NCBI GenBank assembly: GCA_025359665.1
Contig: JANYFU010000359.1
Coordinates: 1 to 34,365 of the forward strand
Direction: 5' to 3'
Source: Caulobacteraceae bacterium
Lineage (GTDB): Bacteria > Pseudomonadota > Alphaproteobacteria > Caulobacterales > Caulobacteraceae
DNA: 34,365 nt
Below the pieces are notes generated by a model, which had not been told where the DNA came from, did no database searches, and worked only from the letters and a program-made list of their open reading frames with translations. Below are positions 1 through 34,365 of the stretch, one piece after another. The translations under genes were made by a program, and so were the position numbers. Position 1 is the stretch's first letter; each line of letters opens with the position of its first letter.

Positions 1-284
1 AGCAGCAGGCGCGACTTCAGGAACGCCAGCCAGGCGGCCATGACCAGATAGTCCGCGGCGAGCGAAAACCGCAGCCGGCGGGCCTCGCGCACGAAGGCCA
101 GATACTGGTCGGCCAGCTTGCTGATCGAGAGCTTCAGCAGATCCACTTTCTGATTGCGCGCCAACGCCAGCAACAGATCGAGCGGCCCCTCATAGCCGTC
201 GATATCGACGATCAGGGCCTCGCCGTCGTCGGCCGCCGTGGTGGCGGCTTCGAAGTCCAATGTCGGTTGGGGCATGGCGTTCAT
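1..284 (-). CDS. scpA: Segregation and condensation protein A (ScpA), N-terminal part, cut by left edge
   Basis: This is the N-terminal ~94 residues of the kleisin subunit of the SMC-ScpAB condensin, which compacts and segregates chromosomes. The ORF track omits it because it runs off the window. Translating from ATG at 284 gives an acidic leader and then the hallmark DGYEGPLDLLLALARNQ, followed by KLADQYLAFV and the helix DYLVMAAWLAFLKSRLL, all typical of ScpA N-terminal domains, which bind the SMC head/neck. The ATG overlaps the nagZ stop as ATGA, so the two are probably translationally coupled. A second ATG lies three codons downstream. The C-terminal winged helix is outside the window. 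The nagZ-scpA order is common in Caulobacterales, where scpB and tat genes often follow; that is inference here. Confidence 0.9.
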   Translation of the reverse strand, partial: MNAMPQPTLDFEAATTAADDGEALIVDIDGYEGPLDLLLALARNQKVDLLKLSISKLADQYLAFVREARRLRFSLAADYLVMAAWLAFLKSRLL

Positions 285-1312
285 GCCCGCGACAGATCCG
301 CGAGCATGGCGTCGAAGGTGGCCATCGCCTCAATCCGATCCCAGGTTTCCAGAGGCTTCGTGAGCCGGGAAAGAGCAGCGTCGGCACGGGCCTGGGCGGG
401 CGGAGTCAGAGGCGCGGCGCCTGCCGCCACGGCTCTCATTTCGGCCAGGTCGCCGTTGCAGTGCAGAACGATATCGCAACCGGCAGTTAGCGCGGACCGC
501 GTCCGGTCGATCAGGGTTCCGTCCAGCGCCTTCATGGACAGGTCGTCGCTGACCAGCAGCCCGTCGAAACCGATAGCCTCCCGGAGGATCTCGGCGATCA
601 CGCGGCTGGAGGTGGTGCAGGGCGAATCGGGATCCAGCGCCCGGTAGACGACGTGTGCGGTCATCGCGACCGGCATGTCGGCCAGCGCCCGGAACGGCGC
701 GAAATCCCAGGCTTCCAGCTCGGCACGGCCGGCCTCCACGACGGGCAGTTGCAGATGACTGTCGACCCGCGCCCGGCCGTGGCCGGGAATGTGCTTGATC
801 ACCGGCAGGACGCCCCCCGCCAACAGACCCTCGGCCATGGCCCGCGCCAGCGCGGCCACTTCCGCCGGCGTCTCGGCGAACGCGCGATCACCGATCACAT
901 CGTGGGCGCCCGCCACCGGCACGTCCACAACGGGCGCGCAGTCAACATTGATTCCCAGCGCGATCAAATCATCGGCCATCAGACGCCCGGCCAGGCGAAC
1001 CAGATCGCGCCGACGGCGGTCGTCCATGGCCATGGCGCCATACGCCCTCGCCGGTGGATAGCGACGCCAGTGAGGCGGTCCCAGGCGCTGAACCCGGCCA
1101 CCCTCCTGGTCGATCATGACCGGCGCGTCGGGGCGGTCGGCGGCGGCCCGCAGGGCCTCGGTCAGGGCGCGAACTTGGTCTGGGCTCTCGACGTTGCGGC
1201 GGAACAGGATGAAACCCCAGGGTCGGACATCTCGATAGAAAGCCGCCTCCTCGGTAGAGAGGGTGGTTGCGGCGCATCCAAGGACGCAGGCCAGGGTCAA
1301 CGGACGAAGCAA
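281..1312 (-). CDS. nagZ: Beta-N-acetylhexosaminidase, glycoside hydrolase family 3
   Basis: The 343-residue product is a cytoplasmic GH3 enzyme that removes N-acetylglucosamine from GlcNAc-anhydroMurNAc peptides during peptidoglycan recycling. Visible motifs in order are DQEGGRVQR (about 68-76) in the substrate pocket, KHIPGHGRARVDSH (173-186) carrying the mobile catalytic loop histidine, and SDDLSM (255-260) carrying the nucleophile aspartate. There is no separate C-terminal domain, as expected for single-domain NagZ. The start used overlaps the 3' end of the SPOR gene by 16 bp, and the 3' end overlaps scpA, so SPOR protein-nagZ-scpA looks like one operon. The N-terminal LTLACVLGCAATTLSTEE corresponds to the first TIM-barrel strand (family: PxxxxxGLxGxxLxxEE), not a signal peptide. 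Confidence 0.93.
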   Translation of the reverse strand: MLRPLTLACVLGCAATTLSTEEAAFYRDVRPWGFILFRRNVESPDQVRALTEALRAAADRPDAPVMIDQEGGRVQRLGPPHWRRYPPARAYGAMAMDDRRRRDLVRLAGRLMADDLIALGINVDCAPVVDVPVAGAHDVIGDRAFAETPAEVAALARAMAEGLLAGGVLPVIKHIPGHGRARVDSHLQLPVVEAGRAELEAWDFAPFRALADMPVAMTAHVVYRALDPDSPCTTSSRVIAEILREAIGFDGLLVSDDLSMKALDGTLIDRTRSALTAGCDIVLHCNGDLAEMRAVAAGAAPLTPPAQARADAALSRLTKPLETWDRIEAMATFDAMLADLSRA

Positions 1313-2100
1313 CTCCCGCCGGCCGCCTTAAGCCGGTCACAAAGCGCCACGGCCTGGTCACGCGTGGCGAAGCCGGTGATCGAGGTGCGGTAGAGCGTCG
1401 CCCCATCCTTGGTCACGGGAACCACCCGCTTGCCTTTCCCGGCCATGGCGCCCGGCGCGATGGCCGCGGCCTTGCTCCATTCCTTGTCAGCCAGACTCTC
1501 GGAGGAAAACGCGCCGATCTGAACCAGAACCGGGCCGCTGGTTTCGGCGGGGGCTTTCGGCGGCTTTAGCGCCTTGGGCTTGGCGGCGTCAGCGATCAGG
1601 GCGTCGATGGTGTCGGTCTTCGCGTCCGCCTTTTCAGGGGTCTTGACGTTGGGATGCGGCGCGGGGGCCTGAGCGGCGGTGACCGCGCTGGGCGGCGGCG
1701 GAGGTGGCGGTAGGGCCGATGGAAAGCCCTTCGAGTCGGCGGCCGATGGCGGGGTCTGCGCCAAGGGTTGTTCCGGCGGCGGCGCCAGGGTAGGCGTCGC
1801 CGCGCCTGCGTTGGGATCGTCCTTTGAAATGGAAAGGCCAGCGCTAGGGTCGGGATTTCGCGTTTCGGGCGGCGGCGGGGCCCGCACATCGCCCAAGGGC
1901 GCTCCCAGAGGTTCGGGCGCGTCGCTCGGCGACCTCGCGCCAGTTCGGTACATATAAAATACCGCGCCCCCAACCAGCAGAAGCAGCAGCACGCTGACGA
2001 TCAGGGTGACGGGCGCGGGTCCGCGAGTGCGGCCCCGGCGGCGGCTATCCATGGTCAAGGGCGGTTCCTGAGATTCGTAACGGCGATCGGGGTCGGCCAT
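1297..2100 (-). CDS. SPOR-domain inner-membrane protein
   Basis: A bitopic membrane protein of about 267 residues. From M at 2100 it has a basic cytoplasmic segment (SRRRGRTRG), one membrane helix (VTLIVSVLLLLLVGGAVFYMY), a long Pro/Ala/Lys-rich periplasmic linker with a run of eight prolines, and a C-terminal SPOR domain (VLVQIGAFSS to GGSCFVR). SPOR domains bind denuded glycan strands at division sites, so a role in septal cell-wall work is likely from family knowledge. I chose ATG 2100 over the ORF-track start at 2151 because TGGAG lies at proper spacing before it and the extra 17 residues look untranslated. Its stop overlaps the nagZ start. It is not clearly a FtsN or DedD orthologue, so no symbol is given. 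Confidence 0.85.
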   Translation of the reverse strand: MADPDRRYESQEPPLTMDSRRRGRTRGPAPVTLIVSVLLLLLVGGAVFYMYRTGARSPSDAPEPLGAPLGDVRAPPPPETRNPDPSAGLSISKDDPNAGAATPTLAPPPEQPLAQTPPSAADSKGFPSALPPPPPPPSAVTAAQAPAPHPNVKTPEKADAKTDTIDALIADAAKPKALKPPKAPAETSGPVLVQIGAFSSESLADKEWSKAAAIAPGAMAGKGKRVVPVTKDGATLYRTSITGFATRDQAVALCDRLKAAGGSCFVR

Positions 2101-2210
2101 ATAAGCTCCAGTGACGGGGTCCGGCCCTTCCCCTCGGCCCGGACGAATCACCCAGGGAGTCTAGCGGAGCCGCGCGCTCAACAGAACCGGCGGCGTTCCT
2201 GTAGGGCGTC

Positions 2211-3386
2211 TCAAGTCCAGGCGTCGAGTTGGAACAGGCGGCGATGCTCCTCGATCGCATAGCGGTCAGTCATCCCGGCGATGTAGTCGCAGATTACCCG
2301 GGCCTTGCCGCCCTCGTCCATCGGTTGCAGCCTGGCGTGCCACTCCGCCGGTAGGACATCGGGCTCGGCCAGGAATAGGGCGAACATCTGCGCGAGTATC
2401 CGCCGGGCCTGGCTGCGGCTGCGGTTGACCCGCCAATGGTGGTACATGCGCTGATGGAGGAAGGCCCGCAGGTGGCTGAGATCCTCGGCCACATCCGGCG
2501 AAAACGCCACCAGGGCCGAACCCAGGTTCCTGACATCGGCCGGAGAGGTGACGCCCGACGCCCGCGCGCGGCGCAGGGTCTCGGCGAGCACATCATTGAC
2601 CATCACGCCGATCAGGCGGCGGACCATTTCCATGCGCGTCAGGCGAGCCTCGAGAACCGGATATTCCAGCCGGACGCCCGCCAGGACCGGCCCGACCAGC
2701 GGCACGTCAATCAGTTCTTCCAGCCGGAAAAGTCCCGCCTGAAGCCCGTCGTCGACGTCGTGATTGTTGTAGGCCACGTCATCGGCCAGAGCCGCGACCT
2801 GCGCCTCGGCCGACGCCCAGGTAGCCAGACCCAGATCCGACTCCTGATTATAATCGACGATCGACTTCCAGACCGGGCGGCCGAGCAGACCAGTGACCGG
2901 ACCATTGTGTTTTACGATCCCCTCAATCGTTTCCCAGGTCAGGTTCAGACCGCTGAAATTCGGATACTGCCGCTCAAGCTCGGTCAGGACCCTGAAGGTC
3001 TGGACATTGTGATCAAAGCCGCCGAACGGCGCCATCTGCCGCTCCAACTCATCCTCGCCAGCATGGCCGAACGGCGGATGACCAAGATCGTGGCCAAGCG
3101 CGATGGTTTCCGCGAGATCGGTGTCCAGGCGCAGGGCCGTGGCGATCGAGCGGGCGATCTGCGCTACCTCCAGGGAGTGGGTCAGGCGGGTGCGATAGTG
3201 GTCGCCCTCATGCGCCACGAACACCTGGGTCTTTTCCTTCAGGCGCCGAAACGCCGAGGTGTGGATGATGCGATCCCGGTCGCGGGCGAAAGGCGTTCGG
3301 GTGGCGCTAGGCGCTTCCGGATAGTGGCGGCCGCGCGAGGCCGCCGGGTTCTCGGCCCAGGCCACTCTCTGGAGATCGATGGTCAT
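2211..3386 (-). CDS. dgt: Deoxyguanosinetriphosphate triphosphohydrolase-like protein (dGTPase)
   Basis: An HD-superfamily metal-dependent phosphohydrolase of 391 residues that cleaves dNTPs to deoxynucleoside and triphosphate and so tunes the dNTP pool. The HD signature is clear: [13 protein letters not shown] (His about 70), [11 protein letters not shown] (His-Asp about 99-100), and further conserved helices including [14 protein letters not shown]. The segment [24 protein letters not shown] is typical of the bacterial dGTPase-like type 2 proteins. I prefer ATG 3386 (MTIDLQRV) to the track start at 3437, because the upstream residues are not family-like and GGGACGG precedes it. It is divergent from erpA, with about 73 bp between the starts. 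Confidence 0.9.
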
Positions 3387-3459
3387 GACCGTCCCAATGT
3401 CGATCGCCCCTTTGCGAAGCGCGCCGGTGACCCTCATATAGGGATGGAGAGGAATTTAC

Positions 3460-3822
3460 ATGACGATGGAATTCGAGATCTCCACCCGCGCCGCGCCGCC
3501 ACCGCTGACTCTTTCCCCATCGGCGGCTGGACGCCTGAATGCGCTCGCCAAGGCCGAGGGCCGCCCCCTTATGTTGCGTGTCGCCGTCGATGGCGGGGGC
3601 TGTTCGGGGTTCCAATACCGGTTCGACCTGGTGGAAAGCGCCGAGGCCGACGACCTGAAGATTGAATGCGACGGGGCCGCCGCAGTGATTGATTCGGTGT
3701 CGCTCGACCTTCTCAGAGGGTCGGTAATCGATTTCGCCGACGAACTGGCCGCCGCCGAATTCCGGGTGCGTAATCCCAACGCCAAATCCAGCTGCGGCTG
3801 CGGCGTCAGCTTCTCGATCTGA
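3460..3822 (+). CDS. erpA: Iron-sulfur cluster insertion protein, ErpA/IscA (HesB) family
   Basis: A 120-residue A-type carrier that hands Fe-S clusters to apoproteins. The three family cysteines are present: GGGCSGFQY (Cys48) and the C-terminal SSCGCG (Cys112 and Cys114). The LSPSAAGRLNAL opening and the NPNAKSSCGCGVSFSI ending fit ErpA/IscA proteins. The start has a good ribosome-binding site (GGAGAGGAA) about seven bases before ATG. xthA follows 20 bp downstream, so the two are probably co-transcribed. In alphaproteobacteria this dgt / erpA / xth arrangement is common (background knowledge). ErpA cannot be told from other A-type carriers with certainty by sequence alone. Confidence 0.9.
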   Translation: MTMEFEISTRAAPPPLTLSPSAAGRLNALAKAEGRPLMLRVAVDGGGCSGFQYRFDLVESAEADDLKIECDGAAAVIDSVSLDLLRGSVIDFADELAAAEFRVRNPNAKSSCGCGVSFSI

Positions 3823-3842
3823 CTGAACCCCGGGGGCGAGCG

Positions 3843-4628
3843 ATGCGTATCGCCACATGGAATGTGAATTCGGTCAACGCGCGTCTGCCGACCGTGCTCG
3901 GCTGGTTCGAGGAGGCAGCGCCGGACGTCGCCTGCCTGCAGGAAATCAAATGCGTCGACGAGAAGTTTCCGACCGAGGCGTTCGAGAGGCTGGGCTACAA
4001 CGTCATCGTCCACGGCCAAAAGACCTACAATGGCGTGGCGCTGCTCTCCAAGACACCCCTGGAAGACGTTCGCAGAGGTTTACCCGGCGATGACGGGGAC
4101 GAGCAGGCGCGCTATATCGAGGCGGTCATCTCGGGACCCCGGCCCGTGCGGGTGGCGGGGATCTATCTTCCCAACGGCAATCCGACCACGAGTGAGAAAT
4201 TCGCCTATAAACTCAATTGGATGGCGCGGCTCAACGCCCATGTTCGAGGGCTGTTGAGCCTCGAAGAACCCTTGGTGATCGCCGGCGACTACAATGTCAT
4301 CCCCGAGCCGGCGGATGTCTACGATCCGGCGGCCTGGGTCGGCGACGCGCTCTATCGGCCCGAGAGCCGCGCGGCGTTTCGATCCCTGAAGTGGCTGGGC
4401 CTGACTGACGACTACATCGCGGCCGACGGGTCGCCCGGGGGCTACACGTTCTGGGACTATCAGGCCGGCGCGTGGCCGCGCGACCACGGCATCCGGATCG
4501 ACCACCTGCTGCTCTCGCCTGGCGCCGCGGACAGTCTGACGGGCGTCACCATCCATCGCGACGTCCGCGCGCGGGAGAAACCCTCAGACCACGTGCCTGT
4601 AGTAGCCGAGCTCGACTTCCCCGCGTGA
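3843..4628 (+). CDS. xthA: Exodeoxyribonuclease III / AP endonuclease
   Basis: A 261-residue endonuclease/exonuclease/phosphatase-fold enzyme that nicks DNA 5' of abasic sites and trims 3' ends in base excision repair. Motifs in order: MRIATWNVNSVNARL at the N-terminus, LQEIK (catalytic metal Glu34), GDYNVIP (Asp/Asn pair, about 148-150), RIDHLL, and SDHVPVVAEL at the C-terminus (Asp249-His250). The length matches ExoIII of other alphaproteobacteria. GGGGGCGAG before ATG is an acceptable ribosome-binding site. The gene ends one base before the convergent racemase stop codon, which leaves no room for an intergenic terminator. Confidence 0.95.
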   Translation: MRIATWNVNSVNARLPTVLGWFEEAAPDVACLQEIKCVDEKFPTEAFERLGYNVIVHGQKTYNGVALLSKTPLEDVRRGLPGDDGDEQARYIEAVISGPRPVRVAGIYLPNGNPTTSEKFAYKLNWMARLNAHVRGLLSLEEPLVIAGDYNVIPEPADVYDPAAWVGDALYRPESRAAFRSLKWLGLTDDYIAADGSPGGYTFWDYQAGAWPRDHGIRIDHLLLSPGAADSLTGVTIHRDVRAREKPSDHVPVVAELDFPA

Positions 4629-4629
4629 T

Positions 4630-5322
4630 TTAGCTCAGGGCGAAATCCATCCCCGCCCGGGCGTGGATCTCGGTCGTGTCGAACACCGGAACGGAGAAGT
4701 CGTCCGCCTCGACCAGCAGACCAAATTCGGTGCAGCCAAGGATCACGGCGTCGGCGCCGTCTTCCTCGACGGCTGCCTTGGCGATGGCGATCACCTCGGC
4801 CCGGGAGGCAGGCTCGAATCGTCCCCGCACCAGTTCATCGAAGATAATCGCGTGCAGCCTCGCCCGCGCCGGCGCGGGCGGAATCAACGAATCGAGACCC
4901 GCCACGGCCAGCCGGTCACGATAGAACGCCTTCTCCATGGTGAACCCGGTCGCCAGCAACAGCGGCCGCCGCGCGCCGGCGGCTCGCAGCGTCTCGGCGG
5001 TGGCGTCGGCGACGTGCAGCAGAGGTATCCGTACTGCGGCCCCCACCTGCGGCGCCATAAGATGCATGGTGTTGGCGCAGATCAGAATCGCCTCGGCGCC
5101 CGCGCCCTCCAGGGCCTTCGCCGCCTCGACCAGCACTTCGGTCGCGCCCGCCCAATCCCCGGCCGCCTGCATCGCGGCGATCGGTGCGAAGTCGGCGGAC
5201 CAGATCAGCAGCTTGGCCGAATGCTGGCCGCCGAGGCGCTCGCGAGCCAAACGATTCAGGCACTGGTAGTAGCTGGTGGTGCTTTCCCAGCTCATGCCGC
5301 CCAGCAGGCCCAGGGTTTTCAT
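4630..5322 (-). CDS. Aspartate/glutamate racemase family protein
   Basis: A 230-residue cofactor-independent racemase of the Asp/Glu family. MKTLGLLGGMSWEST is the classic start of aspartate-racemase (YgeA-type) proteins. The two catalytic cysteines are in ICANTMH (Cys82) and ILGCTEF (Cys197), on opposite faces of the pseudo-twofold site. The product probably racemises aspartate, glutamate or a related acidic amino acid; the substrate cannot be read from sequence. It lies 21 bp downstream of ilvD on the same strand, so the two may share a transcript, though no metabolic link is evident. Confidence 0.88.
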   Translation of the reverse strand: MKTLGLLGGMSWESTTSYYQCLNRLARERLGGQHSAKLLIWSADFAPIAAMQAAGDWAGATEVLVEAAKALEGAGAEAILICANTMHLMAPQVGAAVRIPLLHVADATAETLRAAGARRPLLLATGFTMEKAFYRDRLAVAGLDSLIPPAPARARLHAIIFDELVRGRFEPASRAEVIAIAKAAVEEDGADAVILGCTEFGLLVEADDFSVPVFDTTEIHARAGMDFALS

Positions 5323-5343
5323 CGCCCGATCCGACGGCCTGGC

Positions 5344-7080
5344 TCAGAGGTCGGCATAAACGTGTCGCTCACCGCGTTGGCCTGGATGGGTCACCGCGCC
5401 GAGGTGGGCCGGGCCCACACCTTGGGCGAACTTCCAGAGAGCGCCAGAGCCATAGGCCGTTTCGCGCGGCGCCCAATGTCGTTTGCGGTTCTCCAGTTCG
5501 ATCGGATTGACCTCAAGCTCGATGGTGCCGGCGTCCGCGTCGATGGCTATGATATCGCCGTCCTTGACCAGGCCGATCGGCCCGCCCTCCTGGGCTTCGG
5601 GACCGACATGGCCAATGCATAGGCCACGCGTGGCGCCCGAGAACCGGCCGTCGGTGATCAGCGCCACCTTGTCGCCCCGGCCCTGGCCGGACAGGGCCGC
5701 CGTGGTAGAGAGCATCTCGCGCATACCCGGACCGCCCTTGGGTCCTTCATAGCGGATCACCAGAACATCGCCGTCCTGGTAGTCGCCGCGCTCGACGGCG
5801 GCGAAACAGGCCTCCTCCCCATCGAAGACCCGCGCCGGACCGCGGTGGCTGCGGTGCGATGTCATGCCAGCCACCTTGACGATGGCGCCGTCGGGGGCAA
5901 GCGATCCCCAAAGGCCGACCACGCCACCGGTGTGAGACAGCGGGTTGGAGACCGGACGGATCACGTCCTGGTCGTCACGCCACTTAACCTCCGCCAAATT
6001 CTCCGCCAGGGTCTTGCCCGTGACGGTCATGCAATCGCCGTGCAGGAAGCCGCCCTCCAGTAGGGTCTTCAACAGAACCGGAACGCCGCCCGCCTCACCC
6101 ATATCCTTGGCGACATAACGGCCGCCCGGCTTCAGATCGGCCAGATAGGGAGTGCGGCGCATGATCTCGGCCACGTCCCGAAGGGTGAACTCGATCCCGC
6201 ATTCATGGGCCATGGCCGGCAGATGCAGCCCGCCGTTGGTCGATCCACCGGTCGCGGCGATCACCACCGCGGCATTCTCGAACGCCTGGCGCGTACAGAT
6301 ATCGCGTGGCCGGATGTTGGCTTCGATCAGCCGAACCACGGCTTCACCCGAAGCGATGGCATATTGGTCGCGTCGTTCATAGGGAGCCGGCAGTGCGGAG
6401 GAAAGCGGCAGCGCCAGGCCGATCGCTTCGGACACGCAGGCCATGGTGTTGGCGGTAAACTGGCCACCGCAAGCCCCCTCGCCCGGACAGGCATGGCGCT
6501 CCAGGTCGGTAAGATCCTCGATCGCCAGCTTCCCCGCCGAATGCTGGCCGACGCCTTCGAACACATCGGCCACCGTCACGTCCCGATCCCGCCAGCGCCC
6601 GGGCATGATTGAACCGCCATAGAGAAACACCGAGGGAACATTGAGCCGCAACATGGCCATCATCATGCCGGGCAGGCTCTTGTCGCACCCGGCGACACCC
6701 ACAAGAGCGTCATAGCCATGGCCGCGCATCGTCAATTCCACCGAGTCGGCGATCACTTCCCGGCTGACCAGACTTGAGCGCATGCCTTCATGGCCCATGG
6801 CGATGCCGTCAGTGACCGTAATGGTGCAGAATTCCCGCGGCGTGGCCCCTGCGGCCTTCACCCCCTGGCTGACGGCATGCGCCTGACGCATCAGGGCGGT
6901 GTTGCACGGCGCCGCCTCGTTCCAGCATGAAGCCACGCCGACGAACGGCTGGGCGATTTCCCGCGTCCCAAGCCCCATGGCGTAATAATAGGAGCGGTGC
7001 GGCGCGCGCGCCGGTCCCTCGGTCACATGCCGACTGGGCAGTCTGGATTTGTCCCATGTGCCGTCGGGTTTCTTGGTCAT
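5344..7080 (-). CDS. ilvD: Dihydroxy-acid dehydratase
   Basis: A 578-residue IlvD/Edd-family dehydratase of the branched-chain amino acid pathway, converting 2,3-dihydroxy-isovalerate and its methyl homologue to the 2-keto acids. Fe-S cluster ligands are visible: SCWNE (Cys52), AGCDKS (Cys132) and [16 protein letters not shown] (cluster Cys204). The GRFSGATRG active-site loop near the C-terminus is also present. The [21 protein letters not shown] region is standard. Some IlvD/Edd-family paralogues act on sugar acids (arabinonate, gluconate); the N-terminal [27 protein letters not shown] favours the ilvD branch but does not exclude them. It is divergent from ppa across 79 bp. Confidence 0.88.
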
Positions 7081-7159
7081 GTCGTGTTCCCGGTTTAGAG
7101 GTGCGCTTCCCTAACCGAGCGTCGGGCTCGGTGCAAAGTGGCTTATTCGGAGTTATCCA

Positions 7160-7696
7160 ATGCGTCTTGACGCCGTTTCCATCGGAATCGACCCGCCCAA
7201 CGAAGTCAATGTGGTGATCGAGGTGCCGATCGGCGGCGAGCCTATTAAATATGAACTGGACAAGCCGTCCGGCGCCCTGATCGTCGACAGGTTCCTCTAC
7301 ACGGCTATGCGCTACCCTGGGAACTATGGGTTCATTCCGCATACGCTGTCGGGGGATGGAGATCCATGTGACGTGATCGTGGCCAACACCAGGGCGATCG
7401 TGCCCGGCGCGATCATGAGTTGCCGCATCGTCGGTGTGCTGATGATGGAAGACGAAGCCGGAGGAGACGAAAAGCTGATCGCGGTGCCGGGTCCCAAACT
7501 GACCCAGCGCTATGACCGGGTAAAAGACTATACGGATCTACCCTTGAGCACCCTCCAACAGATCGAGCACTTCTTTGCGCACTACAAAGATCTGGAGCCC
7601 AATAAATGGGTAAAAATCCTTCGTTGGGGCAACGCCGACGAAGCCCGGGCCCTGATCATGGCCGGCATCGAGAACGCCAGGGCGCGGGACGACTAG
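7160..7696 (+). CDS. ppa: Inorganic pyrophosphatase, family I
   Basis: A 178-residue soluble pyrophosphatase that hydrolyses PPi to two phosphates and drives biosynthetic reactions. The family signature is DGDPCDVIV (66-74), giving metal ligands Asp66, Asp68 and Asp71. The substrate-binding IKYELDK (29-35) and [13 protein letters not shown] (51-63) are intact, as is VKDYTDLP further on. The length and the hydrophobic C-terminal helix fit bacterial hexameric enzymes. ATG is preceded by CGGAG at good spacing. The gene stands alone, divergent from ilvD. Confidence 0.95.
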
Positions 7697-7749
7697 AATA
7701 CCCTTTGCCAAGCGGTCGTTCCGGACTCCGCGTGGCGCCTACATGGACA

Positions 7750-8817
7750 ATGCTTACCATCTCCCTGCTTTTGCTCTCATCGCGGGCCATCGGCGCGGAC
7801 GCGGCGCGACTTGCGTCCTCCGGAGCAGTGAAGGATGACACGGCCCATCCGGGCTTGCTGGTGCGTCTTCCAGATCAACGGACGCTGAACTTTCGATGTC
7901 AAGGCGCGGGGGCCCCGACCGTATTGTTGGAAAGCGGATATGCCGCGTCGTCCGCGGCCTGGTTCAAGGTACAGGCTCTTCTCGCCCCAAAATATCGGGT
8001 GTGCGCCTACGATCGGGCCGGCTATGGCTTCAGCGATCCAGGCCCGCAGCCGCGCGACGGCGCCGCGATCGCCCTCGACCTCGATCACGGTTTGAGAGCC
8101 GCAGGCATCAAAGGACCGTTCATCGTCGTGGGTCACTCGGCCGGCGGCCTATATGTACGTCTGTTTACAAACCGTCGGTGGCGCGATGTGGTCGGAATGG
8201 TCCTGGCTGATCCGTCGGTGGAATATCAGGACACTCGCTTCGCCGCCGTGTTCGGGCCCGGCGCGGGAGGGGTATCGGTTCTGCGAGAGCAAGCCGCGCG
8301 TTGCTTGGAAGCCGCGCGACATGGGCAGCTCCAACCTCCGCCTTCGGATCCCGCCCTGACCAATTGCCTGCCACGCCCCCGGGTGTCCGACACCGCGGCG
8401 GTAAGCCAGAGACGACTCGCTGAAGCATCACGGCCCACCACCTGGATCACGCGAATTTCGGAACTCGATACGCTTTGGACGCGGACCTCCGATGAAATCG
8501 CCTCGGGCAGAACGGCCTATGGCTCCCTGGCGCTGATCGTCCTAACCGCGGATGGGACCTATGCCGCCGCACCAGTCAATATTCGCTCGTCGTTGCTAAG
8601 GTTTTGGACGAACCTTCACCAAGAGCTCGCTGCCCGCTCAAGCCGCGGCCAGGAGAGGCTTGTCGAAGGCTCTTCCCACCTGATGATGCTGGATCGTCCC
8701 GACGCTATCGCGGCGGCTGTGGAGGAAGAGGCCTCACAGGCGGGGCGAAAAGCCCGTTCGATTGATAACTTCAACTGGGAAAAGTCTAGTAGGCGGCCGG
8801 GTGGAACGCGAAAATGA
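7750..8817 (+). CDS. Exported alpha/beta hydrolase
   Basis: An alpha/beta-hydrolase-fold protein of about 355 residues with an N-terminal secretion signal (MLTISLLLLSSRAIGADA). The oxyanion strand VLLESGYAASSAAW, the segment RVCAYDRAGYGFSDPG, the nucleophile elbow GHSAGG (Ser about 130) and a late GSSHLMMLDRPDAI (catalytic His) form the usual fold order. The substrate is unknown; esterase or lipase-like activity is the cautious reading. ORF-track residues upstream of this Met overlap ppa and do not look family-like. The start could instead be GTG at 7732; neither has a strong ribosome-binding site. The 3' end overlaps the convergent glycosyltransferase gene by 32 bp. Confidence 0.78.
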   Translation: MLTISLLLLSSRAIGADAARLASSGAVKDDTAHPGLLVRLPDQRTLNFRCQGAGAPTVLLESGYAASSAAWFKVQALLAPKYRVCAYDRAGYGFSDPGPQPRDGAAIALDLDHGLRAAGIKGPFIVVGHSAGGLYVRLFTNRRWRDVVGMVLADPSVEYQDTRFAAVFGPGAGGVSVLREQAARCLEAARHGQLQPPPSDPALTNCLPRPRVSDTAAVSQRRLAEASRPTTWITRISELDTLWTRTSDEIASGRTAYGSLALIVLTADGTYAAAPVNIRSSLLRFWTNLHQELAARSSRGQERLVEGSSHLMMLDRPDAIAAAVEEEASQAGRKARSIDNFNWEKSSRRPGGTRK

Positions 8818-9673
8818 GCACGGTTCGGAGCAGGATTTTTATGTCGCCAATGAAGGACCAGCTTCGAATGTATTCGAGGTCCTTATCGACCCGCGCCGCC
8901 ATGTCCCTGACCTCCGCGGTCTGTCCCCGCAAACCCGACACCTGAGCCAACCCTGTAAGACCGGGCTTGGTCTTGAACCGTGAATCATAGTCCGCAACGA
9001 TTCGACCATAGTACTCATCGTGGAAAACCGCGTGAGGGCGCGGCCCGACCAGCGACATTTCACCCTTCAGCACATTCAGCAATTGTGGCAATTCGTCGAT
9101 ACTCGTACGACGCAGAAACAGCCCCACTCTTGTAATGCGGTCATCGTCGCGTTGAGCCTGGACGACGTCCGAGCCGTCCTCACGGACGCGCATCGTTCGG
9201 AATTTGTAGATGACGAAATGACCTCCGAGAAAGCCACTGCGCCGCTGCTGAAAGAGTGGTGATCCAGGGCTCTCGACAACGATTGCCAGGGCGACCAGCA
9301 AGAGCAAAGGCGACAGACACAGAATTCCAAGGCCAGAACCAACGATATCGAGCCATCGCTTCAATCTCGATCTGGCTAGACGCCTGGCACCGGCTTCAAG
9401 GCGATCAACTTCGCCAAGCCGTTCTTCTGGGTAGGTGTCTCTTGGCACGGTCAGAACGCAGTTTTTCTTGGACTCATCGACCGTTACTCCACGCACTACG
9501 ATCGAATGACGATCCAGGTCTCTGATATCGGTCACGAGAGAGCGCTCCGACAAAACGACAACACCAAGATAACGTACCGTCCAAATCCCCACCGACCAAT
9601 CAGTGTCTATCTCAGATGCGCCGCCAATCAAACCCCGGCGAACCGATCGGGATCCAGAACCACCTGCATGCAC
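8786..9673 (-). CDS. Monotopic phosphoglycosyl transferase (exopolysaccharide initiating sugar transferase)
   Basis: A 295-residue bacterial sugar transferase of the WbaP/PssY/HfsE type, which moves a sugar-1-phosphate from a nucleotide sugar to undecaprenyl phosphate and starts repeat-unit assembly. Motifs: RWLDIVGSGLGILCLSPLLL (re-entrant membrane helix, about 106-125), FQQRRSG, YKFRTMR (156-162), DELPQLLN with the catalytic Asp193-Glu194 dyad, KGEMSLVGPRP, and KPGLTGLAQVSG. It lacks the four N-terminal membrane helices and full nucleotide-binding-like domain of WbaP-size enzymes, keeping only ~100 residues before the catalytic core. It is the last gene of the exopolysaccharide locus, 265 bp after epsI. 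Confidence 0.9.
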   Translation of the reverse strand: MHAGGSGSRSVRRGLIGGASEIDTDWSVGIWTVRYLGVVVLSERSLVTDIRDLDRHSIVVRGVTVDESKKNCVLTVPRDTYPEERLGEVDRLEAGARRLARSRLKRWLDIVGSGLGILCLSPLLLLVALAIVVESPGSPLFQQRRSGFLGGHFVIYKFRTMRVREDGSDVVQAQRDDDRITRVGLFLRRTSIDELPQLLNVLKGEMSLVGPRPHAVFHDEYYGRIVADYDSRFKTKPGLTGLAQVSGLRGQTAEVRDMAARVDKDLEYIRSWSFIGDIKILLRTVLIFAFHPAAY

Positions 9674-9938
9674 GTCGCCGAGGCGCCATATCGTGCCGGT
9701 AGCCTGAATATACCTCTACTTGCCAGAGGCGAATTTGGATCAATCCGAGGCGCTCCTCAATTATCGATCTTTCATCGCCAACCAAAGCGAAATTCGATCA
9801 GTTCCCGCGCATCACAGCGTCAATTAGCGCTCATTTTACCAAGATGGAAACCGATCAAGTCGTTACGATGCACGCTAGATATATGAATTTGATGTTTTTT
9901 CTACCATCCAGTGAAATTTGAGCGATCCACGCGGCGCT
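9674..9938. other. AT-rich intergenic gap inside the exopolysaccharide locus
   Basis: This 265-bp gap separates epsI from the downstream transferase gene on the minus strand. Its distal part is AT-rich for this genome (9841-9900 is about 35% GC by hand count) and includes a run of six T. I see no convincing ORF, tRNA or strong hairpin. It may hold a separate promoter for the transferase gene. Confidence 0.5.
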
Positions 9939-10646
9939 CTAGACACCACGCTCTTGCAGAGCAGCGGCTCTCTGCGTGCCAATCAGCACCGCTCGGAGAT
10001 TCGCCGGGACCGCGCGGAGCAAGGCAGGGATCAAATCAGAGATGACCGCCACACCGACGGCGGGATCGGCGCCAAGAATGGAGAAACGCGCCAATAGGCC
10101 ATCCGACACTTCTCCCCGCATGGCGGTCTGGAGACGATCAAGCTGCTGCTCCTTTCGATCCAGAGGTAAATACTCACCTAACCGGGACCAATAGACGATC
10201 GATTCCCTGCGTCCTGGGGCATCGGCCACCAGCCGTCTCGACGGAATCGAAACACCATCCCCCAAGTCCAGTTTGATCGGCGCGCTGTGTGATATGGCAA
10301 ACCCGAATGCCGGATAGCAGATCTCCGGCCGGTGCAACTGGAGATCGTCGCTCTGGGTGTCACCGTATGCCATCAGCATCATCACTTCGGGGCCGGACGA
10401 TCCTCGGGTGTAGACACGACCCACGGTCTCTCCATAGAGCTTCGATACCAGGCTACCTTCGATCTTGGGCGCGACAAGATCCGAAACATCCTGGGAGACC
10501 CAACCCGAGAAGGCTCTCGGAACAATCCGCTGCAGCGTGTTGTCGCGCTCCATAAGGATAACTCGCCGGCGGGGCACAAGGGCATAGGCCGTGCCGGCGC
10601 CAGCTAGGCAAGCCGCTCCGATCACAAAATCGCGGCGCGAACTCAT
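9939..10646 (-). CDS. epsI: Exosortase-associated protein EpsI
   Basis: A 235-residue EpsI-family protein. The diagnostic block is MAYGDTQSDDLQLHRPEICYPAFGF (about 93-117; quoted only to locate it), in which the HRPEICYP core is conserved in EpsI proteins that accompany exosortases. The N-terminus MSSRRDFVIGAACLAGAGTAYA reads as a twin-arginine-like signal (S-R-R-D-F followed by a hydrophobic stretch). The gene overlaps the exosortase stop as ATGA, so they are co-translated. EpsI is often fused to or next to exosortase in exopolysaccharide loci; its biochemical role is not established. The 'V-type' subgroup of EpsI/exosortase is my best guess from memory. Confidence 0.85.
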   Translation of the reverse strand: MSSRRDFVIGAACLAGAGTAYALVPRRRVILMERDNTLQRIVPRAFSGWVSQDVSDLVAPKIEGSLVSKLYGETVGRVYTRGSSGPEVMMLMAYGDTQSDDLQLHRPEICYPAFGFAISHSAPIKLDLGDGVSIPSRRLVADAPGRRESIVYWSRLGEYLPLDRKEQQLDRLQTAMRGEVSDGLLARFSILGADPAVGVAVISDLIPALLRAVPANLRAVLIGTQRAAALQERGV

Positions 10647-11518
10647 GACGCCTTTCCAAGCCGTGACTGCCCGTAGGCAATCAACCGATCCAGCCCAAAC
10701 ACACAGAGCAGCGCGCTGGTGAAAAGCAACATTCCAGCCGTAAAATGAAGATATCCTTGAGCAACATCATTTCCAAAGAAATAAGTCAGCAAAATCAACA
10801 CCATAATCCTGATGATATTAGCTACTATCGCGATGGGAATCACAAAGGACACAAGGACTAGCGCATAAATCCAGGACGATCCGCGGATTAAATATATGTA
10901 TAATAGACTTACTGCTATAAGACCTACAATTGAGTTCATACCGGAACATGCATCTTCAACGAGCAGCTGGTATTGAGATACAAAAATCGTCACACCTTCC
11001 CGCGCCACGGGAATACCAAATGCATGTAGCCATTCCGTCGCCGCGAGCGATACGAGTTGCTTTAGGGGTCCCGTCAAATCCGCCAGAACTGAGTTCGGCA
11101 CGGGTATGACGAACGCCAGATACAAGAGTGGAAACCAATGGGTGAACAGGACTTTAGCGCCAACGCGCGCTTGGAGCACCGCCAAGCCGACCCCATAAAC
11201 TCCCGCCGTCTCGAGCGTTATGAAGTCAAAGGCACGGCCGAAAACATAGGATGTGAGGGCCCCGGCGACCAATATAGCTGTCAGCCAAAGGCCTCCGGGC
11301 CTGCCATCGCTTCGAAGTTCCGGGACGCGACGCCAAAGCAGCCAAAGCCCCGTCACCAGTACAATAGGTCCATAGGCTCCAAATTCCCTGGACCAACTCT
11401 GGTCGGCGAGAGTGAAAATGGTCGGCAAGGCGAGCGCCAAAAAGCCGACGCAGAGAAAGATCTGCCCGAGGGTGACCTTCCCAAGACGAAAGCCGCCTTC
11501 CGCCATAGCCGCGGTCAT
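10643..11518 (-). CDS. Exosortase (multi-pass membrane cysteine transpeptidase family)
   Basis: A 291-residue integral membrane protein of the exosortase/archaeosortase family, with about eight predicted helices. The three family active-site residues are visible: Cys191 in EDACSGMNS, Arg237 in VANIIRI and His258 in YLHFTAG. Exosortases process C-terminal PEP-CTERM-like signals, coupled to exopolysaccharide production. Neighbours EpsI, CpsD-like ATPase, Wzz and Wza support an EPS-linked subtype, possibly 'exosortase V'. No protein with a PEP-CTERM tail is seen in this window. GC falls to about 38% over 10741-10980 by hand count, far below the flanks, suggesting separate ancestry. The start could be 11518 or the fifth codon; no clear ribosome-binding site is seen. 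Confidence 0.9.
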   Translation of the reverse strand: MTAAMAEGGFRLGKVTLGQIFLCVGFLALALPTIFTLADQSWSREFGAYGPIVLVTGLWLLWRRVPELRSDGRPGGLWLTAILVAGALTSYVFGRAFDFITLETAGVYGVGLAVLQARVGAKVLFTHWFPLLYLAFVIPVPNSVLADLTGPLKQLVSLAATEWLHAFGIPVAREGVTIFVSQYQLLVEDACSGMNSIVGLIAVSLLYIYLIRGSSWIYALVLVSFVIPIAIVANIIRIMVLILLTYFFGNDVAQGYLHFTAGMLLFTSALLCVFGLDRLIAYGQSRLGKAS

Positions 11519-11524
11519 ACCAAA

Positions 11525-12250
11525 TCACGCGCCATTTAATACTGAGCCCACCGGCAAACAGCCGTCGGATCGCAACTCACTGGCCAAAGTCTTCATGTCC
11601 TTTACGAAGGTCTTATCCTTCGCCGTCACGATCAAGGCATATCCCACGACGCTGCCAATTCGACGCGCATCCGTTGAGGTATTGGCTGGCGGCGTATCGA
11701 CGATGGTAACGTCGTATTCCCGCAGACAGTAGTTCATAAGGGCCTTAAAGCGTTCACCACCAAGCAATTCTTGCGTGTTGGCTACGGTCCCTCCCGCATA
11801 AAGCAGTGAAAGGTTCGGCAGAACATTGGAATCAATGTTTGACGCAAAGGGAGCGTCCAACGACTGAAGACATTCAGCCAAGCCAGTGCCACTCTCGGAC
11901 CGCCGGATCATCCGATCCAAGGTAGGACTACGCAGATCGCCATCGATCAGCAGGGTCTTAACGCCAATCTGCGACAACGACACCGCAAGGTTGGCGGCGA
12001 CGAAGGAACACCCGACATCGACGTTCGGCGCGCATACGGCCAAGGCCCGACGACCAAGGTTGATATGTTGGGCCATGATGTGGGTGCGAAGAGCGCGGAT
12101 GGCATCCGCCTGCGCACAGGCGGAGTTCGTGACCATCACCAAAGATGGTGCGAAGCCGAAAATCCGCGCAGCCTCTTCCGGTTGAACCACCGTGGCGGCG
12201 GTCGAGGTCTCAAGCCGCTGGAGGTCGTCAAGTGTCAGGGTTTCACTCAT
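11525..12250 (-). CDS. CpsD/CapB-like exopolysaccharide ATPase with degenerate Walker A
   Basis: A 241-residue protein related to the kinase half of BY-kinases (CpsD, Wzc C-terminus) and to Caulobacter HfsB. Family landmarks: EAARIFGFAPSLV, the QADAIRALRTHI helix, Walker A' LLIDGDLRSPTLDRMI (Asp103, Asp105) and Walker B TIVDTPPA. The Walker A region reads APNVDVGCSF (74-83): where the P-loop needs GKS/T it has G-C-S, so the phosphate-binding lysine is absent. There is no C-terminal tyrosine cluster. It may be a non-catalytic regulatory partner rather than a kinase. The true start is ATG 12250, overlapping the wzz stop as ATGA; the track's longer N-terminus is spurious. Confidence 0.85.
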   Translation of the reverse strand: MSETLTLDDLQRLETSTAATVVQPEEAARIFGFAPSLVMVTNSACAQADAIRALRTHIMAQHINLGRRALAVCAPNVDVGCSFVAANLAVSLSQIGVKTLLIDGDLRSPTLDRMIRRSESGTGLAECLQSLDAPFASNIDSNVLPNLSLLYAGGTVANTQELLGGERFKALMNYCLREYDVTIVDTPPANTSTDARRIGSVVGYALIVTAKDKTFVKDMKTLASELRSDGCLPVGSVLNGA

Positions 12251-13617
12251 ACGCGGACAGCTCCTCGATTTGATGGCCACCATGCCCATAGGCGCGACCA
12301 TCCGCGCGCGAACGAATTTTGTTGGCCCTGGGCGCTCGGCCAAGGGACAACACAGATCAGCGGAATATCATCATCGAGGTCCAAATCCTCCACTGTCCGG
12401 ATTCGACGTCCAAGCAATTCCAAGAGCAAGCTCACCAGGACACCGACGCCGAGACCAAGAATGATGCCTCCGGGAGCGATCAGCAGATAGTTGGGGAATG
12501 TTGGATCGCTTGGTGTCAAGGCGTTACCGAGCGATGTAACGCCGGCGTCGCCGGAATTGGCCTGCTCCCTGAAGTGACTGACCTTCTCAGACGTCGCCTT
12601 GTATTCGGCTTGACGCAGAAGCACGTCCTGATGAAGCTGATTCAGACGGCCAATCTGCTCGCTGTGGGCAATGACTTTTTGCTGCTGAGCCGCGACCGAC
12701 TGCTCCAATACTTTCGCGCCGCCCTCTAGCGCGCGCGTGGCGGCAGCCTGTGCATTGGCCCTGTCCCTGGCCACCAGGGTCGCGAGGGCCGCCTGCTTGG
12801 TCCTGAGTTCCACAACCTCCGGATTGTTGGGTCCCAACGTTTTGGTCGCCGAAGCCAATGACGCTTCGACGGTCGCCAATTGGAAGGCCGAGCTTGTGGA
12901 TTGCTGATCCGGCGGGTTCGGCAGGAAGGCCGGCGCAGCCTGCTGGCTCAGGGACTCAAGGTGAGCGCTTTCGACATCGACGCCCTTGTCCTGCATCACG
13001 ATGCCGTTTGCGCGCTCATAGTCTGACTCAGCCTTTACAGCGTCATCAAGAGCCTGTTTGGCCTTGACCATCTGTTGCGTGTACCAATTGACGTTCTGCA
13101 TCGCGTCCTGGTGCGCGAGATCCAGAGACGCCGTTATGTAGGATTTGCGCAGAGCATCCGCGACGGCCTGCGCGCCCGCCGATGTGCCCGCGGCATAGGT
13201 GATCTCGATAATATTCGTACCGGGGATGAGAGCGACTTTCGTCCCCTGGATAATCAGATCGGCAAGGAAGTGGCGGAAATCACGTTGGTCGTGGGCAGGC
13301 CGGCGCTGGTACTGGGCGATGAGGTCCGGGTCCGAAAGCCACCCGATCTGCTCGGCGACGCGGCCAGCCACGGTATAGTCCGTAATCAATGACTCTTGCG
13401 TTGTGATGTAGAACCGCATCGAGGCGCCGGATATAACCTGGCCTGTATCGACATCGGGCTTCACGTCATTGAGCACCACACGAGCCGTCGACTCCCAACG
13501 CGGCGGAAGCAGGGCGCAGACAACAAGCGCACCGACCAGACAACTCACCGTAGCGGCTCCGATAAGAACACGCCGGGCCCAAAGTATAGTTAGGAATTGA
13601 AGTATATTCACCGGCAT
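12247..13617 (-). CDS. Polysaccharide chain-length determinant / co-polymerase (Wzz/Wzc N-terminal type, HfsA-like)
   Basis: A 456-residue inner-membrane protein with an N-terminal helix (VLIGAATVSCLVGALVVCALL, about 17-37), a long periplasmic region rich in coiled-coil (two blocks, about 165-240 and 270-350), and a C-terminal helix (YLLIAPGGIILGLGVGVLVSLLLELL). This is the layout of polysaccharide co-polymerases that set chain length and connect to the Wza channel. The cytoplasmic tail ends without an ATPase domain, which is supplied by the next gene, as in split Wzc systems. The stop overlaps the ATPase start. The tail contains the IRTVEDLDLDDDIPLICVVP segment usual before a BY-kinase domain. 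Confidence 0.88.
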   Translation of the reverse strand: MPVNILQFLTILWARRVLIGAATVSCLVGALVVCALLPPRWESTARVVLNDVKPDVDTGQVISGASMRFYITTQESLITDYTVAGRVAEQIGWLSDPDLIAQYQRRPAHDQRDFRHFLADLIIQGTKVALIPGTNIIEITYAAGTSAGAQAVADALRKSYITASLDLAHQDAMQNVNWYTQQMVKAKQALDDAVKAESDYERANGIVMQDKGVDVESAHLESLSQQAAPAFLPNPPDQQSTSSAFQLATVEASLASATKTLGPNNPEVVELRTKQAALATLVARDRANAQAAATRALEGGAKVLEQSVAAQQQKVIAHSEQIGRLNQLHQDVLLRQAEYKATSEKVSHFREQANSGDAGVTSLGNALTPSDPTFPNYLLIAPGGIILGLGVGVLVSLLLELLGRRIRTVEDLDLDDDIPLICVVPWPSAQGQQNSFARGWSRLWAWWPSNRGAVRV

Positions 13618-13750
13618 CTCCTAGGAATCACGCCTCGCGCGGCGCCTTCAGCCCTTCGGCGGAACAACCGGCACCCTGCCATCCAACCGTTGGATCACAA
13701 CAATCTGTCGGGAATCGGACCTTTCGCAATCAGGCGCGTGACGACCACCG

Positions 13751-14572
13751 CTAGAACAGGCGCTCACCGATCACCACGGTGTCACCGGGCATGACCTTGC
13801 TATCAATATTGATATGCGCGGTTTTTTTGCCGTCCCGCGTCACCGTGACGCTCTTATCGCTACCGGAGTCGGTCAATCCGCCCGCCCGCGAGATCGCCAT
13901 CCGATAGGTCATGTCCCGCTTGAGAGGAAAAGCGCCGGGCGTTTTCACCTGTCCGGAAATGTAGAAAAGAGCCGCGTCGGGGACATAGACCTTGTCGCCG
14001 GGAGAAACATATGGATCATCCTGACCACCACCGGTCGCCATGGCTTCAAGCGTGATCTCGCGATGCTCTCCACCCTTTGGGACATAGACAACATAGTCGG
14101 CGCCGCCTTCCTTGACCCCGCCTGCGCGAGCCATGATTTCGGAGAGACGATAGGCGCGATCGACGGTGACCAGATCGGGGTGAACGATCGCTCCCATTAC
14201 CGTCACATAGCGGCTCGCGTAGGAGGCGACCTCGACCTTGACTATTGGATGGGCGAAATAGCCACCGGCATCGAGCGCCCTGGCAATGTCATCGCTCAGT
14301 TGGACAGCGGATCTGTTCGCCGCGGCGATGGACCCGATGAACGGTACACGGAAGGTGCCGTCGCCATCAATTCGGCCCTTGGTCGTAAAGTCGCTACGGC
14401 CGAGAACGCTGACTTCAATGACATCGGCCGGTCCAAGGATGTAAGGCGCCGGCGCCGGCGCGACGCGCACATCGGAAACCGCCGGCGCGGCTAGAGAGGA
14501 CGAACCGCCCATCACCATCGCCAAGCTCGCGAGACTAGCCGCGATCACGCCGCCAAAAACTTGTTTGTGCAT
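13751..14572 (-). CDS. Polysaccharide export outer-membrane protein (Wza/HfsD-like)
   Basis: A polysaccharide export (Poly_export/SLBB) protein of 273 residues with a Sec signal peptide (MHKQVFGGVIAASLASLAMV to AAPA). The mature part starts with the family motif YILGPADVIEVSVLG, then RIDGDGTFRVPFIGSI and two SLBB-like segments (VTVMGAIVHPDLVTVDRAYRLSEIMARAGG and FYISGQVKTPGAFPL..YRMAISRAGG). There is no lipobox cysteine, so unlike E. coli Wza it is not lipid-anchored by that route. It probably forms the outer-membrane exit for the polymer. I place the start at ATG 14572, since the track's 22 extra residues precede a clean signal peptide. Confidence 0.88.
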   Translation of the reverse strand: MHKQVFGGVIAASLASLAMVMGGSSSLAAPAVSDVRVAPAPAPYILGPADVIEVSVLGRSDFTTKGRIDGDGTFRVPFIGSIAAANRSAVQLSDDIARALDAGGYFAHPIVKVEVASYASRYVTVMGAIVHPDLVTVDRAYRLSEIMARAGGVKEGGADYVVYVPKGGEHREITLEAMATGGGQDDPYVSPGDKVYVPDAALFYISGQVKTPGAFPLKRDMTYRMAISRAGGLTDSGSDKSVTVTRDGKKTAHINIDSKVMPGDTVVIGERLF

Positions 14573-14789
14573 CGTTCCAGTATCTCCGATCAGACCGATT
14601 GACGCCCGCGCCAGCGCTTGTCCGTCCGCATAGACCAAACCCCGGGAAGACCGCAGACCTTAATCTTCGTGGGCGCGGGTGCGAACCGCTTAGGCACTAA
14701 GAGAATTCGCGGACCAGAACCAGACACAAATCCTGCCCGACGCCGAATCTGTGGACCCAGAACCCGCCAGGAAAAAGGCGACTCCCGGC

Positions 14790-15692
14790 CTAGGGCTTCT
14801 TGGCCGCGTCCGCGGCTGGCTGACGGGCGCCAGCAGAGGCGGCAGCCGGTTTCGGAGGCGCATAATCCTTATTGAACTGCACGCTGGGAGCCGCCTTCGA
14901 CATCAGTTCCCTCATCGAACGCTGGATGGTTTCTTGAGTCCGTTGCCGAGCGATCAATTTCATAGCGTAGTCGAGGGCTGGATCTCCCGTGAACGGAATG
15001 ACCTTGGTCTCTCGGATTTGGTTAACAAGCAAGCCGTTGCCACCGGGCATCACGAAAACTTCGTTGGGAGGCAGCTTCAGAATCTGATCGACAAGCCTGG
15101 GGTCCGCGCCAACAGCATCCAACGATCCGCCAGCTCTTTGGTAGGGAATACTATCCGTTTTGAGCAAGGTCTCGACCTGATCCAATGTCTTCAGGGGCTC
15201 CAGGCTCTTGAGCACGGCTGGGTCGGTCGGACGGGGCATACGAATCTGATCGACCAGGAAGACTTTGCGCTCGCTGAATATATCCGGGTGGCCCGTGACA
15301 AATTCCTGCCCTTCCTGCTTGGTCGGCTGGGGGACTTGTCCGGCTACCTTTTGCTGGAGTGTTTGAACCAGCAGGGTGTCATATACGCGCTGTTTTTGGA
15401 TGGCGAAGTCGGGGGTTTTGTCGAGCCCCTGTTCCCGAGCGGCGTCGGCCAGAATTGTGCGGCCGACGATATTGCCTAAAGCCGCCTGTTCGGCGCTCTT
15501 GCGCGCCTTGGGGTCGGAAATAGTTTCGTCCCCCATTTCCGCTTGCAAGTCCCGCAGCGTAACTTCGTGATCGCCCACCCGAGCGACGACTTGACCCGTC
15601 GGCGGCTTTGCGCCCCCCGTGCCGGGAAACTTACAACCCGCGAGGGCCACGGCGGCCGAAAAGACCACCACGGTCGCTCTGAACGATTTCAT
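14790..15692 (-). CDS. epsD: EpsD-type peptidyl-prolyl cis-trans isomerase lipoprotein
   Basis: A 300-residue SurA/PpiC-like periplasmic protein of the EpsD family found in exopolysaccharide loci. The signal peptide ends in a lipobox, VALAGC (Cys20), so the product is a lipoprotein. The N-terminal chaperone-like region contains VARVGDHEVTLRDLQAEM and AEQAALGNIVGRTILADAAREQGLD. The rotamase region follows (SERKVFLVDQIRMPR to LVNQIRETKVIPF). The C-terminus is a disordered Ala/Pro/Lys tail. It is the first gene of the locus, with a good promoter match upstream. It probably assists folding of exported EPS machinery, which is family-level inference. A 217-bp gap without an evident gene separates it from the Wza gene. 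Confidence 0.85.
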   Translation of the reverse strand: MKSFRATVVVFSAAVALAGCKFPGTGGAKPPTGQVVARVGDHEVTLRDLQAEMGDETISDPKARKSAEQAALGNIVGRTILADAAREQGLDKTPDFAIQKQRVYDTLLVQTLQQKVAGQVPQPTKQEGQEFVTGHPDIFSERKVFLVDQIRMPRPTDPAVLKSLEPLKTLDQVETLLKTDSIPYQRAGGSLDAVGADPRLVDQILKLPPNEVFVMPGGNGLLVNQIRETKVIPFTGDPALDYAMKLIARQRTQETIQRSMRELMSKAAPSVQFNKDYAPPKPAAASAGARQPAADAAKKP

Positions 15693-15735
15693 TATATTTC
15701 CGTCCTAATACGAACACGCCCACCCCGGCGGCAGG

Positions 15736-15764
15736 CCATAACGCAGCGGCGGGGCTGACGTCAA
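15736..15764 (-). promoter_or_regulatory. Candidate promoter of the exopolysaccharide operon
   Basis: Reading the minus strand, TTGACG (15764-15759) is followed after 17 bases by TTATGG (15741-15736). This is a close housekeeping-sigma arrangement, about 45 bp ahead of the epsD start at 15692. The TTGAC -35 is a strong match; the -10 is fair. No operator was recognised. Confidence 0.5.
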
Positions 15765-15895
15765 TTTTCAACTGGCCACCAACCACTATGCCTTGTTCGG
15801 TATAGAGCGATCCGGGCCTTTTCGCGGCTCAAGAATGACGCTATCTAAATCGGTAAGGGCTGTCGCAAGCCTGCAACACTCTGAGGATCAACAGG

Positions 15896-16093
15896 ATGAA
15901 ACGTACGGCTCTTGTTATGGCGGCTTTGACCGTGGCGATGGCTGGCTTTGGGCCGGCCTTGGCCGACGTGGCTCCGGTGACGATGCAGCCGATCGCCAAT
16001 CCGCCAGAGAAACCCATGAAGCCTCACGGCCACATGGCGAAACATCACAAGAAGGCGCCAGCCAAGGCGGCCCCCGAAGCGGGCGCGAACTAG
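15896..16093 (+). CDS. Small secreted His/Lys/Pro-rich protein
   Basis: A 65-residue ORF with a clear Sec signal peptide (MKRTALVMAALTVAMAGFGPALA) and a mature part of about 42 residues rich in Pro, Lys and His (MKPHGHMAKHHKKAPAKAA). GAGGA lies at suitable spacing before ATG. The signal peptide, ribosome-binding site and isolated position, divergent from epsD, support a real gene. I do not recognise a family. Histidine clustering may suggest metal binding and lysines may suggest binding to an anionic polymer, but both are speculation. It has no C-terminal hydrophobic segment, so it is not an exosortase substrate of the PEP-CTERM type. Confidence 0.6.
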   Translation: MKRTALVMAALTVAMAGFGPALADVAPVTMQPIANPPEKPMKPHGHMAKHHKKAPAKAAPEAGAN

Positions 16094-16100
16094 AATCAGA

Positions 16101-16126
16101 CATTTGGCGCTTCCATTTGGCGCTTC
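16101..16126. repeat. Perfect 13-bp tandem duplication
   Basis: CATTTGGCGCTTC occurs twice head to tail just after the stop of the small secreted protein gene. It looks like a recent slippage duplication in non-coding DNA. Confidence 0.8.
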
Positions 16127-16188
16127 GATTCGACATCCGGAGGTAGACTATTCGTCTGCATCGGTGTCCTGGCAACGCTTGGCTTTGA

Positions 16189-16219
16189 GCCGGAGACGAT
16201 GGTGATCGTCGACTCCGGC
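16189..16219 (-). terminator. Hairpin between receptor gene and small ORF
   Basis: The arms GCCGGAG (16189-16195) and CTCCGGC (16213-16219), extended inward by ACGAT/ATCGT around a GGTG loop with a 3-nt bulge, form a strong stem-loop 7 bp past the receptor stop codon. No T-tract follows on either strand, so it may stop transcription weakly or protect the transcript end. Confidence 0.4.
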
Positions 16220-16226
16220 GAGCTCG

Positions 16227-18317
16227 CTACCGGCCGCCGCCCCTGATGGAAAAGCCGGCCGACACCGTCAGCGGCGGGCCGTAACTGAAGATTCCATCGG
16301 CCGTTTCACCCGTCGAGACGCGTTCATCAGCAAGGTTCGCGGCAGCCAGAAATACGGTGAGGTTGCGTTTCGGACGCCATTCGACGCGGAAATCCGTGGT
16401 CGCCGCGGCGGACAGCCGTCGAGTGTTCTGGTCATCATCAAATCTCTCTCCTTGATAGCGAGTTTCGGCCGCAAGGGTAAGCTTTGGATGGAGCCGCCAA
16501 CTCAGGCGTGCATTGGCTGAAATATCAGGGGTTTCCGCAGGAACCAGACCGTTTAACCGCGGCGCCGCAGCGCCGGTCGCAACGCGCGCATGCGTCCAAC
16601 TCAATGCGGCGTCGAACCTGACGGTCCGCGTTACGTTCACCGCCGCCTCGGCTTCGAGCCCAAAGGCATTTACGGTCCCGAGGTTCCGCCTTTGCAACAA
16701 AAGACCACCAGCCGGAATCAAACCTGCCACCGGATCGATAAATGGCCCCTTGCCTAGGGTCACGTTGGTGACCGGGTTTTCCAGGCGGTTGTAGAACATA
16801 GTGACGCTCCAGGTCCCGCGACCGAGAATCGCTCCCCCTCCTCCCGCTTCGACTCCGTAGAGTCGCTCCGGCGTGAGCGTGGCATTGGCTTCGGTGACAT
16901 TGTTGCCCACACGAAATGGCCGGAAGAGCTCGTTGAGCGTCGGCGCCCGGAAGCCAGTATAGGCTGCGGCGCGCAGCCATTCATCGCCGCCGACATCAAG
17001 GCGCGCGCCTAACCGCCCGCTGGGGAGAACGCCCCCGCGGGCGCCTGGGTGGAGATCGAGAGTGGATGCTCCCGTGGCGATCACGCTTTCCAGTCGATGC
17101 GAATCGAACGTCGACCACCCATCAACACGCGCGCCTGCCGTGAGCAGCAACGGACCATCCTGCCGGGTCGCCTCACCGTAGACGCCACCAGTCAGAGTCT
17201 CTCCACCAGTCAACCTTCTTTTGGTCAAAACGCCAGCCAACGGTCGGAAGGTTTCCCGGTCTTCGCCCGCGGCCCCACGAATATCCAAGCCCAACTCCAG
17301 AGTTCCCTTCGGCCAGACCCGCCGCACCGCCATATTGGCGCCGTAGCCGATCGCGGGCGTCTCATATTGATTGTTGGATAGGGCAGTGGTCTGCCGGCCG
17401 CTCGCCACGCTGACGCTGGTATTGGCGAGATCGGACCCCAGAACCCAAGCCTGAGCGCGCCAACCCAAGGCGTCGAAAGTGGGCGCTCGCGCCGAACTGA
17501 GGCTGAAGCTCGCGCCTCGGGCACGAGAGGCGGCGCCGGCTAATCCAGAGCTTCGATCTTCCTCGTACACTGACCCCCTCAGGGCGTGGGTGGTCGCGCC
17601 CGCGTCGAATTGGTAGCGGGCGCTCACGGTTCGATCGTCGAGGGTAAGACGCTGGTCGGCCGCGCCGCGGCCCAAGACAACGGGGGTCCAACCATCGCTG
17701 TGTTCGCCCGCCGCCACGATCGTCAATGAGCCGGGTCCGAGCGGTAGATCGGCAGTGGCCGCGCCCTTGGCGAGACCGAGTGAGCCGAACGTCGCCCCAA
17801 GGGACCAGGCGCCGGGGTCGGGCGTGGTTTCCCGAAGGGCCACCACCCCGGTTAACGCTCCGGCGCCATAGGGTCCGGCGCCGGCGCCGCGCACGATCGA
17901 GGCCGCGCCGATGTCCTCGGTCGGCAACCGCGTCCAGATCACCCAACCGCCAAACGGATCATTTTGCGGCACGCCATCAAGTATGACCAGAGCGCGGCTC
18001 GCCCCGGAACCGGCGATGCCCCGCAGGGACACACCCTGGGTTGTCGGGTTGGCCCCAAGACTGGAGGTCCGCCGAAACAGCGAAAATCCGGGGATGTTGG
18101 CGAGCGCCTCGTCAAGCCGTGGACCGGCCCGCAGGGTCGCGGTGTCCAATCGAATGATCGAGAAGGCCGCGTCGGCCGGGCTCGGTGGGAGAACCGCGGA
18201 GCGCACAACAACGGTTTCAGTTGGTTGTGGTGGATCAGCGATCATTCCGACGCCTGGACCATGTTTTGCTTCCCCCACCGGCCGCTGTTTCCGCGCCGCT
18301 CGCAATCCTTTCGACAA
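16227..18317 (-). CDS. TonB-dependent outer-membrane receptor, N-terminus abnormal
   Basis: The product is a ~670-696 residue TonB-dependent receptor. A TonB-box-like TETVVVRS is followed by the plug domain (LDEALANIPGFSLFRRTSS, LGANPTTQGVSLRGIAGSGASRALVILDGVPQNDPFGG, IVRGAGAGPYGAGALTGVV). The beta-barrel includes YTGFRAPTLNELFRPFRVGN and ends in a C-terminal aromatic-type strand (VSAGFSIRGGGR). The overall form fits small-ligand receptors (siderophore or cobalamin type), but the ligand is unknown. The ORF opens with TTG after an in-frame TAG, and no hydrophobic signal peptide exists in any frame upstream. ATG 18245 is another possible start, also without a signal. The coordinates given are the maximum ORF. 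The gene may be 5'-truncated and non-functional for export. Confidence 0.8.
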   Translation of the reverse strand: MSKGLRAARKQRPVGEAKHGPGVGMIADPPQPTETVVVRSAVLPPSPADAAFSIIRLDTATLRAGPRLDEALANIPGFSLFRRTSSLGANPTTQGVSLRGIAGSGASRALVILDGVPQNDPFGGWVIWTRLPTEDIGAASIVRGAGAGPYGAGALTGVVALRETTPDPGAWSLGATFGSLGLAKGAATADLPLGPGSLTIVAAGEHSDGWTPVVLGRGAADQRLTLDDRTVSARYQFDAGATTHALRGSVYEEDRSSGLAGAASRARGASFSLSSARAPTFDALGWRAQAWVLGSDLANTSVSVASGRQTTALSNNQYETPAIGYGANMAVRRVWPKGTLELGLDIRGAAGEDRETFRPLAGVLTKRRLTGGETLTGGVYGEATRQDGPLLLTAGARVDGWSTFDSHRLESVIATGASTLDLHPGARGGVLPSGRLGARLDVGGDEWLRAAAYTGFRAPTLNELFRPFRVGNNVTEANATLTPERLYGVEAGGGGAILGRGTWSVTMFYNRLENPVTNVTLGKGPFIDPVAGLIPAGGLLLQRRNLGTVNAFGLEAEAAVNVTRTVRFDAALSWTHARVATGAAAPRLNGLVPAETPDISANARLSWRLHPKLTLAAETRYQGERFDDDQNTRRLSAAATTDFRVEWRPKRNLTVFLAAANLADERVSTGETADGIFSYGPPLTVSAGFSIRGGGR

Positions 18318-18333
18318 TTCGCGGGGGCTTGGC

Positions 18334-18370
18334 TAGAGCAGCGATGTCACGGAATCGGATCATCGCTCTA
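18334..18370. repeat. Palindromic intergenic repeat (REP-like)
   Basis: The arms TAGAGCAGCGATG (18334-18346) and CATCGCTCTA (18361-18370) pair except for a CA bulge, around a 14-nt loop. They are followed by ACTCTCTGTTTCTAGA. The 'CATCGCTCTAACTCTcTGTTT' style is reminiscent of dispersed palindromes common in alphaproteobacterial intergenic regions (recalled, not searched). It lies just upstream of the receptor ORF. Confidence 0.5.
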
Positions 18371-18439
18371 ACTCTCTGTTTCTAGACACCTTTCATCCAA
18401 AGACCGGTTTCCTCGTTTCGGAACGCGCTAGTCCGGGCC

Positions 18440-19183
18440 TCAACCGATGTAGGCTCCACCGTTGGCGTGGATGATTTGGCCCTGGATGAACCGGGCGCCG
18501 GGTCCGGCCAGGAAGGCGACCAGTTCCACATAATCTTCGTCCCGGCTCATGCGGCCAGACGGATTTGAACGCCCCGCCCGCTCGAAGATCTGTTCCGCCG
18601 CCGCTTCGCCGCCAACCATCGAGGCGACTGAACCGGTGCGGACGAGCCCAGGCGCGACCGCGTTGATCGTCACGCCGCGGGGCGCCAGCTCTAGCGCCAG
18701 GTATCTGATAAGGCTTTCCGCCAGGGCCTTTCCCGCACCCAGGGCGCCATAGCGTGGCGATGCCGTTCGGGCGCCGGCGCTTGAGATGAACACGATACTG
18801 CCACCAGCGGCCAAATGAGGCAGCGCTTTCTGGACGAGGTAGAGCAGCGATAGGCCATTGGTCTGAACCGCCTGGGTGAAGCGCGGCAGATCAGTGTCCA
18901 ATAGGGAAGTCGGATAAATCATCGCGGCGCTGTGGACCAGGCACGTCAGGGGCTGACCGAGCTTTGCCACCACGGCCATGACCGCTTCGGCGCCATCGAT
19001 GGCGCCAAGATCGGCGCGAACACTTTTAGCTCGGGCGCCGAGGGTCTCGATCGCCGCGACCGCTTCCTCCGCCGCCCGGTCATCACCATGGTAACCGAGA
19101 ACAAGGGTCTCGCCTGGCGCGGCTAATCGTTTGGCGATGGCGAGCCCAATACCCTTTGTTCCGCCCGTAACCAGTATGGTCAT
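18440..19183 (-). CDS. Short-chain dehydrogenase/reductase with Y-x6-K active site
   Basis: A 247-residue Rossmann-fold oxidoreductase. TGGTKGIG (6-13) binds NAD(P), VRADLG and CLVHSAA follow, and the central SSAG leads to YGALGAGK (Tyr145, Lys152). Classical SDRs have Y-x3-K; a spacing of six is seen in enoyl-ACP reductases (FabI, FabL). With its SDR-type glycine motif and the ending NPSGRMSRDEDYVELVAFLAGPGARFIQGQIIHANGG, the nearest known form is FabL-like, but the reaction is not proven. It lies 28 bp downstream of yccF on the same strand. Confidence 0.85.
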   Translation of the reverse strand: MTILVTGGTKGIGLAIAKRLAAPGETLVLGYHGDDRAAEEAVAAIETLGARAKSVRADLGAIDGAEAVMAVVAKLGQPLTCLVHSAAMIYPTSLLDTDLPRFTQAVQTNGLSLLYLVQKALPHLAAGGSIVFISSAGARTASPRYGALGAGKALAESLIRYLALELAPRGVTINAVAPGLVRTGSVASMVGGEAAAEQIFERAGRSNPSGRMSRDEDYVELVAFLAGPGARFIQGQIIHANGGAYIG

Positions 19184-19211
19184 CCATTATTTCCCCGAAA
19201 ACGGGCCACCG

Positions 19212-19607
19212 TCAGGCGGGAACGACGCTCTTACCCACCGGGGCGAGCGCGATGATCGCCAGTTTGAAGTGCTGCAATCCGAAGGGAATTCCTATGATGG
19301 TGACGCACAGGACCGCGCCCAGAAGAATGTGCGCCAGGGCGATGTACCAGCCGGCGAAAAGGAACCAGACCACGTTCAGCACAAGGCCCAACGATCCAGT
19401 ACCCAGATCTTCGTGGCCAGTAACTACCCGTCGATCGACAACTGTCGAGCCGAACGGCGCAAACGAGAAAATCCCGATCCTGAAAGCCGCCGCGGCCCAG
19501 GGTAGCCCGACGATGGTGACCGCCAGAACAGCGCCGCCGACCAACCAGGCAAAACCGGTGGCGAAGCCACCCAGAAAGAACCACAGAAGATTCAGAAGCA
19601 GCGTCAT
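19212..19607 (-). CDS. yccF: YccF-domain inner-membrane protein
   Basis: A 131-residue membrane protein with two copies of the YccF domain: NLLWFFLGGFATGFAWLVGGAVLAVTIVGLPWA.. and NVVWFLFAGWYIALAHILLGAVLCVTIIGIPFG... Each copy gives two membrane helices and ends in a [IV]G[IL]P motif followed by an amphipathic FAPFG or LAPVG segment. The function of the family is unknown. It is followed closely by the SDR gene. Confidence 0.88.
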   Translation of the reverse strand: MTLLLNLLWFFLGGFATGFAWLVGGAVLAVTIVGLPWAAAAFRIGIFSFAPFGSTVVDRRVVTGHEDLGTGSLGLVLNVVWFLFAGWYIALAHILLGAVLCVTIIGIPFGLQHFKLAIIALAPVGKSVVPA

Positions 19608-19832
19608 TGGGCCTCCCGATCAAACAGCCAGGGACAAGCTAGGCTCCACAAGACGACAAGACCACGGTCTATCGCGCCCACTGGCGATGGCAAGCTGATC
19701 CGCCAGCAGTCGCAATGGGTATAGACCGGGACGGTTGGCGAACCGGGTGTAACCAGGCAGGCCCGCGGCGCGAAACGAGTTCGTAAAGCCTCAAGGCGAG
19801 GGCCAACCCTGTTTTTACGGAGACAATCATCA

Positions 19833-20570
19833 ATGTCAGAATCAGCACCCCTTCCGCATCGTGGTCGATCAGGTGGCATAGCCCTTGGCGTGGCAACCGT
19901 CCTGGCGGTCGCAATCGCCGTGGCCTGCGCCGGGGGCGCTTCAGGCGCCGGCGGCGACTCCGCCATGCCGGTCAGGGCTCCGGCGCCGGCGTTCGATCAG
20001 CCGTCATCGACCACCGCGAGCCAGATTGCGGTCCTGTCCGGCGGATGTTTTTGGGGTGTCCAGGGAGTGTTTCAACACGTCAAGGGCGTGACGCAGGTCC
20101 TATCCGGCTATGCGGGGGGTCTCAAGGCCACGGCGGACTATGAACTCGTCAGCACGGGAACGACCGGCCACGCTGAATCGGTGAAGATCGTTTTCGATCC
20201 CCGTCAGATATCCTACGGCGAAATCCTGCGAATCTACTTCTCGGTTGCGACGGACCCAACTCAGCTCAACCACCAGTTCCCGGACGAGGGCACGCAATAT
20301 CGCGGCGACATCTTCTATATGGACGACAGTCAGAGGGTCGTCGCCCAGCGCTATATCGCACAGCTAAACGCGGCGAAAATCTTCAGGCGGCCGATCGTCA
20401 CGCGCATCGACCCGTTCAAGGGTTTCTATGTCGCGGAGCGCTATCATCAGGACTTTCTGCGTCTGCATCCTGATCAACCTTATATAGCGACCTACGACAT
20501 ACCAAAGGTCGCCGCGCTGAAGGCGCTGTTCCCAGCCCGCTATCGCGCCAATCCCGTTAGAACGCTTTAG
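19833..20570 (+). CDS. msrA: Exported peptide-methionine (S)-S-oxide reductase MsrA
   Basis: A 245-residue MsrA that reduces the S-epimer of methionine sulfoxide. The catalytic motif GGCFWG (Cys72) and the family segments VLSGYAGG, GHAESVKIVFDP, YFSVATDPTQLNHQFPDEGTQYR and YHQDFL are intact. A hydrophobic N-terminal segment (GIALGVATVLAVAIAVACAGG) marks export; Cys32 sits in a weak lipobox-like context. No other cysteine is present, so the C-terminal resolving cysteines of E. coli MsrA are missing and an external reductant must act directly on the sulfenic acid. The start at 19833 has ACGGAG upstream. The location fits repair of periplasmic or envelope proteins. Confidence 0.9.
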   Translation: MSESAPLPHRGRSGGIALGVATVLAVAIAVACAGGASGAGGDSAMPVRAPAPAFDQPSSTTASQIAVLSGGCFWGVQGVFQHVKGVTQVLSGYAGGLKATADYELVSTGTTGHAESVKIVFDPRQISYGEILRIYFSVATDPTQLNHQFPDEGTQYRGDIFYMDDSQRVVAQRYIAQLNAAKIFRRPIVTRIDPFKGFYVAERYHQDFLRLHPDQPYIATYDIPKVAALKALFPARYRANPVRTL

Positions 20571-20611
20571 GCCGATTGACTGGCGGCGCACTCTGGCTCC
20601 TGGCCAAAGCG
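20563..20611 (+). terminator. Weak stem-loop at the msrA 3' end
   Basis: CGCTTTAGGCC at the msrA stop codon pairs with GGCCAAAGCG (20602-20611) except for one bulged A. A further CTAAAGCG lies at 20629-20636. There is no T-tract. It could be a terminator-like or processing hairpin ahead of the OPT gene. Confidence 0.3.
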
Positions 20612-20648
20612 TGTGCTCAGATGCGGAGCTAAAGCGCTGTGAGGTAAA

Positions 20649-22967
20649 TTGGCCCTTCCACATCGTCCGTTGATTCCCGCTTCGGCGAATCTGCGCGAAC
20701 TCGCCCTCACCCCGCTTATCGTCGGTGTTCTGCTGGGCGTGGTGTTCGGCGCCTCGTCGCTCTACCTGGTCCTGAAAGTCGGCCTCACGGTCAGCGCCTC
20801 GATCCCGGTGGCGGTGATCTCGCTGACGCTGTTCCGACTGCTGGGCAAGCTCGGCCTTCGCTCGGCGACCGTTCTCGAGCACAACATCGTGCAGACGGCG
20901 GGCTCGGCCGGCGAATCGATCGCCTTCGGCATTGGCGTGACCATGCCGGCGATCATGATCCTGGGCTTCGACCTGGAGATCACCCGGGTGATGCTGGTGG
21001 GCATACTGGGCGGCCTGCTCGGGATTCTGATGATGATTCCCTTGCGGCGGGCACTGATCGTCCAGCAGCACGGAATTCTGAAATACCCGGAGGGCACGGC
21101 CTGCGCCGAGGTGCTGAAGGCCGGGGCCACACCCGCCGAACGAGCGATGGGCCAAGCCGACCCGGAGAAGGCAGCTGATGAGGACGCCGCCAAATCGGGC
21201 GCCGCGGCCATATTCGGCGGTTTCGGCGCGGGCGTGATCTATAAACTGGGTATGGAAGCCTTCAAGCTCTGGAAGGACACGCCCGAGAAAATCTTTGGAA
21301 CGCCGCTAGCCGCTGGTTCATTGTCGGCGGAGATTTCCCCGGAGTTGTTGGGCGTCGGCTATATCATCGGGCCGAGGATCGCCTCGACCATGGCCGCCGG
21401 TGGCGTTCTAGCCTATCTGGTCCTGATACCGATGATCCACTTCTTTGGCGCTGCGGCGACCATGGTCATCCCTCCCGGGACTGCCCCCATAGACACCATG
21501 GGTCCCGATCAGATTCGCGGCGCCTATGTGCTCTATATCGGCGCGGGCGCCGTGGCGGTGGGCGGGATCATCAGCGTGTTCCGAGCCCTGCCCATGATCG
21601 CGCGCGGCGTGGCGGGAGGCTTAAGCGACTGGCGAAGCCGCAGGGCCGAAACCACCGAGCGCGAGGCGACCTTGCGCACCGATCTAGACCTGTCGCCGAG
21701 AATTGTCGGGATCGGCCTGATCCTGCTGATGGCCGGGATACTGATGGCGCGCAGCCTGCACATGAACATTCTGGGCGCCTTGCTGATCGTGGTCTTCGGT
21801 TTCCTGTTCGTCACCGTTTCCTCCCGTCTGACCGGCGAGATCGGCTCGTCTTCCAACCCGATTTCGGGGATGACGGTCGCGACCCTACTACTGACCTGCC
21901 TGATCTTCCTGGCCCTGGGTTGGACGGGACCCAGCTACTATGTCACCGCCCTGTCGGTCGGCGGGATCGTCTGCGTCGCCGCTTCGAACGGCGGGACGAC
22001 CTCCCAGGACCTCAAGGCCGGCTTCCTGATCGGCTCGACGCCGCGATCGCAGCAGATCGCCATACTGGCGGGAGCCCTCGCCTCGGCGCTGGTGCTGGGT
22101 CCGATATTGCTGGCTCTGAACGACGCCGCCACCGTCTATGTGCCGCTGAATCCAGGCGCCGCGCATGCGGCAGGCGAGGCCACTACCTCGGCAGGCTGGA
22201 AACTGAACCCAGCCACTGTCGCGGCCTTGCCAACGGACCACATTCACGGCCCCCAGGCGAAATCCGACCCCGGCGCCTATCGCGTCTGGCAGAAGACCGA
22301 TGACGTCGGCGGACCCGCCGGGCGCTACTTGGTCGATGCTTCCGGCGCCCCAGCCTATCTGGTTGATCCTGGTATCAACGGCACGCATCGTGTCCGGCCA
22401 GATGGCACGGCGGTCAACAAGTTCGCGGCCCCAAAGGCGACGCTGATGAGCTACATCATCAAGGGAATACTGAACCGACAGCTGCCGTGGACGCTGGTCA
22501 TCCTCGGCGGAGCGATTTCCGTGGTACTGGAAATGTGCGGCATCGCCTCCCTGGCCTTCGCCGTTGGTGTCTATCTGCCGATATCGTCCTCCATGCCGAT
22601 CTTTATTGGCGGATTGGTGCGATGGATGGTCGACCGACACCTGAAACACCGCTTCCGCGGCGCCGATCTCAGCCCGGAACAACTGATCGCAGAGACCGAC
22701 AAGAGCCCCGGCGTGCTGGTCGCTTCGGGCTATATCGCCGGCGGGGCCATAGCAGGCATCGGCATCGCCTTCATGGCCGGCGCCCTGACCAGCTTTAATC
22801 AGTCCGTTACCGACGTGATGACGGCGCATAACCCGTTCTTCTCGGGTCCCTGGTCCGACGCCTTGGCCCTGATCCCGTTCACGGCGCTCGTCCTGGGATT
22901 GTATCTCTCCGGTCGCCTCGCCAAGACCGCGGAGACGGCCGGCCCCGGCGATCTGGTGCGCGGTTAG
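20649..22967 (+). CDS. OPT-family oligopeptide/metal-chelate transporter
   Basis: A 772-residue multi-pass transporter of the oligopeptide transporter (OPT) superfamily, prokaryotic type. Recognisable blocks: ELALTPLIVGVLLGVVFGASSLYLVLKVGLTVSASIPVAVIS, LEHNIVQTAGSAGESIAFGI, LKYPEGTACAEVLKAG, SRLTGEIGSSSNPISGMTVATLL, AASNGGTTSQDLKAGFLIGSTPRSQQ and AGGAIAGIG. About 15 helices are likely. A hydrophilic stretch near residues 490-600 (GPQAKSDPGAYRVWQKTDD..) forms a large loop before QATLM-like APKATLMSYI. The start is TTG with GAGG four bases upstream; no better ATG precedes the first helix. The substrate is unknown. The Sir2 gene follows 6 bp after the stop. Confidence 0.92.
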   Translation: MALPHRPLIPASANLRELALTPLIVGVLLGVVFGASSLYLVLKVGLTVSASIPVAVISLTLFRLLGKLGLRSATVLEHNIVQTAGSAGESIAFGIGVTMPAIMILGFDLEITRVMLVGILGGLLGILMMIPLRRALIVQQHGILKYPEGTACAEVLKAGATPAERAMGQADPEKAADEDAAKSGAAAIFGGFGAGVIYKLGMEAFKLWKDTPEKIFGTPLAAGSLSAEISPELLGVGYIIGPRIASTMAAGGVLAYLVLIPMIHFFGAAATMVIPPGTAPIDTMGPDQIRGAYVLYIGAGAVAVGGIISVFRALPMIARGVAGGLSDWRSRRAETTEREATLRTDLDLSPRIVGIGLILLMAGILMARSLHMNILGALLIVVFGFLFVTVSSRLTGEIGSSSNPISGMTVATLLLTCLIFLALGWTGPSYYVTALSVGGIVCVAASNGGTTSQDLKAGFLIGSTPRSQQIAILAGALASALVLGPILLALNDAATVYVPLNPGAAHAAGEATTSAGWKLNPATVAALPTDHIHGPQAKSDPGAYRVWQKTDDVGGPAGRYLVDASGAPAYLVDPGINGTHRVRPDGTAVNKFAAPKATLMSYIIKGILNRQLPWTLVILGGAISVVLEMCGIASLAFAVGVYLPISSSMPIFIGGLVRWMVDRHLKHRFRGADLSPEQLIAETDKSPGVLVASGYIAGGAIAGIGIAFMAGALTSFNQSVTDVMTAHNPFFSGPWSDALALIPFTALVLGLYLSGRLAKTAETAGPGDLVRG

Positions 22968-22973
22968 GCCACC

Positions 22974-23723
22974 ATGGTCGGGCGTGAACAGCTGGCGGCG
23001 CTGCTGAATCAGTCCCGGCGCTCGGTGATCTTCACGGGCGCCGGAATGTCGACGGAGTCGGGCATTCCGGACTTCCGAAGCCCCGGTGGCGTCTGGAGCC
23101 GGATGAAACCGATCTATTTCCAGGACTTCATGGCCAGCGAAGAGCGCCGCCGCGAGGCCTGGACCCGGGCCTTTTCGGGCGCGGCCGGCTGGACCGGAGC
23201 CAATCCCAACGCCGGACATTTCGCTGTCGCCAGGCTCGTCGCCCAGGGAAAGGTCCGTCGGGTGATCACCCAGAACGTCGACAATCTGCACCAGGCCTCG
23301 GGCATCGCCGATGATCGGGTGATCGAGCTGCACGGTAACGCCGGCTACGCCACCTGCCTGATCTGCGGCTTGCGACACGAACTCGCCGATCTCAAGCGTC
23401 CGTTTATCGAGGCTGGCGTGCTGCCGAGCTGCCGGGACTGTGGCGGGATCGTCAAGACAGCGACCATTTCCTTCGGCCAACCGATGCCGGCCGGCCCGGT
23501 GGCCCTGGCCGAGACAGCCGCCCTGGATTGCGACCTGATTCTGGTCCTTGGCTCGTCGCTGGTGGTGTTTCCGGCGGCCGGTCTGCCGCTGATGGCCAAA
23601 CGCAATGGCGCGGCGCTCGCGATCGTCAACCGCGAACCCACCGACCAGGACCGGTTCGCCGATCTCGTGCTGCACGACGAAATCGGTGCGGTCATGCAGG
23701 AAATCGCCCCGCCGCCTGGCTGA
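22974..23723 (+). CDS. NAD-dependent protein deacylase, Sir2 family
   Basis: A 249-residue sirtuin that removes acyl groups from lysines using NAD. Motifs: FTGAGMSTESGIPDFRS (20-36) for NAD, TQNVDNLHQ (99-107), ELHGN with catalytic His120, and a zinc ribbon of four cysteines (CLIC 128/131 and CRDC 153/156). The C-terminal LGSSLVVFPAAGLP and AIVNREPTDQDRFADLVLH complete the Rossmann domain. The FRSPGGVWS and FQDFMASEERRREAW segments place it near bacterial/archaeal deacetylases, not the CobB class with Tyr/Arg succinyl-specific residues. It starts 6 bp after the OPT gene, so probably on the same transcript. Confidence 0.92.
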   Translation: MVGREQLAALLNQSRRSVIFTGAGMSTESGIPDFRSPGGVWSRMKPIYFQDFMASEERRREAWTRAFSGAAGWTGANPNAGHFAVARLVAQGKVRRVITQNVDNLHQASGIADDRVIELHGNAGYATCLICGLRHELADLKRPFIEAGVLPSCRDCGGIVKTATISFGQPMPAGPVALAETAALDCDLILVLGSSLVVFPAAGLPLMAKRNGAALAIVNREPTDQDRFADLVLHDEIGAVMQEIAPPPG

Positions 23724-23735
23724 GGGCGCTACGCC

Positions 23736-26621
23736 TTAGTCGCAACCCGCCACACCGGCCGCCGCGAGCAGGGCGCCGCGACCATGGCTCAGATCCTTGC
23801 CATCCCGGACCGTCGGATAGGGCGTGTCGCCCTTCAAGCCCCGCCAGAGCGCCAGGTTGAAGGCGGCGGTGTCGAGACGGTCCTCGCCGGCGAAGTTCTG
23901 GCCGGCCATGGCCGCGGCCCAGTACCCCGCGGACCGGGTCTTCACCAGGCACCCCGACTCGGCGGAGATGATTGGAGGCAAAGGCAAGGCCGTCGTCCGC
24001 AGAACGGCCGGAACCAGGGCCTCAAAAGTCCAATCCGCCGTCGAAGTGTCGAAGATTTCGGCCATGGGTTCGGCCAGGGCGTCGTTCAGACCCATGGGAC
24101 TGGCGCCTAGTACTGTTTCGATCGTGTGGATCAGATTCACCGTGGCGTAGCGATGGGACACCACCACGCCACGTTTGACATAGGGTCCGGACACAAGGGC
24201 GATGGAGCGGTGAGCATCGACATGGTCCGGTCCATCCTGGGCGTCGTCCTCGACCACGAAGATCAGGGTGTCCTTGGCGAACGGGCTTTTGGCGACCTTC
24301 TCGATCACCATGCCGACCGCATAGTCGTTGTCCGCCAATTCGGTCTCGACGGTATTGACCCCATCGATGCCCTTGCCGAAGTCGCCAGTATGGTCATGAG
24401 CCAGTCGCAGCATCATCAGATTGGGCGCGGAGCCCTTGGCCACGAAGGCGTCGAATTCGCGCTCCCATTCCTTGAAGCGCCAATAGTCTGGGAACGACTG
24501 ATCGAAGCCTCGGAAGTAGGGGTCGGTTATCCCCATCAGGGACGCTTTGGATGGTGTGAAGACCCTGAGCCCGGTCTTCCAGGGCTCGCGCTCGAGCGGT
24601 ATTCGCGCCGAGCCGGCCGGGGGGAAATAGAGCGACAAATCGCCGTAGAAGCCCCAGTTGCGCACACTCAGGCCCGCCGCCAGGACCTGATCCCAGAGAT
24701 AACCCTTACCCTCGACGCCGTAGGGGCCATCAGGCGCCGCCACATCCCTGGCGCCGGCCAGGACGTTGGGATCCTTCGGCGACAGCGGATTGGCGGCCAC
24801 CCGCTCGGCCATCGAGGCGAAGCCGACGTTGACGTTGCGATTGTCGCCCTCCTGGTCATAACCCAGGCCGCGCGCCGCGTAGTTCACCGGGGCCTCCCGT
24901 TCGGTCCAGTCATTGGTGCGCCCGGCCACGGTCCAGTTCCAGCCGGTGTTGCTGCTCTCGCCGCTGTCGAAGAAAGCGTCCAGATCGACAAACTGCCGGG
25001 CCAGCGCGTGAAGATTGGGCGTCATGGCGCGGCCAAATACGGCCAGCCGTGGGTCTCCGTTCCCGACCTCAAGGTCGCCGAGAATCTGATCGTAGGTGCG
25101 ATTCTCCTTCACGATATAGATCACGTGGTGGATGTGGTTGCGCAGAAAAGTCATCTTGTCTGCGTCGGCGGCGGACGGGACCGCGAAGACATGATTGTTG
25201 GCGGCCACCTGCGCGGTCAGGGAGACCAAAGCCCTCGAAGTCGGAGGCCCGAGGGTCAGAAAGCCGGCCTTTTCTTTTTGCCAGACGTACTGGTTGGCGC
25301 TTTGGCAATCGTTCTGACTGGCCGGCGTGGTCTCCAGATTATTTCGGCAGCCCAGCGGCACGGGTCCGGTGTTGCTCTTGCCATTGACCACATAGATTTG
25401 ACCGCCGTCCGGCCGCACGGCCACGGAGGTGGGATACCAGCCGGTGGGGATCAGTCCGACAACCACCGATGCGGCCGAATCGGCGTCGCCATCCCCGTCC
25501 CCGTCATCATCCTTGCGCGCGGTTCTAGCGGCTTTGCCGCCCACGGCCGCATCGTCCAGCCGCACCACCGCCAGCGCGTTCTCGCCTCCGTTGGTTACCA
25601 GCAGCGTGCGGCCGTCGGGCGAGAGCGCCAGGGCGTTTGAGCCAGCTCCGCCTAGTCCTCTATGTGCCCAAGTAGCCGGACCGGCGGTGGGAATGGTCTC
25701 GATGATCCGGTTCAACCGTGTGTCGACGAGCACCACGCTGTCGGTGTTGTCCAGGGCGGCGAACAGGCGGGCGCCGGCGCCCTTCAGCAGCGCGACCGGC
25801 TGACCCTCGGTCTTGAGGCGCGCGCCAACGCGTATGCCGGAGGCGCCGACCTCAAGGGCGATGATCTCGCGGTCTCGCTCGCTGGCCACATAGGCGCGGG
25901 TATTGGAGATCCAAGCGACCGCCCGGGGATAGGTGCCACCGACCTGTCCGGTCCGCGTGGGATCGATGACGCCGGGCCGCAAATCCTGGTCGGAGACGGT
26001 CCCGGAAACCAGATCGATCAGGCTGACCGAATCATTCTGGATATTGGTGGCCAGCAACCGGCGCCCGTCGGGACTGACCGCGACGGCCGCTATCTCTGGG
26101 CGCGCCGCCAGGCCGAGGCCGGCCTTGTGCCCAAGGACGAAGGTTCGGCCGGACGTGAAGGCCGCCGGTCCGACGACGAACTCATAGACCCTATCGTCGA
26201 CGCCGCCGGAGACGAAGAACCGGTCGCCGGCCGGCGCCCAGGCGAGGCCCTGAAAGGCGTTGGCTATCGGGATGACCTGACGCTGCACCGGCGCGGCGCC
26301 CGAGACGTCCCAGACGAAGACATATTCGTTCGAGCGTTCGGGAATGAAACGGCCGTCCGGCCCGAACACCCGGTTGAAGCCGCTGGTCAGGATCAGCAGG
26401 GTCTTGCCGTTGGGCGACAGGGCCACGGCGGCCGCCTGACCGGCGGTGTAGGCGGGATCTCCAGGCAGTCCCGGGTTCAACGGCTGAAAGATAGCCCCCG
26501 GCGCGGCGATGGGAGTCAGGGCCTGACCAGTCGGCGTGAATTCCTCGGCCCGGACCGCTGCCGCCAGGGCGAGCGTCCCTAGCAGAGCCAGTCCGAAGCG
26601 CCGCTCGAAAAGCCTGATCAT
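23736..26621 (-). CDS. Secreted beta-propeller / phosphoesterase fusion protein
   Basis: A protein of about 961 residues with signal peptide MIRLFERRFGLALLGTLALAAAVRA. The N-terminal half is a YVTN/YncE-like seven-bladed propeller with repeated motifs such as VALSPNGKTLLIL, VAVSPDGRRLLATN, LALSPDGRTLLVTNGG and VAVRPDGGQIYVVNGKSN. The C-terminal half is a phosphoesterase of the acid phosphatase/phospholipase C family: HVIYIVKENRTYDQILGD, an Asp/Gly-rich region with SGESSNTGWNW, FVVEDDAQDGPDHVDAHRS, and a final YWAAAMAGQNFAGEDRLD. The likely location is periplasmic or outer surface, acting on phosphate esters. ATG 26621 has GGGAG at good spacing; the track start at 26666 is less likely. It lies about 80 bp downstream of the fpr gene. 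Confidence 0.88.
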   Translation of the reverse strand: MIRLFERRFGLALLGTLALAAAVRAEEFTPTGQALTPIAAPGAIFQPLNPGLPGDPAYTAGQAAAVALSPNGKTLLILTSGFNRVFGPDGRFIPERSNEYVFVWDVSGAAPVQRQVIPIANAFQGLAWAPAGDRFFVSGGVDDRVYEFVVGPAAFTSGRTFVLGHKAGLGLAARPEIAAVAVSPDGRRLLATNIQNDSVSLIDLVSGTVSDQDLRPGVIDPTRTGQVGGTYPRAVAWISNTRAYVASERDREIIALEVGASGIRVGARLKTEGQPVALLKGAGARLFAALDNTDSVVLVDTRLNRIIETIPTAGPATWAHRGLGGAGSNALALSPDGRTLLVTNGGENALAVVRLDDAAVGGKAARTARKDDDGDGDGDADSAASVVVGLIPTGWYPTSVAVRPDGGQIYVVNGKSNTGPVPLGCRNNLETTPASQNDCQSANQYVWQKEKAGFLTLGPPTSRALVSLTAQVAANNHVFAVPSAADADKMTFLRNHIHHVIYIVKENRTYDQILGDLEVGNGDPRLAVFGRAMTPNLHALARQFVDLDAFFDSGESSNTGWNWTVAGRTNDWTEREAPVNYAARGLGYDQEGDNRNVNVGFASMAERVAANPLSPKDPNVLAGARDVAAPDGPYGVEGKGYLWDQVLAAGLSVRNWGFYGDLSLYFPPAGSARIPLEREPWKTGLRVFTPSKASLMGITDPYFRGFDQSFPDYWRFKEWEREFDAFVAKGSAPNLMMLRLAHDHTGDFGKGIDGVNTVETELADNDYAVGMVIEKVAKSPFAKDTLIFVVEDDAQDGPDHVDAHRSIALVSGPYVKRGVVVSHRYATVNLIHTIETVLGASPMGLNDALAEPMAEIFDTSTADWTFEALVPAVLRTTALPLPPIISAESGCLVKTRSAGYWAAAMAGQNFAGEDRLDTAAFNLALWRGLKGDTPYPTVRDGKDLSHGRGALLAAAGVAGCD

Positions 26622-26700
26622 TCGTCGTCTCCCGCCCATTGCCAGCGCGATCGGACTTTCGCCCATTTAGACAACAGCACCAAGACAGAGGACGATCGGT

Positions 26701-27519
26701 TCAGGTCTCGACGAAGGCCCGTTCCAAAACAAAGTCTCCGGGGCTGGCGACCGACCCTTCTTCATAGCCGCGGTCGAGCAACAGGGTCTTCAGATCGGCC
26801 AGGACCGATGGGCCGCCGCACAACATCAGGCGATCATGGGCCGGGTCCAGCGGCGGCAGCCCGATATCGCGGAACAGCTGTCCCGACTGGATCAGGTCGG
26901 TGATTCGGCCCCGGGTCTTGAACGGCTCGCGGGTCACGGTTGGGTAGTAGATCAGCTTGGGGGCGATCATCTCGCCGAGGTCGGGATCGTTCGGCAGATC
27001 GTGTTCGAAGAACTGGCGATAGTTGAGGTCCTCGACATTGCGCACCGTGTGGGTGACCACGATCCGATCGAAGCGTTCATAGACCTCCGGATCGCGCACT
27101 AGGCTCAGCCAGGGCGCGAGGCCGGTGCCGGTGCCCAACATATAGAGCGTCTTTCCTGGGCGCAGGCCGTCCAGCACCAGGGTGCCGGTGGGTTTGCGGC
27201 CGACCAGCACCTCATCGCCCTCGACGATGTTCATCAGCCGGGAGGTCAACGGGCCGTCCTTCACCTTGATGGAGTAGAATTCGAGTTCGTCGGCCCAGTT
27301 GGGGCTGGCGATCGAATAGGCGCGAAGTAGCGGTTTGCCGACCACCTCAAGGCCGAGCATCACGAACTGGCCGTTTTCAAAGCGAAAGGTCGGATCCCGC
27401 GTCGTACGCAGGGTGAACAGCTCTGGCGTCCAGTGCTTCACATAGGTGACGCGCTCGACGTTGAAGGCGCCGCGTTTCGGCGGCGCGGGTGCGGCAATAG
27501 TTTGGGACAGGGTGGAAAT
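26701..27519 (-). CDS. fpr: Ferredoxin-NADP reductase (FNR/Fpr family)
   Basis: A flavoprotein of about 272 residues that passes electrons between NADPH and ferredoxin or flavodoxin. FAD-binding LLRAYSIASPNW (R-x-Y-S), the NADP-binding MLGTGTGLAPWLSL, THTVRNVEDLNYR, LMLCGGPSVLADLKTLL and the C-terminal ERAFVET are typical of proteobacterial Fpr. It ends the sulfate-reduction operon and probably supplies electrons to the hemoprotein in place of a CysJ flavoprotein. The start is problematic: there is no ATG/GTG/TTG between the cysH stop (27552) and the conserved fold. I place it at ATT 27519, preceded by AAAGGCGAGAG. The track start (27612) overlaps cysH by 61 bp and adds an arginine-rich, unlikely leader. 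Confidence 0.85.
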   Translation of the reverse strand: MSTLSQTIAAPAPPKRGAFNVERVTYVKHWTPELFTLRTTRDPTFRFENGQFVMLGLEVVGKPLLRAYSIASPNWADELEFYSIKVKDGPLTSRLMNIVEGDEVLVGRKPTGTLVLDGLRPGKTLYMLGTGTGLAPWLSLVRDPEVYERFDRIVVTHTVRNVEDLNYRQFFEHDLPNDPDLGEMIAPKLIYYPTVTREPFKTRGRITDLIQSGQLFRDIGLPPLDPAHDRLMLCGGPSVLADLKTLLLDRGYEEGSVASPGDFVLERAFVET

Positions 27520-27551
27520 CGGACTCTCGCCTTTCGTCTTCGCGGTCGTGG

Positions 27552-28292
27552 TTAGATATCGCCGCCCATGAAGGGCGCGGCGCCGGGCGCGCGGGCGGTA
27601 TGTATGCCGCATTCGGTCTTTTGCGAACCCGCCCAGCGTCCTGCCCGGACATCGGCGCCCTCCTCGACCGCCTGGGTGCAGGGCCAGCAGCCAACGGAGG
27701 GGAAGCCCGCCGCCACCAGCGGATGGGCCGGGAGATCGTGCTTGACGATGTAAGCGTCGAGCTCGGTCTTGCCCCAGTTGGCCAACGGATTGAACTTGAT
27801 CTGATGCTCGGCTTGTTCGACCACCGACAGGCGGAGCCGATCACCACCGTGGAAGCGCTTGCGACCGGTCAGCCAAGCGTCGAACCCCTCCAGGGCTCGG
27901 TCCAGCGGCAGCACCTTGCGGATATGGCAGCAGGCGTCGGTGTCGGACTGCCACAGGTTGGTGTTGGGATCACCCAACGCCAGATCCTCGAACCGCGGCC
28001 GCAAGTCACGCACCTGGGTCAGGCCAAGGCGGGCGGCGAGATTGCGGCGATAGTCCAAGGTCTGGGCGAACAGCATGCCGGTGTCGAGAAACAGCACCGG
28101 CATGTCGGGGTTCACCTGGGCGACCAAGTGCAGCAGCACCGCCGACTCGGCCCCAAAAGACGAGACCAAGGCGAGGCGGTCGCCGAACGCGTCGGCGGCG
28201 GCCTCGATGATCGCGGCGGGATGAGCGTCGCGCAATTCGAGGTTCAATCGCTCGGCCAGACTCAGCCGGGCGTCGGTTTGATCGAAGGCCAT
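27552..28292 (-). CDS. cysH: Phosphoadenylyl/adenylyl-sulfate reductase
   Basis: A 246-residue thioredoxin-dependent reductase that converts activated sulfate (APS or PAPS) to sulfite. ALVSSFGAESAVLLHLV is the ATP-pyrophosphatase-like P-loop region. It carries two cysteine pairs, CCHIRK (121/122) and CWPCT (202/205), that bind a [4Fe-4S] cluster, plus the catalytic ECGIH (Cys228). Cluster-containing members mostly reduce APS, so APS is the more likely substrate. The start is ATG 28292 with GGGAGG six bases upstream; the track's TTG 28298 abuts that site. The DUF934 stop lies 2 bp before it. Confidence 0.9.
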   Translation of the reverse strand: MAFDQTDARLSLAERLNLELRDAHPAAIIEAAADAFGDRLALVSSFGAESAVLLHLVAQVNPDMPVLFLDTGMLFAQTLDYRRNLAARLGLTQVRDLRPRFEDLALGDPNTNLWQSDTDACCHIRKVLPLDRALEGFDAWLTGRKRFHGGDRLRLSVVEQAEHQIKFNPLANWGKTELDAYIVKHDLPAHPLVAAGFPSVGCWPCTQAVEEGADVRAGRWAGSQKTECGIHTARAPGAAPFMGGDI

Positions 28293-28294
28293 GT

Positions 28295-28798
28295 TCAACC
28301 TCCCAGGCGTTCAGCGAACGCCGGTTCGCGGCCGTCGGCGGCGCGCTGATAGACGTGACGGAAACGGCGCGCCGCGTGGGTCCATTGCTCGGGCGTGGTC
28401 AGATCAGCGGGCTGCGCGGCGTCGAACCCACAGCGCACCAGCGGGACCGCCATCTCCAGCAGCACGTCGCCGACGGCGCGAAGCTCGCCCCGGAAGGCCA
28501 GGCGTTCCCGAGCCACGCGCGCGGCGCTGTAGGCACGGCCGTCGCGGAACTTGGGGAAGGTCAGGGCCAGCACCGAAAGCCGCTGCAGGTCGACCACCAG
28601 GTCCTCGGGCTCCTCATCGGAGGCAAGGCGGACACCGAGGTTCCGGCCCTGGGCGAGAAGGTCCCTGCCCTCTCTCTGAAAGCGCGCCAGCGAGATGATC
28701 ACATCGCCCTGTGGCATCGGCTGATCGTCATCGACCGCCGTGAAAGCGTCTTCCGCCCAGGCCGCGACGCCATCGCGAAACCTAATGAGCCTCGGCAT
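28295..28798 (-). CDS. DUF934 protein of the sulfite-reduction operon
   Basis: A 167-residue cytoplasmic protein of the DUF934 family, starting MPRLIRFRDGV. It contains ISLARFQREGRDLLAQGRNLGVRLASDEEPEDLV, LSVLALTFPKFRDGRAYSAARVARERLAFRGELRAVGDVL and a cysteine in PLVRCGFDAAQP. It is nearly always found between cysI and cysH in alpha- and betaproteobacteria (background knowledge), but its biochemical role is unproven; an accessory role in sulfite reductase assembly is inferred from context. The start overlaps the cysI 3' end by 17 bp. The ORF-track extension to 28861 lies inside cysI and is spurious. Confidence 0.88.
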   Translation of the reverse strand: MPRLIRFRDGVAAWAEDAFTAVDDDQPMPQGDVIISLARFQREGRDLLAQGRNLGVRLASDEEPEDLVVDLQRLSVLALTFPKFRDGRAYSAARVARERLAFRGELRAVGDVLLEMAVPLVRCGFDAAQPADLTTPEQWTHAARRFRHVYQRAADGREPAFAERLGG

Positions 28799-30440
28799 AG
28801 ACAGCCTCCTTGAACATCGGCAGACCGGCGCGGCGGAAGGTGTCGAGGAACCGCTCGCCATCGCGGCGTTCGCGCATGTAAACCTCGACCAGACGATCGA
28901 TGGCCGGGGCCACGCGTTCGGCGGAAACGGCGGGGCCTAGAACCTGACCGATAGCAGCGTCGTCCTCGGCCGAGCCGCCCAGGGTCAGCTGATAGAATTC
29001 CTCGCCCTTCTTATCGACCCCCAGAATACCGATGTGGCCGACGTGGTGGTGGCCGCAGGCATTGATGCACCCGCTGATCTTGATCTTCAGCTCACCGATA
29101 TTCTCGGCCAGGACCGGGTCGGAGAACCGGCGGGCGATATCCTGCGCGATCGGGATGGCCCGGGCGTTGGCCAAGGCGCAATAGTCCAGGCCAGGGCAGG
29201 CGATGATGTCGCTGATCAGAGTGATGTTGGCCGTGGCCAGACCCGCCCCCACCAGCGCGGCGTGGACGGCCGGCACATCATCCAGCTTCACATGCGGCAA
29301 CAGCAGGTTCTGTTCGTAGGTGACCCGCACCTCGTTCATCGAATAGCGCTCGGCCAAGTCGGCGACGACATCCATCTGGTCGGCCGAGCAGTCGCCGGGC
29401 GTCTCGCCGATGGCTTTGAGCGACACGTTCACCAAGGCGTAGCCGGGGGTCTTGTGGAACATGACATTGCGCCGGGCGAACCGGGAGAAGGCCTTGTCGC
29501 TAGCCTTGGCGGACTCGAACGCGGCCGACACCGGCGGCAGGGTCTCGAAACCGGTGGGGGCGAACCCGGCGCGGATACGCGCCAGTTCCGTGCCGGGCAG
29601 ATCGACCGCGGCCTTGTCGGTCAGGCTCCACTCTTCTTCGACCTGGCGGGCGAACTCGGCTGGCCCAAGGGCTGCGACCAGCACCTTGATCCGGGCCTTG
29701 TGGATGTTGTCGCGCCGGCCATGGCGATTGTAGACGCGCAGGATGGCCTGCATATAGCTCAGCAGGTGCCGGACCGGCAGACGCTCGCGGATTACCGGAC
29801 CCAGGTGCGGCAGGCGGCCGAGGCCGCCACCCACCAGGACCTCGAAGCTCAACGCACCCTCGTCGTCGCGGTGCAGGCGAAGGCCGATGTCGTAGACCCG
29901 GATCGCGGCCCGATCCTTGGGCGAGGCGGTGACCGCGATCTTGAACTTGCGCGGCAGGAAGGTGAATTCCGGGTGGAAGGTCGACCACTGCCGGATCACC
30001 TCGGCCCAGATGCGCGGATCGTCGACTTCATCGGCCGTGGCGCCAGCGTGAGGGTCGGCGGTCAGGTTGCGGATGCAGTTGCCAGATGTCTGGATGGCGT
30101 GCAGCCCTACGCTGGCAAGCTCGTCGAGGATGTCGGGCGCGTCACGCAGCTTAATCCAGTGCAGCTGCAGGTTGGTGCGGGTGGTGAAGTGGCCATAGCC
30201 CCGGTCATAGGTACGCGCCACGTGGGCAAGCTTGCGCATCTGATCCGCATTGAGCGCGCCATAGGGAACGGCGACGCGCAACATATAGGCGTGCAGCTGC
30301 AGATAGAGGCCGTTCATCAGCCGCAGGGGCTTGAACTGGTCCTCGGTCATCTCTCCGGCCAGGCGTCGGGCGCACTGGTCGCGGAACTCGGCGGCGCGGT
30401 CCGCCAGGGTTTCCCGGTCGATGTCGTCGTAGCGGTACAT
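28782..30440 (-). CDS. cysI: Assimilatory nitrite/sulfite reductase hemoprotein (CysI type)
   Basis: A 552-residue siroheme/[4Fe-4S] enzyme that reduces sulfite to sulfide with six electrons. The two ferredoxin-like halves are visible (HFTTRTNLQLHWIKL, then IQTSGNCIRNLTADPHAG). The four cluster cysteines are in ACPGLDYCALA (about 414 and 420) and GCINACGHHHVGH (about 458 and 462). Context with cysH and cobA indicates sulfite as substrate, not nitrite. There is no partner CysJ flavoprotein in the operon; the Fpr gene suggests ferredoxin as electron donor. It starts 17 bp after DUF2849, with GGGAGG upstream of ATG 30440. Confidence 0.9.
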   Translation of the reverse strand: MYRYDDIDRETLADRAAEFRDQCARRLAGEMTEDQFKPLRLMNGLYLQLHAYMLRVAVPYGALNADQMRKLAHVARTYDRGYGHFTTRTNLQLHWIKLRDAPDILDELASVGLHAIQTSGNCIRNLTADPHAGATADEVDDPRIWAEVIRQWSTFHPEFTFLPRKFKIAVTASPKDRAAIRVYDIGLRLHRDDEGALSFEVLVGGGLGRLPHLGPVIRERLPVRHLLSYMQAILRVYNRHGRRDNIHKARIKVLVAALGPAEFARQVEEEWSLTDKAAVDLPGTELARIRAGFAPTGFETLPPVSAAFESAKASDKAFSRFARRNVMFHKTPGYALVNVSLKAIGETPGDCSADQMDVVADLAERYSMNEVRVTYEQNLLLPHVKLDDVPAVHAALVGAGLATANITLISDIIACPGLDYCALANARAIPIAQDIARRFSDPVLAENIGELKIKISGCINACGHHHVGHIGILGVDKKGEEFYQLTLGGSAEDDAAIGQVLGPAVSAERVAPAIDRLVEVYMRERRDGERFLDTFRRAGLPMFKEAVYAEAH

Positions 30441-30457
30441 GGCTGGTCTTTGCCTCC

Positions 30458-30817
30458 CTACTTACGCCGGATCAGATCGACGCGGCCCTTGGACCGCGCC
30501 GCGCCATGGGCGTGGGCCAGAACGGCAATGTCGGCGCCACCTCCGGCCTGTTTGCCGTGATCGAGCTTGTTGGTCGGACCCAAGGCCCGCAGCCGCTCGC
30601 GGTAGCTGACCGGAGCGACACCACCGTCGACCTCGGCGATGTCGATCAGATAGGGATCGACCAACAAGGTGATCTGGCTCTTGGCGTGGGCCTCGGCCAG
30701 TTCGGCGGCGGTGTTGTCGTCGAACAGCGCGGCGTCGACAAAGCGCTCAGACCAGCCGGAGCCGGTCCAGAACACCACTTCGCCATCAGTCAGGCGATTG
30801 GCGGTCAGGGCTTTCAT
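30458..30817 (-). CDS. DUF2849 small protein
   Basis: A 119-residue protein starting MKALTANRLTDGEVVFWTGSGW, with AALFDDNTAAELAEAHAKSQITLLVDPYLID and VSYRERLRALGP. This matches DUF2849, a small family lying between cobA and cysI in many alphaproteobacterial sulfite-reductase operons; the function is unknown. The ribosome-binding site GAGGAG is eight bases before ATG 30817, deciding the start within the longer ORF-track frame. Its ATG overlaps the cobA stop as ATGA, which keeps the two translationally coupled despite the repeat inside the cobA end. Confidence 0.88.
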   Translation of the reverse strand: MKALTANRLTDGEVVFWTGSGWSERFVDAALFDDNTAAELAEAHAKSQITLLVDPYLIDIAEVDGGVAPVSYRERLRALGPTNKLDHGKQAGGGADIAVLAHAHGAARSKGRVDLIRRK

Positions 30818-31809
30818 CGGACGACTCCTCGTAGCGCGGACCGAATTTCTCCTCCCCTTTTGGGGGTAGAGGTCGCATGCGACCGATCGGACCGCGAAGC
30901 GGTGGAGGGGGCGACGCCGCGGAGATCTCGCCAAGCTGGAGCCCCCATCCCCGGCGCTGCCGGGACTTCCCCCAGGGGGGGAAGAGAAACGACACCTTGG
31001 GGAGAAACAGTGGGCATCGCTGTCGCCATGGCTTCGCCGACCATCAGCAACGCCGTTCCGGACAGCCCGGCCGCGGCGTCGGCCAGGCCAGCCAGGGTGG
31101 TTACGACCCGTCGCTCGGTCTCCAGGCTGGCATTTTCGACGATCACCGTCGGCGTCGATGCCGCGCGGCCGGCGCGCATCAGGCATTGGGCGATCATGCC
31201 GGCGGTTGAGAGCCCCATGTAGATGACGACGGTCTGGTTGGCCCGGGCGAGGGCGGGCCAGTCGAGGTTGGGAGCCTCGCCGGCCTTGGCGTGGCCGGTG
31301 ACGAAGGTCACCGCCTGGGCCGCGTCGCGGTGGGTGAGCGGTGCGCCGGCCGAGGCGCTGGCCGCCAGGGCGGCAGTGACGCCTGGCACGACATGGCACT
31401 CGACCCCGGCGGCGCGGCAGGCTTCGAGTTCCTCGCCGCCACGGCCGAAAATGAAAGGATCGCCCCCCTTGAGCCGCACAACGGTCAGCCCCTCAAGGGC
31501 GAACGCCACCAGCATGCGATTGATCTCCGCCTGCGGATAGGTGTGAAGCGACTTGCGCTTGGCCACGCAGATGCGCTGGGCGTTGGCGGGAGCCAGGTCG
31601 ATGATCGCGTCTGGCACCAATCCATCATGCACGACGACATCGGCCCGGTGAATCACATTCAGAGCGCGAACGGTCAGAAGATCCGGATCACCAGGTCCGG
31701 CGCCCACAAGCCAGACCGAGCCGGGCGCTCTTGGCGCCATAGCGCCGCCGGTGCGAGCGCCCAGCAGAACGAGCCGCCGGCCTTTCGTGCGCGAGGGAGA
31801 GGAGGACAT
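30814..31809 (-). CDS. cobA: Uroporphyrinogen-III C-methyltransferase (SUMT), with repeat-encoded tail
   Basis: SUMT methylates uroporphyrinogen III twice to give precorrin-2, the precursor of siroheme needed by the sulfite reductase downstream. Motifs: VWLVGAGPGDPDLLTVRAL (33-50), VVHDGLV, VVRLKGGDPFIFGRGGEE and VTAALAASASAGAPLTHR, then NQTVVIYMGL and LLMVGEAMA. The family core ends near residue 267. The last ~60 residues (VSPQGVVSLPP to RGVVR) are low in family features, and residues ~274-321 are encoded by the palindromic element at 30846-30989. I chose ATG 31809 (GGAAG upstream); the long ORF-track N-terminus is antisense to the LysR gene. No precorrin-2 dehydrogenase domain is fused, so siroheme completion needs another enzyme. 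Confidence 0.9.
   Translation of the reverse strand: MSSSPSRTKGRRLVLLGARTGGAMAPRAPGSVWLVGAGPGDPDLLTVRALNVIHRADVVVHDGLVPDAIIDLAPANAQRICVAKRKSLHTYPQAEINRMLVAFALEGLTVVRLKGGDPFIFGRGGEELEACRAAGVECHVVPGVTAALAASASAGAPLTHRDAAQAVTFVTGHAKAGEAPNLDWPALARANQTVVIYMGLSTAGMIAQCLMRAGRAASTPTVIVENASLETERRVVTTLAGLADAAAGLSGTALLMVGEAMATAMPTVSPQGVVSLPPLGEVPAAPGMGAPAWRDLRGVAPSTASRSDRSHATSTPKRGGEIRSALRGVVR
30846..30989. repeat. 144-bp palindrome-rich element inside cobA 3' end (MITE/REP-like)
   Basis: The element is bounded by imperfect terminal inverted repeats TTTCTCCTCCCC (30846-30857) and GGGGAAGAGAAA (30978-30989), 11 of 12 matching. Inside are CCCC-TTTT-GGGG, the perfect 14-bp palindrome GGTCGCATGCGACC (30871-30884), CCGCGAAGCGG and CTTCCCCCAGGGGGGGAAG. 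The style resembles dispersed intergenic repeats of Caulobacterales (recalled, not searched). It is 48 codons long and stays open in the cobA frame. Confidence 0.65.
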
Positions 31810-31869
31810 GGGTGGCGCTTCCGGTTTAGGAACTCTAAAAGGTCCGAGTCTCTTTGAAGAGGCTTCGGT

Positions 31870-31906
31870 GGTTGCCAAATGGAGCCGGATGCCCCATTTC
31901 GCAACC
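31870..31906. promoter_or_regulatory. 13-bp inverted repeat, candidate LysR operator
   Basis: GGTTGCCAAATGG (31870-31882) and CCATTTCGCAACC (31894-31906) are inverted repeats matching at 12 of 13 positions, with an 11-bp spacer, so the centres are about 24 bp apart. The repeat lies between the divergent cobA (start 31809) and LysR (start 31939) genes, where a LysR-type regulator would bind to control itself and the sulfur operon. Confidence 0.55.
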
Positions 31907-31938
31907 CAAGGACTTCTAGTCAGGGCGCCAGGAAAACT

Positions 31939-32886
31939 ATGGAGTCTCGTCGGCGATTGCCGCCTCTCAACGCACTCAGGGCCTTCGAATCGGCGGCCCG
32001 CCACCTGAATTTCAGCCGCGCGGCCGATGAGCTTTCGGTGACACCGGGCGCCGTCTCGCAGCAGATTCAGAACCTCGAAGACTATGTCGGCGCGTCGCTT
32101 TTCAAGCGCACGTCCCGTGGCCTGCTGCTGACCGACTCGGCCCAGACCGCCCTGCCCGCCCTGCGCGAGGCGTTCGACCGGCTGGCCGAGGCAGCCTCGC
32201 TTCTTACCGCCGCGGTGGACGGCCGGCGCCTGACCATCACCGCCCCGCCCTCGTTCGCCGCCAAGTGGCTGGTGCCTCGGCTTGGTGGCTTCGAGGCGGC
32301 CTATCCGCAGGTGGATGTGTGGATGTCGGCCGATATCGCCCTCGTGGACTTCGCCTCGACCGACGTCGATCTGGCCATCCGCTATGGCGCCGGACCCTAT
32401 CCAGGGCTGGAAGTCATCCGGCTGATGGGCGAATCGGTGCTGCCGGTGATGAGCCCGGAATTGATGGAGGCCAGCCCGGTCAATGAGCCATCGGACCTGG
32501 CCGGCCATGTTTTGCTGCACGACGGTTCGCCCGTGGCCGACGAGAGCTGCCCCGACTGGGTGATGTGGCTGGCCGCCCGTGGCATCCGCGGTTTCGACGC
32601 CAGCCGGGGACCGCGCTTCAACCAGTCGAACCTGGTCATCGAGGCGGCGGTGGCCGGCCGCGGCGTGGCGCTGGCCAAGCGCGCGCTGGCCCAGGACGAC
32701 CTGGACAGCGGCCGGCTGGTCGCGCCGATGGGCATCGGGACGTCGGTGGACTTCGCGTACTATGTGGTCCACCCGAAGGCCAAGGGCCGCCTGACCCAGG
32801 TCAAGGCCTTCGTCGGCTGGATCAAGACCGAGGCCGCCGCCCATGACGTGGCCCTGGAAACGATGGACAACGGCGCGGGAATTTAG
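31939..32886 (+). CDS. LysR-family transcriptional regulator (GcvA-like)
   Basis: A 315-residue LTTR. The N-terminal winged helix-turn-helix is clear: LPPLNALRAFESAARHLNFSRAADELSVTPGAVSQQIQNLEDYVGASLFKR. The substrate-binding domain follows (LTITAPPSFAAKWLVPRLGGFEAAYPQVDVWM, FASTDVDLAIRYGAGPYPGLEVIRL, NQSNLVIEAAVAGRGVALAKR) in the GcvA style, not the CysB style. It diverges from cobA with an inverted repeat in between, so it may regulate the sulfate-reduction operon; the effector is unknown. ATG 31939 with CCAGGAAAA upstream is preferred over the track start 31879, whose extra residues overlap the operator. Confidence 0.88.
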   Translation: MESRRRLPPLNALRAFESAARHLNFSRAADELSVTPGAVSQQIQNLEDYVGASLFKRTSRGLLLTDSAQTALPALREAFDRLAEAASLLTAAVDGRRLTITAPPSFAAKWLVPRLGGFEAAYPQVDVWMSADIALVDFASTDVDLAIRYGAGPYPGLEVIRLMGESVLPVMSPELMEASPVNEPSDLAGHVLLHDGSPVADESCPDWVMWLAARGIRGFDASRGPRFNQSNLVIEAAVAGRGVALAKRALAQDDLDSGRLVAPMGIGTSVDFAYYVVHPKAKGRLTQVKAFVGWIKTEAAAHDVALETMDNGAGI

Positions 32887-32954
32887 CGTCGAACCACCGT
32901 TAATGACCGTTAAATACGGTTAGAGTCGTCGCAAATGCGAAGATTCGGAGCCGT

Positions 32955-33107
32955 GTGGGTTCGGGCGTCGCGGGGGCGACCTCTGGGCGCGCCGGGGGCG
33001 CTGGAAGGGCGCTGACGGGGCGCTGGAAGGGCGCTGACGGGGCGGTTCGTGGGAGCACCAAGGGCGTTCGCGGGGCGCTTCCCGGGAGGTCCTCGGCGCT
33101 CCATCGG
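32955..33107. repeat. Degenerate 11-bp periodic repeat array with phased G-runs
   Basis: About 14 consecutive units can be laid out, nearly all 11 bp long and following CG-N6-GGG. Examples are CGTCGCGGGGG, CGACCTCTGGG, CGCGCCGGGGG, CGCTGGAAGGG, CGCTGACGGGG (these last two repeated exactly as a pair), CGGTTCGTGGG, CGTTCGCGGGG and CGCTTCCCGGG. One late unit is 10 bp. The repeat is not a multiple of three, so it is not a coding repeat. Confidence 0.8.
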
Positions 33108-33351
33108 ATCACGGCGTCAACATTACCTATTGTAATATCTATATTTTCAACAGTCTGATGGTTGGCGCCGCGTCTTGGGACGATGCCGATGCGGTCGGCT
33201 ACCTGGGCGCGTCGAGCGATCGCCGGCATTCGCGCGGCGACACAAGAGAGCTTCACAACGAGAAAGATCGAAGACGATCGGTAGTTTGCATTATGAAATT
33301 GCCGATGTCAAGCGACGCGGTGGCGCCGAGCCGTCGGCTGATGATCCCTAC

Positions 33352-33379
33352 TTGCCATGCTCGGGGTTTTCAGTATGGT
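33352..33379 (+). promoter_or_regulatory. Candidate promoter of tRNA-Lys
   Basis: TTGCCA (33352-33357) and TATGGT (33374-33379) are separated by 16 bp and lie about 48 bp before the tRNA 5' end, a normal distance for a short leader. The match is fair, not strong. Confidence 0.4.
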
Positions 33380-33426
33380 CCGCCGCCTCGCGCATGGGCG
33401 GCTTTCTGGGCCCACGAAGCGGGCGC

Positions 33427-33502
<76 letters not shown>

Positions 33503-33846
33503 AAAATCCAAATAAAATCAATGGATTGCGGTGGTCCGCGGTTTCGGGAGCAGACTAGATTCCCAACTAGTCCGGTGAATTTTCGCCGTCGAACCCGCGA
33601 AGAACCGCTAAAAATTCTCTCCCGTTCCGTCTAGATTCTGCTCCGACGGCTCGAAGCCCCGTCTCAGGGCCTGACCGGCCCCGTCACCGCCACCCCCCAA
33701 ATCCAAACTTATCCGGGCTCACGCCTCCGGTCAGGTAGGCCCTCCGTACGACGTGAGCCCGTTCGGCTCTCTCACCTTAATTGTCGCGCTGCAGTCGCGT
33801 ATTCGGAACCGCGCTTTCGAGCCCGACAGGATCCCGCGCCGGGCGG
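33503..33846. other. 344-bp non-coding region between tRNA-Lys and PIN gene
   Basis: No gene is seen. It contains several inverted repeats: GACTAG/CTAGTC (33553-33558 and 33567-33572), GGAGCAGA/TCTGCTCC (33547-33554 and 33637-33644) and the 10-bp perfect pair CGGGCTCACG/CGTGAGCCCG (33714-33723 and 33752-33761). It may hold a structured RNA or remnants of mobile DNA. No integrase or att duplication of the tRNA 3' end is visible. Confidence 0.5.
33714..33761. repeat. 10-bp perfect inverted repeat with 28-nt spacer
   Basis: CGGGCTCACG at 33714-33723 is perfectly complementary to CGTGAGCCCG at 33752-33761. A smaller hairpin (GAGCC-CGTTC-GGCTC, 33755-33769) overlaps the right arm, so two alternative pairings are possible. 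Confidence 0.6.
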
Positions 33847-34359
33847 TCAGGGCTCTTCGCGCAACCAGCGGACGGCTTCAAACGGGTGGGCCAGGATCAG
33901 CGCCTTGCCTCCACGTTCCAGTTCGAACATGCGCTGGCCCTGAGCGATCAGGTCAGCCGCTTCCGTAAAGTCAGCCAAGTTTGCCGTTACCAGAATATCG
34001 GCTTGGCCCGCCCAGGCCGTCTTGAGCACGTGCCGGTCTTCCACATCGTGCGCTGGAATGACGCCGACGCCACCCAGTGTGAGCGAGGGGCCATCTTTGG
34101 CGTAGCTTGCAATCAGTTCTGTAAGTCGGGCGGCGTCCGCATCCGCGAAGTTGAGATCGCGTGTCAGCACGGTACGCAAGCGCTCGAGCATACCCCAGGA
34201 GATCACCAGCGCTATCGGGCCACGGGCAGATTGCCCCGATCTGATGGCGTCGGTTAGAGCCATTGTCGCGGAGTCCTCCCGCCCAAGGCGATGGGCGATG
34301 AACGCTCCGCACCAGACGTTCAGGTCGAGACAAACCTTCAGCAACGCGGTCGCCTTCAA
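33847..34359 (-). CDS. PIN-domain protein (putative toxin-like nuclease), 5' end at window edge
   Basis: A protein of about 170 residues with PIN-domain features: VCLDLNVWCGAF (first acidic residue), WGMLERLRTVLTR (Glu), DVEDRHVLKTAWAGQADILVTANLADF (two further acidic residues) and a terminal HPFEAVRWL. PIN domains are Mg-dependent RNases, often VapC-type toxins. The PIN fold starts near the ORF start, but only TTG is available in the window and the frame is open to the right edge, so the true start may lie outside. An antitoxin, if any, would be upstream (beyond 34365); none is visible downstream. Function as a toxin is inference. Confidence 0.75.
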   Translation of the reverse strand: MKATALLKVCLDLNVWCGAFIAHRLGREDSATMALTDAIRSGQSARGPIALVISWGMLERLRTVLTRDLNFADADAARLTELIASYAKDGPSLTLGGVGVIPAHDVEDRHVLKTAWAGQADILVTANLADFTEAADLIAQGQRMFELERGGKALILAHPFEAVRWLREEP

Positions 34360-34365
34360 CGACCG

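Follow-up and report, generated by a model that had tools for sequence, protein, structure and literature searches.

A phased 11-bp array beside tRNA-Lys in a freshwater Caulobacteraceae genus: probable wrapping site of a TerS-like protein encoded by a small mobile element

Introduction

What keeps a series of short G-runs in step at 11 bp in the spacer between a lysR-type gene and a tRNA-Lys gene of a Caulobacteraceae bacterium? The window, by which the whole stretch of 34,365 nucleotides analysed here is meant, is G000:C609, one of the 634 contigs of the 4.5-Mb genome G000. The initial annotation of the locus considered a phased array bound by a nucleoid-associated or structural protein, G-quadruplexes and an old minisatellite. 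The reading favoured here, to which we assign a probability of roughly 0.6, is that the array forms the terminal part of a small TerS-encoding mobile element and is the cognate, pac-like site wrapped by the element's own TerS ring.

A periodic array within an insertion

The 11-bp periodic G-run array that had been annotated was confirmed. Twelve exact GGG[AC]G units follow one another in an unbroken series of 11-bp steps at 32963-33094, while the longest chain of units in 2000 dinucleotide shuffles of positions 32955-33107 was 3, which rules out chance G-richness. Over the same interval the periodicity at lags 11, 22, 33 and 44 was 0.565 versus 0.346 +/- 0.020 in shuffled sequences (z 10.7), and the spectral best period of the array was 11.05. 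The duplicated pair CGCTGGAAGGG/CGCTGACGGGG is present at 32999-33042 as claimed, and the description of a phase that is kept over divergent sequence between the anchors was borne out. The count of about 14 units was somewhat generous: 11-12 are good, and the remaining 2-3, at both outer ends, are degenerate. The annotation had also named two observations that would speak against the array, namely no excess over shuffled sequence and a period that relatives do not conserve; the first is answered by the chain of 12 against a maximum of 3, and the second by congeners, which carry arrays of the same period.

The spacer from lysR to tRNA-Lys is ~540 bp long in the window and ~95-100 bp in the congeners G070 (L358), G076 (L359) and G105 (L361), which have kept the empty site of ~100 bp. 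Hence, the array sits within an insertion of ~440 bp. The parts of the insertion and its flanks are the following.

31939-32886, plus strand: lysR-type gene, host flank; 14 of 16 congeners have a single-copy orthologue.
32890-33345 (ends approximate), unstranded: whole inserted element, a decayed ORF-less copy of the TerS-array element, delimited by comparing the lysR-tRNA-Lys spacer with congeners.
32893-32923, plus strand: distal-end motif ACCACCGTTAATGACCGTTAAATACGGTTAG, common to many copies in several genomes and placed to the left of the arrays in L013, L016, L066, L069, L071, L291, L292 and L293.
32963-33094, minus strand: 12 core sites in phase at a period of 11 bp, core CKCCC; the intact TerS-like genes L319, L320, L326 and L332 either end in an array of the same core or are followed by one.
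33120-33150, unstranded: AT-rich stretch adjoining the array, seen also in other ORF-less copies by flank comparison.
33250-33270, plus strand: internal motif GCTTCACAACGAGAAAGATCG, common to other ORF-less copies; TTCACAATGTGAAAGA in L013, L016, L069 and L070.
33285-33311, minus strand, toward the array: degenerate promoter end, TTGAC ... CATAATGCAAA, matching the promoter ends of terS genes, both solitary and prophage ones.
33427-33502, plus strand: tRNA-Lys(CTT), host flank.

The window copy has lost its gene and retains the array and the two ends. The minus strand of its array, which is C-rich, is the one equivalent to the coding strand of the TerS-like gene that was lost, and the spacing of TTGAC ... 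CATAATGCAAA is shorter than in intact copies. CtrA sites were considered within the distal-end motif and dropped, their spacing being inconsistent (6 or 7). At another locus, L306 (G100:C320, ~332-495), a remnant array of TGGCGG units (CCGCC on the other strand) is followed by a promoter-like end and, shortly beyond it, by a tRNA-like sequence, a placement that recalls the near-tRNA position in the window.

The intact element and its TerS-like gene

Intact copies are ~600-700 bp long and consist of a promoter, a solitary TerS-like gene and an array of ~9-13 cores directly downstream. Their small protein is encoded opposite the G-rich strand by a gene that abuts the array; the G-rich strand is usually also the coding strand of the host gene ending just before the array. 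The PHROGs terminase small subunit (PHROG 11494) was matched by 18 of 18 aligned members, of which 4 also matched Pfam Terminase_2, weakly, and a profile of the TerS-like proteins found the small terminase of Pam5 (PDB 21di, E 5e-18). By sequence similarity the protein is thus a member of the TerS family. A reading as ParR-type 11-bp iterons was dropped after the TerS gene was found. Phage homologues, for example phiLM21 TerS, adjoin terL and portal genes. No terL lies beside the examined array-bearing copies, which neighbour trpS, CoA-transferase, amidase, band-7, ferritin-like and toxin-antitoxin genes; TerL is present at L355, a true prophage copy. The viral collection gave no match in a first scan with the TerS-like protein and 12 homologous phage loci in a profile search, and none of these 12 carries an array.

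Within the genus the gene reaches up to 12 copies per genome, and dN/dS between copies is 0.16-0.50. Such purifying selection on solitary genes would also fit a protein that had lost its role in packaging and used the array as an autoregulatory or chromatin-like platform for controlling or silencing its neighbours, and the retention of arrays by ORF-less copies would agree with that. However, the array is placed downstream of the gene, away from the promoter, and the neighbouring genes are heterogeneous, so that we regard a regulatory platform as unlikely.

In most intact copies the promoter consists of TTGAC followed by an AT-rich palindrome of the TTGCA/TGCAA type, an arrangement that is found also at the prophage terS genes of the genus. 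A blind search of G000 with the promoter pattern returned 3 matches: a known array element, the terS gene of a prophage and an ORF-less element that had not been suspected. The last of them, at L372:1500-1950 (G000:C305), is a copy of the GGCC/TGCC subfamily with its own array and was detected only via the promoter pattern. The promoter that is common to resident prophage terS genes, together with the frequency of toxin-antitoxin families among the neighbours, could be taken to mean phage interference, with solitary TerS and array serving as a decoy by which the terminase of an infecting phage is titrated or poisoned. By itself, such interference explains neither the phased array nor the dispersal of the element, and we hold it to be quite unlikely.

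Genes of toxin-antitoxin type often adjoin the array elements (window:33847-34359, L013, L016, L017, L069, L070, L321, L327 and L299), and the families seen near arrays are PIN, Phd/ParE, MqsRA, HipBA, AbiEii, Gp49 and HigA-like. Of the 9 ParE copies in G000, 2 lie within ~0.7 kb of an array, where ~0.1 would be expected within 2 kb (an estimate). Beside an array in L287 (G046:C48), at 726-2984, a reverse transcriptase gene is followed by a formylglycine-generating-enzyme-like gene, a pair that possibly represents a diversity-generating retroelement, the reverse transcriptase domain being the one part checked.

Subfamilies keep the helical phase and change the core

Related arrays are built on other cores: CCGCC (L308, L321, L323, L328), GCGCC (L314, L329), CTGCC (L327, L343, L344) and GGCC or TGCC (L309, L325, L330, L338). 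They start right after the 3' end of the TerS-like gene or overlap it. When any 5-mer repeating at 10/11-bp steps was admitted as a core and each gene was compared with 60 shuffles, a downstream array unmatched in the shuffles was found for 18 of the 25 TerS genes that have no confirmed terL beside them, the 25 including L339 and L349, either of which may be prophage. Four of the 18 belong to the subfamily of the window. In the same test, none of the 21 TerS genes of phages or prophages had a downstream array, and the upstream regions of TerS genes never had one.

Apart from their steps of 10 and 11 bp, these arrays conserve next to nothing. Core distances, counted model-free over 6-16 bp and pooled, fell at 10 bp (n=35), 11 bp (n=52) and 12 bp (n=6), with none at 13 bp, and the spectral best periods of six arrays of other subfamilies were 10.35-10.90. 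The subfamily of the window deviates slightly, its spacing being nearly always 11 and not 10.5 bp. The spacing of the cores is helical phasing, and the form in which the array is bound is likely duplex DNA. The proposal of a phased protein-binding array is therefore the best supported of the initial suggestions, since arrays with other cores keep the 10/11-bp steps; in place of its structural or nucleoid protein, the TerS-like protein of the element is the better candidate.

Selection on the cores was apparent in pairs of copies, where cores are 90-100% identical and linkers 47-83%; in ORF-less copies the figures are 90-100% versus 47-72%. ORF-less copies are among the pairs, as is L299/L304, which appears to be orthologous; apparent core conservation is inflated in the subfamily of the window, which was found by its core pattern, and the other subfamilies, found through the gene, are free of this bias. 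On the TerS tree the core label requires 10 changes (minimum possible 8) versus 20.0 after shuffling, with 0 of 200 shuffles as low, and a supported branch splits solitary from prophage TerS genes. Gene and array travel together and linked inheritance alone yields clustering, so that the co-phylogeny of core and TerS fits recognition and falls short of proof of contact.

The G-quadruplex idea fails, because conserved GGG tracts are confined to the subfamily of the window and the sister cores GGCC, CTGCC and GCGCC are without G-runs. An old minisatellite is rejected as well. It would have near-identical units at a fixed period, as do the true minisatellites caught by the same pattern; here the linkers diverge while the cores are kept, 10- and 11-bp spacings are mixed, arrays are duplicated in full together with the gene, and ORF-less copies keep their array. 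The same observations bear on a neutral repeat made by tandem duplication, or on a repeat that merely encodes a Pro/Ala-rich protein tail. A coding origin would be suggested by L319, L320, L326 and L332, where the ORF continues through the array, but a stop codon precedes the array in most other subfamilies and the mixed 10/11 spacing breaks any reading frame. A coding repeat was discarded, as read-through is limited to one subfamily, with partial overlap in two further genes, and coding and neutral repeats together are extremely improbable. The earlier remark that the period is not codon-based thus holds for most subfamilies and needs amending for that of the window, whose intact ORF reads through the array.

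A reading at the level of RNA is a Rho-dependent terminator, in which the sense RNA beyond the 3' end of the TerS-like gene, being rich in C, would be a rut site shielding host genes from the element. The array comes immediately behind the stop codon and is convergent with the host gene, the sense C/G ratio is 1.7-4.1 in the subfamily of the window, and the C clusters recur every ~11 nt, which resembles the rut model of C>G with a C every 11-13 nt over 78 nt (PMC6407284). An excess of C and unstructured RNA were found in the CKCCC and CTGCC subfamilies. In the GGCC-core arrays, however, C/G is 1.0-1.1 and the RNA folds strongly (MFE -56 to -63 kcal/mol over 101-125 nt), a structure that Rho avoids; the rut character is therefore not the shared property, and the GGCC subfamilies rule it out as the common function. 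Moreover, Rho needs no uniform subfamily-specific cores, whereas the array has sequence-specific ones that are retained in ORF-less copies, and the 10/11 spacing indicates duplex DNA. Rho-dependent termination is accordingly very unlikely.

Distribution and dispersal

A four-core pattern, with one mismatch allowed, gave 89 matches in G000, where the reversed control gave 6. The matches fall at 13 array loci, nearly all of which have 11-13 units. Among 149 genomes of the family, abundant matches were confined to the genus of the window (G000, G046, G070, G076 and G090). When genome and viral collections were scanned with the array pattern, the matches listed were L120 (Umea_bin-04329, an uncultured Caulobacteraceae), which carries the array of G076, and otherwise ordinary tandem repeats with near-identical units. 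The element is found in one uncultured freshwater genus of the Caulobacteraceae. Four Pseudonocardia contigs (L110, L115, L173 and L176) contain a different, 22-bp repeat with alternating GGGCGACTCGC units.

Dispersal is seen most directly in G070, where the copies L343 and L344 are 92% identical over 696 bp and have unrelated flanks; their match begins inside the array and stops just past the promoter. Further copies of this genome match at ~81% over 609-631 bp, and several copies sit at contig ends, as repeats do. Terminal inverted repeats consistent among three copies were not found, and the ends of the element are uncertain. No terL, integrase or transposase is present within the element, and packaging and movement would therefore need helpers in trans.

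Discussion

Recognition of packaging sites by TerS has long been debated among wrapping, threading and interdigitation, the natural sites being short and their binding in vitro weak (PMC9611059, PMC11331095). Published TerS rings have 8-12 protomers with the N-terminal domains outside (PMC11331095, PMC9611059). Wrapping is still favoured over threading for some of them (PMC11331095, PMC9611059, PMC7672466), although HK97 TerS binds DNA within its channel (PMC11331095), which counts against the wrapping reading.

In the solitary element, the array is probably the site wrapped by the element's own ring-shaped protein. Judging from its homologues, the TerS-like protein would form a ring of outward-facing N-terminal helix-turn-helix domains. 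Each domain would bind one core, all on the same face of the DNA, and ~110-135 bp would wrap the ring; with one core per protomer, the ~9-13 cores would fit such wrapping. Several diverged TerS proteins, each beside its own phased array of ~9-13 sites, are what the wrapping model predicts. With less certainty, the complex might recruit a large terminase subunit from a phage or gene transfer agent resident in the host, and DNA around the element might thereby be packaged and spread.

The closest parallel is a phage pac or cos site with its TerS, as in both cases a TerS-type HTH protein is encoded beside its presumed recognition DNA. In phages pac can sit in or beside terS (PMC9611059), and lambda cosB has three repeated TerS sites (PMC4856287). 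The element differs in its ~9-13 strictly phased sites, an array seen at none of the 21 homologous phage or prophage genes, and in having no adjacent portal, phage genes or large terminase, the last of which a phage packaging module has beside terS. With phage-inducible chromosomal islands and TerS-encoding satellites it shares a chromosomal location and a TerS that might redirect packaging, but it has one gene in ~0.6-0.7 kb and many copies per genome, and no integrase, replication, capsid or regulatory genes, which are features of islands, were seen in the ~0.7-kb duplicated one-ORF unit. Like MITEs and other small interspersed repeats, it is short, intergenic and dispersed in multiple copies, many of them gene-less, with clean empty sites; unlike them, its intact copies encode a conserved protein, and no consistent terminal inverted repeats were seen in three copies. 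We know of no transposase partner of the element. In the open-access literature no paper on solitary terminase small subunits with phased arrays was found, which is weak evidence of absence.

The wider possibility, which we put forward tentatively and rate somewhat below even odds, is that of a minimal packaging parasite: a cassette of one TerS gene and a wrapped pac-like array that is present in many chromosomal copies, directs a phage or gene transfer agent motor to host DNA, and evolves new gene-site specificities in its subfamilies. If the packaging part is true, the element would be smaller than any packaging satellite known to us, and it would provide a route for mobilising host DNA in this freshwater lineage.
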